Shown piece after piece: positions 1 to 64,000 of a DNA stretch of 64,000 nucleotides (position 1 is its first letter; each line of letters opens with the position of its first letter). A program made the translations under genes and the position numbers. The stretch is from Anaerolineales bacterium (GTDB lineage: Bacteria > Chloroflexota > Anaerolineae > Anaerolineales > UBA11579): positions 62,001 through 126,000 of the forward strand of contig JAHBVC010000001.1 of the NCBI GenBank assembly GCA_019637755.1, read 5' to 3'. The notes under the pieces are model-generated. The model worked only from the letters and a program-made list of their open reading frames with translations, had not been told where the DNA came from and ran no database searches.

Positions 1-1
1 C

Positions 2-559
2 ATGCTGCATGAAACCGCAGCCCTTTTGGCCGCTTATCAGTTCCAAGGACCATATTCTGAGGCGGTGTACAATGCGCTTCTAGAGTCATTTTTAGTTCAT
101 GCTAGAAACCTTGTGGATTTTTTATACAAGGAATCTGAGTTTGGAGGAGCGCGAACTACTGACGTTGTTGTTGAGGACTACTTGCTTGTGCCAAATCAGC
201 TGCAGGCACTTGTGCCAGTAACGCAACTGCTTAGGGACACAAAGATAAGAGCAGATAAGCAAGTTTCACACCTAACTACTAATCGAGCTACAGAATACAT
301 TGCGGAGAATAAGGGCTTAGCCTATCTTCAGGTTTACGCAGATATTCTATTAGCGTTTAAATCTGTAGCAAATTTTCTGTCGTCACAAAAAGTCTCTGAT
401 AGATTTTTCGGAATTATTGATGACCATTATGTAAAAGTGTTACCAGGAATAAAGATAGGTGCAATCCTAAAACTCAAGCCAAGTTTCCATCCTCATGATC
501 AGTTAGAAACAGATTGTGTGCATCCTGAGCGCAGCGAAGGATCCTCCCTGCCTCAGTAG
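2..559 (+). CDS. Hypothetical protein, possibly 5'-truncated by the window edge
   Basis: I do not recognise this 185-residue protein. An ATG opens at base 2, but the real start may lie outside the window. The sequence is mostly helical and has no obvious signal peptide or membrane segment. Its base composition is clearly more A+T-rich than that of its neighbours, which suggests acquisition by transfer (inference). The last dozen or so residues (HPERSEGSS...) are translated from an intergenic palindromic repeat that recurs near 932-962, so the ancestral C-terminus was probably different and the repeat landed in the 3' end. No function is proposed. Confidence 0.6.
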   Translation: MLHETAALLAAYQFQGPYSEAVYNALLESFLVHARNLVDFLYKESEFGGARTTDVVVEDYLLVPNQLQALVPVTQLLRDTKIRADKQVSHLTTNRATEYIAENKGLAYLQVYADILLAFKSVANFLSSQKVSDRFFGIIDDHYVKVLPGIKIGAILKLKPSFHPHDQLETDCVHPERSEGSSLPQ

Positions 560-562
560 ACC

Positions 563-889
563 CTACAGCCAATCCTCGCTCAAATCCCTAAATGTCGGGT
601 TCATCGTCCTAATTAGCTCTAGCTTCTTACGCCTGCGCCAGCCCTTAATCATGCGCTCCGCCTTCAGCGCATCCACAGGATGCTCAAACGCCTCCACGAA
701 CAGCAATCGGCTCACGCCATAGCGCTTGGTGAAGCCCTCGACTTGCTTTTGGCGGTGTTGCTCCAAGCGTCCAGCCAAATCAGAAGTCATGCCAGTGTAA
801 AGCACGCCGGTAGTATTGCCGAGGATGTATACATACGTCGTTTTCTTGCCCACTTTTGCAACCCCACCTGACTTCGGTCCCAGCTCCAC
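563..889 (-). CDS. GIY-YIG domain protein (YhbQ/UPF0213-like)
   Basis: This 108-residue protein is essentially one GIY-YIG nuclease domain. The first half of the motif reads YVYIL and the second LYTGMT, followed by RLEQHR, the helix with EAFEHPVDALKAER, and a basic stretch KGWRRRKK. Small stand-alone proteins of this kind are common and their cellular substrate is mostly unknown; related domains cut DNA. The start is GTG at 889; an internal start closer to the domain is possible. The gene is convergent with the A+T-rich gene at 2-559 and is flanked on both sides by palindromic repeats. Confidence 0.85.
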   Translation of the reverse strand: MELGPKSGGVAKVGKKTTYVYILGNTTGVLYTGMTSDLAGRLEQHRQKQVEGFTKRYGVSRLLFVEAFEHPVDALKAERMIKGWRRRKKLELIRTMNPTFRDLSEDWL

Positions 890-1139
890 AATGATCCCTC
901 GCTACGCTCGGGATGCACATAGTACATAACTTTCGTGCATCCTGAGCGCAGCGAAGGATCCTTGCAACCTTCTCTCTACATCAGGCCATTCTTCAAAGCC
1001 CAGTCCCAGTTTAAACTCACGACCAAGGGTTTATGAGTCCCCTGCACGAGTCAGCGCGAAACTTATACGGAGAAGCGTCGCTCAGCGTCAGCCGAGCATC
1101 TTCTCCCGCGTAGCGTAGCTGCGCAACATCCCTCCGCCT
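890..1139. repeat. Intergenic palindromic repeat region
   Basis: No gene is seen here. The stretch holds a copy of the repeat arm CATCCTGAGCGCAGCGAAGG (about 938-957), also present near 518, facing the inverse arm CCTCGCTACGCTCGGGATG (897-915). Together they can fold into a hairpin. The region looks like an accumulation of REP-type repeats rather than a decayed gene. Confidence 0.6.
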
Positions 1140-1754
1140 TCAGCCCTCATCCTTGCTTTTTAAAACAACGCCGAATACCACAGCCGCGGTCACAATCGCC
1201 CCCAAGATCAGCGCCCACAGCGTGCCGGCCGAGCTGGCCACGCCAGCGAAGAAAGGCGTATTGTGCCCTGGACCGATGGCGAAGCCCAGCGCCGCCAGCG
1301 CCATGCGCCCGGCGGCCTGCCGGCTGCGGCCTACCAGCCAACCGGCCAGCGCCCCGGCCACGGCCGAGGTCAGGAACAGGTCGATGGCGAAGCGTGAGTA
1401 CACGATGCCTTCAAAGCCCGGCACCACGCGGTTGCTGCCCCACAGGTAATCAATGATGGGGTGCTGCACGCTGCTCACCGCATACGAGGTCAGCTGCGTC
1501 AGCGTTAGCAGGGCAACGAAGGCCGCCACCGCCAGCCAGGTGTTCTGCGGCAGGCGCGGGCGCAGCGCATCGTAGGCCCACGCCACCAGCAGCCCGGCCA
1601 GCGCCGCCACCACTGCGCCGAACGGCGCAATGAACCATATCGGCCGGATCAGCGCCTGGTGAATGAACAGGAAGGCGGTGAAACCCGCCAGCCCGGCCAG
1701 CACACCGGCCAGCGCCGTGCGTGAAGTGATGAAGGGGGTCTTGTTTGTTGCCAT
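1140..1754 (-). CDS. Integral membrane protein of unknown function
   Basis: A protein of 204 residues with about five hydrophobic helices and alternating positive-inside loops (for example AYDALRPR and VGRSRQAAGR). I recognise no family motif. Two ATGs are adjacent (1757 and 1754); the second is five bases from a strong AGGAGG and is preferred. The 3' end abuts the repeat region 890-1139. It appears to be transcribed alone. Confidence 0.7.
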   Translation of the reverse strand: MATNKTPFITSRTALAGVLAGLAGFTAFLFIHQALIRPIWFIAPFGAVVAALAGLLVAWAYDALRPRLPQNTWLAVAAFVALLTLTQLTSYAVSSVQHPIIDYLWGSNRVVPGFEGIVYSRFAIDLFLTSAVAGALAGWLVGRSRQAAGRMALAALGFAIGPGHNTPFFAGVASSAGTLWALILGAIVTAAVVFGVVLKSKDEG

Positions 1755-1757
1755 CAT

Positions 1758-2086
1758 GGCCTCCTGTGGCTTCGCCGAGCCGTCAGTTAGTTTGTCCAGC
1801 AGCTTGATTTGCAGCGTGATCTCGCTTGCACTTATTCCTTCGGGTGTATAAGCCTGGCATGTTTGCTACGCGTTGTGCCAGTTCTGCCAAAAGTGACAAC
1901 ATCTACAAAACTGACAACACCTACAACACTGACAACATCTACAAAACTGACAACACCTACAACACTGACAACATCTACTAATCGACCTGAGCTATCTTGC
2001 CGACCTTACACTGTAAAAAATTATAGTTGAACCAACACCTCGATTACAATTTTTGCAACTCATCCTCTCGCTCATGAGCGTGCCGC
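1758..2086. other. Divergent intergenic region with a short tandem repeat
   Basis: This 329-base gap separates two divergent genes. It contains the 18-bp tandem repeat annotated at 1894-1979 and an A+T-rich stretch before the amidohydrolase. No convincing promoter with both boxes is visible. No small gene with a ribosome binding site was found. Confidence 0.5.
1894..1979 (+). repeat. 18-bp tandem repeat (minisatellite)
   Basis: Nearly five copies of an 18-base unit alternate between TGACAACATCTACAAAAC and TGACAACACCTACAACAC, giving two exact 36-base copies at 1894-1929 and 1930-1965 plus a partial third. There are no spacers, so this is not a CRISPR array. Confidence 0.9.
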
Positions 2087-3538
2087 GTGTCTACAAAGCA
2101 GACCCTCTTCACCAACGCCATCGTCTACACCGTCGACCCTAAAGACACCATCCTCACCAATGCTGCCGTGCTAGTGGAAGGCAGCCGCATCGCTGCCATC
2201 GGCCCCAGCGAGCAGCTGCGTAATCAGTACCCTCAAGCCGAAATTGTTGACGTAACCGACCGGGCCATCTTGCCCGGTTTTGTGAACACGCACATCCACC
2301 TCTCGATGACGATGACGCGCTCCATTGCCGATGACATTGAGGCGGCCAAATGGCTGCCCGTAGTGTGGGCGATGGAGTCCAACCTCAAGCCGGAGACGGT
2401 ATACGCCGGCGCCGTACTCGGCATCGCCGAGATGATTGCCAGCGGCACCACCACCTTCAACGATCACTACTTCATGATGGATGAGGTCGCCCGCGCCGTG
2501 CAAGAGACCGGCATCCGCGCCGATCTGGCTTTCGCCATCCTCGAGAACCGCAACAAGAAGAAGGGCGAGAAAGACCTCGCCACCGGTGAAGCCTTTGCCG
2601 CTGAGTGGAACGGCAAGGCCGAGGGCCGCATCCGCACCCGCATGGGGCCGCACGCGCTTTACACCTGTTCCACCGAGCTGGTGCAAGCCGCGCGTGCCGC
2701 CGCCGACCGTGTGGGCGTAGGTATGCACATGCATGTGGCCGAGAGTGCCTTTGAAATGACCCTGGTCGGCAAGAAGGCTGCTGGCCCTACCAGCATCCAG
2801 CATCTGGCCGCGTTGGATATTTTGCGTTCTGACTTTGTCATCGCCCACGGCCTCAACGCCGATGCGCGTGACATCGAAATTCTCGCCGAGCTTGGCGTGG
2901 GCATCGCCCACTGCCCGCAGGCCTATGCCCACATCGGCGGCTGGCCCTGGCCGCACATCGACGAGTGGGCCGCCGCCGGCGTGGCCGTTGGCCTCGCTAC
3001 CGATGGCACGGCCAGCAACAACAATCTGGATATGTTCGATGAGATGCGCCTGGCTACCGAGGTGCGCAAGCTGCAAGCGCGTGACGGCACGCTGCTGCCC
3101 GCGCGCCAGATGCTGCGCATGGCCACCATCGAGGGCGCCAAGGTGCTCGGTCTGCAAGACGAAATTGGCTCGATCGAGGTGGGCAAGAAGGCAGACCTTA
3201 TTTTCATCAACACGCGCCAGCCGCATCTGCGCCCGCTGCACAATCTGCCCAGCCATCTGGTCTACAGCGCGCGTGGCGCTGACGTGGAAAGCGTGATGGT
3301 GGATGGCAACTTCCTCTACAAGGATCGCCAGCACCTTACGTTGGATGTCAACGCGGCCATGGAACGTGCCGACCGTGAGTTCGCTGCCATGCTCGGGCGC
3401 GGGGGCTGGTCCGTCACCATGCAGGAGCCCAAGGCTGGCCTGGCTGCGGCACTCAAACTCGGCGTGACCCAGCAGGCCCTTTCAGTGATGCAAGTTTTGG
3501 TGGGTAGCGAGCAAGCCAGCGAGGATACGATCCTCTAA
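2087..3538 (+). CDS. Amidohydrolase, MTA/SAH deaminase-like
   Basis: This 483-residue enzyme belongs to the metal-dependent amidohydrolase superfamily, in the group that deaminates 5-methylthioadenosine, S-adenosylhomocysteine or related purines. Visible are the N-terminal HTHIH metal motif (NTHIHLSM), a later MHVAES histidine, the HGLNAD histidine, and the TDGTASNN aspartate region. A beta-sandwich flanks both ends (residues 1-60 and after about 375). The start is GTG at 2087 without a clear Shine-Dalgarno. The exact substrate cannot be read from the sequence; a guanine or chlorohydrolase-type substrate is the alternative. Confidence 0.85.
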   Translation: MSTKQTLFTNAIVYTVDPKDTILTNAAVLVEGSRIAAIGPSEQLRNQYPQAEIVDVTDRAILPGFVNTHIHLSMTMTRSIADDIEAAKWLPVVWAMESNLKPETVYAGAVLGIAEMIASGTTTFNDHYFMMDEVARAVQETGIRADLAFAILENRNKKKGEKDLATGEAFAAEWNGKAEGRIRTRMGPHALYTCSTELVQAARAAADRVGVGMHMHVAESAFEMTLVGKKAAGPTSIQHLAALDILRSDFVIAHGLNADARDIEILAELGVGIAHCPQAYAHIGGWPWPHIDEWAAAGVAVGLATDGTASNNNLDMFDEMRLATEVRKLQARDGTLLPARQMLRMATIEGAKVLGLQDEIGSIEVGKKADLIFINTRQPHLRPLHNLPSHLVYSARGADVESVMVDGNFLYKDRQHLTLDVNAAMERADREFAAMLGRGGWSVTMQEPKAGLAAALKLGVTQQALSVMQVLVGSEQASEDTIL

Positions 3539-3606
3539 AGCCTGGCGGTAACGTATACCCGGCGGGTGCGTTTTCTTTGCAGTACATTCGCCTAAAGGAG
3601 CTTGTT

Positions 3607-4401
3607 ATGAAAAAACTGCTTGTGATGCTCGCCCTGGCTGCCAGCCTATTGGCCGCCTGTGGACCTAGCACCGAATCCCTCGTCGCCACGGGCATCGCCC
3701 AGACCCAGCAGATCAGTAGCCTGCAAACCGCTGCCGCCGGCCCTGCCAGCACTCAAGCCTTGGCCGAGACGGCCACGCCGGCCAGTGCTTCCGTTTCTGT
3801 CACCACCTCGCGCGATGTCAATATGCGCGCCGGCGACTCATCCGCCTATGGCGTGATGACGGTCATCCCCGGCGGCGAGACGGTCGAAGTTTTCGGCGTT
3901 AATGCCGCCGGCACCTGGCTGCAGGTCAGCTACCACAACGCCATCGGCTGGATGTCGGCCGATTTCATTACTGGGGATGTGCCCGCCGGCCTGCCCGTGG
4001 CTTCGCCTGCAGCGCCGCCGCCGAGCAGCGGTGGTAGCGGTGGTGGTGGTGGCGGTGGCGGTGGCCAGAGCGGCAACGTGCAAGACTTCACGCTGGTGCT
4101 CTCTGCCGATAACACCGACAACAAGTCCATCAGCGGCGAAGTGCCCGCCAATGTCACTCATCGCATCACGGTGCGCGTGGATAACCTGACTGGCCCGGTG
4201 GAAGTGGATATTGCCTTCCAGTGCGATACCAGCGACCCGGAATATGTGGAGATCAGCGCTCCCGGTGCGGATGACAACACGATCTGCAACAACAACTGGT
4301 CGCACCAGGTTTCGCCTGGCACCAACTACTTCACGGTTAGCCTCAAGATCACCCAGGGTAACCCGGTGCGCTGGACTCTCATCGCCAACGTAAGCCCGTA
4401 G
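3607..4401 (+). CDS. Lipoprotein with bacterial SH3 domain
   Basis: The protein (264 residues) has a lipoprotein signal peptide ending in SLLAAC, so it should be anchored to the outer face of the membrane. Residues about 60-120 form a bacterial SH3 domain (RDVNMRAGDSSAYGVM, GTWLQVSYHNAIGWM), which often binds cell-wall peptides. A glycine run follows (GGSGGGGGGGGGQSG), then a C-terminal beta domain of about 100 residues. The start at 3607 has an AAAGGAG box at 3594-3600; an in-frame ATG at 3577 would give a poorer signal peptide. A hairpin terminator follows directly. Confidence 0.85.
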   Translation: MKKLLVMLALAASLLAACGPSTESLVATGIAQTQQISSLQTAAAGPASTQALAETATPASASVSVTTSRDVNMRAGDSSAYGVMTVIPGGETVEVFGVNAAGTWLQVSYHNAIGWMSADFITGDVPAGLPVASPAAPPPSSGGSGGGGGGGGGQSGNVQDFTLVLSADNTDNKSISGEVPANVTHRITVRVDNLTGPVEVDIAFQCDTSDPEYVEISAPGADDNTICNNNWSHQVSPGTNYFTVSLKITQGNPVRWTLIANVSP

Positions 4402-4420
4402 TATCCAGACGCATTAAACT

Positions 4421-4455
4421 AAAACGGCCTGCAGAATTCTGCAGGCCGTTTTTTC
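4421..4455 (+). terminator. Rho-independent terminator
   Basis: AACGGCCTGCAG and CTGCAGGCCGTT flank a short AATT loop and are followed by a T-run. It lies 20 bases after the SH3 lipoprotein gene and can also serve the convergent lipoprotein gene on the other strand. Confidence 0.9.
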
Positions 4456-4523
4456 TTTTACTGTCATTGCGAAGCGCTTGCCGCATGAAAAATGCGGCTA
4501 ACCACAGCAATCTATCTCTGTGT

Positions 4524-5354
4524 TTAGGGTATCGACACCGTTAGCGTGTAGTCCACTGTGCGCCCGCCCTGCGGCACCACTTCGATGATGTAGTACTGGG
4601 TCTGCGGCAGGCTCTGGCTGAAGTTGACCACGCCATTTTGGGCACGCGCATACGGTTCGCCAGTGTTGAAGCCCCAGATGGTCAGCGCGGCGTCATTTGG
4701 ATTGGTGTTGAGCTTGACGCTCAGGTTTTGCCCAGCCGAGGCATAGATCGTGTAGGTGACCGGGTTGCCGCCCACCGTCTTGCCAGTGTAGCTGCTGCTG
4801 CTGGTTCCGCTGGCAAAATTCACCGGTACGGCGAAGGCCACCGAAAGCGTGAAGTCCTGCGCCGTGTTGCCGCCGATCACAGTGAATACATAATCCTGCG
4901 TCTTGCTAAGCAGCGTGCGGTACGAGGTGTAGCGCAGCGAGTCGGCCAGCAGGCTGCTGCCATCGGCGCCTTTGATCTCCAGGATCGCATTGCTGGCCGG
5001 GGTGAACAGGTTGGCGATGATGACCTGATTGGCCGCCGCGCCGGCAGTGAAGCTCACGCGCTGGTTGGGCTCTACATGGCCGCTGACGATGCCGGTGGTG
5101 GCGCCAATGGCCAAGTTGATGAGGCCCTCTTCCTGCGTGGGGGTGGGGGCCGGCGTCTCGCTGGCGGTCGCTTCGGGTTCGGGGGTGTTGCTGGGCAGCG
5201 CCTCCGTAGGCGGCACGGCGGCCGCTGTCTCGCTGCTCACCGCCGCCAGGGTGCTGGCCACACTGGTGAATAGGGCGTTGGCGTCAGGGGTGGTCGGCGC
5301 CGGGCTGCAGGCTGCCAGCAGGGCAAACAATGCAATGGCACTTAACTTGTGCAT
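4524..5354 (-). CDS. Secreted lipoprotein, beta-rich, function unknown
   Basis: A 276-residue lipoprotein. The signal peptide ends with ALLAAC, then comes a Pro/Thr/Glu-rich linker (residues about 45-75) typical of surface tethers. After that, two similar beta domains of about 90 residues carry patterns such as QDYVFTVIGG and QTQYYIIEVVPQGG, which resemble pre-peptidase C-terminal (PPC)-like folds. That resemblance is an inference. The ATG at 5354 has an AAGGAG box. It faces the SH3 lipoprotein gene; the two are convergent. Confidence 0.75.
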   Translation of the reverse strand: MHKLSAIALFALLAACSPAPTTPDANALFTSVASTLAAVSSETAAAVPPTEALPSNTPEPEATASETPAPTPTQEEGLINLAIGATTGIVSGHVEPNQRVSFTAGAAANQVIIANLFTPASNAILEIKGADGSSLLADSLRYTSYRTLLSKTQDYVFTVIGGNTAQDFTLSVAFAVPVNFASGTSSSSYTGKTVGGNPVTYTIYASAGQNLSVKLNTNPNDAALTIWGFNTGEPYARAQNGVVNFSQSLPQTQYYIIEVVPQGGRTVDYTLTVSIP

Positions 5355-5406
5355 AAGCTCTCCTTCGCTGATGCTCTATCTTACAAGTTTTTTTAGCTCC
5401 TGTCAT

Positions 5407-5445
5407 TTGCAATCCTTGCCGGGCGGATTATGTATACTCGGCGCA
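5407..5445 (+). promoter_or_regulatory. Promoter giving a leaderless deoxynucleoside kinase mRNA
   Basis: TATACT at 5433-5438 is followed by exactly seven bases and then the ATG at 5446, so transcription should start at or next to the start codon. A TTGCAA box at 5407-5412 is spaced 20 bp, longer than ideal. No Shine-Dalgarno is present. Confidence 0.6.
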
Positions 5446-6090
5446 ATGGCAGCCAAACACCTTGTTCTTGTCGCTGGCAATATCGGTGCCGGCAAAACGT
5501 CTCTGGTGACCAAGCTGGGCGAGCAACTGGGCTGGCGCACCGGCTTCGAAACCGTGGAGACCAATCCGTACCTGGGGAAGTTCTATGGCGATATGCGCGC
5601 CTGGGCTTTCCATTTGCAAGTTTTCCTGCTGGCGCAACGCTCACAGTTGCATATTGAGGCCCATCGCCATCCCAGCTCGGCCATCCTCGATCGCAGCATC
5701 TATGAAGACTATTACATCTTTGCGCGTGCCCTGCACTCTCTGGGCAACCTGAGCGCAGAGGATCTGGATACGTATTCACGGGTCTACAAGCTGGTGATCA
5801 CCTCGCTGCCCAAGCCAGACCTGCTTATCATGCTCAAGGCGCCGGTTTCCGCGCTGCTGGAGCGTATCCACTCGCGCGGCCGTGAGATGGAAGCCGGTAT
5901 CACCGCCGAGTACCTCAGCCTGCTGGATGGCTACTACGATGAGTGGCTGCACAGTTTTGACGTGTGCCCTGTGCTCACCATCTCCTCAGGCGATCTCGAT
6001 TACGTCAACGACCCCGCGCACCTGGCTAGCGTGATCAAGACGGTTGAGGCCAAGCTCTCCGGCCGAGACGAACTCGTCTTCGACGAATAG
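5446..6090 (+). CDS. Deoxynucleoside kinase
   Basis: This 214-residue enzyme belongs to the deoxyadenosine/deoxyguanosine kinase family and should phosphorylate salvaged deoxynucleosides in the cytoplasm. The P-loop reads GNIGAGKTS (residues 11-19), followed by the substrate segment ETNPYLGKFY, the LDRSIYEDYY motif (the DRS of the family) and a LID region LLERIHSRGREME. The reading frame stays open far upstream, but the ATG at 5446 sits seven bases after a -10 box and begins directly before the P-loop strand, so it is the likely start. Confidence 0.9.
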   Translation: MAAKHLVLVAGNIGAGKTSLVTKLGEQLGWRTGFETVETNPYLGKFYGDMRAWAFHLQVFLLAQRSQLHIEAHRHPSSAILDRSIYEDYYIFARALHSLGNLSAEDLDTYSRVYKLVITSLPKPDLLIMLKAPVSALLERIHSRGREMEAGITAEYLSLLDGYYDEWLHSFDVCPVLTISSGDLDYVNDPAHLASVIKTVEAKLSGRDELVFDE

Positions 6091-6558
6091 AAGCGAACTA
6101 CAGCCCGTCATTGCGAGGCCGTGAAGCGGCACAGCCGCTGAACAACGAAGCAATCCACAAGTGCGGACACAAACAGGCTTTGGGACTGCTCCGTGCAGGC
6201 TGTCATTCCGAACGAGCGGCGTAGCCGCGAGGAGGAATCCTTTAGGGCATTACAAACAGGCTTATTGTGCTATGCCCTAAAGGATTCCTCGCTACGCTCG
6301 GAATGACGGCTTGGCTCTGTAGGGGCGTAGCATGGCTGCGCCCTTTGTCATTCCGAACGAGCCGCGTAGCGGCGAGGAGGAATCCGTTAAGGGTTGGTAG
6401 CTAAGTACTTATTTGTGTGGCAATAGAAACTAGTGAATACGTATTCCTCGCTACGCTCGGAATGACAGTTGAACTAGCAACCCTGTTCTCGTTTTGAAAT
6501 TGCCCTTGATCGTTGGGAATGCCCGAGTAGGGGCGCAGCATGCTGCGCCCCTACATAG
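6091..6558. repeat. Cluster of palindromic intergenic repeats
   Basis: Two long imperfect hairpins of the same family lie here, at about 6201-6307 and 6346-6467. Each begins with TGTCATTCCGAACGAGC, continues into GAGGAGGAATCC, and closes with the inverse arm ATTCCTCGCTACGCTCGGAA. A third copy sits at 44381-44484. A different arm (CATTGCGAGGCCGTGAAGC) is at 6109-6127. No gene is seen. Confidence 0.8.
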
Positions 6559-8118
6559 CTACTGATAATCCGCCAGATACAAGCCCATCTCAGGAATATC
6601 GGGCATCGCCTCAGCGTACAGCCACGCCGCAAAGAAGTCTTGCAGCGACTCGCCGCTGACTTCCTCGGCGATGGCTACGAAATCCGCCGTGACGGCATTG
6701 CTATCACGGAAGCGCTCATAGTAGCTCTGCAAGATGGCGAAGAAGGCTTCGTCGCCTACGCGCTCACGCAGCGCGTGCAGCGCCAGCGCGCCGCGGTAGT
6801 ACACGCCAAAGTTGAACAGGTCGCCCGGGCCGGGGTGGCCCGGCGCGGCAGCATACTCGCCACTGAGCGCCACCTGCATGTAGTAGGAGCGCATTTCATC
6901 CTCCAGCGCTTGGGCGCCGTAGGCATGCTCGTTCCACAGTGCACTCATATAGGTGGCAAAGCCTTCGTTCAGCCACAGGTCTTGCCAGCAGGTCAGGCCG
7001 ATGCTGTCGCCAAACCATTGGTGCGCCAGCTCGTGCGCAACCACGTACTCATCGGTAAAACCCGAACCAAAGACGCTCATCGTTTGCGTTTCCAGCGCAA
7101 AGCCAAAATCCACATCGTGCACGATCACCCCCGCGGCTTCAAAGGGGTAGGGGCCGACCAGATCGTTGAACAGCGCCACCATCTCGCCCAGCCGTTCGAA
7201 ATTCTGGCGCGTCTCGGGCGGAATGTCATGCTCGAAGTAATTGCGGATCAGCAGGCCCTGCGGGCCGGAGCGCCCCTCCACATCGAAGCGGCCAATGCCC
7301 ACTGTCGCCAGGTAGCTCGCCATTGGATAAGCCGAGTTCCAGATAAAGGTGCGTGTATCGCCATTGTCGGTCGCATCCTGCAGCACGCCGTTGGCCGCGG
7401 CGAGATAGGGCTTGGCCACCGTGATGGCATAGCTGTAGGTGGCCTTATCCGCCGGGTGGTCGTTGAGCGGCATCCAGCTGGAGTTGCCGCTGGGCTCGGC
7501 GGCCACATAGGCGCCTTCGCCATCCGGATACCAGCCCCAGCCCACTTCGAATTCGTTCATGTTGCTGTAATCGATGCCTTCGCCCGGGCTGCCGTGGTAC
7601 TCGACTAGGACGGTAAACGCCTCGCCCGCGGCAATCGGCTGCGCCGGGGTGATGCGTAGCTCCACTCCCTCGCGGCTGAACTGCGCGGGCTGGTCTTGGA
7701 CTTGTAGGCGGTCCAGTTGCAGGCCGGCCAGCTCCAGGTTGAATTGGCTGAGCGCTTGCGTGGCAATCGCCTCGATGCGCACGCGCCCGTCAAGCTGGCG
7801 GAGGGCAAGATCTACGCTGAGCTCAATGTCATAATGCTGCACATCGTAGCCACCGTTACCCAATTGGGGAAAATAGGGATCGCCCAGCCCTTGAGCGCCG
7901 GGCTGCGCGGGGCCGCCCGCCGCGCCCAAAGCTGGCGGGCGCAGCGGGCAGGCTTGTAGCTCACCGCTTGGTTGGCCCCCGCCGCCAAACGAGCCGCCAC
8001 CACCGCCGCTGGATGTGTTGGCGGTTGGGGTGGGTGTGCTGGGCGGCGGGGCTCCAAAGCGGCAGGCCAGCGCGGCCAGGCACAGCAGGCACAGCGGCAA
8101 GAGGATACGTTTGCTCAT
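6559..8118 (-). CDS. M1-family zinc metallopeptidase lipoprotein
   Basis: The product (519 residues) is an aminopeptidase N-like enzyme. The zinc site reads VVAHELAHQWFGD (HEXXH) with the downstream ligand in LNEGFATY. Before it lies the M1 N-terminal beta saddle (residues about 85-280). The signal peptide ends LAALAC, so the enzyme is lipid-anchored outside the membrane; a Gly/Ser/Thr linker follows. At this length it lacks the large C-terminal helical domain of full aminopeptidase N. ATG 8118 has an AGAGGTGA box; the in-frame start at 8151 would spoil the signal peptide. Confidence 0.9.
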   Translation of the reverse strand: MSKRILLPLCLLCLAALACRFGAPPPSTPTPTANTSSGGGGGSFGGGGQPSGELQACPLRPPALGAAGGPAQPGAQGLGDPYFPQLGNGGYDVQHYDIELSVDLALRQLDGRVRIEAIATQALSQFNLELAGLQLDRLQVQDQPAQFSREGVELRITPAQPIAAGEAFTVLVEYHGSPGEGIDYSNMNEFEVGWGWYPDGEGAYVAAEPSGNSSWMPLNDHPADKATYSYAITVAKPYLAAANGVLQDATDNGDTRTFIWNSAYPMASYLATVGIGRFDVEGRSGPQGLLIRNYFEHDIPPETRQNFERLGEMVALFNDLVGPYPFEAAGVIVHDVDFGFALETQTMSVFGSGFTDEYVVAHELAHQWFGDSIGLTCWQDLWLNEGFATYMSALWNEHAYGAQALEDEMRSYYMQVALSGEYAAAPGHPGPGDLFNFGVYYRGALALHALRERVGDEAFFAILQSYYERFRDSNAVTADFVAIAEEVSGESLQDFFAAWLYAEAMPDIPEMGLYLADYQ

Positions 8119-8152
8119 GGTCACCTCTGGCTGGCCCGCGCGGGCCGCCATC

Positions 8153-8470
8153 TTATGCAGAGTATTTGAGGCCGATGATACTGGCGATCAGCAAGCCCAA
8201 AAATGCAAGCTTGGCTGGGCTGGCCGATTCTTTGAACAAGAGGATGCCCAGCAAACTAGCGCCCAACGTGCCAATGCCTACCCATACGGCATACGCCACG
8301 CTCAGCTCAAGCCGCTTGGTAGCCAGCGAGAGCAGATAAACGCTGAGTGCCATCGTGCTCAGCGCAAACAGGCTGGGCCAAAGCTTAGTGAACCCCTCGG
8401 TGTACTTGAGGCCAACAGCCCAGCACACCTCAAACAAACCGGCAAGAATCAAAAGTACCCATGTATTCAT
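8153..8470 (-). CDS. gdx: Guanidinium exporter, SMR family (Gdx/SugE)
   Basis: The protein has 105 residues and four membrane helices, as usual for small multidrug resistance transporters, which work as antiparallel dimers. The essential helix-1 glutamate is in AGLFEVCWAVGLKY, and motifs GFTKLWPS, AYAVWVGIGTLGA and IIGLKY match the Gdx/SugE branch that exports guanidinium in exchange for protons. The start at 8470 has GGAGGCG upstream. A guanidine-III riboswitch precedes it in the leader, which supports a guanidinium substrate over a multidrug role. It is followed closely by the M1 peptidase gene. Confidence 0.92.
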   Translation of the reverse strand: MNTWVLLILAGLFEVCWAVGLKYTEGFTKLWPSLFALSTMALSVYLLSLATKRLELSVAYAVWVGIGTLGASLLGILLFKESASPAKLAFLGLLIASIIGLKYSA

Positions 8471-8499
8471 AACGCCTCCAAACAAAACAGAATTTTGTT

Positions 8500-8541
<42 letters not shown>

Positions 8542-8610
8542 ATGTTACTTTTAGGATAGCTTGGGCAGCTTAACCGCATGTGAGCATGCGCCTAGCGCTT
8601 GCGCTACGCG

Positions 8611-11600
8611 CTAGCGCACCAGCATGCGGCTCACTACCGTGGCTTCGGTGGGAGTGGCGCCGGCAAGCTCTTTCCCCGCCATGCCCTGGTACACCAGAAT
8701 CGTGCTGCCTTCTTTGCCGTGCTTCTTGTTCACCAGCGCCTGGCCGGTGAGCGTGCCTTCGCTATCCAGCGAGCAACTGGTCACCTCGCCGATGCGCTTG
8801 CCCTCCGCGTCGGTGACCGGATCGCCCTGGTGGGCGATGCGCACACCCTGCGGCAGGCGGAAGCGCACCACTTCGCGTTTGCGCTCCTCCTCCTGCATCA
8901 GGAAGGCGCTGCGGCCAACGAACCACGGCTTGTAGGTCTTGACGAAGGCGCGGAAGCCGGAGTGGCCGATGCCCAAATTCAGCGGGCCGGCCAACTCGTG
9001 CCCATACAGCGGCAGACCGGCTTCAATACGCAGCGAATCGCGTGAGGCCAAGCCACACGGGCGCAGGCCGTGTTTCTCGCCTGCCGCCATTAGCGCGGTC
9101 CACAGCGCCACGGCCTGGTCAGGGTGTACGAACAGCTCGAACGAGACCGGCTCGCCGGTGTAGCCCGTGCGCGAGAGGATGAGGTCGAAGCCGCCCAGCT
9201 TCACCTTGGCCACGCCAAAGCGCTTGAGCTTGCGGATGATGTGCTTGTCGGCCGCGTTGGCCTCGAGGCCGAGCAGGACTTTGCGAGACTTGGGGCCTTG
9301 CAGCGCAATGTCTACGCGCTGCGCCTTGCCGCTGCTGGCGGAGCGCAGGTTGCGCAGCCGTGCGCCGCGGCCAAAGGCCAGCGCTCCCGGCTGCTGCGCG
9401 TCCACAAGCACGGCACCTGCCTGCACCGCGGTGAGCCAGGCCCAGTTCTTGTCATCGTTGGCTGCATTGACGACCACCAGATAGTGCTCATCGGCCATAC
9501 GGTAGACCAGCAGGTCATCCAGCACATTGGCGTCGGCATCCATAAAGTGGGTATAGATGGACATGCCCACCGGCAGGCTGGTGATGTCATTGCCGCACAC
9601 CGAGTCGAGGAAGCTGGCCGCCTGCGGCCCGCTGACATCGTACACGCCCATGTGAGTGACATCGAACAGACCGGCGGCCGTGCGCACGGCGGCATGCTCC
9701 TCGCGCACGGAGCTGTAGCGCAGCGGCATATCCCAGCCAGCAAACGGCACCATTTTGGCGCCGAGGGCTACATGCGTGTCGTAGAGCGCGGTGCGTTTGA
9801 TGGCCGCCTCGCTCGGCTCGTGCCAGTCAAACTTGGGCAGCGCCTTGGCTTTGGATTTACCAATGCCGTAGTAGAACGGCTTATCCGCGGCGGTGGCTTT
9901 AGCCGTGGTAGCAGTAACTTTGAGTTTGGATTCGCGCACCGCCACCGGCCCCGGAGCTTTGCGCTGCGGGTCAGCCGCGTCGATGCTGACATATCCATCC
10001 GAGAGGGCGCGCAGCCAGGTGGCTGCCAAGCCGAACTGGGCGCGTTTGACGCCCAGCAGATAGCCGCCCTTGGGCAGCGCTTTGATGCTGCCGTGCACAT
10101 CGCCCTTGGGCGTGTGCATAAGGAAAGCCGCTCCCTTGGTGAGAGCCTCAATGTCGCTGGCGATGGCCATGTTCAGCAGGGCAGTAGCCTGCTCGCCGTG
10201 CACTTCAATGCCCACCCAGGCGCCTTTGGCCTTGGGCTTGTCATCTATATAGTAGAAGTGCGGATAGCCAGTGACGCTGGGCTTGAAGTCAATGCCGGCT
10301 TTCTCCGCCAGCGCCCGCACGCGCAGCTTGGCATCCTCCAGCACGGCGAAATCCACCTTGGCGCGTTGGCTCAGGCTGGTCTCGCTGCGGTCACGGTAGG
10401 GCACGCAGGCCAGCAGCACATCGGCGATGATGTCAGCCAGTTGGCGGCTTTCCTTCTCTTTGAAACCGCGCTGCGTGATCCACGGGGTGCCCAGGCGCAA
10501 ACCCGAAGGGTTCATGGCGCCACGGTCACCGGGGATGGTGTTGCGGTTGACCACGATGCCAGCCACATCCAGAATACGCGCCGCCATATCGCCGGAGAGT
10601 GCCGTGCCATCCGGCCCCACCACGACTTTGCAATCTACATTGGTGAGGTGGCTCTGCGTGCCGCCAAAGGGAATGCGGAAGCCGCGCTTTTGCAGCTGCT
10701 CGGTCAGCGCTACGGCGTTCTTGACCACCTGTGCCTGCAACTGCTTGAATTCCTTGCTCTTGGCGATCTTGAAGGCCAGCGCCAGCCCGCCGAATACGTT
10801 CACATGCGGGCCGCCTTGCTCACCGGGGAACACGGCGCGGTCAATCAGCTCAGCCAGCTTCTTGTCCGTGGTGAGTATGATGGCGCCACGCGGCCCGTTG
10901 AGCGTTTTGTGGGTGGTAGAGGTGATGACGTGCGCATAGCCCATCGGGGAAGGGTAGGCGCCGGCGGCCACCAGGCCAGCCACATGGGCTATATCGGTCA
11001 GCAGGTACGCGCCCACCGAGTCGGCGATCTGGCGCAAGCGCGCCCAGTCGGCCGGCCAGGGATACGACGAGAAACCGCCGATGATCATCTTGGGCTTGTG
11101 TTCTTTGGCCAGCGCTTCCATCTGGTCATAGTCGATGCGCTCCGTGCTGGGGTCTACGGAATAATGCACAATGTTGTAATACTTGCCAGAGCGATTGACC
11201 GGGGCACCATGCGAAAGATGCCCACCGTGCAGCAAGTTCATGCCCATTACGGTATCGCCGGGCTGCACCAGGGCGTGATACACGGCATTGTTGGCCGGGC
11301 CGCCAGACAACGCCTGGATGTTTACGTAGATCTGGTCAGCGCTGACGCCGTTGGCCGCAAAGGCCTCGGCGCAGCGGCGGCGCGCCAACGCCTCCACCGT
11401 ATCGGCATACTCCACGCCTTTGTAGTAGCGCGGGTCGGAGTTGCGGCGATAGTGCGCCAGGCGTGTCTCATGGTCCAAAATCTCCTCTTCGCTCATCCAG
11501 CGGCTGGCTTCGTCGGGATAGCCCTCGGCGTACAAATTGCCGAAGGCAGAAGACAACGCCTCGCGCACCGCCAGCGGGGCGGTGCTCTCGCTGGCAATCA

Positions 11601-11727
11601 GGATTAGCTTGCGGTACTGGCGCTCGGCTTCCAACTGCTGGAGCTCATAGACCGCCGGGTCCAGTTGAGCCAGCGTGCCGCGGAAGAGGAAATCTTGAGA
11701 TTTGGCTTTGGTTTTTTTGGTGGGCAT
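8611..11727 (-). CDS. Fused serine hydroxymethyltransferase / aminomethyltransferase (GlyA-GcvT)
   Basis: One uninterrupted frame encodes 1038 residues. Residues 1 to about 465 are a serine hydroxymethyltransferase with the PLP lysine at 274 (STTHKTLNGPRG) and an extra segment near 76-103. Residues from about 645 to the end are a glycine-cleavage T protein (KMVPFAGWDMPLRY, SRTGYTGE, LRIEAGLPLYGHEL, which binds tetrahydrofolate). About 150-180 residues between them belong to neither family clearly. SHMT makes glycine and methylene-tetrahydrofolate from serine; GcvT releases methylene-tetrahydrofolate from glycine. No gcvP or gcvH lies in the window, and no glycine riboswitch precedes the gene. 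Confidence 0.92.
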   Translation of the reverse strand: MPTKKTKAKSQDFLFRGTLAQLDPAVYELQQLEAERQYRKLILIASESTAPLAVREALSSAFGNLYAEGYPDEASRWMSEEEILDHETRLAHYRRNSDPRYYKGVEYADTVEALARRRCAEAFAANGVSADQIYVNIQALSGGPANNAVYHALVQPGDTVMGMNLLHGGHLSHGAPVNRSGKYYNIVHYSVDPSTERIDYDQMEALAKEHKPKMIIGGFSSYPWPADWARLRQIADSVGAYLLTDIAHVAGLVAAGAYPSPMGYAHVITSTTHKTLNGPRGAIILTTDKKLAELIDRAVFPGEQGGPHVNVFGGLALAFKIAKSKEFKQLQAQVVKNAVALTEQLQKRGFRIPFGGTQSHLTNVDCKVVVGPDGTALSGDMAARILDVAGIVVNRNTIPGDRGAMNPSGLRLGTPWITQRGFKEKESRQLADIIADVLLACVPYRDRSETSLSQRAKVDFAVLEDAKLRVRALAEKAGIDFKPSVTGYPHFYYIDDKPKAKGAWVGIEVHGEQATALLNMAIASDIEALTKGAAFLMHTPKGDVHGSIKALPKGGYLLGVKRAQFGLAATWLRALSDGYVSIDAADPQRKAPGPVAVRESKLKVTATTAKATAADKPFYYGIGKSKAKALPKFDWHEPSEAAIKRTALYDTHVALGAKMVPFAGWDMPLRYSSVREEHAAVRTAAGLFDVTHMGVYDVSGPQAASFLDSVCGNDITSLPVGMSIYTHFMDADANVLDDLLVYRMADEHYLVVVNAANDDKNWAWLTAVQAGAVLVDAQQPGALAFGRGARLRNLRSASSGKAQRVDIALQGPKSRKVLLGLEANAADKHIIRKLKRFGVAKVKLGGFDLILSRTGYTGEPVSFELFVHPDQAVALWTALMAAGEKHGLRPCGLASRDSLRIEAGLPLYGHELAGPLNLGIGHSGFRAFVKTYKPWFVGRSAFLMQEEERKREVVRFRLPQGVRIAHQGDPVTDAEGKRIGEVTSCSLDSEGTLTGQALVNKKHGKEGSTILVYQGMAGKELAGATPTEATVVSRMLVR

Positions 11728-11828
11728 GGGGCTTTCCAGAAAGGCTAGTGGTGGGCTTTTGCGGCTGAATTGTATCAGTGCTTGACTCGCTGCCCCGGCA
11801 TGGCGTAGTGTGTACCCACGGAGGACGC

Positions 11829-12296
11829 ATGGTCAGCAGCAAAGCCGCAACCGTAAGCCAATATCTGGATGAGTTGCCGCCCGAGCGGCGCAAAGTGATT
11901 CAGGGGGTGCGCAAGGTGATGCGTGCCAGCCTGCCCACGGGGTTCAAAGAGGGCATGCTCTACGGCATGATCTGCTACTTCATCCCGCTCAAAGATTTTC
12001 CTGAAACCTACAACGGGCAGCCGCTGGTGTATGCCGGCCTGGCCGCCCAGAAGAACTATTACTCCGTCTATCTCAATAACATCTACAGTGACCCCGAAGC
12101 CGAAGCCTGGTTTGCCAAGCGTTACGCCGCCACAGGCCGGGATATGGCTAAGGGTAAATCTTGCATCAATTTCAAGAAACTGGATGACTTACCGTTGGAG
12201 TTGATCGCTGAGGCGCTGGCGCGCAACACCAAAGATGAGTTTATCGAGATGTATGAGGATGCGCGCACCTCATCCAAGCGCGTGGCTAAAAAATAG
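11829..12296 (+). CDS. DUF1801-family protein
   Basis: A 155-residue cytoplasmic protein of the DUF1801 (YdhG-like) fold. Characteristic parts are YLDELPPERRKVIQGVRKVM, GFKEGMLYGMICYFIPL and the C-terminal KSCINFKKLDDLPLELIAEAL. The biochemical function of the family is not established. ATG 11829 has a GGAGG seven bases upstream. A possible -35 TTGACT lies at 11782-11787 but its -10 is weak. It is divergent from the GlyA-GcvT gene. Confidence 0.85.
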   Translation: MVSSKAATVSQYLDELPPERRKVIQGVRKVMRASLPTGFKEGMLYGMICYFIPLKDFPETYNGQPLVYAGLAAQKNYYSVYLNNIYSDPEAEAWFAKRYAATGRDMAKGKSCINFKKLDDLPLELIAEALARNTKDEFIEMYEDARTSSKRVAKK

Positions 12297-12585
12297 CGCT
12301 TAAGTTAAAAGAAAACGCCGGAGCAATTAGGCTTGGGTTTGGCCTAACCAGTTCGCCTCTGGCCGGGCCGTCTGCCTTGCCTTCCAGCTTCGCCGTGTAC
12401 TGAGGACCGCACCGGCCCTACTGTCAATCGGCTGTCGGCCGCTGTTCTGGCCGTCCCACCGCCGAGGAGTTCGGCGATTTCGCTGGGTCTTGCTCCGACG
12501 TTTCTTTCAGCCATAGGATACGCCAAAGCGGCCAGGCGGCCATGGGGCGGATGTCCCCTGTGTTTGGGCCATTTGTCCCGCGCGG
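12297..12585. other. Intergenic stretch without recognised content
   Basis: The 289 bases between the convergent DUF1801 gene and the small minus-strand gene contain only short unsupported frames. The sequence is G+C-rich with several short GGCC-type palindromes. I see no RNA gene or clear terminator. Confidence 0.4.
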
Positions 12586-12798
12586 CTATTCGTCGTTGAG
12601 TGGGCGCTTGAGCACGACCGAAAATTCCCCGCTCAGCGTGCCCGAGCGGGTGACCAGTTGCCAGCCATCCGCCAGCATGCTCTTTACATATTTATACGGA
12701 TCAGGGTTTCGCGGTTCGGCCGGTGGCAACAATTCACCATCCACCAGCTCTACTTCGCCGTGGGTAATCTTCAGTTCAAGATATTCCCATTTTTGCAT
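12586..12798 (-). CDS. Small hypothetical protein (DUF4177-like)
   Basis: Seventy residues beginning MQKWEYLELK and containing MLADGWQLVTRSG, a pattern like small DUF4177-type proteins (a W/Y-rich strand followed by a 'GWELV' turn). No function is known. ATG 12798 is chosen because the upstream in-frame ATG lies closer to the tRNA; neither has a Shine-Dalgarno. The gene lies 21 bases downstream of tRNA-Val on the same strand and may share its transcript. Confidence 0.6.
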   Translation of the reverse strand: MQKWEYLELKITHGEVELVDGELLPPAEPRNPDPYKYVKSMLADGWQLVTRSGTLSGEFSVVLKRPLNDE

Positions 12799-12819
12799 GG
12801 TAGCGCACAATACTTCGAG

Positions 12820-12893
12820 TGGGCGAGATAGGACTCGAACCTACGACATCCTCCTTGTAAGGGAGGCGCTCTAACCAACTGAGCTACTCGCCC
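12820..12893 (-). tRNA. tRNA-Val (anticodon TAC)
   Basis: The minus strand folds into a full cloverleaf: acceptor GGGCGAG/CTCGCCC with discriminator A at 12820, D-arm GCTCAGTTGGTTAGAGC, anticodon stem CCTCC/GGAGG around loop CTTACAA (anticodon TAC), and T-arm with GGTTCGAGTCC. CCA is not encoded. Confidence 0.97.
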
Positions 12894-12953
12894 ATGGGCC
12901 GGCCACCGCAACAAAGCTTGCAAAAATGCGTATGCCTGCAAAAAACTTTGTGC

Positions 12954-12966
12954 TATAGTCTGCCGT
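12954..12966 (+). promoter_or_regulatory. -10 box for a leaderless rpiR-type gene
   Basis: TATAGT (12954-12959) is followed by seven bases and then the ATG at 12967. No Shine-Dalgarno and no good -35 are seen. Confidence 0.6.
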
Positions 12967-13809
12967 ATGCCATCTGGCACTTATGCTGAACGCATTCGTG
13001 AGGCGCAACCGCGCCTTTCGAAGAGCTTCCAGCGGCTCGCAGATTATATATTAAATTCCTACGTGCAGGCCGCTTTGTTGACCGCATCGGAATTGGCGCA
13101 TGCTGTGGATGTGGATACCGCCACCGTGGTGCGCTTCGCCCAAACCCTGAATTATTCCGGCTTCCCGGCCTTGCAAGCGGAGATCAAAGCACGCGTGCTG
13201 CACGAGTTGCTCTTGCAGCAGGGCGATGCCCCCAAAGCGGATAGCTTGCGCGGCCTGGCTGACCGGGCGTATAAAGAGCTGGGCGATGGCATCGAACGCG
13301 CCCGCCGCCTGCTGGATGCTGCTCCGCTGGAGGCTTTGCTGGCGATGCTAGGCAAGGCCAGACGCGTCTTCCTGCTCAGCGATGCGGCCGCGGCAGCCAG
13401 CCAGCAAGCGCTGCACGCGCACTTGCGCGCCGTGGGCATCCTGGCGCACCCACTGCAGCCGGAGCTGCCTGAGCTGGCCGGGGCGCTGGCCCTGGCCAAC
13501 GAAGGGGATGTGCTGCTGGTGCTGGATGCGCACAACACGACGCCGTTGCTGGCGCAAGCCGTGGCACTGGCCAAAGCCAGCGGTGTGCAAACCGTGGCGC
13601 TGGTGGGGGCGGCCGCCTACGAGGCGGCACGCAAGGCGGATGTGGTGCTGGAGGCACAACGCCAGGAGCAGGATCAGGCGGTGGCGATCGTGCTGGCGGC
13701 GCTGGTACACACGCTAGGCCAGGCGCTGCGTTGGCGCTTTGCCGAACGCCACAAAGAACTGCAATCACGTGCCGATAAATTGCTGCGCCGTCTGGCGCGG
13801 GCAAACTAG
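12967..13809 (+). CDS. MurR/RpiR-family transcriptional regulator
   Basis: The 280-residue protein starts with an RpiR-type helix-turn-helix (residues 1-75: LTASELAHAVDVDTATVVRF, then LNYSGFPALQAEIK). A SIS sugar-phosphate-binding domain follows (about 110-260), recognisable by RRVFLLSDAAAAAS, the weak LLVLDAHNTTPLL turn and VALVGAAAYEAARKADVVL. Such proteins respond to sugar phosphates. The SIS domain is poor in the usual serines, so the ligand is uncertain. It stands directly upstream of the FAH-family gene with only ten bases between them, which suggests a shared transcript. Confidence 0.88.
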   Translation: MPSGTYAERIREAQPRLSKSFQRLADYILNSYVQAALLTASELAHAVDVDTATVVRFAQTLNYSGFPALQAEIKARVLHELLLQQGDAPKADSLRGLADRAYKELGDGIERARRLLDAAPLEALLAMLGKARRVFLLSDAAAAASQQALHAHLRAVGILAHPLQPELPELAGALALANEGDVLLVLDAHNTTPLLAQAVALAKASGVQTVALVGAAAYEAARKADVVLEAQRQEQDQAVAIVLAALVHTLGQALRWRFAERHKELQSRADKLLRRLARAN

Positions 13810-13819
13810 AAGGAGCTGT

Positions 13820-14590
13820 ATGCGCATTATTCGCTATCAGGAGCATGACGGCCCCGCCCGCTATGGCTGGGTCTTGGAGCAGCGCGTAGGGCCGATCGAA
13901 GGAACGCCCTATAGCGCCTTTCAGCGTGGTGAAGCGACCCTGCCGCTGGCCAGCGTGCAGTTGCTGCCCCCCGTGGAGCCGAGCAAGGTGATCTGTATTG
14001 GGCGCAACTATGTTGCCCATGCCAAAGAGCTGGGCAACGAGGTGCCGGAGGTGCCGATGGTGTTCCTTAAGCCGCCCTCGGCGGTGTTAGCGCCCGGCGG
14101 CACGATCGTGCTACCACCGCAAAGCCAGCAGGTGGAGCACGAGGCCGAGCTGGCGGTGGTGATCGGCAAAGCGGGCCGCTGGATCGAGCCGGATGCGGTC
14201 AAGGAACATATCCTCGGCTATACCATCGCCAATGACATCACCGCGCGCGACTTGCAGAAGCGTGATGGCCAATGGACGCGGGGCAAGGGCTTCGATACCT
14301 TCTGCCCGCTGGGGCCCTGGGTGGAAACCGAGTTTGACCCGGCCGACGCGGTGATCAGTTGCAGCGTGAACGGGGAGCTGCGCCAAATGGGCTCGACGCG
14401 TGACATGATCTTCTCGGTGCGCCAGTTGATCGCCTACGTCTCCTCGGTAATGACCCTGCAGCCGGGTGATGTGGTGCTCACCGGTACGCCCTCCGGGGTG
14501 GGGCCATTGAAGGATGGCGATGAGCTGGTGACCAGTATTGAGGGCCTGGGCGAGCTGCGCAACCGCGTGCACGCCGAAGCGGTACGCTGA
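13820..14590 (+). CDS. Fumarylacetoacetate hydrolase family protein
   Basis: A 256-residue enzyme of the FAH superfamily, whose members cleave or decarboxylate 2-oxo-acids in aromatic and sugar-acid breakdown. The fold's IGRNYVAHAKEL motif, the metal ligands in EHEAELAVVIG and ANDITARDLQ, and the TGTPSGVGPL loop near the C-terminus are present. Substrate cannot be decided; acylpyruvase and HHDD isomerase are both possible. ATG 13820 has AAGGAGC upstream. It follows the RpiR regulator in the same direction and ends at a strong terminator. Confidence 0.9.
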   Translation: MRIIRYQEHDGPARYGWVLEQRVGPIEGTPYSAFQRGEATLPLASVQLLPPVEPSKVICIGRNYVAHAKELGNEVPEVPMVFLKPPSAVLAPGGTIVLPPQSQQVEHEAELAVVIGKAGRWIEPDAVKEHILGYTIANDITARDLQKRDGQWTRGKGFDTFCPLGPWVETEFDPADAVISCSVNGELRQMGSTRDMIFSVRQLIAYVSSVMTLQPGDVVLTGTPSGVGPLKDGDELVTSIEGLGELRNRVHAEAVR

Positions 14591-14602
14591 GCTATACGGG
14601 AT

Positions 14603-14635
14603 AAAAAAAGACGGCCCACAAGGGGCCGTCTTTTT
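14603..14635 (+). terminator. Bidirectional rho-independent terminator
   Basis: AAAAGACGGCCC and GGGCCGTCTTTT arms with an ACAAG loop. It ends the FAH gene and, read on the minus strand, the small membrane-protein gene that ends at 14653. Confidence 0.9.
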
Positions 14636-14652
14636 CGTTGGTGCTCTAAGGC

Positions 14653-14823
14653 TTAGAAGCCCTTGATGGCATTGCCAGCGGCCAGAAGAGCCCAGGCGGC
14701 GATGCCAAGCCAGGTGGCGAAGCCAGCGACGGGGGCGAAAAGGCCCAAAGCGCCGACCAAGGCCACGACAGCCAAAACGAGAGCGACCCAGAATACCCAT
14801 TGCTTGGGAGGGGTGAGTTTCAT
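14653..14823 (-). CDS. Small two-helix membrane protein (56 aa)
   Basis: A short gene of 56 residues beginning MKLTPPKQWVFWVALVLAVV. It holds two hydrophobic helices (about 9-29 and 33-52) and ends NAIKGF. An AAGGAG lies 15 bases before the ATG, somewhat far. It sits between two terminator hairpins, which supports an independent transcription unit. No function is known. Confidence 0.7.
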   Translation of the reverse strand: MKLTPPKQWVFWVALVLAVVALVGALGLFAPVAGFATWLGIAAWALLAAGNAIKGF

Positions 14824-14893
14824 AATAATTAATGTAGTCTCCTTTCCTCAGGTCTCTGCAATTATGAGCAGGCGATTAAATACTACTATAAAT

Positions 14894-14929
14894 AAAAAGA
14901 CCGAACAAGCAATTCTGTTCGGTCTTTTG
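14894..14929 (-). terminator. Rho-independent terminator
   Basis: AAAAGACCGAACA and TGTTCGGTCTTTT form a hairpin with T-runs on both strands. It lies 30 bases downstream of the minus-strand yegP-like gene. Confidence 0.85.
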
Positions 14930-14960
14930 TTAGGTAATTTGGGGGATGGAGGGCTAAAAA

Positions 14961-15293
14961 TCAGCTCTGATCTTCGATTTCGGCGCTGGCGGCCACGCGC
15001 TGCACAGCCTTGATGCCGTTCTTGCAGGCCGCGCCGGAGGAGTACATCTCGCTGGTGCCGATGACGCGGTTGTTAGCGGCGCGCAGGTTAAAGTAGCTCT
15101 GGCCGTTCTTGGCGGTCTTCTCCACGAAGTTGGCCAGGTCGCCGGCGTGCTTCATCACCGAATGAATGCCGCGCTTGGCACTGTCTTTGGTGTTGTAGCG
15201 CTCACTGTGCAGGATCGGCTCGCTGTTGGTGCTGAGCAGGTTGAAGCGGTAGCCACCCTTGCCCTGTTGAATGACAAACTTAGCTTTTGCCAT
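14961..15293 (-). CDS. YegP-family protein (two DUF1508 repeats)
   Basis: The 110-residue protein consists of two DUF1508 beta-beta-beta-alpha repeats: residues about 5-50 (FVIQQGKGGYRFNLLSTNSE, SERYNTKDSAKRGIHSV) and 58-105 (GQSYFNLRAANNRVIGTSEM, SSGAACKNGIKAV). This matches the usual length and layout of YegP. The molecular role of the family is not settled. A GGAG lies about seven bases before the ATG. Terminators bracket the gene. Confidence 0.92.
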   Translation of the reverse strand: MAKAKFVIQQGKGGYRFNLLSTNSEPILHSERYNTKDSAKRGIHSVMKHAGDLANFVEKTAKNGQSYFNLRAANNRVIGTSEMYSSGAACKNGIKAVQRVAASAEIEDQS

Positions 15294-15357
15294 GTGAAAA
15301 TCTCCTTGTGCGTGAATAAACTGCCGCCATTGTACATTGCCGTCACTTTAAAAGAAA

Positions 15358-15384
15358 GAGGCATCTGCACATCGCAGATGCCTC
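15358..15384 (-). terminator. Terminator of the NBR1-Ig lipoprotein gene
   Basis: GAGGCATCTGC and GCAGATGCCTC form a perfect 11-bp stem; on the minus strand it is followed by TTTCTTTT. It lies 22 bases after the stop of the lipoprotein gene. Confidence 0.88.
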
Positions 15385-15405
15385 TTGACGCGCGGGGAGG
15401 GTTGT

Positions 15406-16575
15406 TTACTTCTTGATGATGCGTGGCACGAACCAAAAGCCATTGGCCTGGGCGTAATCACTGTTGTTGGGTTTCACCGTCAGTACGAAGCGCACGGTCT
15501 GGCCCGCCAGGCTGGAGAGATCGATGTTGACATCTTTGGCCAGGCCCTCGGATTTCTCGTTCCAGGTGCCAAGCACGGTCTCGCTGCCATTGCGGATATA
15601 GCTAAATGTGAATTGCAGGTGGCAGTTGGGGTTGTTCTTCAGGCAGCCCACCTGGCTAATGAAGCGGTCGCCAGCTTGTACGGCAAATTCAGGATACACG
15701 CCGCGGATGTAGCCATTGCTGGCGTGGTTGGGGCGCGGCCAGATCGCCGGCTCGTCCTCATCGCGGGTTTCGAGCTGCGGGTTTTGCAGCACCAGCACGA
15801 AGCCCTGCGAGCCGGAGTTGGCGCCCGGGCAGGGCAGGCTGCCGGCTTCGTTGCTCGACCAACTGGCCGAGCAATAGTTGCTGGCAAAGTCATAGCGGAT
15901 GCCGCTGCTGGCAACGCCGACGCGGATCAGGGCGAAGATCGGCACGCCGGCGCTATTGGCATTGCCGTTGACGCCAAAGCTGTAGCCATTGCTGGCCTTG
16001 ATCACCCAACTGCTGCGGTAGCTGCCATCGCTGCTCGGTGCGGTCATCGGGATGGAAATATCCACCGTTTCGCCGGGCTTGACTTCCTTGGGGAGATCCA
16101 CGCTGCTCACGCTGGCCAGGTTGGTACCCGAGGTGTAGACAATGTCAAAGTCGCTCGTCCAGGTGCAGGTGCCGTTATTGCGAATGCGCCAGGTCTTGGT
16201 AAAGGTCTGGCCCTTGGTCATTTGGGTGTTGTCCGGCACGCTGATATCGGCCACGAAGTAGGCCTGGTAGCAGCCGGTAGCGGGCACGCTGGTGGCGGGC
16301 AACGGGGTGTTGGTGCTGGTGGCCAGCGGCTGGGCCGGCGTGTTGGTGAAGGTGGCGGTGACCACGAAGGGTGTTTGCGTAGGCGCTTCGCTGGTGGCGC
16401 TGGGCTCTGCCTGCCCCTGGCCCTGGGCGATCAGTGTGCCGGCCACTTGCGTGTAGAGTGCGTTCAGATCCAGCGTGGGGGCGTGGCTCTCCGGTGCAGG
16501 GGCGCGGCAGGCTGCCAGCAGCAGGCCGGCGAGCAGCAGGGCCAGCAGGCGCAATCGAGTGGCTTTGGTTTGCAT
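15406..16575 (-). CDS. Lipoprotein with an NBR1-type Ig-like domain
   Basis: A 389-residue lipoprotein (signal peptide ends LLLAAC). After a Pro/Thr-rich tether, residues about 112-215 form an NBR1-like Ig domain: TKGQTFTKTWRIRNNGTCTW, LPKEVKPGETVDISIPM and GSYRSSWVIKASNG. These domains are frequent in extracellular proteins of Chloroflexota and bind unknown partners. The remaining 170 residues are a beta-rich domain with paired cysteines (SQVGCLKNNPNC). ATG 16575 has a GGGAG box. Its direction is opposite to tRNA-Pro. Confidence 0.85.
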   Translation of the reverse strand: MQTKATRLRLLALLLAGLLLAACRAPAPESHAPTLDLNALYTQVAGTLIAQGQGQAEPSATSEAPTQTPFVVTATFTNTPAQPLATSTNTPLPATSVPATGCYQAYFVADISVPDNTQMTKGQTFTKTWRIRNNGTCTWTSDFDIVYTSGTNLASVSSVDLPKEVKPGETVDISIPMTAPSSDGSYRSSWVIKASNGYSFGVNGNANSAGVPIFALIRVGVASSGIRYDFASNYCSASWSSNEAGSLPCPGANSGSQGFVLVLQNPQLETRDEDEPAIWPRPNHASNGYIRGVYPEFAVQAGDRFISQVGCLKNNPNCHLQFTFSYIRNGSETVLGTWNEKSEGLAKDVNIDLSSLAGQTVRFVLTVKPNNSDYAQANGFWFVPRIIKK

Positions 16576-16704
16576 AACTAGATCTCCCTATAACAAAATG
16601 GATGCGCGTGATATTGATTGTAGCATTGCGAAGCCTATGGATACAACGATGCGTATACGACAAAAGTTCCTATTGCCACAAACAAAAAAACGTGAACTTT
16701 GCGC

Positions 16705-16710
16705 TATAAT
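16705..16710 (+). promoter_or_regulatory. -10 box of tRNA-Pro
   Basis: A perfect TATAAT lies 11 bases before the tRNA. No matching -35 is seen at 16-18 bp. Confidence 0.6.
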
Positions 16711-16721
16711 TCGCACCTGTT

Positions 16722-16796
<75 letters not shown>

Positions 16797-16797
16797 T

Positions 16798-16824
16798 AAA
16801 AAGAACTGCCGCAGGCAGTTCTTT
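16798..16824 (+). terminator. Terminator after tRNA-Pro
   Basis: AGAACTGCC and GGCAGTTCT around GCA, followed by TT and a weak T-tract. Confidence 0.8.
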
Positions 16825-16845
16825 GATTTAAGTAAGTCTGTCTTG

Positions 16846-16938
16846 CATGGGCGGCGCACTTGCATGGAGTGCTGCGAGAAGAGCACTCGCGGGTCGGAGG
16901 TTCGGGCCTACGCCCGACCGTCTACTGAAGGTCTTTTT
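16846..16938 (+). pseudogene. Decayed tRNA-Pro-like copy with its own terminator
   Basis: GCGCACTTGCATGG, AGTGC and GGGTCGGAGGTTCG repeat the anticodon and T-arm parts of tRNA-Pro (16722-16795). About 17 extra bases (TGCGAGAAGAGCACTCG) are inserted after the anticodon arm, and the T-stem no longer pairs. A hairpin GACC/GGTC followed by TTTTT (16916-16938) closes the unit, as it does after the true tRNA. A functional tRNA is unlikely. Confidence 0.65.
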
Positions 16939-16961
16939 GATTCGTGCTGAACGGCTATGCC

Positions 16962-17122
16962 TTGCGTAGGTAGCGCCCTTGCCTGGGGTGCTACGAAAAA
17001 AGGCACTCGTTGCGAGAAGAACACTCGCGGCGGAAAAGGCATTCGTTGCTAGAAAAGCACCCGCGAGCCGCAGGTTCGGGCCTACGCCGCGACTAAAAAG
17101 ACCGTCTACTGACGGTCTTTTC
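16962..17122 (+). pseudogene. Second decayed tRNA-Pro-like copy with an 18-bp repeat insert and terminator
   Basis: The flanks AGCGCCCTTGCCTGGGGTGC and GCAGGTTCGGGCCTACGCC correspond to the two halves of tRNA-Pro. Between them lie about four degenerate 18-base units built on AGGCACTCGTTGCGAGAA. The unit ends in a strong hairpin AAAAGACCGTC/GACGGTCTTTT (17095-17122). It appears to be a further-expanded relative of the 16846 copy. Confidence 0.6.
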
Positions 17123-17167
17123 GATTTCTTCTAATTCTTCTGATTTGTTTTGATTTCCATGTTGTTG

Positions 17168-17524
17168 TTAGAAGATTCCCCAGTCGGCGCCGGCGCCTTC
17201 CTCCATGTAGGTCAGGTCCCACATTTCGGTGCCCATCATGATCGTGGTGTCGCGTTGCAGTGCATCGGCGGCTTTCTTGCGCGTCATTTCCAGCAGGGCG
17301 GGGGCGTAAGGGCAGAAGGGCGTGGTCATGATCATGATCACTTTGCCCTTGTCTTCTTCCAGGGCTACGTTGCGCACCAGGCCCAGCTCCAGCACGTTCA
17401 GGCCGATCTCCGGGTCAACCACCTCACGCAGGGCGGCTTCCACCGCGGGCACCAGATCCGGGTTGGTGCTTTCAATTTCCCAGGTGGCAGTTTTTGCGGG
17501 GTCTTGCGAGGCTACGGGACTCAT
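17168..17524 (-). CDS. MIP18/SufT-like iron-sulfur assembly factor
   Basis: A 118-residue protein of the MIP18 (DUF59) family. The hallmark VVDPEIGLNVLELGLVRNV, the strand GKVIMIMTTPFCPYAP with its conserved cysteine, and the C-terminal MWDLTYMEE are present. Family members help insert or transfer iron-sulfur clusters. The gene begins 16 bases after sufR on the same strand, so both should be made from the SufR-controlled promoter, which supports a role in Fe-S maturation. GGAG lies upstream of ATG 17524. Confidence 0.9.
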   Translation of the reverse strand: MSPVASQDPAKTATWEIESTNPDLVPAVEAALREVVDPEIGLNVLELGLVRNVALEEDKGKVIMIMTTPFCPYAPALLEMTRKKAADALQRDTTIMMGTEMWDLTYMEEGAGADWGIF

Positions 17525-17540
17525 TCAGTGTGGCTCCGTT

Positions 17541-18182
17541 CTAGGGTTTGGCAGCGGGCTTGATCGCCGCCATCGGAATGGTGTAGGTGCAGTGGCTGTC
17601 GCCGCTGAGCAGGCACGAGGTGCGCTGCGGGTCGGCCGAGAGCGCCTTGGCGATCAAGGCCTTATCGATGCTGCATACTTCGCCGTGGTTTTGACCCACA
17701 TAAAAGTAGGGGCAGCTGGTTTCTTTGATGATCAGTTCGTTTTCGTTGCGTTGCACTTGAACGCTGAAGCCTTCTTTGGTGAGCCAGTTCTTGAGCAGCT
17801 TCAGGCGCTCATCCAGGGTCATCGAGGGCAGATCGCTGGCAGCGGCCAAGTCGGCGGCGGCCGAATCGCCCATGCCATCCAGCAGGCGGGCGAACTGCTC
17901 CGCCGGCAGGGTCTCTTTCAGCTCATCCAGTAGGCGGTTGGTGAAGCGAATGGTGCGCCCTGGGAAGTGCTCCATGCCCGCTTCGGTGAGGTAATACACG
18001 CGGCGCGGCCGGCCTACGCCGTGGCGCTCTTCGGCCGAGGCCACCATGCCCTCCGTTTCCAGGCGGGCAATGTGGTGGCGCACCGAGATCGGGCTGATCT
18101 TGACCGCCCGAGCCAACTCATTGATCGTGCTGCGCTGGTGATTGAGCAGAAATTTAAGAACGGCGTTGCGTGTGCTGCCCAT
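17541..18182 (-). CDS. sufR: SufR-like iron-sulfur-sensing repressor
   Basis: The 213-residue regulator has an N-terminal winged helix (STINELARAVKISPISVRHH, then GRPRRVYYLTEAG) and a C-terminal region with spaced cysteines: CPYFYVGQNHGEVC, C near SADPQRTSC and GDSHC. Cyanobacterial SufR uses such cysteines to bind a [4Fe-4S] cluster and to repress suf genes when clusters are plentiful. It is followed by the sufT-like gene. Its promoter carries the same inverted repeat as the suf operon promoter at 20318-20372, so autoregulation and control of sufCBDSU are likely (inference). Confidence 0.9.
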   Translation of the reverse strand: MGSTRNAVLKFLLNHQRSTINELARAVKISPISVRHHIARLETEGMVASAEERHGVGRPRRVYYLTEAGMEHFPGRTIRFTNRLLDELKETLPAEQFARLLDGMGDSAAADLAAASDLPSMTLDERLKLLKNWLTKEGFSVQVQRNENELIIKETSCPYFYVGQNHGEVCSIDKALIAKALSADPQRTSCLLSGDSHCTYTIPMAAIKPAAKP

Positions 18183-18191
18183 GACGTTGGC

Positions 18192-18246
18192 AGTATATCA
18201 CCCGCATTTCGCCCCGTCAATATTTTATAGTTTCCTCATAAATAAT
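18192..18246 (-). promoter_or_regulatory. sufR promoter with inverted-repeat operator
   Basis: On the minus strand TTGACG (18220-18215), 17 bp and TATACT (18197-18192) lie nine bases before the sufR ATG. The operator AATATTT-N14-AAATAAT (18219-18246) overlaps the -35 box. It is 28 bp long, like the copy at the suf operon. Confidence 0.8.
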
Positions 18247-18249
18247 ATG

Positions 18250-18852
18250 CTAGCGCACCATCTCCAAGGCGGAGTAGGCCAGCAATAAGGCCAGCAGCAG
18301 GTTGACCGTGTGGCGTAGTGCGGGGCGGTGCATGTGCTGCCGCACCCAACTGCCGAACAGGGTCCAACTGCTTACCGAGAAGGCCGAGATCAGCGTCAGC
18401 CCGAGCGCGATCAACACCAGGCTGCGGGCTTGGCGCGCCTCGGCCGCGAAGAAGGTTGAGAACAGAGTGAGGGCGAACACCAGAAACTTGGGGTTCAGTA
18501 ATTGCAGGGTGAAGCCGGCCCACAACCCGGCGGGCTGGGTGGCGGCGTTGGGGTGGGCGTCAAATTGGTAGCTGGTTTTGAGGATACTCACTGCCAGGTA
18601 GATTACGTAAGCCGCGCCGGCATAGGTCAGCAAGGCTTCCAGCGCGGGGAAGCGTGCCAGCAGCGTGCGCGCCACCCAGGCGCTCACCAGGCACATCAGG
18701 AAGAAGCTGAGGCAGATGCCCACCAGGAAGGGCAGGGTTTTGCGTAAGCCGTACAGCGTGCCCATTGCCGCGCTGGCAATGTTGTTCGGGCCGGGCGTGC
18801 AGATCGAGATCAGGGCGAAGGCCAGCGCCGGCCCCAGCGTAGCCAGGTTCAT
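18250..18852 (-). CDS. LysE-family transporter
   Basis: A 200-residue membrane protein with six predicted helices. The LysE/RhtB signature is clear: ISICTPGPNNIASAAMG near the N-terminus and LQLLNPKFLVFALTLFS in the middle. Family members export amino acids or related small molecules. Its ATG overlaps the stop of the AraC-type regulator by four bases, so the regulator probably controls it. The 3' end lies next to the sufR operator. Confidence 0.9.
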   Translation of the reverse strand: MNLATLGPALAFALISICTPGPNNIASAAMGTLYGLRKTLPFLVGICLSFFLMCLVSAWVARTLLARFPALEALLTYAGAAYVIYLAVSILKTSYQFDAHPNAATQPAGLWAGFTLQLLNPKFLVFALTLFSTFFAAEARQARSLVLIALGLTLISAFSVSSWTLFGSWVRQHMHRPALRHTVNLLLALLLAYSALEMVR

Positions 18853-19691
18853 GCGCGCACCTGGCGCGCGTAGCGCCCGGGGGTGACGCCGATGGTTTGC
18901 TTGAAGCGCCGCGTGAAGTGGCTTTGGCTGCTGAAGCCGAGCTGGGCGGCAATGGCCGCCAATGGCTCGCCGAGGGCGATGAGGCGCTGGGCCGCGGCGA
19001 TGCGCCGGTTCTCCAGATAGGCGTGTGGCGGCATGCCCACTTGGGCATGGAAGCTGCGTAGAAAGTGAAAGCGGCTGAGCGCTACCAGCTTGGCCAGCTG
19101 ATCCAGCGAGACGGGTTTATCGTAATTGGCGTCGAGGTATTCCACGGCGCGGTCGATCGGCGCCGGGCGCTCCGGGTGGCGCGGCGCCTGGTTGGCAAAG
19201 GCGCGCAGCAGGCTGCCCAGCGTGCTGACGAAGGCGCTCTCGGCGTGCAGGGGATCGTGCGCCGCGCTGGGTGTGCGGTGCAAGCGCCGGAAGGCGGCGG
19301 CCAGGCGTGGATCATCCTGGCGTGGGTGATTGAACAGCGGCAAGCGCGGCCCCAGGCCGGCGCTGGCCGCCACGCGCTGCACCTGAGCAGGGCGCGGGTA
19401 CATGGCGCGGTAGCGGAAGCCGCCGCCCGGCAGCGGTTCGCCGGTGTGGCTGTCGCCCGGGTTGAGGAACACCATGCCGCCGGCCGCGGTGTAGTAGCGC
19501 TGCTGCCCCAGGCGGAACGATTGGCGGCCTTCTTCGATCACGGCGATGACGAAGTAATCATGGCTGTGCAGCGGATAGGCGTGCTGCACAAAGTAGGCGT
19601 GCAGCAGATCGACCCCCAGGCTGGCATGGTGGCCGTACTGTGCCCATTCGCTCGCCGGGCTGGCGTTGTGGTGCGTTGCCGTGGAGTGCAC
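18849..19691 (-). CDS. AraC-family transcriptional regulator
   Basis: The 280-residue protein has a cupin-like ligand domain (residues 25-140: AYPLHSHDYFVIAVIEEGRQ, MVFLNPGDSHTGEP) and a C-terminal pair of helix-turn-helices (LDQLAKLVALSRFHFLRSF and LAAIAAQLGFSSQSHFTRRF). The GTG at 19691 lies six bases after TATACT, so a leaderless start is preferred to the in-frame ATG at 19730. It overlaps the downstream LysE transporter gene by four bases; together they look like an exporter with its regulator. Confidence 0.88.
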   Translation of the reverse strand: MHSTATHHNASPASEWAQYGHHASLGVDLLHAYFVQHAYPLHSHDYFVIAVIEEGRQSFRLGQQRYYTAAGGMVFLNPGDSHTGEPLPGGGFRYRAMYPRPAQVQRVAASAGLGPRLPLFNHPRQDDPRLAAAFRRLHRTPSAAHDPLHAESAFVSTLGSLLRAFANQAPRHPERPAPIDRAVEYLDANYDKPVSLDQLAKLVALSRFHFLRSFHAQVGMPPHAYLENRRIAAAQRLIALGEPLAAIAAQLGFSSQSHFTRRFKQTIGVTPGRYARQVRA

Positions 19692-19697
19692 TGCATC

Positions 19698-19703
19698 AGT
19701 ATA
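19698..19703 (-). promoter_or_regulatory. -10 box for the leaderless araC-type gene
   Basis: TATACT on the minus strand is six bases before the GTG start. The palindrome GAGCCGCC-CGCC-GGGCGGCTC (19705-19725) lies directly upstream and may be an operator or the terminator of the DinB gene. Confidence 0.55.
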
Positions 19704-19743
19704 GAGCCGCCCGGCGGGCGGCTCTATCACAAAATTGCGCTGC

Positions 19744-20217
19744 TTACGCCTTCAGCGTGCACATCGCCTGGCGGATCTCGCCCAGGTGGTAGGCGCTGTG
19801 CACGATCACGCCCAGCACCCCGCCGATGGCGTCTTCGTTCCAATCGGGGTTATTGCGGATCACGTTCTGCATGCGGCCGTAGGCGGCGCGCAGTTGGTTC
19901 TTGTACTCCTGCCATTCTTCGGCGTTCACCTTCTCCACGCGGCGCCAAATGTCGCCCCAGTCGCGCGGGCTGTCGTCGCCCTCGAAGGCATAGCGTTCGA
20001 AGGATTCGATATAGAAGGTGGTGTGCGCCACCTGGGCGGCCAGCGAGGCGCACTTGCCGCCCACCGGGATCGAGGCTTCCTCGGCGCTGATCGTATCCAG
20101 CGTGGCGAACAAGGCATTGTTCTTGTCGAGGTAGATGCCGTGATGCGTTTCAAAGGTTTCTTCCAGGAAGACGTTGAGCAGGTTGCTAAAAGTTTCGGGT
20201 GCGATCGACAGTTTCAT
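19744..20217 (-). CDS. DinB-like four-helix protein
   Basis: A 157-residue protein of the DinB/YfiT-like superfamily. It shows the expected three-helix core and the histidines of the metal site, including QVAHTTFYIESF and VHSAYHLGEIRQAM. Family members include thiol-dependent S-transferases; this one's substrate is unknown. ATG 20217 has a perfect GGAGG box; the longer frame from 20271 lacks one. It sits between the AraC gene and the suf operon without clear relation to either. Confidence 0.85.
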   Translation of the reverse strand: MKLSIAPETFSNLLNVFLEETFETHHGIYLDKNNALFATLDTISAEEASIPVGGKCASLAAQVAHTTFYIESFERYAFEGDDSPRDWGDIWRRVEKVNAEEWQEYKNQLRAAYGRMQNVIRNNPDWNEDAIGGVLGVIVHSAYHLGEIRQAMCTLKA

Positions 20218-20317
20218 GAGAACCTCCTGAGGAGTGGCTAGTGGTTTAGTGCAATGCAGCCCCATTATCAAACCATATTTCTTTAGTGGGGCTGGCTGTC
20301 AAGGTATTCGTCGCGCC

Positions 20318-20372
20318 AATATTTTAGATTTTCCTCATAAATATTGACCCTGTGAAGTGAACCTGCTATAAT
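20318..20372 (+). promoter_or_regulatory. suf operon promoter with SufR-type operator
   Basis: TTGACC (20344-20349), 17 bp and TATAAT (20367-20372) form a near-ideal promoter. A perfect inverted repeat AATATTT-N14-AAATATT (20318-20345) overlaps the -35 box in the same geometry as at sufR. The inner 14 bases also share the segment TTTTCCTCAT. Confidence 0.85.
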
Positions 20373-20447
20373 CCGCCAAAATCAACCTGGTTGAACACTG
20401 CCGCCGGTCTGGCGGCGTTCACATTCATTCTAGGAGAAAAGTGCTGC

Positions 20448-21227
20448 ATGTCTCAACTGGAAATTCGTGATTTGCACGTTAATGTAGCAGGCAATGAGAT
20501 CCTTAAAGGCCTCAGCCTGACGATCGAAAAGGGCAAGGTGCACGCCCTGATGGGCCCCAACGGCAGCGGCAAGAGCACCCTGGCGTACACGCTGATGGGC
20601 CACCCCAACTACGAAGTCACCGCTGGTGAAGTGTGGTTCAAGGGGCAGAACATCCTTGAGCTGGAGCCAGACCAGCGCTCGCATCTGGGCATCTTCCTCG
20701 CCTTCCAGTATCCGGTGGCCATCCCCGGCGTCAGCGTGGCCAACTTCCTGCGCACCGCGCTGAATGCGCACCGCAAGGCCAAGGACCCTGAGGATAAGGG
20801 CATGCCCATCCCCGAGTTCCGCACGCTGATGAAAGAGAAGATGGACCTGCTGAAGATGGATCACAGCTTTGCTGGCCGCTACCTCAACGACGGCTTCTCC
20901 GGCGGTGAGAAGAAGCGCGCCGAGATCCTGCAGATGGCCGCGCTCAACCCGGAGTTTGCTGTGCTCGACGAAACCGACTCAGGCCTGGATATTGACGCGT
21001 TGCGCAATGTGGCCGAGGGCGTGCAGGCGCTGCGCGGGCCGAACTTCGGCGCGCTGGTGATCACGCACTACCAGCGCTTGCTCAACTACATCAACCCGGA
21101 TGTGGTGCACGTGATGTTCAACGGCCGCATTGTGGAAACCGGTGGCCCCGACCTGGCGCTCAAGCTGGAAGCGCAGGGCTACGACTGGGTGCGCGAGAAG
21201 CATGGTGAATCAGTAATCAGTGAATAG
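20448..21227 (+). CDS. sufC: SufC, Fe-S assembly ATPase
   Basis: A 259-residue ABC-type ATPase that powers the SufBCD scaffold. Walker A is GPNGSGKST, the signature is [12 protein letters not shown] and Walker B is [13 protein letters not shown], all typical of SufC. ATG 20448 follows TAGGAGAAAA; the longer frame from 20391 lacks a ribosome site. It is the first gene of sufC-sufB-sufD-orf102-sufS-sufU-Rieske. The transcript starts about 70 bases upstream at the SufR-type promoter. Confidence 0.97.
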
Positions 21228-21306
21228 TAAACAGTGAGCAGGTCAGCTGAGTAGTTTAGATTTTTTGCTTTTCGCCGGTTCACTACTCACAGATCACTAT
21301 TCACTC
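21215..21306. repeat. GTGA-rich inverted repeat between sufC and sufB
   Basis: AGTGAATAGT near 21218 and ACTATTCACT near 21294 form the ends of a large imperfect hairpin with further GTGAGCAG-like segments inside. The same repeat family lies between sufD and the next gene, before valS and after gtrA. Confidence 0.7.
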
Positions 21307-21320
21307 CAAACGAGGTAAAC

Positions 21321-22754
21321 ATGACACTCGAAAAACCAATTGAGAAACCCAAAGATGATGCCGAGCTGTTGGCTGGCATTGATGAATACCGCTGGAACTT
21401 TGTAGATGAAGTCAAGCCGGTCTTTCGCACGCGCAAAGGGCTGGACGAAGAGATCGTGCGCCAGATCAGCGCCAAGAAGGAAGAGCCGGAGTGGATGCTC
21501 GATTTTCGCCTGAAGGCGTACAAGCATTTCACCCAGCGCCCGATGCCCACCTGGGGCGGTGATCTCGACAAGCTCAATCTCGACGAGATCTATTTCTACA
21601 GCAAGCCCGCGGAAGCCGAAGGCAAAAACTGGGACGATGTGCCCGAGAATATCAAGAAGACTTTCCAGCGGTTGGGCATCCCCGAAGCCGAGCAGAAGTT
21701 CCTGGCCGGCGTAGGCGCCCAGTACGAATCGGAGATGGTCTATCACAACATCCAGCAGCACCTGGCGGAGCAGGGGGTGCTGTTCAAGAGCATTGAGCAG
21801 GGCCTGAAAGACCACCCGGAGTTGTTCCGCGAGTATTTCGGCACGATCATCCCCATCGAGGACAACAAGTTCTCGGCGCTCAACTCCGCGGTATGGTCGG
21901 GCGGCTCGTTTGTGTATGTGCCCAAGGGCGTCAAGATCGAGATGCCGTTGCAGGCCTACTTCCGCGTCAACCAGGCCGATCAGGGCCAGTTTGAGCGCAC
22001 GCTGATCATCGTGGATGAAGGCGCTGAGGCGCACTATGTGGAAGGTTGCACCGCTCCCGTGTACACCACCGACTCTTTCCATAGTGGTGTGATCGAGATC
22101 ATCGTCAAGAAGAATGCGCGCTTCCGCTACACCACCATCCAGAACTGGTCGAACAACATGTACAACCTGGTGACCCAGCGTGCCTATGTGTATGAGAACG
22201 GCACGATGGAGTGGGTGGATGCCAACCTGGGCAGCAAGCTCACCATGAAGTATCCCTCGTGCTACTTGCTGGGGGAAGGTGCACACGGCGAGATCCTCTC
22301 GATGGCATTTGCCAGCGGCCACCAGCACCAGGATACCGGCGGCAAGGTGATCCACTTTGTGCCCAACACCACCAGCAAGATCACGTCTAAATCGATCAGT
22401 AAGAGCGGCGGGCGTGCCTCGTACCGCGGCTTGCTGAAGGTGCACCCGGGCGCAGAAGGCTCCAAGAGCAACGTCGTGTGTGATGCGTTGCTACTGGATG
22501 ACCAGTCGCGCTCGGACACCTATCCGTATATCGAGATCGACGCTGAGGATGTCACCATCGGGCACGAGGCCTCGGTCTCCAAGGTGGGCGAGGAGCAGCT
22601 CTTTTATCTGATGAGCCGCGGCATGACGGAAGAAGAAGCCGCCACGATGGTGGTGTCTGGCTTCATTGAGCCGTTGGTCAAAGAGTTGCCCATGGAATAT
22701 GCGATTGAAATGAATCGCCTGATTCAGCTGCAAATGGAAGGCTCGATAGGCTAA
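21321..22754 (+). CDS. sufB: SufB, Fe-S scaffold subunit
   Basis: The 477-residue scaffold matches the usual SufB length. Recognisable parts are [19 protein letters not shown] at the N-terminus, the beta-helix core with [20 protein letters not shown], and the C-terminal [17 protein letters not shown]. The cysteine of EGCTAP and the others in the core support cluster assembly. It forms a complex with SufC and SufD. The start at 21321 is preceded by an ACGAGG box. Confidence 0.97.
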
Positions 22755-22810
22755 TGCCTGGGCTAGCGCCTTAGGCTAAAAACCTCTCGATGGAATGAGA
22801 AACGCAAGCT

Positions 22811-24592
22811 ATGGCAGATAAAAAGAAAACCAGCCCGCGCCCCAAGAAGGCGGCGGTAAAGAAAAAGACCAAAGTGGCCGCCAAGGCTACTAAACCGGTA
22901 GCCAAGAAGAAGCTGGCTACAAAAGCCACCAAGCCGGTTGCCAAGAAGAAGGCTGCGCCCAAGGCCAAGCCTAAAGCTGTTGTGAAGAAGAAGGCGGCTA
23001 GCAAAGTAACTAAGAAGACTGCGGTTAAGAAGACCGCTGCCAAGAAAACGGTTGCCAAAAAGACGGTTGCTGTCAAGAAGACAGCGGCTAAAGTGGCTGC
23101 CAAGAAAACCGTAGCCAAGGTCAAGCCCAAAGCCGCCGTCAAGAAAGCGGCGCCTAAGGCAACTGCCCCTAAGCAGGCTAAGCCGGCTGCTTCGCAGCCT
23201 GTGGCCGCTGCGCCGGTTGCGCCCGAAGTGATCGGCGCCGGCAAGACGCCGCGCGTGATCACCCGCGGCGGCGCGGCTGCCGTGCAGACCAAGAGCGGCT
23301 TCCCCTTCACCGCCGAGCAGATCCCCAACGGCGTGAAAGAGGCTGCCTTCCTGCACAGCTACCGCGCGAGCGCGTGGAGCCATTTTGAGAACCTGCCGCT
23401 GCCCAGCACCAACGATGAGGCTTGGCGCCGCACGGACATCCGCCAGCTCAAACGCGGCTCCATGAAAATCGTAGACAGCCTGCCGGCCGCCGAGCGTGCC
23501 GCGCTGCCCAGCACGCCTACCCAGCTGCTCAAGCCGCTGGTGGGCGAGGGCCACGGCGGCCAGATCGTCTTTGGCCCCGGCGAGACCACGGTGATGCTGA
23601 GCCAGGAAATAGCTAACCAAGGCGTAGTGTTCACCGACTTTGCCACGGCGGCCGCCAAGCACCCAGAGTTACTCAAGAAGGTGCTCGGCAATGTGGTCAA
23701 GCCAGAAGAGGGCAAGTTCGCCGCTATGGCAGGTGCTTTGGCCGGCCGCGGTGCGCTGCTGTATGTGCCGCGCGGCGTGCAGGTGGAAGAGCCGCTGCAC
23801 TCCCTGCTGTGGGGGCCGGGTGCGGGCATGGCTTACTTCTCTCACATCCTGGTGTGGGTGGAAGATGGCGCTTCGGTCACCTATGTGCACGAGTCGGCTT
23901 CGCCCACCATCAGCGAGCAGAGCATGCACGCTGGCATCGTGGAGCTGCACGTGGGCTCTGGTGCCAACCTGCGCTTCGTCGAGCTGCAATCGTGGGGCGA
24001 GCACATGTGGAACTTTACGCATGAGCGTGCCCGAGTGGAAAAAGATGGCAACCTGGACTGGATTTTTGGCGCCCTGGGCAGCCACCTCACCAAGAATTTC
24101 TCCGAGATTAACCTCGAGGGAGAGGGCAGCCTGGGCCGCATGTCTGGCTTCTACTTCACCGATGGCGATCAGCATCTGGACCATGACACCCAGCAGAACC
24201 ACATGGCGGCGCACACTACCAGCGATCTGCTCTTCAAGGGCGCGCTGGAAGAAAAGAGCCGCTCGGTATGGCAGGGCATGATTTACGTAGCCCCCGGTGC
24301 CCAGCGCACGGATGGCTACCAAGCCAACCGAAACCTGGTGCTGAGCAAGGAAGCCCGCGCCGACAGCATCCCTGGCCTGGAGATCCTGGCCGACGATGTG
24401 CGCTGCACCCACGGCGCCACCGTAGGCAAGATTGACCCGGATGAGTACTTCTATCTGCTCAGCCGTGGCATCCCCCCGGTGGAAGCGCGCCGCTTGATCG
24501 TGAAGGGCTTCTTTGACCCGATCATGGAGCGCATTCCTTTCGAGGGCGTGCGCCAGCGCTTCCAACAAGCCATTGTTCAGAAGATGAAATAG
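22811..24592 (+). CDS. sufD: SufD with an N-terminal histone-H1-like lysine-rich extension
   Basis: The 593-residue protein carries an ordinary SufD from about residue 160 onward: ENLPLPSTNDEAWRRTDI, YVPRGVQVEEPLHSLLW, DGDQHLDHDTQQNHMA and HGATVGKIDPDEYFYLLSRG. Before it lie about 130 residues made almost only of K, A, V, T and P in repeats such as KKTAAKKTVAKKT, like the tail of histone H1. SufD normally begins near the core, so the extension is an addition. It may bind DNA, RNA or acidic surfaces (inference). The frame is open throughout and the core has no obvious alternative ATG; an internal GTG start cannot be excluded. Confidence 0.93.
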   Translation: MADKKKTSPRPKKAAVKKKTKVAAKATKPVAKKKLATKATKPVAKKKAAPKAKPKAVVKKKAASKVTKKTAVKKTAAKKTVAKKTVAVKKTAAKVAAKKTVAKVKPKAAVKKAAPKATAPKQAKPAASQPVAAAPVAPEVIGAGKTPRVITRGGAAAVQTKSGFPFTAEQIPNGVKEAAFLHSYRASAWSHFENLPLPSTNDEAWRRTDIRQLKRGSMKIVDSLPAAERAALPSTPTQLLKPLVGEGHGGQIVFGPGETTVMLSQEIANQGVVFTDFATAAAKHPELLKKVLGNVVKPEEGKFAAMAGALAGRGALLYVPRGVQVEEPLHSLLWGPGAGMAYFSHILVWVEDGASVTYVHESASPTISEQSMHAGIVELHVGSGANLRFVELQSWGEHMWNFTHERARVEKDGNLDWIFGALGSHLTKNFSEINLEGEGSLGRMSGFYFTDGDQHLDHDTQQNHMAAHTTSDLLFKGALEEKSRSVWQGMIYVAPGAQRTDGYQANRNLVLSKEARADSIPGLEILADDVRCTHGATVGKIDPDEYFYLLSRGIPPVEARRLIVKGFFDPIMERIPFEGVRQRFQQAIVQKMK

Positions 24593-24611
24593 GCGTAAGA
24601 TAAGAGATTAG

Positions 24612-24722
24612 ATCAATAGAGTGAATGGTGAGCAGTGAGGAGTGAACAGGAGCATTGAGACTGGAAAGTAGGTGATCAGTCCCTCGGTTTCCTGATTACT
24701 GCTCACTGTTCACCGCTCACTT
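24612..24722. repeat. GTGA-rich inverted repeat between sufD and orf102
   Basis: GTGAGCAGT, GTGAACAG and their complements ACTGCTCAC and CTGTTCAC lie on opposite sides of this 110-base gap, so alternative hairpins can form inside the operon transcript. It is the same family as 21215-21306. Confidence 0.7.
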
Positions 24723-24737
24723 GCTTTCGGAGGTTGA

Positions 24738-25046
24738 ATGGCAGAACTTCGCTTTACAAGCGCCCCTGACCGCGACGACATGTACAAGGTAGGCGACCGC
24801 GTAGAGGTCTATTGTGACCACGAAGACCCCAAAGGCAACCGCGTACGCGGCTGGCTGGAGGGTGTGGTGGTGCAGGTAGACCCCAAGATCGTGGCGGTGC
24901 AGTTCGCCGAGCCGGTGTACTTGACCGACGGCTGGATGGTGCCCGACCACGTGTTGTGGTGTCCGCCCAATTCGCAGCAGATCCGCATGGCGCGCAAGCG
25001 CACGCGCAAACCGCGTGCCACGCGCACCACGCGCAGCAACAAGTAG
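24738..25046 (+). CDS. Small SH3-like protein with basic tail, in the suf operon
   Basis: I do not recognise a named family for this 102-residue protein. Residues 15-70 look like a small beta barrel (YKVGDRVEVYCDHEDPKG, VRGWLEGVVVQVDPKIVAVQ). The last 20 residues are strongly basic (MARKRTRKPRATRTTRSNK). It has a clear GGAGG, and only three bases separate it from sufS, so it should be co-translated with the Fe-S machinery. A nucleic-acid or partner-binding accessory role is possible but not shown. Confidence 0.75.
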   Translation: MAELRFTSAPDRDDMYKVGDRVEVYCDHEDPKGNRVRGWLEGVVVQVDPKIVAVQFAEPVYLTDGWMVPDHVLWCPPNSQQIRMARKRTRKPRATRTTRSNK

Positions 25047-25049
25047 GGG

Positions 25050-26294
25050 ATGATGGCCGAAGCCAATCACACCATTGATGTCGCTCGCATCCGCGCCGAT
25101 TTCCCGGTTTTGGATGTTGAAATCAAGCCCGGCGTACCCTTGGTTTACCTCGATTCAGGCGCCACCAGCCAGAAGCCCGTGCAAGTCATCGAGCGCATGA
25201 ACCAGTACTACCGTGCCGAGAACGCCAACATTCACCGCGGCGTGCACAAGCTGGCCGAGCAGGCCACCGAGGATTACGAAGGCGCCCGCGCCAAGGTGGC
25301 CAAGTTCATCAATGCCGCCAAGAGCAAAGAAATCGTCTTCACCCGTAATGCGACCGAGTCGGTGAACCTGGTGGCGCAAACCTGGGGCCGCGCCAATTTG
25401 CAGGCGGGCGATGTGGTTGTGCTCACCGAGATGGAGCACCACGCCAACCTGGTGCCCTGGCAGATGCTGGCCGCTGAGCGCGGCATCCGCCTCGAATTCA
25501 TCCCCGTTACCGAAGCTGGCGTGCTGGACATGAGCGCATTGCCCGGCCTGATGGAGCTCAAGCCGAAACTGGTGAGCTTCACCGCCATGAGCAATGTGCT
25601 CGGCACGATCACGCCGATCGCCGAGATCGTGCAGGCCGCCCATGCGGCGGGTGCACTGGCGATGGTAGACGGCGCCCAATCGGTGCCGCACCTACCCACC
25701 GATGTGCAGGCGCTGGATATTGACTTCCTGGTCTTCTCCAGCCACAAGATGCTCGGGCCGACCGGCATTGGCGTACTGTATGGCAAAGAAGCCATCCTCG
25801 AAGGCATGCCGCCCTTCATGGGCGGCGGCGACATGATCAAGCGCGTCAAGCTGCGCGAGTTCACCACCGCCGGCGTGCCGCACAAGTTCGAAGCCGGCAC
25901 TCCGGCGATTGCCGAAGTGATCGGCCTGGGTGCGGCGGTGGACTATTTGAACGCCATCGGCATGGAGGCCATCGCCGCCCATGACCGCGAGCTGACCGCC
26001 TATGCGCTGGAACGTTTGGAAGAGGTGCCGGGCATCTGGATCTTTGGCCCGGGCATCGAGCACAAGAGCTCGAACGCCTCGTTCACGCTGCAGGGCGCCC
26101 ACCCGCACGACGTGGCTGAGATCCTCAATCGCCACGGCGTGGCCACGCGCGCCGGGCACCACTGCGCCATGCCGGTGCACGAGAAGTTTGGCGTGCCGGC
26201 CACCACGCGGGCCAGCTTTTACCTCTACAACACCACCGCCGAAATTGATAAACTGGTGGAAGCCCTCTACTCTGTAAAGGAGATCTTCGGTTAA
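25050..26294 (+). CDS. sufS: SufS cysteine desulfurase
   Basis: A 414-residue group II cysteine desulfurase that takes sulfur from cysteine and hands it to SufU. The PLP lysine is in FSSHKMLGPTGIGVLYG, the cofactor-binding ATESVNLVAQTWG and MVDGAQSVPH are present, and the catalytic cysteine is in RAGHHCAMPVH. Two adjacent ATGs (25050, 25053) are possible starts. It lies three bases after orf102 and two bases before sufU. Confidence 0.97.
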   Translation: MMAEANHTIDVARIRADFPVLDVEIKPGVPLVYLDSGATSQKPVQVIERMNQYYRAENANIHRGVHKLAEQATEDYEGARAKVAKFINAAKSKEIVFTRNATESVNLVAQTWGRANLQAGDVVVLTEMEHHANLVPWQMLAAERGIRLEFIPVTEAGVLDMSALPGLMELKPKLVSFTAMSNVLGTITPIAEIVQAAHAAGALAMVDGAQSVPHLPTDVQALDIDFLVFSSHKMLGPTGIGVLYGKEAILEGMPPFMGGGDMIKRVKLREFTTAGVPHKFEAGTPAIAEVIGLGAAVDYLNAIGMEAIAAHDRELTAYALERLEEVPGIWIFGPGIEHKSSNASFTLQGAHPHDVAEILNRHGVATRAGHHCAMPVHEKFGVPATTRASFYLYNTTAEIDKLVEALYSVKEIFG

Positions 26295-26296
26295 TC

Positions 26297-26701
26297 ATGG
26301 ACGATCTCTACCGTGAAGTAATCATCGATCGCTACCAAAACCCGCGCTTCAGTGGCACGCTGGACCCGCATACCCATTCCTATGAGGATGACAACCCGGT
26401 GTGCGGCGACCACATTCGTATTGACCTGCGCGTGGATGCCAACGATGTCGTTTCCGAAGCCAAGTTCACCGGCGAAGGCTGCTCGATCTCGCAGGCTTCG
26501 GCCGATTTGCTGATGGAAAAGATCACTGGCATGCCGGTGGCCGAAGTGCGCCAGCTTGGCAAGCAGGATATTCTTGACCTGCTCGGCATCGAGCTCGGCC
26601 CGGTGCGCCTGAAGTGCGCGCTGCTCTCGCTCAAGGTGCTCAAGGGCGGCGTGTACGGCCTCGACGAAGTGATCTCACTCGACGAGCTGGCGGAGTCCTA
26701 G
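26297..26701 (+). CDS. sufU: SufU sulfurtransferase/scaffold
   Basis: The 134-residue protein has the three conserved zinc/sulfur cysteines of SufU in NPVCGDH, TGEGCSISQAS and RLKCALLSLKVL, plus the insertion region typical of SufU rather than IscU. It accepts persulfide sulfur from SufS. It starts two bases after the sufS stop codon. Confidence 0.96.
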   Translation: MDDLYREVIIDRYQNPRFSGTLDPHTHSYEDDNPVCGDHIRIDLRVDANDVVSEAKFTGEGCSISQASADLLMEKITGMPVAEVRQLGKQDILDLLGIELGPVRLKCALLSLKVLKGGVYGLDEVISLDELAES

Positions 26702-26710
26702 CCAGACGCT

Positions 26711-27070
26711 ATGCCTGAACTCGGAACCTTTACTTTTACCTCCCTCGGTCCCAAGGAAGTGGATTTTGTGGCCGTGGCTAGCGAAGCGGAGTTGCCCAAC
26801 GGCAAGCGCCTCTTCGTCAGTGTGGACGAATACAACCTGGTGGTGTTCAACATCGCCGGCGAATACTTTGCCATCGCCGATCTGTGCTCGCATGACAATG
26901 GGCCATTGGGCGAGGGCGAGCTGGAAGGCCACGAGATCATTTGCCCGCGCCACGGGGCGCGCTTCGACGTGCGCAATGGCCGCGTGCTCAGCCTGCCGGC
27001 CGTGCTCGACATCCCCGCGTACCCCACGCGGGTCAGTGAAGGCATGGTGGAAGTGGGGCTGCCGCTGTAG
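26711..27070 (+). CDS. Rieske-type [2Fe-2S] ferredoxin
   Basis: A 119-residue soluble Rieske protein. The cluster ligands are in CSHDNGPL (C-x-H) and CPRHGARFD (C-x2-H). No membrane anchor is present, so it resembles ferredoxin components of dioxygenases or stand-alone electron carriers. As the last gene of the suf operon it may supply electrons for cluster assembly (inference). A terminator follows after 20 bases. Confidence 0.93.
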   Translation: MPELGTFTFTSLGPKEVDFVAVASEAELPNGKRLFVSVDEYNLVVFNIAGEYFAIADLCSHDNGPLGEGELEGHEIICPRHGARFDVRNGRVLSLPAVLDIPAYPTRVSEGMVEVGLPL

Positions 27071-27089
27071 ACAGCCCGCTTAGCTGTTC

Positions 27090-27121
27090 TAAAAAAGCAC
27101 CAGGCAAGCTGGTGCTTTTTT
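27090..27121 (+). terminator. Terminator of the suf operon
   Basis: AAAAAAGCACCAG and CTGGTGCTTTTTT form a perfect hairpin with a GCAAG loop and a T-run. Confidence 0.93.
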
Positions 27122-27130
27122 GTGCGTGTT

Positions 27131-27136
27131 TATAAT
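27131..27136 (+). promoter_or_regulatory. -10 box of the large membrane-protein gene
   Basis: A perfect TATAAT stands 35 bases before the TTG start; a leader with AGGGAGGA follows. No -35 match is obvious. Confidence 0.55.
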
Positions 27137-27170
27137 GCACACTTCAACGTTATAAGCAGGGAGGATTACT

Positions 27171-29162
27171 TTGAAAGATAACAAGGTTTTTCGACCGTGG
27201 ATATTCTTGCTTGTGCTGGCGGCATTGGCCTATCTGGGCAATGCCTGGCGCATGGGCTATTTTTCTGACGATTGGTATCTGTTGTTTTCGGGCATCACCT
27301 ATGGCCCGGCCAAATTTTGGGATGTATACATCATTGACCGGCCTTTGCGTGGGGTACTGCAATACGTGCTGTTCAGCCTGTTCGGCAGCACGGTGTGGCT
27401 CTACTATTTGGCCGCATTGATCATGCGCATTGCTGGGGCGCTGGGCTTTTATTGGATGCTGCGCCTGCTACTGCGCGAGCAACGCTTGTTCACTGTGCTG
27501 GCTGCCGCGCTGTTCCTGGTTTACCCCGGCTTCCTGGAGCAACCCAACGCTATGGACTTCATGGCCCAGCAAGTGGCCATGACCGCCATCATTTTCTCAA
27601 TCTGCTTCAGCATTCGCTTTGTATTGGCGCCGCGTTGGCTCGTGCGTGCGGGGTATCTGCTGCTTTCAGTGGGCCTGGCTTTAGTAGGCTATATGCTGAT
27701 GGAGTATTACATCGGCATGGAAGCCTACCGCTTCCTGTTCTTGCTGTATCTAATGCGCAAACGCGGCCGCCTGCTGAGCAAGCGCAGTATCGGCCTGCTG
27801 GCGCCCTTGCTGGTGGCACCGGCGGCGTTCACTATTTGGCGCTTGTTCATTTTTCAGGGGGCGCGGGCTAATACCAACCTGGCATTTGTGCAATCCCATT
27901 TGGGCAGCGGGCTATGGCTCGAGTTGGCGCAGTTGGCGGGGCAATTTGTGGTGGATGTGAGCGAAACCTTTCTGGGGGCCTTTGTGCTGCCCTTTTCGCT
28001 GCTGTTTGGGCGGCTGGGCGAGCTGGAGATCGCTACGGGTTTGCTGCTCGGCGCGCTGGCGGCTGGGGCCACGGTGCTGGTGATGCGGCCTGCGTTGGCG
28101 GCCCACAAAGCGGAGCTGACCGCCAGTAAGCAAGGGGCGCTGTTCCTGGCGCTGGCCTTCCTGGCCGGTGTATTTTGCTTGGCATTGATCGCCGTCTCTG
28201 GCCGCGATCTGAGCTTCCTGTTTTACAATCGCTTTTCGTTCCCCTCGGCGATGGCCGTGGCGATCGTGCTCGCTTTTATCGGCTTGAGCTTTCGCAGCCG
28301 TTATGTGCAGATGGCCTTCTTTGCGCTGCTGCTGTTCATCTCGGTGGCTACACATTACGCCAATGGCGTGCGCTTTGCACAGGAGTGGGAGGATACGCAA
28401 CGCTTTTGGCAGCAGCTCACCTGGCGTATCCCCAACCTGGAGGATGGCACCATGCTCACCGGGCGGCGCGTGGCTCCGATCTATGAAGACTACTATCTCT
28501 GGTCGCCACTGAATTTGCTTTACCGCCCCTTTCAGGGGCAGATCGTGCTCAGCACCGAGGTGTTGAACAGCGAAACGGTGCAGAACATCAGCGCTGGAGT
28601 ACCCTTCGAGAAAAATCGGCGCTCTCTGTATCTTGTGTATGATTTTTCCAAGACCCTGGTTTTTAGCCAGCCCACGCGCCAAGCTTGTTTGCGGGTGCTC
28701 AATGCCGACCAGATCGAACTCTCGACGCAGGATGACCCGCTGGTTGCGTTGGCCGCGCCGTATTCTATGATCGGCCAGGTACAGGCCGAGGGCGCGGCAG
28801 ATGAGCGTATGTTCGCGCGCTTGTTTGGCCCTGCGCAGGCGACGCAAGATTGGTGCTACGTTTACCAAAAAGCCGATCTGGCGCGCCAGCAGGGCGACTG
28901 GGCAGCGGTGGCCGCCTACGGCCAGCAAGCTGCCGCCGCCGAGCTGGCTCCAGCCGATGCCATCGAGTGGATGCCCTTCGTGCAAGCCTACGCCTATCAA
29001 GGTGAGCTGGCCCAGGCGGCTGAGTTGGCCGAGCGTATTGGCACTACACCGTACTATGCCTGGCAGGCTTGCGAGATCTTCTCGGCCAAGCCGCTCAGCG
29101 GAGATGCGGCAATCGATGCGGGCAATCAGCAATTGGCCGCATGGTTTTGTGCCGCAGAGTAG
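27171..29162 (+). CDS. Large polytopic membrane protein, GT-C-like
   Basis: The 663-residue protein has about 11 hydrophobic helices in its first 400 residues and a soluble C-terminal half. The acidic motif YFSDDWYLLFSG follows the first helix, a place where GT-C glycosyltransferases carry their catalytic aspartates, so a polyprenyl-sugar-dependent transferase is a fair guess (inference). The final 130 residues contain TPR-like helices (DLARQQGDWAAVAAYGQQA). It starts with TTG at 27171 after AGGGAGGA and is followed by a large repeat field. Confidence 0.75.
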   Translation: MKDNKVFRPWIFLLVLAALAYLGNAWRMGYFSDDWYLLFSGITYGPAKFWDVYIIDRPLRGVLQYVLFSLFGSTVWLYYLAALIMRIAGALGFYWMLRLLLREQRLFTVLAAALFLVYPGFLEQPNAMDFMAQQVAMTAIIFSICFSIRFVLAPRWLVRAGYLLLSVGLALVGYMLMEYYIGMEAYRFLFLLYLMRKRGRLLSKRSIGLLAPLLVAPAAFTIWRLFIFQGARANTNLAFVQSHLGSGLWLELAQLAGQFVVDVSETFLGAFVLPFSLLFGRLGELEIATGLLLGALAAGATVLVMRPALAAHKAELTASKQGALFLALAFLAGVFCLALIAVSGRDLSFLFYNRFSFPSAMAVAIVLAFIGLSFRSRYVQMAFFALLLFISVATHYANGVRFAQEWEDTQRFWQQLTWRIPNLEDGTMLTGRRVAPIYEDYYLWSPLNLLYRPFQGQIVLSTEVLNSETVQNISAGVPFEKNRRSLYLVYDFSKTLVFSQPTRQACLRVLNADQIELSTQDDPLVALAAPYSMIGQVQAEGAADERMFARLFGPAQATQDWCYVYQKADLARQQGDWAAVAAYGQQAAAAELAPADAIEWMPFVQAYAYQGELAQAAELAERIGTTPYYAWQACEIFSAKPLSGDAAIDAGNQQLAAWFCAAE

Positions 29163-29727
29163 CTGCCAAGCAACCTGTCATTGCGAGCGAGTGAAACGAG
29201 CGGAGCAATCCCCAAGCCAGTATTGCAAAGCCAAGTTGGGGTTGCTTCGTCAGCGCCGCTGCGCGGCGCACTGCTGCGCAGCAGAATCCCCGCAATGACA
29301 GGCACACAGGCGTATTGTCATTGGAATGAAACGCAACCCGTCATTGCGAGCGAGTGAAACGAGCGAAGCAATCCCCAAGCCAGATGCAAAGCCATGTTGG
29401 GGGTTGCTTCGTCAGTGCCGCTGCGCGGCGCACTGCTGCACAGCGCGATCCTCGCAATGACAAGTACGCAGGCGTATTGTCATTCTGCCCCGACTGGAAG
29501 TGTCTGTCATTGCGAGCGAGTGAAATGAGCGAAGCAACCCCCAAGCTGGTATGCAAGACCACGTTGGGGATTGCTTCGTCAGCGCCGCTGCGCAGCGCGA
29601 TCCTCGCAATGACAAACAAGCGGTTGACCTTGTGCCAAGATGATTAAACGCCCCTCTCCCTTCAAGGGAGAGGGGAACGCAGCGGAACTGCGTGGGTGAG
29701 GTTGTACTAGGGGGAAGACGGCTTGGC
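29163..29727. repeat. Field of three related intergenic repeats plus a REP palindrome
   Basis: Three copies of a repeat of about 110-125 bp lie at 29176-29300, 29340-29462 and 29504-29614. Each runs from GTCATTGCGAGCGAGTGAAA, through CCAAGC, to an inverse arm with GGATTGCTTCGTCAGCGCCG and ends CGCAATGACA, so each can fold back on itself. A shorter palindrome CCCTCTCCCTTCAAGGGAGA follows at 29653-29672. No gene was found. Confidence 0.85.
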
Positions 29728-30408
29728 TCACTCCACCAGCTGCCAGCCGCGCTCAATCGCGATCGGCTTTAGATACTCGTCGGGGAAGAAGGCCACCGGG
29801 TGGCCCACCATCTCCAGCAGTCCAACATCGGTGGCGCCGTCGGCGTACGCCCAGCTGGCAGCAAAGTCCACAGCGATCTTCTCCGCGGCCAGCGTGGCCT
29901 GCGCCTTGGCCGCCTTGTTCTCGTCGATGCATACCAGGCCGTCCACTTTGCCGGTGTAGCGCCCGCGGGCTTGGGCCGGCGTGGTACCCACGGCAAGGTC
30001 GGCGCCCACTTCCTGGGCGATACGCATCACCAGCGGGGTGGGGCCAGCGGAAACCAGCACCACCAGGTGGCCCTTGGCCTTGTGCTCCTGGATCTTATCC
30101 AGCCCCTGCACGCGCCACAACCCCTGCATGTATCCGGTGGTCACCCAATCCCACACGGGTTGTGCCTTCTCTGGGGTGTCGCCACGCAAGAACCACATTA
30201 GGTTGGCGGCCCAGGGCGTGCGGAAGGCGCTCTGCGAGAGCAGGCGTGCCTTATGCAAAAACCACAGCGGCAAGTGATAGACCCAGTACCAGCGCTGTGT
30301 CCAGCGGCGTAGCTTGTGCAGCTTGTAGTAGTCGAGGATGCCGCGCCACACGCGCTCGGTGGTCAGGGTACCGTCTACGTCAAAGAAAGCGACGATGCGT
30401 TTGCTCAT
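29728..30408 (-). CDS. HAD-IB family hydrolase
   Basis: A 226-residue phosphatase-like protein. Motif I is FFDVDGTLT, motif II is VVLVSAGPTP and the C-terminal acidic motif is YADGATDVGLLE. The cap and SerB-like layout point to the HAD-IB group (phosphoserine phosphatase/lysophosphatidate phosphatase relatives). It overlaps the acyl-CoA synthetase gene by four bases (ATGA), which suggests a lipid substrate (inference). Confidence 0.9.
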   Translation of the reverse strand: MSKRIVAFFDVDGTLTTERVWRGILDYYKLHKLRRWTQRWYWVYHLPLWFLHKARLLSQSAFRTPWAANLMWFLRGDTPEKAQPVWDWVTTGYMQGLWRVQGLDKIQEHKAKGHLVVLVSAGPTPLVMRIAQEVGADLAVGTTPAQARGRYTGKVDGLVCIDENKAAKAQATLAAEKIAVDFAASWAYADGATDVGLLEMVGHPVAFFPDEYLKPIAIERGWQLVE

Positions 30409-32102
30409 GATGCTTGCTCCTGGTGCTCAGACAGGCTATGCCTGCGCACCAACTCGCGGCGCAATAGCTTGCCCACGGTGGTGCGCGGCAACTTGTCAGT
30501 GAAAGTAAAACCCTTGGGAACCTTGTAGGGTGCGAGGTGCTGTTTACACCAGGCGCGCAGCTCGCCGGGCGTGGTGGCTTGCCCGTCATGCAGCACGATC
30601 CAGGCGTGCATAGCTTCGCCGCTGGCACCATCCGGCACGCCAGCCGCGCCCACCTCGCGCACGGCGGGGTGCTGCTGCAGTACCTCTTCCACTTCACGCG
30701 GCCACACCTGGTAGCCGCCCACTTTCACCAGCTCCTTCTTGCGGTCAATGATGTAGAAGTAGCCGTCTTCATCCATGCGCGCAATGTCACCGGTATACAG
30801 CCAGCCTTCTTTGAGTACATCCATCGTTTCGGTGGGCAGGTTGTGGTAGCCGCGCATTACCTGCGGCCCTTTGATCACTAGCTCGCCGATCTCGCCTTGT
30901 TTCAGCACCGTCACGCCGTCCTGCAGGCTGACGATGCGGCAATCCACGCCGGGTAGCGGCATGCCGATCGAGCCAGTCTTGTTCAGCCCGGTGAGCGGGT
31001 TGCAGTGCGTGGCCACCGGCGTCTCTGAGAGCCCGTAACCTTCCAGCAGGTGGCCGCCGGTGAGCGCTTCGAAGCGCTCCTTGGTCTCGCGCAGCAATGG
31101 CGCCGAGCCAGAGATGCAGAAGCGGATCGAGCTGAGGTCGTACTTGCCGGCTTTTACATCCGGGTGATTGTTAATGGCGTTGTACATGGCTGGCACGCCG
31201 GGGAAAGTGGTGGCTTTGTATTTCTGAATGTTGGCGAGCACATCGTCCACGTTGCGCGGGTCAGGGATCATGACAAGGGAGCCGCCCTTCCACATGCCGT
31301 AGAGCATGCCTACCACCATGCCGTAGGCGTGATACATCGGGATCGCCAACAGCACCATCTCGTTGCCTTGCTCGCCCTCGTGGTTCCAGGCGTCAATTTG
31401 CGCGGTGTTGGCCACCAGGCCGCGGTGCACCGCCACCACGCCCTTGGAGCGGCCGGTGGTGCCGCCGCTGTATTGCAGCAGGGCGGTATCGTCTGGCTCC
31501 ACCGCTACCTGCGGCCGTTGGCCGGGGGTATGCGCGGCGATCAGGTCACCCATCCACACATCGTTGTCGCGCAGCTCCACGCGGAAGCCGGCTTTCTTCT
31601 CTTTGAGCGCGCCAAATAGCAGCTTCTTGACCGGTGGCAGATATTCCTTGATGTTGGTGGCGATGATCTGGCGAATGCGCGTGCGCGGCTGGACTTCCTT
31701 GACCTTGGCATAGTTGTTGGTCATCGCCACCATCAACTCCACGCCAGCGTCATTGACCTGGTATTCGAGCTCACGCGGCGTGTAGAGCGGATCGGTGGCA
31801 ACGACGACCGCGCCGAGTTTGAGGATGGCGAAGTAGGCGATGACGAATTGTGGCGTGTTGGGGATGAACAGGCCGACGCGCTGGCCCTTGCGCACGCCCA
31901 GCGAAGCCAGGCCAGCCGCCATGCGATCACTGAGTTCGTCTATCTCCTTGTAGGAGAGGGTAGCACCCTGGAAGATGGTGCAGGCCTTGTGCGGAACCTC
32001 GCGCACGGCGCGCTGCAGCACATCCACCACGGTGAGGGAGGGAAAGTCCAGCGTGGGCGGGACGGCAGGATCGTAATGGGCGTGCCAGGGCGATGGTTGC
32101 AT
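30405..32102 (-). CDS. Long-chain fatty acyl-CoA synthetase (AMP-forming)
   Basis: The 565-residue enzyme belongs to the FadD-type adenylate-forming ligases. The ATP-binding loop is YSGGTTGRSKGVV, A5 is EGYGLSETP, the A7 aspartate is in YTGDIARMDEDGYFYIIDRKKEL, and the C-terminal lysine is in PRTTVGKLLRREL. It activates fatty acids for oxidation or lipid synthesis. It lies seven bases after miaA and overlaps the HAD gene. Confidence 0.93.
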   Translation of the reverse strand: MQPSPWHAHYDPAVPPTLDFPSLTVVDVLQRAVREVPHKACTIFQGATLSYKEIDELSDRMAAGLASLGVRKGQRVGLFIPNTPQFVIAYFAILKLGAVVVATDPLYTPRELEYQVNDAGVELMVAMTNNYAKVKEVQPRTRIRQIIATNIKEYLPPVKKLLFGALKEKKAGFRVELRDNDVWMGDLIAAHTPGQRPQVAVEPDDTALLQYSGGTTGRSKGVVAVHRGLVANTAQIDAWNHEGEQGNEMVLLAIPMYHAYGMVVGMLYGMWKGGSLVMIPDPRNVDDVLANIQKYKATTFPGVPAMYNAINNHPDVKAGKYDLSSIRFCISGSAPLLRETKERFEALTGGHLLEGYGLSETPVATHCNPLTGLNKTGSIGMPLPGVDCRIVSLQDGVTVLKQGEIGELVIKGPQVMRGYHNLPTETMDVLKEGWLYTGDIARMDEDGYFYIIDRKKELVKVGGYQVWPREVEEVLQQHPAVREVGAAGVPDGASGEAMHAWIVLHDGQATTPGELRAWCKQHLAPYKVPKGFTFTDKLPRTTVGKLLRRELVRRHSLSEHQEQAS

Positions 32103-32108
32103 TGTGGC

Positions 32109-33068
32109 CTATTCTAAACTTGCTTGGTTGAGAAAATTGCGCACAGCCGCATCGATATGCGTCTGCGCGTCAGCGTCACTTAAGTCTACCCATTCAATGG
32201 TAGGGTCAGCGGGTTTGAACCAGGCGTACTGGCGGCGCACAAAACTGCGCGTCAGGCGCTTGATCTCGGTCACAGCTTCGTTGAGGGTAAGCGCGCCCGC
32301 CAAATGTTGCGCCAACTGCGCATAGCCAATAGCGCTCAAGCTGGGTAGCGAAGGCGCGTAGCCTGCCGCCAGTAGGCGGCGCACTTCGTCGAGCCAGCCG
32401 GCGGCCAGCATGGCTTCGATGCGCGCGTCAATGCGTGCATACAGCTCGGCGCGCGGGCGGGTGAGCCCCAGGCGCAGCACGCGGTAGGGTGAGGGTGTTT
32501 GGCGGCGCTGTTCGCTAAAGCGGCGGCCGGTGGCCAAGGCCACTTCCAGCGCACGCAGGGTGCGGCGCACATTGCGCGCGTCGATGTTGGCCGCCGCGGC
32601 CGGGTCGAGCACAGCCAGGCGCGCATGCAGCGCATCGCCGCCGATTTGTTCGGCCCAGCCTGCTAGCGCGGTGCGCAGGGCAGGCTGGGGCGGCAGTTCC
32701 GGCGGCAGCCAGCCATCCACGATGGCTTGCATGTATTGCCCGGTGCCGCCGACCAGCAGCGGCAGTTTGCCACGCGAGTGAATATCGGCGATGGCTGCCG
32801 CGGCCTGCTCTTGGAACACGGCCAAACTCAGCGTCTCGTCTGGGTTGGCGATGTCAATCAAATTATGCGGCACCCGCGCCAACTCGGTAGCCGAGGGTTT
32901 GGCGGTGCCGATGTCCATGCCGCGATACAGCAAGCGCGAATCGGCCGAGACGATCTCGCCGTTCCAACGCTCAGCGATGGCGATGGCCGTCTCGGTCTTG
33001 CCCACGGCGGTGGGGCCAAGCACGGCCACCAGGGGCAGCTTGGTCTGTGCGTTATCCGTGGACTGCAT
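32109..33068 (-). CDS. miaA: tRNA dimethylallyltransferase MiaA
   Basis: The 319-residue protein adds a dimethylallyl group to A37 of tRNAs reading UNN codons. The P-loop GPTAVGKTETAIAIA, the SADSRLLYRGMDIGTAKPS motif and LVGGTGQYMQAI are characteristic. The start at 33068 begins just before the P-loop and overlaps the end of yraN by 17 bases; the longer frame to 33128 has no support. Confidence 0.96.
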   Translation of the reverse strand: MQSTDNAQTKLPLVAVLGPTAVGKTETAIAIAERWNGEIVSADSRLLYRGMDIGTAKPSATELARVPHNLIDIANPDETLSLAVFQEQAAAAIADIHSRGKLPLLVGGTGQYMQAIVDGWLPPELPPQPALRTALAGWAEQIGGDALHARLAVLDPAAAANIDARNVRRTLRALEVALATGRRFSEQRRQTPSPYRVLRLGLTRPRAELYARIDARIEAMLAAGWLDEVRRLLAAGYAPSLPSLSAIGYAQLAQHLAGALTLNEAVTEIKRLTRSFVRRQYAWFKPADPTIEWVDLSDADAQTHIDAAVRNFLNQASLE

Positions 33069-33414
33069 TCTCAATGTGCACAATGTCAGGTGGGCCAGCC
33101 GCCGGCTGGAACACGGAGATGACGTCAATACGCCATTCGCGTTCGGCAGGCTGGCTTTGCATGTAGGCTTGGGCGGCGGCGATCAGGTGAGCTTGTTTGG
33201 CGGCCGTCACGGCTTCTTCGGGGTGGCCGAAACGTGTGCTACGCCGCGCTTTCACTTCGACGAAGATGAGCTGGCCATCTTTGCTGGCCAGCAGGTCAAT
33301 CTCGCCGTGCTCGGAGCGCAGGTTTTGCGCTTCTATCGTGTAGCCGCGGGCTTGCAGGTAGCTGGCGGCCGCCTGCTCGCCCCAGCGGCCGAGCTGCTGG
33401 CGCGGCGTGCTCAT
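33052..33414 (-). CDS. YraN-family nuclease-like protein (UPF0102)
   Basis: A 120-residue protein with the restriction-endonuclease-like core of the YraN family: LGRWGEQAAASYLQARGY, SEHGEIDLLASKDG with the catalytic-type D, and LIFVEVKARRSTRFG with the E-x-K. The cellular substrate is unknown. The ATG is at 33414, two bases from the stop of the dienelactone hydrolase gene, and the 3' end overlaps miaA. Confidence 0.93.
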   Translation of the reverse strand: MSTPRQQLGRWGEQAAASYLQARGYTIEAQNLRSEHGEIDLLASKDGQLIFVEVKARRSTRFGHPEEAVTAAKQAHLIAAAQAYMQSQPAEREWRIDVISVFQPAAGPPDIVHIENAVHG

Positions 33415-33416
33415 GC

Positions 33417-34097
33417 TCAGGCCAGGTATTGGCGCAGCCAGGCCAGCGTGCGCTGCCAGGCGTCTGCCGCCGCTTCAGGATGGTAGACCTCGGGGCGGTC
33501 ATTGTTAAAAAAGGCGTGTTCCGCACCGGCATAGGTGTGGATGTGATGCGGCGTGTTGTTCTTTTCCAACTCGTTGTCGAAAGCGTGCACCAGGCTCTGC
33601 GGGATGCCGCCGTCCAGCTCCCCATAGATGCCCAGGGTCGGCGTGCTCAGTTTGGCCACATCACCGGCCTCGAGCGGGCGGCCGTAGAAGCACACCACCG
33701 CAGCGAACGCTTGGCTGTCGGCGGCGGCCGAAGAGAGCGCTAGCGCGCCGCCCATGCACCAGCCCAGTGCGCCAATTTTTTTCGGCTGCACTGCGTCCAG
33801 CCCGTTGAGGTAGCTGGCCGCCGCGCCGATTTCGCTGATCGCACGGGCACGGTCCAACGCCATGGCGAGCTTCTTGGCTTCGTTCGGCTCACTGGCTGAT
33901 TCGCCGTGGTACAGATCCGGCGCCAGGGCTACAAAGCCTTCAGCGGCCAAGCGGTCTGCCACGTCTTTGATGTGGCCCACCAGGCCCCACCATTCCTGAA
34001 TGGCGATCACCGCCGGGCCGTGGCCGCTGGCGGGCAGGCTGAGATAGGCGGGTACGTCAGTCCCGTTGTAGGGGTATGCAATCATCTCACCGTTCAT
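33417..34097 (-). CDS. Dienelactone hydrolase family protein
   Basis: A 226-residue alpha/beta hydrolase. The nucleophile is the cysteine of LGWCMGGALAL, the acid is likely in YGELDGGIPQ, and the histidine is in GAEHAFFNN; this Cys-Asp-His triad marks the dienelactone hydrolase family. The ATG at 34097 lies six bases after a TATACT, so the mRNA is probably leaderless. It heads the minus-strand group hydrolase-yraN-miaA-acyl-CoA synthetase-HAD. Confidence 0.92.
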   Translation of the reverse strand: MNGEMIAYPYNGTDVPAYLSLPASGHGPAVIAIQEWWGLVGHIKDVADRLAAEGFVALAPDLYHGESASEPNEAKKLAMALDRARAISEIGAAASYLNGLDAVQPKKIGALGWCMGGALALSSAAADSQAFAAVVCFYGRPLEAGDVAKLSTPTLGIYGELDGGIPQSLVHAFDNELEKNNTPHHIHTYAGAEHAFFNNDRPEVYHPEAAADAWQRTLAWLRQYLA

Positions 34098-34103
34098 GCG
34101 GTG

Positions 34104-34109
34104 AGTATA
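34104..34109 (-). promoter_or_regulatory. -10 box for the leaderless dienelactone hydrolase gene
   Basis: TATACT, then six bases, then ATG. There is no Shine-Dalgarno. Confidence 0.6.
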
Positions 34110-34115
34110 ACTGAG

Positions 34116-34898
34116 CTAGGCGTTGCCGGTCTTGTGGAAGACGAACTGATGGCAGCCCGTAGGCACCTTGGCGGGGATGAAATCGACGCGCTCAAAGCCC
34201 AGGCTTGCCATGTGCTCGGTGAGCCCTGCTTCGCTAGCATGCTCATAGGGGTAACCGCCCACCCAGTCCACCACGTCGTGATAAAAATCCATGCCGCGTT
34301 CTTTCTTGCGCGGATCCTGGCGCGTCACTAACCACTTGGCCACGTAGATCACCCAATAGTTGATTGCGATCAGCCCGCGCCGCAAGAAGGCCGGCGAAAC
34401 GTTGTACAGCCATTTGATGGTGTGCCACAAAGGCGAGCTCCAGTGCGAACGGTAAATGGCTAGTACCAGATGCCCCTGCGGCTTGGTGAGCTGGGCGGCG
34501 TGCTGCAGCGCCAAAGCCATATTACCGGTATGGTGCAACACGCCCCACGAGTGCACAACATCAAAGCCGCCGCCTTGGCCCAGCTCCGCGACGCAGCCGG
34601 GGTCGAGGATCGAGCCGATGCTGAGCACAGGCGGTTGGGCCAGCGTGAAGTGCGTTTGGGTGAGCCGCGCCGCTTCCAAATTGTCACTGTCAATGTCTAT
34701 GCCGCAGCAATGCGCCCCGGCTTCGGCGGCCAGGCAGATCGAAAGCCCCTGGCCAAAGCCAATATCGAGGAATTGCGTGCCCGCCAGCGGCACCTGGGCA
34801 AACAAGCGTACAAAATCAGTGCGGGCGGCTTCGATCTGTTGTGCGTTGAGTGCAGTGCGGGCGTAGGATTGCCAATTTTTGCCGAAGTTAAAACGCAT
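34116..34898 (-). CDS. Class I SAM-dependent methyltransferase
   Basis: A 260-residue protein with the SAM-binding glycine loop FLDIGFGQGLS, the acidic end of strand 2 CCGIDIDSDNLEAA and motif VHSWGVLHHTG. The C-terminal third is specific and of unknown role. ATG 34898 stands six bases after TATACT; the frame extends further upstream but without a ribosome site. Substrate is unknown. It is divergent from the membrane-protein group starting near 34939, and the two promoters overlap. Confidence 0.87.
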   Translation of the reverse strand: MRFNFGKNWQSYARTALNAQQIEAARTDFVRLFAQVPLAGTQFLDIGFGQGLSICLAAEAGAHCCGIDIDSDNLEAARLTQTHFTLAQPPVLSIGSILDPGCVAELGQGGGFDVVHSWGVLHHTGNMALALQHAAQLTKPQGHLVLAIYRSHWSSPLWHTIKWLYNVSPAFLRRGLIAINYWVIYVAKWLVTRQDPRKKERGMDFYHDVVDWVGGYPYEHASEAGLTEHMASLGFERVDFIPAKVPTGCHQFVFHKTGNA

Positions 34899-34904
34899 GC
34901 GGGC

Positions 34905-34931
34905 AGTATAACCTGCTATGCAGAGTACAAT
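34905..34931. promoter_or_regulatory. Overlapping divergent leaderless promoters
   Basis: On the minus strand TATACT (34910-34905) lies six bases before the methyltransferase ATG. On the plus strand TACAAT (34926-34931) lies seven bases before the ATG at 34939. The two -10 boxes are 15 bp apart, so simultaneous use is unlikely. Confidence 0.6.
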
Positions 34932-34938
34932 CGCCAGC

Positions 34939-35748
34939 ATGCGTCTGGAGCGTTTCCTCCCGGATCGAGAGCGGCTGAGCGCGGTGATGGCCGTGATCCT
35001 GCTGGCCTATGTGGCCGTGCGCTTTGTGCAGGTGCCGCCGCTGGTGCTAGATTGGCAGTTGCTCGGCGTGCATTTGCCGCTGCAACTCGGCATCAACACC
35101 TTGCTGGCCGTCTTGCTGGCTGGGCTCACCGCCGCCGGGGCCGATTGGCTGCTGCGCGATCATCCGGCCCTGGGGCAGCGCAGCACCTATAGTCACTGGC
35201 TGTTGCCTGCCATGACCGCCTGGGTGCTGGCGCTGGTGCTGAGCAATTTGCCCTTCAGCGCCAGTTGGTGGATCGCCTTCCTGGTGTGCGCCCTGCTGCT
35301 GCTGGCGATCCTGCTGGCGGAGTACAACAGCGTTGCCGAGGAGGGCCAATTGTATGCCCTAGTGAGCACTGCGCTCAGCACCCTGGCACTGATCCTCTTT
35401 CTGGTCCTGGCGATCAGCGTACGCGGCTTAGGCTTGCGGCTCTTCCTGGCCTTGCCGGCGGTAGGCCTGGGCGCTTTTTTGGCCGGCACGCGTCTGAACT
35501 TATTACGCAACGTCGAGAACTGGCATTCCTTGCAACTAGTGGGGATGACTTTTCTAGTAGTACAGGTGGCCGCGGTGTTGCACTATCTGCCCGTCTCTGC
35601 GTTGGGTTATGGCCTGGTGCTGCTGGGCGCCTTGTTCGCACTCAACAACTATATGGCGAACCTCAATACGGGCCAGCCGGCCAAAGAGGCGGCCCGCGAG
35701 CCGCTGATCGCCGCAGGTGTGTTTTTGCTGCTGGCGGTGCTGGTGTGA
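34939..35748 (+). CDS. Polytopic membrane protein of unknown function
   Basis: About 269 residues with seven or eight hydrophobic helices and few charged loops. No family motif is recognised. The ATG at 34939 is favoured by the TACAAT seven bases upstream; an ATG at 34918 is the alternative (TATAAC five bases before it). Its stop overlaps the GTG of the JAMM protein gene. The group of three overlapping genes suggests a joint envelope function. Confidence 0.7.
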   Translation: MRLERFLPDRERLSAVMAVILLAYVAVRFVQVPPLVLDWQLLGVHLPLQLGINTLLAVLLAGLTAAGADWLLRDHPALGQRSTYSHWLLPAMTAWVLALVLSNLPFSASWWIAFLVCALLLLAILLAEYNSVAEEGQLYALVSTALSTLALILFLVLAISVRGLGLRLFLALPAVGLGAFLAGTRLNLLRNVENWHSLQLVGMTFLVVQVAAVLHYLPVSALGYGLVLLGALFALNNYMANLNTGQPAKEAAREPLIAAGVFLLLAVLV

Positions 35749-36161
35749 GCCAGGGCCGCTGGCGCCTGCAGCCTGAGCATGTGCACAGCATGCAAGTGCA
35801 CGTGGCCCAGCTGGCCCCACTGGAAGCCTGCGGGCTGGTAGCCGGTGCCGCCGGGCTGAGCCAGCAGGTCTACCCTGTAACCAATGCCGCCGCCAGCCCG
35901 ACGCGTTACCGCATGGCGCCCGCCGAGCAGGTGGCCGCCCTCACGGCGATGCAAGCCCAAGGCTGGGAGCTACTGGCGATCTTTCACTCGCACCCCGCTG
36001 GCCCGGCCACGCCATCGCCTCGCGATGTGGCCGAGGCACTATACCCCGGCGCGCTGCATCTGATCTGGGCGCCAGGCGTGGCGGGCTGGGCCTACCGCGC
36101 CTTTTTGTTGGATGGTGGGCAGCCTACGGAGATTGATCTACACGATGAAACAACTGCTTGA
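35745..36161 (+). CDS. JAMM/MPN-domain metalloprotease-like protein
   Basis: The 138-residue protein is one MPN domain. The zinc motif HSHPAGPATPSPRD (H-x-H-x9-S-x2-D type) follows the upstream glutamate in APLEACGLVAG, so the active site looks complete. Bacterial JAMM proteins remove C-terminal peptides or ubiquitin-like tags, or process sulfur carriers. No sulfur-carrier gene is adjacent. GTG 35745 overlaps the preceding TGA, and the 3' end overlaps the next gene by 17 bases, so translation is coupled. Confidence 0.87.
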   Translation: MSQGRWRLQPEHVHSMQVHVAQLAPLEACGLVAGAAGLSQQVYPVTNAAASPTRYRMAPAEQVAALTAMQAQGWELLAIFHSHPAGPATPSPRDVAEALYPGALHLIWAPGVAGWAYRAFLLDGGQPTEIDLHDETTA

Positions 36162-37314
36162 TTCGCAACGGCCCCCGCTGACTCGCCGTGATGTGTGGAT
36201 CACATTACTGGTAATGGCGCTGAGTGCGTTGATCTTCCTGCCGATCTATCGCGTTCGCATCCTCACGCCTACGGATAATGATTACGGCTCGCATATTCTG
36301 TTTGCTCAGCAACTTTTGCTTGGCGACCCGATCCCGGCGCACATTCTGGCTCATCCACTGTTACAGCTCTGCCTAGCTGGCCTGGTGTGGTTGAGCCGCT
36401 CGGTGATCAGCCTGTGGGACGGTATGGTGCTCTCACAAGTGGCCAGCCACGCGCTCACCGCCGGGCTGCTGTATGTGTGGCTGCCCAAAACGCCCGGCCG
36501 CGGCCAGTGGCTGGCGGCCGGCCTGGCGCTTGGGCTGGGGCTGGCTGCGCCAGTCATGCTGCTGGTGCTGGCCGATGGGCAATACTATTTTGGCTACATC
36601 GGCCTGGCCAGTTATCACAACCCTACCGTGATCTTGTTGCGCCCGTTGGCGCTGGCCAGCTTTATCCTGGCGGAACGCGTCTGGCGGCCCGGCCCCAGCT
36701 CAGCGGGCCTCAAACTGGGCGCCGCTGTGCTGGTGGTGCTCTCGGCGCTGATCAAGCCCAGCTATATTTTCATCATGCTGCCTGCGTTGGCGCTGCTGGC
36801 GGCATACCGCCTTTGGAAGCAGCAGCCGCTGGAGCTTGGCTTGCTGGCCTGGGGTTACTTTGTGCCCGGTGTGCTGGTGCTGGCGGTACAGGGGCTGGTG
36901 ACGTATCTGCTGCCTGGCGCCGAGGAGGGCGGCATCGTGTTCGCCCCGCTGGCGGTGGAGGCGGCCTTCTCGGATCACTTGCTGGCTAAGTTCCTGCTGT
37001 CGATTCTCTTCCCGCTGGCGGTGTGGCTGGTGCAGCCGCGCGCCACCCGCCAGGACGGTGCCTGGCTGCTGGCAGGGCTGGCTTTTCTGGTGGGGGCGGC
37101 GCAGATGTACTTGCTGGGCGAGGGCGGCGAGCGCTTACTGCACGGCAACTTCCGCTGGGGTGCGCAGATCGGCTTGTTTTTGTGGCTGGCAGCTTCGCTG
37201 CGGCTGTGCTTGGCGCACAAGCCCGCGCGGCCACTGCTGTGGGTGTACCTGGCGCATGTGGCGGCAGGCCTGGCGTACTACGCCTACTGCATCACCACTG
37301 CCGCTTACGGCTAG
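36145..37314 (+). CDS. Polytopic membrane protein, possibly GT-C-like
   Basis: A 389-residue protein with about ten membrane helices. After helix 1 comes TPTDNDYGSHILFAQQLL, an acidic loop placed like the catalytic loop of GT-C glycosyltransferases; that role is inferred. ATG 36145 overlaps the JAMM gene. No terminator follows before the convergent MBL-fold gene, six bases away. Confidence 0.7.
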   Translation: MKQLLDSQRPPLTRRDVWITLLVMALSALIFLPIYRVRILTPTDNDYGSHILFAQQLLLGDPIPAHILAHPLLQLCLAGLVWLSRSVISLWDGMVLSQVASHALTAGLLYVWLPKTPGRGQWLAAGLALGLGLAAPVMLLVLADGQYYFGYIGLASYHNPTVILLRPLALASFILAERVWRPGPSSAGLKLGAAVLVVLSALIKPSYIFIMLPALALLAAYRLWKQQPLELGLLAWGYFVPGVLVLAVQGLVTYLLPGAEEGGIVFAPLAVEAAFSDHLLAKFLLSILFPLAVWLVQPRATRQDGAWLLAGLAFLVGAAQMYLLGEGGERLLHGNFRWGAQIGLFLWLAASLRLCLAHKPARPLLWVYLAHVAAGLAYYAYCITTAAYG

Positions 37315-37320
37315 ACTAGC

Positions 37321-38181
37321 TTAATCGGCGACGAGTTCCGAGCCTTCCGGCAGCTTGCCATACAACTGGCGATACAGCGCCACCAGATTGCGCTGGTGCA
37401 ACTCTTCGGCCATCCCGGCGATCAGCACGCGGCTCTTGCCGCAATCTTCCACATGCACGGTTTCTAAAATATCCAGCGGGTAACGGCGGCGCGCCGCGCC
37501 ACGCACCACCTTGGTGATCTTGGCCAGGTAATCGAGGTTGTTGCGCACCGCTGCGTCGATCTCGCCACGCAGCACGATCTCGCCGTGGCCGGGCACCAGG
37601 TTCTCCAGGCCCATCTTGGGCAGCTTCTTGAGCGAAGCGGTGGTGTCGTTGATGTCACCATCCGCCAGGATCGGTAGTGCCATAAAGGTATCGCCGCAGA
37701 AGAGGATGCGGTCCTCCTCCACCAGCACGGCGATCGAATCGGCACTATGTCCGGGGAAGGGGAAGATGCTCAAATTCTTCTTGCCGACTTGTAAATTAAG
37801 CTGGCCTTCGGTAAAGGTCACGTTGGGCAAGACCAGCTCTACTTCGCGCAGGCTGGCGTTGTCTTTTTGTTCGGCATCCAATGCAGCACGGCCACGCGTG
37901 TCGAGGTATTCGTGGCACAAACTGTGAGCGATGATCTTGGCGCCGGGGAAGAAACAATTGCCCCAACTGTGATCGGCGTGGTAGTGGGTGTTGATGATGT
38001 AGCGCACCGGCACGCGTAGCTCGCGCTCGATGAAGCGGCGGATCTGCTTGGTTTCTTCGGGCAGGGCGAGGGTATCGATCAGCACGGCCATATCCGGCCC
38101 GGCGATCACGCCCGCGGTGACCTGGGCGTAGAGCTCACTTTGAAAAAAGTAGACATTTTCTGCAATGCGTTCGTGTTGCAC
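37321..38181 (-). CDS. MBL-fold metallohydrolase
   Basis: The 286-residue protein has the metallo-beta-lactamase metal motif NTHYHADHSWGN, a later histidine region PFPGHSADSIAV and GDTFMALPI. Such enzymes are hydrolases such as glyoxalase II-like or quorum-lactone enzymes; substrate is not evident. GTG 38181 has a GGAGG box at good distance; the frame extends to a TTG at 38220 that would overlap this box and is less likely. The gene is divergent from the valS leader. Confidence 0.88.
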   Translation of the reverse strand: MQHERIAENVYFFQSELYAQVTAGVIAGPDMAVLIDTLALPEETKQIRRFIERELRVPVRYIINTHYHADHSWGNCFFPGAKIIAHSLCHEYLDTRGRAALDAEQKDNASLREVELVLPNVTFTEGQLNLQVGKKNLSIFPFPGHSADSIAVLVEEDRILFCGDTFMALPILADGDINDTTASLKKLPKMGLENLVPGHGEIVLRGEIDAAVRNNLDYLAKITKVVRGAARRRYPLDILETVHVEDCGKSRVLIAGMAEELHQRNLVALYRQLYGKLPEGSELVAD

Positions 38182-38300
38182 GTAAAAATTCCTCCAACCC
38201 AATAGCGGGCGAAGGTGCAAGATAGCACAGGCATAGGGGCAAAGTCAAATCTGTGATGAATTTCACTATCTATGAGCACGCCGGCGCGCTGCGGCGCGAT

Positions 38301-38329
38301 TTGCATCTCAGGCGGCGCTTGGGTATAAT
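38301..38329 (+). promoter_or_regulatory. Promoter of valS
   Basis: TTGCAT (38301-38306), 17 bp, TATAAT (38324-38329). Transcription would begin near 38336, just before the T-box. Confidence 0.8.
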
Positions 38330-38339
38330 TGCTGCTTAG

Positions 38340-38610
38340 TAAATAGTCCCTGTTGGGAAGAGTACGCAGATGGATGCGAACAGAAACAAAGGCGATAGGC
38401 TGAGAGCCTTTGCCGCAAACACTGCCGAACGTCGCCCAGCTACAGGGTGCTGAAGAACGAGTTGCTCGGCTAAGAGCCGGGTGGCTTTACTAGACCAGCA
38501 CGGGATCGCCCGATAACGCGAACAGAGAGCTATGCTTGTTGGCAAGCATAGAACCGAGGTGGTACCGCGGAGCCCTTCCGTCCTCATAGTTGTGAGGGCG
38601 TTTTGTTTTT
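38340..38610 (+). ncRNA. T-box leader of valS
   Basis: The T-box core GAACCGAGGTGGTACCGCGG is at 38551-38570, followed by a terminator (CGTCCTCA/TGAGGGCG and TTTT, about 38579-38605). Stem I is closed by CCCTGT (38348-38353) with ACAGGG (38442-38447). GTC at 38431-38433, near the 3' base of stem I and followed by a purine, is a reasonable specifier codon for valine. The leader should read through into valS when tRNA-Val is uncharged. The specifier assignment is an inference. Confidence 0.92.
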
Positions 38611-38732
38611 AAGTCAGGTAATCAGTGAGGAGTGGGCAGTAATCAGGAAAACTAATGTGTGAGCGATGTATTTTTGCATTGCAATCCTAAACCCTAATCC
38701 CTGATCACTAATCACTCATCACTGCTCACTAG
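38611..38732. repeat. GTGA-rich repeat between T-box and valS
   Basis: AATCAGTGAGGAGTGGGCAG (38621-38640) and the complementary segments CTGATCACTAATCACTCATC and ACTGCTCACT (38700-38730) form a long imperfect hairpin of the same family as those in the suf operon. Confidence 0.7.
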
Positions 38733-38744
38733 ATGCGGAGACCT

Positions 38745-41486
<2,742 letters not shown>

Positions 41487-41495
41487 TCTGAGTCC

Positions 41496-41531
41496 AAAAG
41501 GCGGCCTGTGCATAGCACAGGCCGCCTTTTT
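41496..41531 (+). terminator. valS terminator
   Basis: AAAGGCGGCCTGTG and CACAGGCCGCCTTT around CATAG, followed by T residues. Confidence 0.93.
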
Positions 41532-42091
41532 ATCTTGAGTTGGGGATTGCTTCGCTGCGCTCGCAATGACGGGCTTGTGTCGGCCAGCATGCTGCGCCCC
41601 CTACAGCACCTATGTGTCATCCTGAACGGGTAGATAAACGCGCACCAGACCGCCGAACCAACATCAGCGAAGGATCCTTATTGGCAGGTCTTCTATGCTG
41701 AGTCGATTGGCTTGAGAATTGCTTCGCTACGCTCGCAATGACAGATGGGCTAGGGGAATGCTTCGCAATTCACCACTATCCGTCTTTGCGAGGAGTGCGC
41801 AGCATAGCTGCGCCCCTTAAATCACCCACGTGTCATCCTGAGCGGGTAGATAAACGCGCACCAGACCGCCGAACCAACATCAGCGAAGGATCCTTATTGG
41901 CAGGTCTTCTATACTGAGTCGATTGGCTTGGGGATTGCTTCGCTACGCTCGCAATAACAGAAGGGAGTGGGGAATTCTTCGCAATTTACCACTATCCGTC
42001 TTTGCGAGGAGTGCGCAGCATAGCTGCGCCCGACGAAGCAATCTCCGGCCTGTTCGTACATTCGGGTCGTAACGCTGTGCAGCGAAAGGCT
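41532..42091. repeat. Repeat field with a 216-bp tandem duplication
   Basis: Copy 1 (41613-41815) and copy 2 (41829-42031) are spaced 216 bases apart and are nearly identical, starting GTGTCATCCTGA(A/G)CGGGTAG and ending GCATAGCTGCGCCC. Inside are arms of the intergenic repeat families seen elsewhere (GCGAAGGATCC, GCTTCGCTACGCTCGCAAT). No gene is seen. Confidence 0.85.
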
Positions 42092-42820
42092 TCAACGTTC
42101 GCGCTTCTCTCCAAAATTCTGCTCCAGGATTTTCTCCCTTGGCGGGTCGAAGGGCAGGGCTTCGATGCAGGCGGGTACATCGTTATTGGCGCTGCTCACG
42201 ATGGGCGCAACCTGGTGATAGGTCATCTCGTCTGCTGGGTAGGGCTGCAACAAGGCCTGCAGCGCCTTGGCATCGCTTTCGCCGGGCTGCAACCAAGTGG
42301 CGATGTGCTCGGCGGGCAGGATCACGCCCATACGGTGGTGAATCTGCTTTACGAGCGTATTCGGCTCGCAAGTGATGGCGGCGCAGGTCTTGATTTCAGA
42401 GCCATCCATCGAGAGCCAGCTATCCCACACGCCGGCCAGCGCAAACGGGCGGCGCGATTTCATGTGCACCCAGTAGGGCACCTTCTCGCGTTTGCGCGGA
42501 AATTTCACCCATTCGAAGATGCCATCCGCCAGCACGATACAGCGGCGGTAACGGAATGGGCCGCGGAAGGCGGGCGTGCGCGTGATGCCCTCGGAGCGGG
42601 CGTTGATGAGCAGCGAGGTCATCTTGGCGCCGCTGCTGAAGGATGGCACGAGGCCCCAATTCACGAAATCCACGGTGTGGCTGCCATCGTTGAGCACAAC
42701 GGCAACCGGTTGGGTGGGGGCGATGTTGTAACGCGGAGTGAGCTGGTCAGGCACGCTCAGCCAGGGAAAGGTGTCCCGGATACGGTCGGGGCTGGCGGTT
42801 AGCGTAAATCTGCCTGGCAT
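42092..42820 (-). CDS. SRAP-domain protein (YedK/HMCES-like) with Pro in place of catalytic Cys2
   Basis: The 242-residue protein has the SRAP fold: RFTLTASPDRI, PRYNIAPTQPVAVV, INARSEGI, a GIFEW glutamate and HHRMGVIL histidine. Active family members begin Met-Cys-Gly-Arg and use Cys2 to form a covalent bond with abasic sites in single-stranded DNA. Here the start reads Met-Pro-Gly-Arg, so that nucleophile is missing, while the later residues are kept. The ATG at 42820 has a GGAGG and no in-frame upstream alternative that would give Cys. It may bind abasic DNA without crosslinking, or act in another way. Confidence 0.9.
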   Translation of the reverse strand: MPGRFTLTASPDRIRDTFPWLSVPDQLTPRYNIAPTQPVAVVLNDGSHTVDFVNWGLVPSFSSGAKMTSLLINARSEGITRTPAFRGPFRYRRCIVLADGIFEWVKFPRKREKVPYWVHMKSRRPFALAGVWDSWLSMDGSEIKTCAAITCEPNTLVKQIHHRMGVILPAEHIATWLQPGESDAKALQALLQPYPADEMTYHQVAPIVSSANNDVPACIEALPFDPPREKILEQNFGEKRER

Positions 42821-43079
42821 TTTACGCCGCCTCCGCAGCTGTGCTGCTTAGAACTAGACAAGTTTGTAGGGCAGCTCGCCAGAGCTTACGCACAACTGAA
42901 ATCGATCCAGCGAGGCTCCCTCGCTGCGCTCCGGACGCACGGGGTGCGTGTTTATCTGAGAGAGCGAACCCCAGATTGCCACGGTCGGCCGCATTGACAT
43001 GCGGCCCTCCCTCGCAATGACAGGGTTTTGGCTGAGCTTGGTGTGGTGCTGCGCGCAGGGTGCTCACCATACGGCCATT
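42821..43079. repeat. Intergenic repeats between the SRAP and radical-SAM genes
   Basis: Arms such as GAGGCTCCCTCGCTGCGCTC and TGACATGCGGCCCTCCCTCG resemble the other palindromic intergenic repeats, partly rearranged. No gene is seen. Confidence 0.5.
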
Positions 43080-44279
43080 CTAACCGGGGAAGCGCGGGCG
43101 CAATTGCGGGGTCGGTTCGGCCATGTCGAGCAGGCGCATTTGGAAGCTGGGCTGGTGCCCGTTGAGCAGCACGAAGGGTGCGCTGCGCTTGGGCACGATG
43201 CCCAGCGCCTTCAAGTCGTCCAGGCTGGTGATGGCGTGCAGGCGGCGAGCACGCAGGATGGCATCGGCGCTTTTGGGGCCGATGCCGGGTACCAGCAAGA
43301 GCTGCTCACGGCTGGCGGTATTGACCTCGATGGGCTTGTGCAGCAAGGTTTGCTCCGCCCACGCGGTTTTAGGGTCTTTGTTGAGTGGCAGATTGCCGCT
43401 TTGGTTGAAGGGCAGCTCTTCCATGGCGAAGCCGTAATCGCGCAGCAGGAACGAGGCTTGGTACAGGCGATGCTCGCGCCACGGATTCTCGGGGCGGTGG
43501 TTCTCCAGAGGCGTGTCAATGATGGGTGAGAAGGCTGAGTAATAGGTGCGCTTGAGCTTGAGCTCATGATAGAGGTACTCTGAGGTCGAGACCAGTTCCA
43601 CGTCTGTCTCATCGGCACCGCCGACGACAAACTGGGTCACTGTGCTGGCCCAGCGCCCGTTCCAGGTGCTGCCAGGCGCCTCATTGGTGCGGATGTCTTG
43701 GGCCCATTTGAGCGGGGCGAGCAGTTCGTCGGCAAACTTCTTCATCGGCGCCAGGGTGGCCAGGTGCTGGGCGTTAGCACCCTCCAGGTTGACGGAGATG
43801 CGGTCGGCCAGTTGCATCGAACGGCGCACCTGGTCACGGTCGGCGCCGGGCATGATCTTGAGGTGCAGGTAGCCGCGGAAGCCGAGCTTGTTGCGCAGAA
43901 TCTCAGCGGTGTCGATGAGCTTGTCCTGCGTGGTGACACCGCCTTTGATGATGCCAGAGCTGAGGAAGAGGCCCTCGACCAAGCGCTGGCGATAGGCTTG
44001 GTACGAGACCTTGGCCATCTCATCCGGCTTGATGGTGATGCGCTGCATTTTGCTGCGGCCGGCGCGGAAAGGGCAGTAGTTGCAGTTGCGCTCGCAGGCG
44101 GTGGTGAGCATGCTCTTGACCACCTTCATCTTGCGGCCACCCGGCAGCGCCACCTCGCTGATCGGGATCACCGGCAGTTGGCGCCCGCCCACCACGGGAG
44201 CACAAACCTGGTCACTTTCGCTGTCGGCCTCCAGGTGCATATCGCGCCCGACGACGCGTAGTTTCTGCAGCGTTTCCAT
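43080..44279 (-). CDS. Radical-SAM protein with helix-hairpin-helix, putative DNA modification/repair
   Basis: A 399-residue protein of the putative DNA modification/repair radical-SAM family (TIGR03916-like). The cluster motif is ACERNCNYCPF (C-x3-C-x2-C, residues about 63-70) and the C-terminal part has a helix-hairpin-helix, LLLVPGIGPKSADAILRAR, expected to touch DNA. In many genomes the family gene sits beside a uracil-DNA-glycosylase-like gene; none is in this window. The neighbour on the same strand is the SRAP gene, 260 bases downstream. The ATG lies six bases after TATACT. Confidence 0.88.
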   Translation of the reverse strand: METLQKLRVVGRDMHLEADSESDQVCAPVVGGRQLPVIPISEVALPGGRKMKVVKSMLTTACERNCNYCPFRAGRSKMQRITIKPDEMAKVSYQAYRQRLVEGLFLSSGIIKGGVTTQDKLIDTAEILRNKLGFRGYLHLKIMPGADRDQVRRSMQLADRISVNLEGANAQHLATLAPMKKFADELLAPLKWAQDIRTNEAPGSTWNGRWASTVTQFVVGGADETDVELVSTSEYLYHELKLKRTYYSAFSPIIDTPLENHRPENPWREHRLYQASFLLRDYGFAMEELPFNQSGNLPLNKDPKTAWAEQTLLHKPIEVNTASREQLLLVPGIGPKSADAILRARRLHAITSLDDLKALGIVPKRSAPFVLLNGHQPSFQMRLLDMAEPTPQLRPRFPG

Positions 44280-44285
44280 GTTGCA

Positions 44286-44315
44286 AGTATACGCACATGC
44301 GTTCTATTATGGCAA
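44286..44315 (-). promoter_or_regulatory. Promoter for the leaderless radical-SAM gene
   Basis: TTGCCA (44315-44310), 18 bp, TATACT (44291-44286), then six bases to the ATG at 44279. Confidence 0.65.
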
Positions 44316-44707
44316 GCCTTGTCAAGGCAGGCTCATTTTTGGGTTTGCCCGCTGTGCTGCGCTCGGAATGAGCGGAGGTGTGTCATTCCGAACGAGCCGC
44401 GTAGCGGCGAGGAGGAATCCTTTAGGGCATATAAAAGTGAGCTTGTTTTGCCCTAAAAGATTCCTCGCTGCGCTCGGAATGACGGCTTGGTGTAATTCGC
44501 ACTCCCCTCATCTGCTCGCGCCCTCTCCACTTGGAGAGGGCTGGTGGAGTTCAAGACTAGTCCGCAAGTCAACGGGTGAGGGTGGGATGGTTTGCTTCGC
44601 TGCACTCGGAACGCACGGTACAAAAGAAAGAGAGCGCACCAAGTGCGCTCTCTTTCTTTTGTCTTGGGTTTAGCTGACAGCTAATCGCTAACAGCTAACA
44701 GCTGTTT
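44316..44707. repeat. Palindromic repeats and terminator between divergent-end genes
   Basis: A repeat hairpin of the TGTCATTCCGAACGAGC family is at 44381-44484. A second palindrome (GCCCTCTCCACTTGGAGAGG, 44519-44538) follows. The perfect 20-bp terminator stem is listed separately. The tail AGCTGACAGCTAATCGCTAA (44671-44690) is a simple repeat. No gene is seen. Confidence 0.75.
44620..44662 (-). terminator. Strong terminator of the amino-acid ABC operon
   Basis: ACAAAAGAAAGAGAGCGCAC and its exact complement GTGCGCTCTCTTTCTTTTGT flank CAA. The minus-strand reading follows the ATPase gene. Confidence 0.9.
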
Positions 44708-45457
44708 TTAGTGATGTAAGATCTGCGACAAAAACAACTTCGTGCGGTCTTCCTTGGGCTGCTTGAAGATCTGCTCCGGCGTGCCGCTCTCCACAATCTC
44801 GCCCTTGTCAAAGAAAAACATGCGGTCGGCCACGGCGCGCGCAAAGCCCATCTCATGCGTCACCACCAGCATGGTCATGCCCGTCTTGGCCAGCTCGATC
44901 ATCGCGTCCAGCACTTCCTTGATCATCTCGGGGTCCAGCGCGCTGGTAGGCTCATCGAACAGCATGATCTTGGGCTCCATCGCCAACGCACGCGCAATCG
45001 CCACGCGCTGCTGCTGCCCGCCGGAGAGCTGGCCGGGGTACTTGTTGGCCTGCTCCGGGATGCCGACGCGGGTCAGCAGCTCCATCGCCTTTTCTTCGGC
45101 GCGCGCCTTGTCCCACTTGCGCACCCAGATCGGCGCCAGGGTAATGTTTTGCAGCACGGTCAGATGCGGAAAAAGATTGAACTGCTGGAAGACCATGCCG
45201 GTCTCCTCGCGGATCTTCTCAATGTTGCGCACATCGTGGCTCAGCTCAATGCCATCCACAATGATGTCGCCGCTCTGGTGCTCTTCCAGGCGATTGATCG
45301 TGCGAATGAAAGTGCTCTTGCCGGAGCCCGAAGGCCCAAAGATCACGATCACCTCGCCTTGCTTCACTTCCATGTTCACATCACGCAACGCGTGAAAATC
45401 ACCGTACCACTTGTTAACATCTTTGGCGGTGATGATAGGGGTCTTGTTTGCGCTCAT
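44708..45457 (-). CDS. Amino-acid ABC transporter ATPase (AapP/GlnQ-like)
   Basis: A 249-residue ATPase of the polar amino-acid uptake family. Walker A is GPSGSGKST, the signature [15 protein letters not shown] and Walker [16 protein letters not shown]. It closes the operon substrate-binding protein-permease-permease-ATPase on the minus strand, 15 bases after the second permease. The 20-bp terminator stem follows. Confidence 0.96.
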
Positions 45458-45472
45458 AGCTCTCCTCGCAAT

Positions 45473-46669
45473 TTATCGTTTGCCTACGCCCAGCGATTCT
45501 TCCAAACGAATGCTGACGTAAGACATAGCGTAGCTAAATACCCAGTACAGCAGCGAGATAAAGGCATACACTTCGCGATGCGTACCCAGGAAGGCCGGCT
45601 GCGCCAACACGGTCTTGGCAATGCCCACCAGGTCAAACAAGCCTACGATCGCCACCAGCGCCGTATCTTTGAACAGGGCAATGAACTGGCCCACCAGGAT
45701 GGGGATGATCAGGCGCAGCGCCTGCGGCAGAATGATCAACCCCATCGAGAGGGCGCTATTGAGCCCCAGCGCATAGGCGGCCTCATACTGCCCCTTGGGG
45801 ATGGCTTGCAAGCCACCGCGCACATTCTCGGCCAGGTAGGCGGCGCTGAACAGCGTGATGCCCACCATCGCCCGCAGCACGCGGTCGATGGTTACGCCGC
45901 TGGGCAAAAACAGCGGCAGCATCAGTTGCGCCATGAACAAGATCGTGATCAGCGGCACACCGCGCACGATTTCGATGAAGCCTACGCAAAACCAGCGTAC
46001 GATCGGCAGCTCTGACTGGCGGCCCAGCGCTAGCAGAACGCCAATAGGGAACGAGAACACAATGCCCACCACTGTGAGCATAAAGGTCAGCATCAAGCCG
46101 CCCCACAGGTTGGTGCCCACCTGGGGCAGAGCGCCCTCGGCCCCGGTGAGGCCGCGCAGCAGCAAGATGAAGATCGGCGGCCACACCACCCAACCGATGC
46201 CAACCACATTGCGCATCGCCTTGCCCGCCCCGCGGCCTAGCCACCAGCCGGCGGTGAGCAGGGCCGCTGTGGCCACCAGCCAGAGGCGATTGGGGTCGCT
46301 GATCACCGCCGCCAGGGCGGCGATACATACCACCAGCAAGAAGGTAAAGCGCGTGGAGGTTTTGCCTTTGCCCCAGATCGAGAGCGAATTGCCGCCCAGA
46401 AAGGCCAGCAGCAATACCGAGATCCAGACCCGCCACACCTGGGCAATGGGATATTGCCCCAACAGGATCAGGCGCAGGTTGGTATGGATAACTTCCCAAT
46501 CGGCTTCAGTAAAGATCCAGGTCAAGAGGCCGCGCAGTAGAACATAGCTCAGCCAGGCAGCGGCCAGGGTCAGCAAGGTATTGCCGATGGAGTTAAACAG
46601 GTTGCGGCGCAACCAACCCAGCGGCGTGCGGCTTTCAGACAGTGGAGGTTTCATCGTTGTGGTGCTCAT
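45473..46669 (-). CDS. Amino-acid ABC permease (AapM-like)
   Basis: The 398-residue permease has about eight hydrophobic helices and the EAA loop LPQALRLIIPILVGQFIALFKDTALVAIVG, shown here in part: EAAYALGLNSALSMGLIILP. Its length with a long N-terminal membrane part matches AapM/BztC rather than the short GlnP type. The ATG directly follows the stop of the preceding permease gene (TAA-ATG). Confidence 0.94.
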   Translation of the reverse strand: MSTTTMKPPLSESRTPLGWLRRNLFNSIGNTLLTLAAAWLSYVLLRGLLTWIFTEADWEVIHTNLRLILLGQYPIAQVWRVWISVLLLAFLGGNSLSIWGKGKTSTRFTFLLVVCIAALAAVISDPNRLWLVATAALLTAGWWLGRGAGKAMRNVVGIGWVVWPPIFILLLRGLTGAEGALPQVGTNLWGGLMLTFMLTVVGIVFSFPIGVLLALGRQSELPIVRWFCVGFIEIVRGVPLITILFMAQLMLPLFLPSGVTIDRVLRAMVGITLFSAAYLAENVRGGLQAIPKGQYEAAYALGLNSALSMGLIILPQALRLIIPILVGQFIALFKDTALVAIVGLFDLVGIAKTVLAQPAFLGTHREVYAFISLLYWVFSYAMSYVSIRLEESLGVGKR

Positions 46670-47851
46670 TTAACGCTCCACCAGCCGCACACGTGCGTTG
46701 TACCAGTTCATAAAGATCGAAGTCACCAGGCTCAACAGTAGATAGGTGCCCATTACTAGGGCGATCATCTCTACGGCACGTCCGCTCTGGTTGAGGATCG
46801 TGTTGGACACGTAAAACAGGTCAGGGTAGCCAACCGCGATGGCCAATGAGGAGTTTTTGGCCAGGTTGAGGTATTGGCTGGTGAGAGGGGGCACGATGAC
46901 CTGTAAAGCCTGCGGGAAGATCACCAGGCGCAGAGCTTGAAAGCTGGAGAGGCCCAGCGCGCGGGCGGCCTCGCTCTGCCCCTTGGATACGGCCTGGATG
47001 CCGGCCCGCACCACCTCGCCGATGAACGCTGCGGTGTACAGCACGAGGCCGGATACCAGCGCCATGAACTCCGGCGTGAACACGCGGCCACCTTTGAGGT
47101 TCAGGCCCTGCACCGCCGGCAGGTCGAGGCTGAGCGGGGCACTGGGCAGCACCAGCCAGCCCACGCCGGCCACCAGCAGGAAGGCCAGCGGCGCCCACAC
47201 GATCGCCAGCGGCGATTTGCCAGTGCGCTTCCCCTGCCAACGGAAGAGCAAGGTCAATCCGAGAGCCAGCACCAGCCCGCCGATCAGGAAGAGCTTATAA
47301 GCCGGCCAGGTATCCGTAGGGAGGCCCCAGGGCAGGCCGATGCCGCGATTGGTGAGGATGATGTCGCCGGGCCAGATGATGGCTTCTTTCACCAGGGGCA
47401 ATTTTAGGAACACCCCCAGGTACCAGAAGATGAGGAACACCAGCAGCGACAAGTTGCGCATTAATTCTAAATACAGGGTGGCCAGGCCACGCACCAGCGC
47501 ATTGCCCGAAAGACGTGCAACGCCCAGAATAATGCCAAGAATGGTTGAAAGTACGATCCCTACAATCGATACCAGCAGGGTGTTATACAGGCCTGCCAGA
47601 AAGGCTTGCCAGTAGCTTGAACTACGCGTGTAGTGATTGAGCGTTTCGGCCAGGTCAAAACCGGCCGTGTTCTTGAGAAAACCAATGCCCAGCGTGGTGC
47701 CTTGCTGGCGCAAACCCGTCACCATGTTTTGCAGCAGCAGCGATCCAAAGAACAGCACCGCGACGGCAAAGGCAATTTGCGCCAGGATCTTGAGAACCCG
47801 TTCATCACGCCAGAAGGGCGGGGAGGCGGATGGGTTGGGGGTATTTGCCAT
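46670..47851 (-). CDS. Amino-acid ABC permease (AapQ-like)
   Basis: A 393-residue permease with about eight helices. The EAA motif reads SEAARALGLSSFQALRLVIF, and the N-terminal half with GTTLGIGFLKNTAGFDLAE is the typical AapQ/BztB start region. ATG 47851 has GGAGG at seven bases; the frame also has an ATG at 47857 that would be too close. It pairs with the next permease. Confidence 0.94.
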   Translation of the reverse strand: MANTPNPSASPPFWRDERVLKILAQIAFAVAVLFFGSLLLQNMVTGLRQQGTTLGIGFLKNTAGFDLAETLNHYTRSSSYWQAFLAGLYNTLLVSIVGIVLSTILGIILGVARLSGNALVRGLATLYLELMRNLSLLVFLIFWYLGVFLKLPLVKEAIIWPGDIILTNRGIGLPWGLPTDTWPAYKLFLIGGLVLALGLTLLFRWQGKRTGKSPLAIVWAPLAFLLVAGVGWLVLPSAPLSLDLPAVQGLNLKGGRVFTPEFMALVSGLVLYTAAFIGEVVRAGIQAVSKGQSEAARALGLSSFQALRLVIFPQALQVIVPPLTSQYLNLAKNSSLAIAVGYPDLFYVSNTILNQSGRAVEMIALVMGTYLLLSLVTSIFMNWYNARVRLVER

Positions 47852-47872
47852 GTGCATACCTCCAGTTACGAA

Positions 47873-47902
47873 TACGGGGGCGGGCCTGAGCCCGCCCCCG
47901 TA
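47873..47902 (-). terminator. Intra-operon hairpin after the binding-protein gene
   Basis: TACGGGGGCGGG and CCCGCCCCCGTA form a strong stem with no T-run. It lies between the binding-protein gene and the permease genes, where such hairpins stabilise the upstream message or cut read-through, giving more binding protein than permease. Confidence 0.7.
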
Positions 47903-47929
47903 GCATTCGAATGTTACACGCCGCGTGGG

Positions 47930-49051
47930 TTAGCGGAAGGGCGGGGCGTAAAGCAGGCCGCCCTCGGTGTAGAGGCTGTTCAAGCCGCGCGGGATGTAGG
48001 TCGGGGTGTCCGGACCCAAGCTGCGGTTGTAGACCTCTTCGTAGTTGCCGACTTGCTTGATGATGTTGTACGCCCAGTTGGCGTCCAAGCCCAAGGCGGC
48101 GCCCAGCTCGCCCTCGATGCCCAGCAAGCGCAGGACTTCGGGGTTGGCGGAGCCGCTCTGGTTGTCGACGTTGGCAGAGGTGATGCCGAACTCTTCACCA
48201 GAGATCATCGCAAACACGGTCCACTGCGCAATGTCAAACCACTGGTCGTCACCGTGGCGTACCATCGGGCCCAGGGGCTCTTTGGACATGGTGACATCCA
48301 GGATCACATGCGCTTCGGGGTCGGCCAGCACCGTGCGGCGCGACACCAAGCCGGATTTGTCGGTGGTGACGGCGTCACAGCGGCCCTCGGCATACGCAGC
48401 AAAGGTGCCATCCGCGTCTTCGAAGACCGCCGGGGTGTAGCTCACGCCTTCGGCCGCAAACACGTCGGCCAGGTTGAGCTCCGTGGTGGTGCCGGTCTGC
48501 ACGCAGATCGTGCCGCCTTCCAAGCCGGCAATGTCGGTGATGCCACTGTCCGTGCGCACCATCAGGCCTTGGCCGTCGTAGAAGGTGGTGTGGGTGAAGT
48601 TGCCACCCAGTTCGGTGTCACGCAGGGTGCTCCAGGTGGTGTTGCGGCTCAGCACATCGATCTCGCCGGACTGCAGCGCAGTGAAGCGCTCGGCAGCGGT
48701 GACGGGGCGGAACTCAACCGCGGTGGCATCGCCGAGAACGGCGGCCGCCAGGGCACGGCAGTAGTCCACGTCAATGCCCGAGAAGTTGCCGTCAGCATCC
48801 ACATAGCCGAAGCCAGGCACCTGCGAGTTCACACCACAGATGAGGGAACCGCGTGCACGCACGGCTTCCAGGGTGACGCCATAACCAGCGGGGGCCACCA
48901 CTACCGGCTCGCTGGGGGCAGCCGCCGGGGGCTCAGTGGCCGCGGCGGAGGAATCGCTGGGCGCCGCGGGGGCAGTGCCACCGCCACAGGCGGCGAGCAG
49001 TACCGCCGTTGCCAGCAGCAATCCCATAATCGGGTACAGCTTCTTGGTCAT
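47930..49051 (-). CDS. Amino-acid-binding lipoprotein (AapJ-like)
   Basis: A 373-residue substrate-binding protein. The signal peptide ends VLLAACGGG and is followed by an Ala/Pro/Ser-rich linker. The binding domain contains RGSLICGVNSQVPGFGYVD and GFSG-like ISGIDVDYCRALAAAVLG (as NFSGIDVDYCRALA), the classic family start. ATG 49051 has AAGGAG; a longer frame to 49120 has no ribosome site. It heads the operon with two permeases and an ATPase; general L-amino acids or Glu/Gln are likely substrates. Confidence 0.94.
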   Translation of the reverse strand: MTKKLYPIMGLLLATAVLLAACGGGTAPAAPSDSSAAATEPPAAAPSEPVVVAPAGYGVTLEAVRARGSLICGVNSQVPGFGYVDADGNFSGIDVDYCRALAAAVLGDATAVEFRPVTAAERFTALQSGEIDVLSRNTTWSTLRDTELGGNFTHTTFYDGQGLMVRTDSGITDIAGLEGGTICVQTGTTTELNLADVFAAEGVSYTPAVFEDADGTFAAYAEGRCDAVTTDKSGLVSRRTVLADPEAHVILDVTMSKEPLGPMVRHGDDQWFDIAQWTVFAMISGEEFGITSANVDNQSGSANPEVLRLLGIEGELGAALGLDANWAYNIIKQVGNYEEVYNRSLGPDTPTYIPRGLNSLYTEGGLLYAPPFR

Positions 49052-49234
49052 ACGCTTACTCTCCTTCACTTCTGGTTGGTTTCGTCTGGCCATTCGGCCG
49101 CACAGAGGGGCAGGCAGCACCGTGCAATGGTGTGCTCACCCGCTTGTGCAGGATACAGGAATGAAATTATAAGGGGAAAATGAGTGCTGAATCAACCCCG
49201 AAATTGAAATAGGGTGACGCAGTAGGCGTAAATA

Positions 49235-49822
49235 TTAAGATTTGAGCTCGGGCAATTGCGGCAATTCGGTCTGCTCGGCCACTTGTTCCAGGTTCAGCGC
49301 TGGCAGGTCTTCAATTTTGCCCAATCCAAAATGCTGCAGGAACTCCGGCGTCGTGGCGTAAAGGATCGGCCGGCCTGGCCCTTCGGCGCGCCCGGCTTCT
49401 TCCACCAGGCTGTGCGTTAGCAGCGAGCGCAACGAACTGTCGCTGTTCACGCCGCGCACACTGTCGATCTGCGGGCGGGTGATCGGCTGCTGGTAGGCCA
49501 CGATCGCCAGGCACTCCAGGGCTGCAGCGCTCAGGCGCGTGGTGGCTTCGAGGTGCAGGAAGCGCTCCACCAACGCGGCCGCTTCCGGCGCACTCACCAG
49601 GCGCAACTCGCCGCGGTAGCGTTGCAGGCGGATGCCGCTGCCTGCCAGGCGCGCGTCAATGCTGGCCAATGCGGCTTCCACCTGTTTGGCAGGCACTTCC
49701 AGCGCAGCGGCCAGTTGGCCCACCGCCACCAGGCCAGGAGCCACGAACAAGAGCGCTTCAATCCGCGCTTCGAGGGGCAGGGTTTCTTCGCTTGCAGTTT
49801 CAGTCTTCTTTTTCGCGGCCAT
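49235..49822 (-). CDS. scpB: Segregation and condensation protein B
   Basis: A 195-residue ScpB, which joins ScpA and SMC in the chromosome condensation complex. Two winged-helix domains are seen: residues about 17-90 (ARIEALLFVAPGLVAVGQLA) and 95-170 (LSAAALECLAIVAYQQPITRP, QIDSVRGVNSDSSLRSLL). No scpA is in the window. It is divergent from the G5/propeller lipoprotein gene, 37 bases away. Confidence 0.95.
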   Translation of the reverse strand: MAAKKKTETASEETLPLEARIEALLFVAPGLVAVGQLAAALEVPAKQVEAALASIDARLAGSGIRLQRYRGELRLVSAPEAAALVERFLHLEATTRLSAAALECLAIVAYQQPITRPQIDSVRGVNSDSSLRSLLTHSLVEEAGRAEGPGRPILYATTPEFLQHFGLGKIEDLPALNLEQVAEQTELPQLPELKS

Positions 49823-49859
49823 GCTATAGTTTGTCAGCAGTTACGCACTGCATTCCTTT

Positions 49860-51425
49860 ATGAACGAGCGCGGATTATACCAGCCAGGCTTTGCCCGCCA
49901 AGCCGTCCTGTTCGCCCTGTGCAGTTGGCTGCTGGCCGCCTGCAGCGCGCTGGCTGGCGCTCCAGCCTTGCAGGTGCGTGTGCTGGCGGATGGTGAGCAG
50001 CATACGCTGAGCCTGTCCGCCGGCAGTGATGTGGCCGCCGCGTTGCAAGCTGCCGGGGTGCGCTTGGGTGCCCTGGATCGTAGTGAGCCTGCCAGCCTGG
50101 CGCCACTGGAAGACGGCGCCGAGATCCGGGTGGTGCGGGTGAGCGAAGGCTACGAGGTGGAGACGCGCCCGCTGCCCTTCGTTTCGCGTACCCTGCAGAA
50201 CGAAGGCATGGCCGTGGGCGAGCAACGCTTGATCCAAAATGGCGCCAACGGCAGCGAAGAGGTGACCTATCGCCTGCTCTACGAGGATGGCGAGCTGGTG
50301 GGGCGCACCGTGGTGCGATCGCAGGTGCTGCTGGCCCCGGTGGAAGAGATCGTGATGATCGGCGCCCAGTCGCCCTTCAGCGCTCTGGCAATCCCTGGGC
50401 GGCTGGCCTTTCTGGCCGGCGGCAACGCCTGGCTGCTGGAGACCAACAGTGGGGCGCGCCAGGCCCTGGTGACCAGTGGGGATCTGGATGGGCGCATATT
50501 TGATATTTCTCCAGATGGAGAGTGGCTCTTGTTCTCGCGGCGTGGCAGCGCCGAAGAAGAGATCAATAGTTTGTGGGTGCTGAGCCTGAACGATCTGCGC
50601 CAGATCGAGCTGGGCGTTAGTAATGTGGTGCATTATGCAGGCTGGACGGATAGCACCGGTGAGATTGCCTATTCCAGCGTTGAGCCCAGCGTCAACCCGC
50701 CGGGCTGGTCCGCCAATAATGATGTGCAGCGCGTGCGCTTTAGCGCCAACGGGAGCGTCAGCGCCCCGCAGGCGCTGTTGCCGCCGCGCCGCACCGAGAG
50801 CTTGTACAGTTGGTGGGGCTCAACCTACGCCTGGAGCGCCAGCGGTGTGCTGGCCTATGCCCAACCGGACGCGATCGGTGCAGTGGATGTGACCCGCGCC
50901 GTGCTGCAGCGCTGGCTGGCGCAGACCCCGTACCAATCCGGCAGCGATTGGGCCTGGATGCCCAGCCTGGCCTGGGGCGCGGATGGCTGGCTCTACACGG
51001 TGGTGCACGCCGAGCAGAGCGGCCTGGAGCAGCAGGGCCGCTCACCCCTGTTTGACCTGGTGGCTTTCTCACCGCAGGGCGAGCTGCGCCCATTGGCCGC
51101 CAATGTGGGCATGTTTGCCAACCCTGTGCCGGAGCCGGGCGGCGGCCAGGTAGCGTACCTGCGTGCGTTCACGCCCACCCAGAGCGATATCAGCGGCTAT
51201 GAGTTGATGGTGTTGGCACCGGAAAGTGGCGCCAGCCTCGCGTTGTTTCCGCCACAGGGCGCGGCGGGGTTGCAGCCGCAGCGCCTGGCCTGGGCGCCCA
51301 GCAGTGAGGGCGGCGCCATGCTGGCGTTCGTCTACCAGGGCAACCTGTGGGTGGCGAATGTGCTCAGCGGCGAGACGCGCCAGCTTACCGGCGATGGCCA
51401 GGTAAGCGCGCTGGACTGGCAGTAG
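49860..51425 (+). CDS. Lipoprotein with DUF348-like, G5 and beta-propeller domains
   Basis: The 521-residue surface protein starts with a lipoprotein signal (WLLAAC). Residues about 35-95 look like a DUF348 ubiquitin-like domain (VRVLADGEQHTLSLSAGSDV). A G5 domain follows (about 97-170, GYEVETRPLPFVSRTLQNEG, VVRSQVLLAPVEEIV), a module that binds cell-wall sugars. The rest is a WD40/PD40-like propeller (FDISPDGEWLLFSRRG, QRLAWAPSSEGGAMLAFVYQ). It likely sits on the cell surface. No Shine-Dalgarno is clear at ATG 49860. Confidence 0.87.
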   Translation: MNERGLYQPGFARQAVLFALCSWLLAACSALAGAPALQVRVLADGEQHTLSLSAGSDVAAALQAAGVRLGALDRSEPASLAPLEDGAEIRVVRVSEGYEVETRPLPFVSRTLQNEGMAVGEQRLIQNGANGSEEVTYRLLYEDGELVGRTVVRSQVLLAPVEEIVMIGAQSPFSALAIPGRLAFLAGGNAWLLETNSGARQALVTSGDLDGRIFDISPDGEWLLFSRRGSAEEEINSLWVLSLNDLRQIELGVSNVVHYAGWTDSTGEIAYSSVEPSVNPPGWSANNDVQRVRFSANGSVSAPQALLPPRRTESLYSWWGSTYAWSASGVLAYAQPDAIGAVDVTRAVLQRWLAQTPYQSGSDWAWMPSLAWGADGWLYTVVHAEQSGLEQQGRSPLFDLVAFSPQGELRPLAANVGMFANPVPEPGGGQVAYLRAFTPTQSDISGYELMVLAPESGASLALFPPQGAAGLQPQRLAWAPSSEGGAMLAFVYQGNLWVANVLSGETRQLTGDGQVSALDWQ

Positions 51426-51463
51426 AGTGCTGCCGCAGATGTACGCTGATGGAAACCAAAAGC

Positions 51464-51550
51464 CTAACCACAAAGACACAAAGAACACAAAGCAAGGACG
51501 TTCGTAGGAATTTTTTCTTTGTATTCTTTATGCCTTTGTGGTTCGTTTTT
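51464..51550. repeat. ACCACAAAGACACAAAG-type inverted repeat
   Basis: ACCACAAAGACACAAAGAAC and, 45 bases later, CTTTATGCCTTTGTGGTT face each other. The same family occurs at 62588-62669. Confidence 0.75.
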
Positions 51551-51649
51551 TTATCTATCTTTGTCCAGCTGTGTTTATCTATGGATGATTTCACAGCGTG
51601 TTAAAATGACTCCTTGATTAGCAAGACTCCAAGACGATAGAGAGCGTAC

Positions 51650-52606
51650 ATGCGGATACTGGTAACGGGTGCGGCGGGCTTTTTGGGCTCGCATTTGTGT
51701 GACCGCCTGCTGGCTGAGGGGCACGAAGTCGTGGGCATGGACAATTTTGTTACCGGCAAGCCGGAGAATCTTGCTCATCTCAGCACGAATGAGCGCTTTT
51801 TGTTCATTCGCCATGATGTATCCAACTACATTTCCGTGCCCGGTAAGCTGGATGCGGTGATGCATTTTGCTTCGCCGGCCAGCCCCAATCCCAATTCCCC
51901 AATCGGCTACCCCAATCTGCCCATCCAAACCATGAAGGCTGGCGCCCTGGGTACGCACAACAGCTTGGGCGTAGCCCTCGCCAACAACGCCCGCTTCATG
52001 CTCGCCTCGACCAGCGAGATCTACGGGGATCCGCTAGAGCACCCCCAGAAGGAGAGCTACTGGGGCCATGTGGATCCGATTGGCGAGCGCTCCGTCTATG
52101 ACGAGGCCAAGCGCTTTGCTGAAGCGCTCACCATGGCGTATCACCGCTTCCACAAGGTCAATACCTGCATCGTGCGCATCTTCAATACCTATGGTCCGCG
52201 TATGCATGTGGATGATGGCCGCGCCGTGGCCAATTTCATCCAACAGGCCTTGTGCGGTGAGCCTTTGACGATTTACGGTGATGGCCAGCAGACGCGTAGC
52301 TTCTGCTATGTCGATGATCTCATCGAGGGCATCTATCGCTTGCTCACCTCGCAGATTCATGAGCCGGTGAACATCGGCAATCCGGATGAGATCACGATTG
52401 AGCAATTTGCCAAGGAGATCGATGCCCTGGTGGGGAAACAGGCTGGGCTGGTCTACCAAAAGAAGCAGTTCCTGCCCGGTGACCCGCTGCGCCGCCAGCC
52501 GGATATTGCCCGGGCGCGCGAATGGCTGCAATGGGGCCCAACCATCTCTCTGCGCGAGGGCCTGAGCAAAACCATCCCGTATTTCCGTGAGCAGCTTGGT
52601 CTGTGA
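51650..52606 (+). CDS. NAD-dependent nucleotide-sugar epimerase/decarboxylase (UDP-xylose synthase-like)
   Basis: A 318-residue extended SDR. The NAD loop is [15 protein letters not shown], the catalytic serine is in STSEIYGDP and the tyrosine-lysine pair is in [23 protein letters not shown] and [15 protein letters not shown] are typical of UDP-glucuronate decarboxylases. The product would be UDP-xylose or a related sugar for the envelope. It overlaps the gtrA gene start, in line with a surface-polysaccharide role. Confidence 0.9.
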
Positions 52607-53064
52607 TGCGCCGCAGTAAACGCCGCGAGCTTAAGCGCTTTGCGCGCTTTTCCACCGTGGGCGCCATCGGCGCCGTGGTGGATTTTGTTGTCTTCAATCT
52701 GCTGCTCAAGCTGGGGCTGGTGCCTTTGCTCAGCCAGGCAGGCTCCTTCCTTGCGGCGGTCACCAGCAACTTCGTCCTCAACCGCAAGTGGACCTTTCCT
52801 GATTCGCGCTCCAAGACGGTCGGCACGCAATTGGCGCAATATGGCCTGGTCAATGTCATCGGTTTGCTCATCCGCACGCCCATCTTCAATGCCCTGGCAA
52901 CGCTGTTTGACCGCACCCTGGCCGGCCGCCCGATGCCCTTCGGCCTCAGCCTGTACTCGGTTTCGCACAACCTGGCCTTGGGCGGGGCCATTGGCATTGT
53001 GCTGTTCTGGAACTTCTTCGTCAACCGCTTCTGGACCTATGGGGATGTGGAGTTGGGTAAGTAA
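52603..53064 (+). CDS. GtrA-family membrane protein
   Basis: The 153-residue protein has four membrane helices and the GtrA signature [32 protein letters not shown] and [12 protein letters not shown]. Family members help move or modify lipid-linked sugars. GTG 52603 or ATG 52606 overlaps the stop of the upstream SDR gene. A GTGAGC-type repeat and a terminator follow. Confidence 0.93.
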
Positions 53065-53107
53065 GCAGTGAGCGGTAATCAGTGAGCAGGCCAAACTGCA
53101 GATAAAC

Positions 53108-53139
53108 TAAAAGAGTACGGCGAAGGCCGTGCTCTTTTG
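53108..53139. terminator. Bidirectional terminator
   Basis: AAAAGAGTACGGC and GCCGTGCTCTTTT pair around a GAAG loop with one G-T. It serves gtrA on plus and the AAA ATPase gene on minus. Confidence 0.85.
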
Positions 53140-54012
53140 TTAGCCTGCTTTTCCGACTTCCCGCTTCGCTTGTTTTCCTGCCCTCACAGCCATCAAAAAG
53201 TCATCCAAGTTTACGATTGCCAGTGCACCGTGTCGCTCCACAGCCAGCGAGGCGGCGTACAGCACGGCATTGAGGATGTCGCCGCCCGCTAGACCCTCGG
53301 TTGCGGCTACCAGCCGAGACCAGTCGCCTTCCGCAAACTGCACTGGCAGCCGGTTGGGGATATGGCGCCGCCAAAGCCGCAGCCGCGCGGCCTCATCTGG
53401 CAGCGGCATGGCTACATGGCCAAGGATGCGGCGTGTGAAGGCGGCATCATAGTTGGAGACCAGGTTGGTGGCGAAGACGACGACGCCGGAGAAATTATCA
53501 AGCTCCAACAGCATTACGGAGCGGCTTACATTGACAGCATGGTCTGTGCTTTGAGTAATGCTGCTTAGCCGTTTGCCTAAAATGGAATCAGCCTCATCGA
53601 AGAAGAGTACCGCGTTGGCGTCTTCTGCTTTGGCAAAAGCAGCCTTGATGTTCTTAGGCGTCTCGCCTACAAATTTCGACTCGATCTCGGCATAGTTGGC
53701 GCGGATGATGCCCATGCCGAGCTCACCGGCAATTGATTCGGCTGCCATGCTCTTGCCCGTGCCCGGCGGCCCGTAGAAGTTGATCGCGGTGCGCCCACCG
53801 TAGGGGTCGATATCACGTAGGCCGAACTCTTCATACAGCAGCCGGTGGTGGCGGATCTTGGTGAGCAAGGCGCGGATATGCGCTAGGGTATCCTCATCCA
53901 GGACTAGATCGGCCAGCTTGCGCTGCGGAGTCTCTACTTCAAACAGCGCTTGACGGTGGACTGCGTCCGTCGCCGCGCCGGCGAGAGAGCTGTGGGGTTG
54001 GGTGGTGCTCAT
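53140..54012 (-). CDS. AAA+ ATPase partner of the MerR/TipAS regulator
   Basis: A 290-residue AAA+ protein of a single ATPase domain. Walker A is FYGPPGTGKSMAAESIAGEL, Walker B VLFFDEADSILGK, sensor-1 VVFATNLVS and the arginine fingers FTRRILGHV. It resembles the type that acts on partner proteins (FtsH/katanin-like core) and has no protease or substrate domain. The ATG at 54012 overlaps the regulator's stop (ATGA). I do not know its target. Confidence 0.87.
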   Translation of the reverse strand: MSTTQPHSSLAGAATDAVHRQALFEVETPQRKLADLVLDEDTLAHIRALLTKIRHHRLLYEEFGLRDIDPYGGRTAINFYGPPGTGKSMAAESIAGELGMGIIRANYAEIESKFVGETPKNIKAAFAKAEDANAVLFFDEADSILGKRLSSITQSTDHAVNVSRSVMLLELDNFSGVVVFATNLVSNYDAAFTRRILGHVAMPLPDEAARLRLWRRHIPNRLPVQFAEGDWSRLVAATEGLAGGDILNAVLYAASLAVERHGALAIVNLDDFLMAVRAGKQAKREVGKAG

Positions 54013-54800
54013 TCTTTGAGAATCTCTAACTCGCGCTCTAGCCACTCGGTTTCCAGTATGTCCACATAGTGATTAATCGCTTGCTGGAGAAATGTGGGCA
54101 GGTCTGGATGGATGGCGATGAAGGTGGCCTTGAAGTCCGCATGCTCGTTGTATGTGTCACCCAGGCCGCGCAGGATATCGAAAGTTGGTTCGTAGAAGTT
54201 ACGCAGGTGTTCGTGCCATTGCGCGAGGCTGGCTTGTATCTCCGGGCTGCGGGGGCCGAACTTCATCTGGTCAGCGATAGTCTGGTAGATATTGCCACCC
54301 TCGGCCAGGATGCGCTCCTGCTGTTCTGTACTGTAACTGTTCCACAGCTTGATACTGTCTTTGGCGCCATCCCCCCAGTTCTCAATGGCCTGCTTTTCGT
54401 ATTCTTGCTGCTTCTCTGCATCAAAGCCTTCGAACATTTTCTTTTCGCTCATATTTACTTCTCCAACCAAGTGCATGATTGTGGCATCCACAGTGCGGAC
54501 CAAGCGCTGCATATGCAACTGCTTGGCTTGCAGCCGGTAGCGATGGGTCTGTAACGCGCTCACCAGATCAAAATTGTGCTGGTCTAGAATGGCTTTGACC
54601 TTGTCCAGTTCGAATCCCAGTTCGCGGAAGAACAGGATCTGTTGCAGGCGCAGCACGCTGTGCTCGTCGTAGTGGCGATAGCTGTTGTCGCCTACGCTGG
54701 CCGGTTTCAGCAGGCCTATGCGGTCGTAGTGGCGCAAGGTACGCGGGGTTACTCCGGCGAGTTCCGCCAGCTGCTTCACGGTGTACGTCTTGGCGTCCAT
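54009..54800 (-). CDS. MerR-family regulator with TipAS-like domain
   Basis: A 263-residue protein. The winged helix is YTVKQLAELAGVTPRTLRHY followed by GLLKPASVGDNSYRHYDEHS. A coiled coil (about 80-115) and a TipAS-type helical domain (about 140-260, DGAKDSIKLWNSYSTEQQER, HLRNFYEPTFDILRGLG) complete it. TipAS domains bind antibiotics or peptides covalently or not. The promoter has the 19-bp spacer and dyad typical of MerR operators. It is followed directly by the AAA ATPase gene. Confidence 0.9.
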   Translation of the reverse strand: MDAKTYTVKQLAELAGVTPRTLRHYDRIGLLKPASVGDNSYRHYDEHSVLRLQQILFFRELGFELDKVKAILDQHNFDLVSALQTHRYRLQAKQLHMQRLVRTVDATIMHLVGEVNMSEKKMFEGFDAEKQQEYEKQAIENWGDGAKDSIKLWNSYSTEQQERILAEGGNIYQTIADQMKFGPRSPEIQASLAQWHEHLRNFYEPTFDILRGLGDTYNEHADFKATFIAIHPDLPTFLQQAINHYVDILETEWLERELEILKE

Positions 54801-54807
54801 GGCCGAA

Positions 54808-54838
54808 AGGATAAGCTATGACGTAACGTCAATGTCAA
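54808..54838 (-). promoter_or_regulatory. MerR-type promoter of the tipA-like operon
   Basis: TTGACA (54838-54833), 19 bp and TATCCT (54813-54808), then seven bases to the ATG (leaderless). The palindrome TGACGT-T-ACGTCA (54831-54819) fills the spacer, as in MerR operators. Confidence 0.8.
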
Positions 54839-54844
54839 GAGGTA

Positions 54845-54882
54845 AAAAAAGAGCACTGCGTTCGCCGTGCTCTTTTTCTGAG
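54845..54882 (-). terminator. Terminator of the ArsR operon
   Basis: AGAGCACTGCG and GCCGTGCTCT arms with T-runs on both sides. It follows the minus-strand arsR-type gene by 10 bases. Confidence 0.85.
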
Positions 54883-54890
54883 GCTAGTCC

Positions 54891-55199
54891 TTAGAGCAGC
54901 TTGACTGCGGCCTTGGCAATCTCTACCGGGGTCAGGCGGATGTCAAACTCCACTATTTGGTAACAGCGCATCGCTTTCCCATCTGCAGATACTTCCAGAT
55001 CGCTGGAGACCAACCCAGCGTCCTCCAGCTTCTTGAGGTGCATGATCAGCAGCGGGCGGCTCAGTTCCAGATCACGCGCCAGCTGGCTTACATAGTTGGT
55101 CTTGCCGCGCAGGGCGGCAATGATGCGCAGGCGGTGCGGGTTGTCCAGCGCCGCCAAGACGCTCACCAGGCTGTGCTCACTGCGCGCAGGGGGGCTCAT
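54891..55199 (-). CDS. ArsR-family transcriptional regulator
   Basis: A 102-residue winged-helix repressor. The core reads ALDNPHRLRIIAALRGKTNY, YVSQLARDLELSRPLLIMHL and KKLEDAGLVSSDLEVS. No metal-binding CxC motif is seen, so the signal is unknown. It is 24 bases after the small coiled-coil membrane protein gene and should be on its transcript. The operator is probably the palindrome at 55458-55477. Confidence 0.9.
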   Translation of the reverse strand: MSPPARSEHSLVSVLAALDNPHRLRIIAALRGKTNYVSQLARDLELSRPLLIMHLKKLEDAGLVSSDLEVSADGKAMRCYQIVEFDIRLTPVEIAKAAVKLL

Positions 55200-55223
55200 T
55201 CAGGGGTTCCTTCCTGGGGCAGT

Positions 55224-55436
55224 TTACTCCACCTCACGCAGCATTTTCTCAATGGCAGCTACCTTGGTGCGCAGCTCCTGCATGCCTTCGCTGAGCTCCG
55301 CAATACTGCTGTGCAGCTTGGCAAAGTCTTCTTTGTAGAGCTCGTTGGATTTGCTGCGCACCACGCTGGCCAGGAACATCAGGCTGAAGGCGATGGCGGC
55401 GATGATCATCAGATACACGTACGGGTTGTCGTTCAT
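55224..55436 (-). CDS. Small membrane protein with coiled coil
   Basis: A 70-residue protein with one membrane helix (YLMIIAAIAFSLMFLASVV, residues 6-24) and a C-terminal coiled coil (KLHSSIAELSEGMQELRTKV). The ATG at 55436 has a GGAG box. It is the first gene before the arsR-type gene; it may be the protein under its control. No family is known. Confidence 0.72.
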   Translation of the reverse strand: MNDNPYVYLMIIAAIAFSLMFLASVVRSKSNELYKEDFAKLHSSIAELSEGMQELRTKVAAIEKMLREVE

Positions 55437-55457
55437 TGGGTCTCCAGATCGTTTGAT

Positions 55458-55497
55458 ATGTAATAAATATATTACATGTGTATTCAATAATTGTCAG
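55458..55497 (-). promoter_or_regulatory. ArsR operon promoter and palindromic operator
   Basis: CTGACA (55497-55492), 17 bp and TAATAT (55474-55469). The perfect palindrome ATGTAATA-AATA-TATTACAT (55458-55477) covers the -10 box, a usual place for ArsR repression. Confidence 0.7.
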
Positions 55498-55515
55498 GTG
55501 AATCTGCTGAGCAAC

Positions 55516-55546
55516 AAAAAAGCCGCCCAGTTGGGCGGCTTTTTTG
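55516..55546 (-). terminator. Terminator of the PAS-UbiA gene
   Basis: AAAAAGCCGCCC and GGGCGGCTTTTT around AGTT with T-runs on both strands, 20 bases after the stop. Confidence 0.92.
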
Positions 55547-55565
55547 TTTTAGTGCAGTATGTGAT

Positions 55566-56867
55566 TTACAGGCCCAGCAAACGAGCCAGCGCATCGCTCC
55601 AGAAGATGCCCGCCGCCATGAGCAGGCCGGCGACGGCGTGCAGTTGGATGGTAGTGGCATTGGCGCGGGCCAGGCTGCGCTCGCGGTACTCACGCAGGAT
55701 GATGCGGCTGGTTTGGATGGCTAGCGGGGCCGCCAGCAGGATCAGCAGCGCGCCGATGGGGAATAGGCCACTCACCAGGGTCCAGTACAGCGCCAGGCCG
55801 AAGGCTGCCACCAGCAGCAAGATGTAGCCATAGCGGGCGCGCTCCTTGCCCAGCACCACCACCAGGTTCTCTTTACCGGTGGCTTTGTCGGCTTCTTCGT
55901 CAGGGAATTGGTTGATCCACAGGATCGCCACGGTCAGCAGACCGATGGGCACGCCGGCCAGGTAGTCGGCCAGGGTTGCGCGGCCGGTGAGGGCGTACAC
56001 CGTGCCCGCTACGGCCAGCGGGCCGAAGCTCAGGCCCACGGCCAGCTCGCCCAGGCCCTTGCGGGCAGCCAGGCGCAGCGGCGGCGCGGTATAAAAGTAG
56101 GCGAAGAACGCGCCGGCCAGGCCAAAGGCCAGGATGCCGAAGCCGCTCTGCAGCGTGAGCACCAGGCCGAGCGCCGCGGAGACCAGCAAGGCCAGTGAGC
56201 CGACCACGAGCAGCGTCTTCTCATTCACCAGGCCCAGCTCGATCGAGCGACTGCCGCCGGAGTAGGGCAGGAAGTAGTCGTTATTGGCCGGGTCCGTGCC
56301 GCTGGTCCAGTCAAAGTAATCGTTGAACGTGTTGGCGGAGATGTGCAGGAAGATGCCAGCGAACAGCGCCAGGAAGAATTTCGCCGTGGGGAAGGGGGTA
56401 ACGATATGGTTGGCGGCCACCCAGGCCGCGCCGATCAGGATCGGCACGATCACCGCGGTAAGGAAGGGCGCACGCGTGATCACCAGCCAGGTGAAGATCT
56501 TGGTCATCAAGCTGATCTTTGGCATCGCTTGCTGCACCGGCAGATCGATCTCTTCCGTTACACCGCAGTAGCCATTTTGTACGCCATCTTTGAAGGTGGG
56601 GGTGATGCGAATATCGGCGGAGAACAGCTCGCCGTTCTTGCGCACGAACACCGTGCGGCCACGATATTCCCCCTCTTTCGAGGCGGTGCTCAGCCAGGTG
56701 GGCACATGCTCCAGCACCACTTGGCCGGGCGAGAAGGCCGAGACGCGCTTCTTGCCGACGATCTCCGCCTTCGAATAGCCAAACATCTTTTCGGAGCCAT
56801 CACCAAAGGTTTCGATGCGGCCTTCCATATCACAGGTAATCACGGATTTTGCCAGGGTCTTTGCCAT
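55566..56867 (-). CDS. PAS domain fused to a UbiA/MenA-type prenyltransferase
   Basis: The 433-residue protein has an N-terminal PAS domain (residues about 5-108: ITCDMEGRIETFGDGSEKMF, GYSKAEIVGKK, GRTVFVRKNGELFSADIRI). From about 120 on it is a UbiA-superfamily membrane prenyltransferase with the first Asp motif NDYFDWTSGTD (182-192) and the second INQFPDEEADKATG. MenA, which makes demethylmenaquinone, is the nearest idea, but that is inferred. PAS domains sense redox state or ligands, so quinone or lipid synthesis could be gated directly by a signal. One continuous frame encodes both. Confidence 0.92.
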   Translation of the reverse strand: MAKTLAKSVITCDMEGRIETFGDGSEKMFGYSKAEIVGKKRVSAFSPGQVVLEHVPTWLSTASKEGEYRGRTVFVRKNGELFSADIRITPTFKDGVQNGYCGVTEEIDLPVQQAMPKISLMTKIFTWLVITRAPFLTAVIVPILIGAAWVAANHIVTPFPTAKFFLALFAGIFLHISANTFNDYFDWTSGTDPANNDYFLPYSGGSRSIELGLVNEKTLLVVGSLALLVSAALGLVLTLQSGFGILAFGLAGAFFAYFYTAPPLRLAARKGLGELAVGLSFGPLAVAGTVYALTGRATLADYLAGVPIGLLTVAILWINQFPDEEADKATGKENLVVVLGKERARYGYILLLVAAFGLALYWTLVSGLFPIGALLILLAAPLAIQTSRIILREYRERSLARANATTIQLHAVAGLLMAAGIFWSDALARLLGL

Positions 56868-57025
56868 GAACAGTCTCCTCGGGAAGGATAAGGGGTATTG
56901 TGCGTTTCATCACAATTTTAGGGTGGAAATTGCACCTTGTCAATTCGTTGGGGCATGGCAGTATACAGGCGTGAAACCGAAGCTGGCGAAGTGCGTATAG
57001 CATGCTGAGAGAGTGAGGAGCCGCA

Positions 57026-57619
57026 TTGCAGCCAAATGAGCAGGATTGGCTGCGCCTGGCCCAACAGGGCGACGCGCAGGCCTTTTCACAACTGGTGGAG
57101 CTGTATGCCCGGCCGGTGCACAACTTGTGCTACCGCATGCTAGGCAACACCCAGGATGCGGAGGATGCCGCGCAGGAAGCGTTTCTGCGCGCCTTCCGGG
57201 CCATCGGGCGCTATGACCCTAAGCGCAAGTTTGCCAGTTGGCTGCTCAGCATCGCCGCCAACTACTGTATCGACCAGCACCGGCGCCGGCGGCTCCAACT
57301 GATCTCACTTGAGGATTCGCCCGAGGCCAGCCTGGGCGATAAGGCTGCAGGCCCTGCTGCACGGCTGGTGCAGCGGGAAACGCAAGATGAGCTACAAGCC
57401 TTGCTGGCGCGCCTGGACCCACGTGACCGGGCCGCCATCATTCTGTATTACTGGAATGAGCTCTCCTACGAAGAGATTGCTGCGCAGCTTTCTCTTTCGG
57501 AGAGTGCCCTCAAGAGCCGGCTGCACCGCGCCCGGCGCAGCCTGGCGCAAGCCTGGGAACACAGCCAGGAGCAACCTGGTGAAACAAGGAGCAAGACACA
57601 TGAAGAAGCCGCACTTTGA
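57026..57619 (+). CDS. ECF sigma factor (first)
   Basis: A 197-residue ECF-type sigma-70 factor. Region 2 reads ARPVHNLCYRMLGNTQDAED with AAQEAFLRAFRAIGRYD, and region 4 is DPRDRAAIILYYWNELSYEE and LSLSESALKSRLHRARRSL. TTG 57026 is used, with GAGGAG before it. It overlaps the next membrane protein gene by 20 bases, a usual place for an anti-sigma factor. Confidence 0.93.
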   Translation: MQPNEQDWLRLAQQGDAQAFSQLVELYARPVHNLCYRMLGNTQDAEDAAQEAFLRAFRAIGRYDPKRKFASWLLSIAANYCIDQHRRRRLQLISLEDSPEASLGDKAAGPAARLVQRETQDELQALLARLDPRDRAAIILYYWNELSYEEIAAQLSLSESALKSRLHRARRSLAQAWEHSQEQPGETRSKTHEEAAL

Positions 57620-58052
57620 ACGTGAAGCTCTGCCCGCCAGTTGGCCGGCGCTGGAACAGCGCCTGCGCACGGCGGAGCTGGTAGGCCCGCGCCCCGGTTT
57701 TGCCGGGCGCTGGCTGGCCCACGCCGCGGCCATGCCGCCGGCCTACCGGCCGGGCGTATGGGCCTGGCTGGGGCTGGCTGGTGGCGCCGCGCTGAGTCTG
57801 GCGCTGCTGGCGGTGCTGGTGGCGGGCTGGTTGCCATTGGCGCAATTGCCTGTGGGCTCGCTGCTGGCTAACCTGGTGCTCTTTCTCAGTGAGCTGGCGG
57901 TTGCCCTGGGCGTGCTCGTTACTACGCTGAGCAAGTTCCTCGGCGAAATCCCTCTCACGCTATGGCTGATGGCCTGCACTTCGGCGTTGGCCGGCTTGCT
58001 GCTGCTGGCCCTGGCGGTAGATAAAGTAAAAGTGTTCAAGGAGACCAAATGA
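57600..58052 (+). CDS. Membrane protein, possible anti-sigma factor
   Basis: A 150-residue protein with a soluble N-terminus (residues 1-55) and three hydrophobic helices. The ATG at 57600 has AAGGAG inside the sigma-factor gene, so translation is coupled. No zinc anti-sigma motif is seen. The position argues for control of the sigma factor; the sequence itself does not prove it. The stop overlaps the next gene (ATGA). Confidence 0.7.
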   Translation: MKKPHFEREALPASWPALEQRLRTAELVGPRPGFAGRWLAHAAAMPPAYRPGVWAWLGLAGGAALSLALLAVLVAGWLPLAQLPVGSLLANLVLFLSELAVALGVLVTTLSKFLGEIPLTLWLMACTSALAGLLLLALAVDKVKVFKETK

Positions 58053-59125
58053 AGTTCTCAAAATGGATGTTTGCCGCCCTGTTAGCGGTATGCGCTTTGG
58101 TGGCGTTGCCCACGGCAGCCTATGCCGCCGGGTCCGCTGCCCCGGCACTCGATGAAGTTGTTTTTGGCCATGATTTCACTCTGGAGGCCGGGCGCATGAT
58201 CGACGGCGATCTGGTGGTGATCGGTGGCTCGCTGACCATGGAAAAAGGCAGCGTGGTCAGCGGCCAGGCGGTGGTGATTGGCGGTAGCGCTACCATTCTC
58301 GGCCATGTGCAGGGTGACTTGGTGGTGGTGGGCGGCGAGATCACGATGAGCCCCGCCGCCATTGTAGACGGCGATCTGGTGGTGCCCACCGGCACGGTGG
58401 ATGTTGACCCGGCCGCACAGGTTGGCGGCCGCATCATCGATGATGTGCAGTTCCCCTGGGGTGACAATGCACTGAATAATGACTACGCCTATGATTACGA
58501 GTACACCCGCGGCCCCGGCGTGGCACGCCAATTCGCCCGCGGCATCGTAGGTGACTTTGTGTGGCTGCTGTTCCGCTCCGTGGCGATGGCCACGGTCGCT
58601 CTGTTGCTGATCTTGTTCATGCAGAAACCGATGGAGCGTGTAGCCAGCACGCTGCTGGGGCAAGCGCCACTGTCTGGTGGTATCGGCTTGGTGGGGGTGG
58701 TGGTGACTGGTTTTGCCACCATCGCGCTGGGCCTCACCATTATCCTCATCCCGGTCGCCGCGTTGCTGCCGTTTGTACTGGTAGTGGCCTGGGGCTTCGG
58801 GTGGATCAGCATGGGGTTGGAAGTCGGCCGCCGCATGGGCGAGGCCTTCAAGGCGAATTGGTCGCCGGCGCTACAAGCGCCGCTGGGCACCTTTGCGCTG
58901 ACCTTTGCCAGCGGTGTGGTGGCCTGGGTTCCATGCCTGGGTTGGATCCTTGGCGTGGTGATCGGCCTGGCCGGCCTGGGTGCGGTGATCCTGACCCGCT
59001 TCGGCTCGCAGAGCTACCCGGATGCCACCGTGAGTGTGGCGCCAGTAGCGCCAGCGCCAGCGTTGCCGGCGCCGCGTAAGCGCACAGTGGCCAAGAAAGC
59101 GCCCGCCAAGCGGGCGCGCAGCTAG
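58049..59125 (+). CDS. Secreted bactofilin-like repeat protein with membrane C-terminal half
   Basis: A 358-residue protein with a Sec signal peptide (ALPTAAYAA). Residues about 40-130 form short beta-helix repeats like polymer-forming bactofilins (IDGDLVVIGGSLTMEKGSVV, GHVQGDLVVVGGEITMSPAA). Then come three or four membrane helices. The C-terminus ends in a basic KRTVAKKAPAKRARS tail. It is the third gene of the sigma-factor operon; an envelope-stress target is plausible (inference). Confidence 0.82.
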   Translation: MKFSKWMFAALLAVCALVALPTAAYAAGSAAPALDEVVFGHDFTLEAGRMIDGDLVVIGGSLTMEKGSVVSGQAVVIGGSATILGHVQGDLVVVGGEITMSPAAIVDGDLVVPTGTVDVDPAAQVGGRIIDDVQFPWGDNALNNDYAYDYEYTRGPGVARQFARGIVGDFVWLLFRSVAMATVALLLILFMQKPMERVASTLLGQAPLSGGIGLVGVVVTGFATIALGLTIILIPVAALLPFVLVVAWGFGWISMGLEVGRRMGEAFKANWSPALQAPLGTFALTFASGVVAWVPCLGWILGVVIGLAGLGAVILTRFGSQSYPDATVSVAPVAPAPALPAPRKRTVAKKAPAKRARS

Positions 59126-59143
59126 GCTGAGGTAGTTAGCCAA

Positions 59144-59175
59144 CAAAAAAGACCCGCGTACGCGGGTCTTTTTTT
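59144..59175 (+). terminator. Terminator of the first sigma-factor operon
   Basis: AAAAAAGACCCGCG and CGCGGGTCTTTTTT hairpin. Confidence 0.94.
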
Positions 59176-59232
59176 GATCACAGACAGCGCATGTTATACT
59201 CTCTTTGTAGCACGTTTCCCCCTTTGACCAAC

Positions 59233-59313
59233 ATGCAACCTTCTGCGACTACCTGGGTTAATTTAATTGACGCTGCTCTGCGACGGCGCGTGCGGCGGGT
59301 GTGGCTGGCGTGA
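59233..59313 (+). CDS. Possible 26-residue leader ORF coupled to the second ECF sigma gene
   Basis: ATG 59233 opens a 26-codon frame ending in arginine-rich RRRVRRVW; its TGA (59311-59313) overlaps the GTG (59310) of the sigma gene. A TATACT-type -10 lies about 30 bases upstream of the ATG. There is no clear Shine-Dalgarno, so it may be unused. Confidence 0.35.
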   Translation: MQPSATTWVNLIDAALRRRVRRVWLA

Positions 59314-59897
59314 CGGACGAAAAAATCCTTGCCAAGGCCACGCAGGGCGATAGTGAGGCGTTTGGCATGCTCTACGATAAGTATGCCGGGCGTATCTACA
59401 ACTACATCTACTATCGCACCGGCAGCCCGCAAGACGCCGAGGACCTGACTTCACGGGTCTTCTTCCGGGCGATGCGCCACATTACCAGCTATACCGATCG
59501 CGGCGTGCCGTTCTCGGCCTGGCTGTATCGCATTGCGCACAACCTGGTGGCCAACTGGCACCGCGACAGCAGCCGCCGCCAGGAAGTGGAGCTGGAAGAT
59601 GGCTACCGGGCGAGCAAGAGCGAGGAGTACCCGGAAAGCGTGCTGATGCAGACCGAGGAGCAGAATGCGCTGATGAAGCTCATTCGCAATCTGCCCGAGG
59701 AGCGCCAGCAGTTGCTGATCTTGAAATTTACCCAGCACATGTCCAATGCGGAAATTGGGCAGGTGATGGACCGCACCGAAGGGGCGATCAAGAGCCTGTA
59801 TCACCGCACGCTGCTCTCGTTGCGTGAAGAGATTCGTAAGGATACATCAGGGCATTTCTCGCTGGAGGATTTTGGCGAGTTCCCCGATGAGGAGTAA
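59310..59897 (+). CDS. ECF sigma factor (second)
   Basis: A 195-residue ECF sigma factor: region 2 with YAGRIYNYIYYRTGSPQDAE and DLTSRVFFRAMRHI, region 4 with LPEERQQLLILKFTQHMSNA and RTEGAIKSLYHRTLLSLREE. The GTG at 59310 overlaps the TGA of a 26-codon leader frame; a GTG at 59301 is the alternative. The next gene starts three bases after the stop. This is a separate sigma group from the one at 57026. Confidence 0.92.
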   Translation: MTDEKILAKATQGDSEAFGMLYDKYAGRIYNYIYYRTGSPQDAEDLTSRVFFRAMRHITSYTDRGVPFSAWLYRIAHNLVANWHRDSSRRQEVELEDGYRASKSEEYPESVLMQTEEQNALMKLIRNLPEERQQLLILKFTQHMSNAEIGQVMDRTEGAIKSLYHRTLLSLREEIRKDTSGHFSLEDFGEFPDEE

Positions 59898-59900
59898 GGG

Positions 59901-60251
59901 ATGAGTGGGATCATTTGGCCGTGGGAACGCAAGAAAGTGCAGCGTGAGCTCGATTCAGTCGAGGATATGCTCGAATCGATGTTCAAGCCGGTGGATGCGC
60001 GCCCCTCGTTCACCGCAGATCTGCGCAAGAAGCTGGTGGGCAAGCGTGGCCCGCTGGCCAAGGCCAGCCTGACCACGCTGGAGCTGATCTTACTCATCGG
60101 CGGGGCGATCGCTGGCGTGCTGGTGTTTTTCTTCACGGTGGTGCGCAGCGTCGCTGGCTTGTTTACCGGCCGGCGCAATAAGCGGGCGCGTGCGGATGTG
60201 CCGCCTGGCAAGCCAGCCGGCAAGCTGAAGACAAAAAAGAGAGCTGCGTAA
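59901..60251 (+). CDS. Single-pass membrane protein, candidate anti-sigma partner
   Basis: A 116-residue protein. The cytoplasmic N-terminus (1-55) contains RPSFTADLRKKLVGKRG, a pattern seen in proteins encoded beside ECF sigma factors in Chloroflexota (recalled, not searched). One membrane helix follows (LELILLIGGAIAGVLVFFFT), then a basic tail (RRNKRARADV, KLKTKKRAA). GGAGTAAGGG gives the ribosome site. The terminator overlaps its stop codon. Confidence 0.75.
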   Translation: MSGIIWPWERKKVQRELDSVEDMLESMFKPVDARPSFTADLRKKLVGKRGPLAKASLTTLELILLIGGAIAGVLVFFFTVVRSVAGLFTGRRNKRARADVPPGKPAGKLKTKKRAA

Positions 60252-60267
60252 GCAGCTCTCTTTTTTT
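60233..60267 (+). terminator. Terminator of the second sigma-factor operon
   Basis: AAAAAGAGAGCTGC and GCAGCTCTCTTTTT hairpin; the left arm overlaps the final codons of the preceding gene. Confidence 0.92.
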
Positions 60268-60813
60268 AGATTTGTCATTGGAGCGCAGCGAAGCAATCTG
60301 CTTTTGGTTTCAAGGACAAAACCAGATTGCTTCGTCCGTCTGGTGATTGCATTACATGCAATCACCAGTACTCCTCGCAATGACAGAGCGGGCGGCGAGG
60401 CACGCTTTGCCACTGTGAGCAGTCATTCCGAGGCGAGCATATGGCTCAAGGTTGTTTTGAATTTTGGAAAGCCGAGAAATCCTTAGGGCAAGAGGTGTCT
60501 GCTATGCCCCAAAGGATTCCTCAGTCGTTGCACTCGGGATGCACGAGGGCTTTGCCTGTTTGTCATTGCGAGCGCAGCGAAGCAATCTGTTTTTGGTTCC
60601 AAGGACAAAAACCAGATTGCTTCGTCCGTCTGGTGATTGCATTACATGCAATCACCAGTACTCCTCGCAATGACGGCAACGAGCGGCGAGGATCCGCGCC
60701 GCTCGGAATGATAAGTATCAGCAGAACGTCAGGCGTTTGGTAGGGGCGGGGCACCCGCCCCTACGGAAGGCGGTACTAGGCATAGGCCGCCCCGAGGCAT
60801 ACTAGCTCCTTGG
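60268..60813. repeat. Repeat field with two copies of a 113-bp element
   Basis: Copies at 60272-60385 and 60561-60674 share GCGCAGCGAAGCAATCTG, ACCAGATTGCTTCGTCCGTC, a GTGATTGCATTACATGCAAT palindrome and a CTCCTCGCAATGAC end. A partial relative of the GGAATCC family lies between them (60424-60540). No gene is seen. Confidence 0.85.
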
Positions 60814-61167
60814 CTAAGAAAAATTCTCGCCCGGAAAAAGCATGCCGATCAGCGCACGCGCATCGTCGATCAGGTCGATTTCCTCGGGAAAGAACGAGTC
60901 TTCCTCCAAATTCGGGCGCAGCTTAGGCATGCGCAGGTGCTCGATGAGCAAACGTTGCTCGGCCTGCGTATCGTCCTGCGCCAGCACATGGCGAAAGTGC
61001 TCGATGACCGAATCGGTGTCCAGGTCCACGCCAGCCTCGCCCAGGTGCGCCTTGAGCGCCCAGCCCGCGGCGCGGCGGGCACACACACGTGCCATGCCCT
61101 CGTTGCCGCGGGCGCGAGCGGCATCCGCCGCAGCCAACTCCTTGCGAACGGTCTCTTGCCAGCTCAT
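60814..61167 (-). CDS. Small helical hypothetical protein (HEPN-like appearance)
   Basis: A 117-residue all-helical protein. Its GNEGMARVCARRAAGWALKA segment looks like the helix of small HEPN-type folds; the R-x4-6-H RNase motif is not clear, so nothing is claimed. The ATG overlaps the M20 peptidase stop by four bases, so the two are co-translated. No partner antitoxin is seen. Confidence 0.65.
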   Translation of the reverse strand: MSWQETVRKELAAADAARARGNEGMARVCARRAAGWALKAHLGEAGVDLDTDSVIEHFRHVLAQDDTQAEQRLLIEHLRMPKLRPNLEEDSFFPEEIDLIDDARALIGMLFPGENFS

Positions 61168-62528
61168 GCGGCCGCAAACTTGCTGACGATGCGCGCCACG
61201 TGCTGGGTAGCCTTGACGTAGAGGTCCTCGCGGATGTTCTCGTTGGGCGCGTGCACCAACGCTCCCGGGTAGCCCAGCCCTGCAGTGGCCACGGGCAGCT
61301 TCAGATAGTGCAGGAAGGCGTGGTTGGGGCCAGAGCCGCCGCTCATCGGCACACGCGTCATCGGCACGCCGTACACCTCGGCGGCGCTCTCCACCACCAT
61401 GTTGAGGAACGGATCGTTCGGATCGGTGCGGCCGGGCGGCTCACTGCCCAGTTCCTTCACTTGCACATCGCTGAAACCTTCGGCATCCAGGAAGGCGCGT
61501 AGCCCCTGCATTACATCAGCCGGGGTTTGGTTTGGCACCAGGCGGAAATCGATCTTGGCGCTGGCTTTCGCGGGCAGCACGGTTTTGGTGCCGGGACCCT
61601 GGTAGCCAGCCGTCAGGCCGCTGATCGTCATTGTGGGTTCCAGAAACTCTTGCAAAGCCAGCTCCGGGTTGCCCTCGGTGCCGCGCAAAAACTCTTTTAC
61701 CCCGTAGCGCTCTTTGTAGTCATCGCCTTCGTAGGGCAGGGCGGCGGCCAGCTGGCGGTCCAGCTCGCTGGGCGGCACCACCTTGTCGTAGTGGCCGGGG
61801 ATGCGGATGCGGCCATCAGGCCCTTTCAGGCTGTTGAGCGCCCACACCAGGCGCCAGGCGGCATTGGGGAAGATCGAGCCGCCCAGGCCGGAGTGCACAT
61901 CGCTCTTGAGCAGCTCGACGGTCATTTCGACATAGCAGATGCCGCGCATGCCCATGTATTGGATCGGCTTGTCGTGTACATCCACCGAGCCGAATTCCCA
62001 GATGCAGGCATCGGCGGCCAGTTTCTCGGCGTGCTTTTTTACGAAGGCGGGCATGTGGATGCTGCCGATCTCTTCCTCGCCCTCAACGACGAACTTGATG
62101 TTGCAGGGCAACTCGCTGTCTTGTGCCAGCAGGCTGTCGAGAGCAAACAGGCGGCTGGCGAAGTGGCCCTTATCGTCGCTGACGCCGCGTGCATATACCT
62201 TGCCGTCCTTGCGGGTGGCTTCGAAGGGGGGCGTGTGCCACAGCTCCAGCGGCTCGGCGGGCTGCACGTCATAGTGATTGTAGAAGAGCAGCGTCTTGGC
62301 GGTGTTGCGGCCCTTGCGTTCGGCGTACACCACCGGCGCGCCGCCGGTTTGCATCACCTCTGTCTTGAAGCCGCGCTTGGCCAGCATGGCCTGCACGACT
62401 TCAACGGCTTCGTCGATACCGATGCCCTGGGCAGCCACGCTGGGCACGGCGCACAGCGTGGCGAGTTCAGCCAGGCTGGCGTCGAGGTTGGATTCTATAT
62501 ATTGGTCTGCTTGCTTATGATCAACCAT
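61164..62528 (-). CDS. M20-family metallodipeptidase
   Basis: A 454-residue di-zinc peptidase of the ArgE/DapE/carnosinase group. The first metal motif is LLFYNHYDVQPAEPLELW, the next GVSDDKGHFASRL, the catalytic glutamate pair is VEGEEEIGS and the last ligand region is MSGGSGPNHAFLHYL. It hydrolyses dipeptides or acyl-amino acids. ATG 62528 has GGAG five bases upstream; the longer frame to 62570 reads through a repeat. Confidence 0.94.
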   Translation of the reverse strand: MVDHKQADQYIESNLDASLAELATLCAVPSVAAQGIGIDEAVEVVQAMLAKRGFKTEVMQTGGAPVVYAERKGRNTAKTLLFYNHYDVQPAEPLELWHTPPFEATRKDGKVYARGVSDDKGHFASRLFALDSLLAQDSELPCNIKFVVEGEEEIGSIHMPAFVKKHAEKLAADACIWEFGSVDVHDKPIQYMGMRGICYVEMTVELLKSDVHSGLGGSIFPNAAWRLVWALNSLKGPDGRIRIPGHYDKVVPPSELDRQLAAALPYEGDDYKERYGVKEFLRGTEGNPELALQEFLEPTMTISGLTAGYQGPGTKTVLPAKASAKIDFRLVPNQTPADVMQGLRAFLDAEGFSDVQVKELGSEPPGRTDPNDPFLNMVVESAAEVYGVPMTRVPMSGGSGPNHAFLHYLKLPVATAGLGYPGALVHAPNENIREDLYVKATQHVARIVSKFAAA

Positions 62529-62587
62529 CGCTACTCCAATTCTTTTATCCACAGATGAACACAGATGCACACAGATAGTTATTTTTT

Positions 62588-62669
62588 AACCTCACCACAA
62601 AGACGAAAAGAGCACAAAGTTATAAAAATTTAAAAGTTTCTCTTTGTGTCCTTTGTGTCTTTGTGGTTA
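62588..62669. repeat. ACCACAAAGAC-type inverted repeat
   Basis: CCACAAAGACGAAAAGAGCA and TTTGTGTCCTTTGTGTCTTT face each other with GTGGTT closing the arm, the same family as 51464-51550. CACAGATGAACACAGATGCA lies just upstream. Confidence 0.75.
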
Positions 62670-62684
62670 TGAAGTTGCATTCTT

Positions 62685-63236
62685 CTACTCCGCAAAATAT
62701 GGCAGCGTAAACAGCCCTGCGCCTGCGGCGGCGAAGGCAAGCATTTTGAGCACCTGGCCAAGCCAGCAGAACAATAGGAACTTGGGCAGCGGCATGCGTA
62801 GCGCACCGGCGGCAATTCCGCTGAGGTCGACCAACGGGTTGGGTACCGCCGCCAGGGTAAACACGGTCAGCGGGCCGTTGCGCTGCATCCAGCCTACCAT
62901 GCGCTGGTAGGCGGCGGTGTTCTCGATGGCGGCCTGGCCGCTAAAGCCGGCCAGGTAACCAGTCAGCTCGCCGAGGGCCGCGCCGCTGCCCGCCGCCAGG
63001 GCTACGCCCAGCGGCGGCAGGTGCGCGCCCATTGAGAACACAATCAGCGCGGCCGGGGCGGGCAGGAACACGGTGGCATACGAGATCAGCGTAATGAGAA
63101 ACAGGCCCGGGTAACCCAGGGCCTGTAACTTGTCCGTGTATTCACGTGGCAGGAAGAAGATGGCCAGGCTGATGCCCACCACCGCCACCAGCGCCAAGGC
63201 GCGCCACAGCTTCAAAGCGCCGGGGCGCGCTGCCAT
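62685..63236 (-). CDS. VTT-domain membrane protein (DedA-like)
   Basis: A 183-residue membrane protein with about five helices. The conserved VTT core is visible as GSGAALGELTGYLAGFSGQA and AAVPNPLVDLSGIAAGALRM, with FLLFCWLGQVLK. Members of the DedA/VTT group move lipids between leaflets or keep membrane homeostasis. An AGGAGA box precedes ATG 63236. It follows the cyclophilin gene by three bases. Confidence 0.9.
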   Translation of the reverse strand: MAARPGALKLWRALALVAVVGISLAIFFLPREYTDKLQALGYPGLFLITLISYATVFLPAPAALIVFSMGAHLPPLGVALAAGSGAALGELTGYLAGFSGQAAIENTAAYQRMVGWMQRNGPLTVFTLAAVPNPLVDLSGIAAGALRMPLPKFLLFCWLGQVLKMLAFAAAGAGLFTLPYFAE

Positions 63237-63239
63237 ACG

Positions 63240-63746
63240 CTAGCTCTCCTGGATCGTGATGGAGATCAATTGGCCGGCCGGGCCGCCGCGGCTGGGGTCA
63301 CGCTCCGGGATGGCCATGAGCACATCCTCGCCCGCGATCAGCTCACCGAACACCGCGTGGCGATTGTCCAGGTGCGGGGTGGGGCCGTGCGTGATGAAGA
63401 ACTGCGAACCGTTGGTGTTAGGCCCGGCATTAGCCATCGAGAGGATGCCGCGCTTGCTGTGGCGCAGGCTGGGGTGGAACTCATCGGCGAATTTGTAGCC
63501 GGGGCCGCCCATACCGCTGCCGGTCGGGTCGCCGCCTTGCACCATGAAGTTGCCGATCACGCGGTGAAAGGTGGTGCCATCATAGTAGCCCTGGCGCGCC
63601 AGGAATACAAAGTTGTTGACGGTGTTGGGCACCTCGGTGGCAAACAGCTTGATGACCATATCGCCCTTGTCGGTGGTGATGGTGGCGGTGTAGCTCTTGG
63701 CGGGGTCAATTTCCATCGCCGGGGCTTGATTCCATTGCTTGGACAT
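63240..63746 (-). CDS. Cyclophilin-type peptidyl-prolyl isomerase
   Basis: The 168-residue protein is a single cyclophilin domain without signal peptide. [20 protein letters not shown] contains the catalytic Arg and Phe, and [19 protein letters not shown] with [10 protein letters not shown] completes the active site. It speeds proline isomerisation in protein folding. AAAGGA lies upstream of ATG 63746. It is 20 bases after the uridine kinase gene. Confidence 0.97.
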
Positions 63747-63766
63747 GTACAGAAATTCCTTTCGGG

Positions 63767-64000
<234 letters not shown>

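Follow-up and report, generated by a model that had tools for sequence, protein, structure and literature searches.

The window, as the term is used here, is the whole 64,000-nucleotide stretch of contig JAHBVC010000001.1 from an Anaerolineales bacterium of the phylum Chloroflexota. It carries a suf operon and, 2.3 kb away on the opposite strand, a gene for a SufR-like regulator followed by sufT, with three inserted genes between these two units. The features of the locus are as follows:

17096..17121, no strand: hairpin with T runs on both sides, a possible terminator of the sufR–sufT unit
17168..17524, minus strand: sufT-like MIP18/FeS_assembly_P protein (PF01883), directly behind sufR
17541..18182, minus strand: sufR-like regulator, winged helix plus invariant C157, C170, C190 and C198
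18192..18220, minus strand: sufR promoter, TTGACG-17-TATACT, TG preceding the -10
18219..18246, minus strand: putative sufR-side operator copy, ATTATTTATGAGGAAACTATAAAATATT in the sufR sense, continuing into the -35 TTGACG; one mismatch in the outer arm
18250..20217, minus strand: insert between the operator copies, encoding a LysE-type exporter, an AraC-type regulator and a DinB-like protein
20318..20345, plus strand: putative sufC-side operator copy, AATATTTTAGATTTTCCTCATAAATATT, continuing into the -35 TTGACC; arms perfect
20344..20372, plus strand: sufC promoter, TTGACC-17-TATAAT, TG preceding the -10
20448..27070, plus strand: suf operon, including a Rieske gene
20448-21227, plus strand: sufC
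21321-22754, plus strand: sufB
22811-24592, plus strand: sufD
24738-25046, plus strand: 102-aa open reading frame between sufD and sufS
25050-26294, plus strand: sufS
26297-26701, plus strand: sufU
26711-27070, plus strand: Rieske protein

Profile matches bear out the SufR-like, MIP18, SufC, SufS, SufU, LysE and AraC identities given in the first-pass annotation; the DinB identity is less secure, with a weak match to PF12867 (23.1 bits vs a gathering score of 24.8). The hairpin at 17096..17121 has to be read against the finding that terminator-like sites are no commoner than in shuffled sequence. Two proteins of the operon have features of their own. SufD begins with a histone-H1-like extension rich in Lys and Ala (30% Lys, 27% Ala) and about 150 residues long; the extension is 93–107 residues long in four sister species and only about 20 in most other relatives. 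The 102-aa protein, which had no Pfam or NCBIfam match, is a conserved member of suf operons throughout the order.

The regulator starts with a winged helix-turn-helix (residues 3–48; HTH_24, 3.8e-9; HTH_5, 2.4e-7), and comparison with solved structures gave generic winged-helix matches only. It matches TIGR02702 (SufR_cyano) over its whole length (E=2.7e-26), but its 92.5 bits fall below the curated cut-off of 178.8 bits, and it is therefore called SufR-like, as distinct from a proven member of the cyanobacterial equivalog. (The cut-off was passed by only one of 14 control genomes; Corynebacterium glutamicum, whose SufR has been studied, was among the controls with matches.) All four cysteines are invariant in 16 homologues and are predicted Fe-S ligands. 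The spacing of C157, C170 and C198 (X12, X27) is that of the essential C203, C216 and C244 of Mycobacterium tuberculosis Rv1460 (PMC6034842). The gene is also linked to the suf operon by position, being adjacent to it and divergent in many relatives within the order.

An inverted repeat, AATATTT-N14-AAATATT, is present twice in the window, at 18219-18246 with one mismatch and at 20318-20345 with none. The number of matches expected by chance for this 28-bp repeat in the window is 0.02, and two were found in none of 100 shuffles. Read in the sense of the gene, both copies place AAATATTGAC at the -35 in the same register, so that each forms the upstream edge of a -35 box, and both promoters have a 17-bp spacer with TG preceding the -10. 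Coordinates, mismatches and spacers all agree with the original description of a repeat lying over the -35 of both promoters. The sufR ATG, at 18182, is only about 10 nt past the -10, and the sufR mRNA is therefore probably nearly leaderless.

The comparison set comprised several hundred Chloroflexota genomes. Within the family, 17 of 24 genomes have a clear SufR orthologue (44–100% identity), the other matches being weak paralogues. In G009, which belongs to the same genus, and in most other genera, sufR and sufC stand next to each other in divergent orientation, separated by a single palindrome, GTCAATATTT-N14-AAATATTGAC, that has TTGAC at either end; both -35 boxes are therefore built into what appears to be one operator. 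The LysE/AraC/DinB insert is absent from G009, the closest adjacent-type relative. The comparison suggests that the single shared site is the ancestral state. Thus, the first-pass annotation's notion of one operator shared by sufR–sufT and sufCBDSU describes these relatives well, but the window genome itself has two copies. (With a threshold of E 1e-60, sufC was not found in six family genomes, G010, G012, G014, G015, G019 and G022, which also lack a close sufR. As G012 is 92% complete, a genuine absence of the suf system is possible there.)

What lies inside the repeat? The N14 spacer originally described has the right length, but it is not free sequence, since it holds GA-N6-TC. In the 34-mer, the GA at positions 13 and 14 pairs with the TC at positions 22 and 21 in 62–100% of sites, as opposed to about 36% when the inner bases are shuffled, and AATAT-N4-GA-N6-TC-N4-ATATT is the most fitting way to write the putative operator. 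When compared by eye, the inner WWGA-N6-TCWW shares its spacing, but not its sequence, with CAAC-N6-GTTG, the known SufR site (PMC8593673, PMC11995493). At all the sufR loci searched, CAAC-N6-GTTG was absent within 300 bp upstream of the gene, bar scattered one-mismatch matches, so the site is indeed unlike the CAAC/GTTG type, as had been claimed. The whole-genome search proposed in the first-pass annotation was run with this refined dyad: allowing up to three mismatches, a pattern scan found exactly two places in the 2.26-Mb genome, both of them the suf operator copies, while the reversed-dyad control gave no match in the same genome. G009 has the refined dyad once, at suf.

The split arrangement, with two copies in the same orientation, is shared by the window genome with G001 and with six further species of its genus. 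In that genus, every two-copy genome has the refined dyad exactly twice, always at suf. The DNA between the copies is far less constant: within the genus it holds one to three genes in varying sets and orders (DinB alone, LysE plus DinB, or all three), in G001 it holds an unrelated 182-aa gene, and in other split lineages it contains unrelated genes (named from their sequence) or no open reading frame. Many genomes from other families have sufR and sufC separated by 2–11 kb, by about 50 kb (G103) or by 194 kb (G069), or place them on separate contigs, and all 22 distant sufC genes examined have an operator copy, degenerate in a few genomes, just upstream of the -35/-10. The SufR tree, in which a number of branches are long or poorly supported, calls for at least 10 changes between the adjacent and split states, and a return from split to adjacent is possible. 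The observation that the operator was kept while the neighborhood changed thus extends to numerous lineages in which the inserts are unrelated or the units unlinked; LysE, AraC and DinB do separate the units in the window, as described, but are just one of many unrelated insert sets. In family f93 (L242, L244, L245 and L247), the interval between sufR and sufC holds no inserted gene but two operators, spaced by about 65 bp, and such tandem operators are a plausible first step of the split.

Several species of the genus have DinB- and LysE-like genes at this position, and this recurrence could be taken to mean that the inserted LysE, AraC and DinB-like genes belong to the SufR circuit, with the operators paired around them. 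This is the least probable of the explanations considered, hardly to be credited when the genes present and their order differ among members of the genus, when other split lineages have unrelated inserts or no open reading frame, and when the sufC-side copy has no outward -35. The inserts were rejected as regulon members on the ground that their content varies.

Once the two genes have moved apart, each site serves one promoter only, and the fate of the half that faced the lost partner is informative. The outward GTC, part of the partner's -35, is intact at 21 of 21 adjacent loci and at none of 57 split sites. The outer arm, AATAT, nevertheless survives with at most one mismatch in 52 of those 57 sites, which are related by descent and do not amount to 57 independent events. 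(The 21 adjacent loci exclude G002, G003 (both loci), G341, G395 and G167, where sites are variant or ambiguous. The split set excludes the sufR side of G378, G334 and G313, where no site was found, and includes their sufC side; the split sufC sites of G041, G292 and G069 have a -35 shifted by one base (TTTGA) and were aligned by hand.) Because the outer arm survives the loss of the outward -35, and because the inserts differ between lineages, the dyad is evidently under selection as an operator and is not a by-product of the promoters. The contrary view is that the palindrome merely reflects two symmetric strong promoters, its arms being A+T-rich -35 flanks of the UP-element kind. Symmetry at the adjacent loci could indeed come from two outward promoters, and the arms do abut TTGAC. 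However, such flanks would not explain an outer arm that outlasts its -35 box, nor the pairing of the inner GA/TC element, nor the sites in G023, G420 and G095 that lie over or beside a -10 rather than a -35. The by-product explanation, which we regard as very improbable, was rejected on the first of these points.

How far does the site extend? Among 400 Chloroflexota genomes, close SufR homologues occur throughout the order and in part of the class. The site stands upstream of sufR in the same register in most genomes of the order, and variants of it are found in relatives within the class. In the order-wide scan, the refined dyad matched 87 of 201 genomes, vs seven for the reversed control; far from being absent before the suf genes of relatives, the motif is widespread at sufR and/or sufC in the order. 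Three genomes of family f3 (G378, G334 and G313) have no site at sufR and just a weak one at sufC. The exact 34-bp bidirectional form had 28 matches among 84,980 species; 23 of these are at suf loci, all in Chloroflexota, and the other five are in unrelated phyla, away from suf genes. The searched regions upstream of SufR-like genes in other Chloroflexota classes did not yield the motif, and the phylum-wide pattern matches in those classes look like chance. By eye, however, two loci from such classes, L154 and L161, have different inverted repeats just upstream of the sufR TTGACA (TTTCGAAAG-N6-CTTTCGAAA in L154), and the position of the site may therefore be kept while its sequence changes between classes.

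Which genes would such an operator control? Since sufT stands directly behind sufR in the window and in its relatives, its MIP18 product would be expressed from the sufR promoter, and its addition to the regulon, as already suggested in the first-pass annotation, is well supported. In the window genome and its two-copy sisters, the genome-wide scan found the refined dyad at no place outside suf. Elsewhere, additional sites are seen in scattered genomes. The operator sequence is found upstream of metE in two genera (G183, L271 3655-3682; G292, L270 2838-2865), just upstream of a -10-like hexamer, and upstream of a superoxide dismutase gene in the sister genomes G420 (L269 2682-2709) and G095 (L272 3178-3205), where it overlaps the -10 of a TTGACA-17-TACAAT or -TAAAAT promoter; MetE and the dismutase were named from sequence. 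It also precedes the gene for an FbpA-type ferric-iron-binding protein in G127 (L233 1501-1528), in the usual -35 register, and, in G023, an ErpA-type carrier and a cysM-JAB-ThiS group (L224 3441-3468 and L164 4258-4285). On this basis, sod, fbpA, metE, the ErpA-type carrier and cysM are predicted regulon members in one or two genomes each.

These additional targets bring up the main rival explanation, namely that the site belongs to another regulator, most plausibly of the Fur/PerR or Rrf2/IscR type, and that sufR merely sits in a regulated operon. Fur is the foremost candidate because each of the 11 genomes of the genus encodes a Fur-family protein (PF01475). An iron or peroxide regulator would fit the fbpA and sod sites in other genera, and the non-suf targets in general would suit Fur- or PerR-type control. 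The A+T-rich core of some sites (TGATAATTATCA) is reminiscent of Fur boxes, although the spacing is probably not that of the Fur consensus. On the other hand, Fur usually has several targets, whereas the window genus has the site at suf only, and this lack of further sites in the genus disfavors it; in other genera, fbpA and sod are isolated instances, not members of a set of several iron genes with sites in one genome. The site is found at sufR itself through most of the order, which speaks against another regulator. (Three genomes of the genus have Fur without a sufR orthologue or a suf site, a weak argument since sufC was not found there either.) Control by another regulator is thus unlikely. 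We put the probability that the 28-bp dyad is the operator of the neighboring SufR-like Fe-S regulator at roughly 0.8. The site, its position and conservation, its two states and the survival of the dyad once the second -35 is gone are seen in the sequence; binding by SufR is what we infer.

If so, AATAT-N4-GA-N6-TC-N4-ATATT would be bound by the SufR-like regulator encoded beside it, and since the dyad covers the upstream edge of the -35 box, bound SufR should exclude RNA polymerase and block transcription. By analogy with studied SufR proteins, Fe-S scarcity would cause SufR to lose its cluster and leave the site, whereupon sufR–sufT and sufCBDSU would both rise. Ancestrally, one operator would have served two back-to-back promoters, supplying their -35 boxes from its two ends. 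In the lineage of the window, the operator would then have been doubled as a direct repeat, each daughter retaining the whole dyad and one -35, with unrelated genes coming to lie in between. A more specific proposal is that the SufR of Anaerolineae reads an extended 28-bp dyad, with two elements per half-site, that fuses divergent promoters; that duplication of this dyad came first, time and again, and so let unrelated genes enter a divergent, autoregulated promoter with control retained; and that sod, fbpA, metE, cysM and the ErpA-type carrier were recruited in single lineages. For this combined proposal, the odds are about even.

In cyanobacteria, SufR acts at operators between sufR and sufBCDS, with separate high- and low-affinity sites (PMC8593673, PMC7058544, PMC6034842). 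There, too, a winged-helix protein with C-terminal cysteines is encoded divergently from suf, and an intergenic operator governs both units. The site there is CAAC-N6-GTTG, however, whereas the one described here is a 28-bp, A+T-rich dyad that forms a -35 box at each end, and the cysteines are spaced C-X12-C-X13-C-X14-C in cyanobacteria and C-X12-C-X19-C-X7-C here. Actinobacterial SufR proteins are known from Streptomyces avermitilis, C. glutamicum and M. tuberculosis (Rv1460) (PMC11995493, PMC6034842). They are autoregulated and control suf, as proposed here, and the sufR of Rv1460 has been reported to be leaderless, where a nearly leaderless sufR is likely in the window. In contrast to the divergent arrangement and -35 site described here, the actinobacterial sufR heads the suf operon, and its CAAC-N6-GTTG site overlaps the -10. 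IscR differs from SufR in both protein family and sites. Nevertheless, in the control of isc/suf in Proteobacteria, it represents the same kind of Fe-S-sensing feedback on Fe-S biogenesis genes (PMC8593673). A literature search found no paper on a Chloroflexota SufR.

Taken as they stand, the sequence comparisons support a SufR-type operator of new sequence across an order of Chloroflexota, duplicated and split in the window genome. This provides a defined, testable operator for a bacterial order, with sufT as a proposed target and, in some lineages, sod, fbpA, metE, cysM and the ErpA-type carrier. The split loci constitute a natural experiment in which selection for operator function can be told apart from selection for promoter function. 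Finally, the series of states, from one shared site through two tandem sites and inserted genes to unlinked units, suggests how a divergently regulated pair comes apart while its control is retained.
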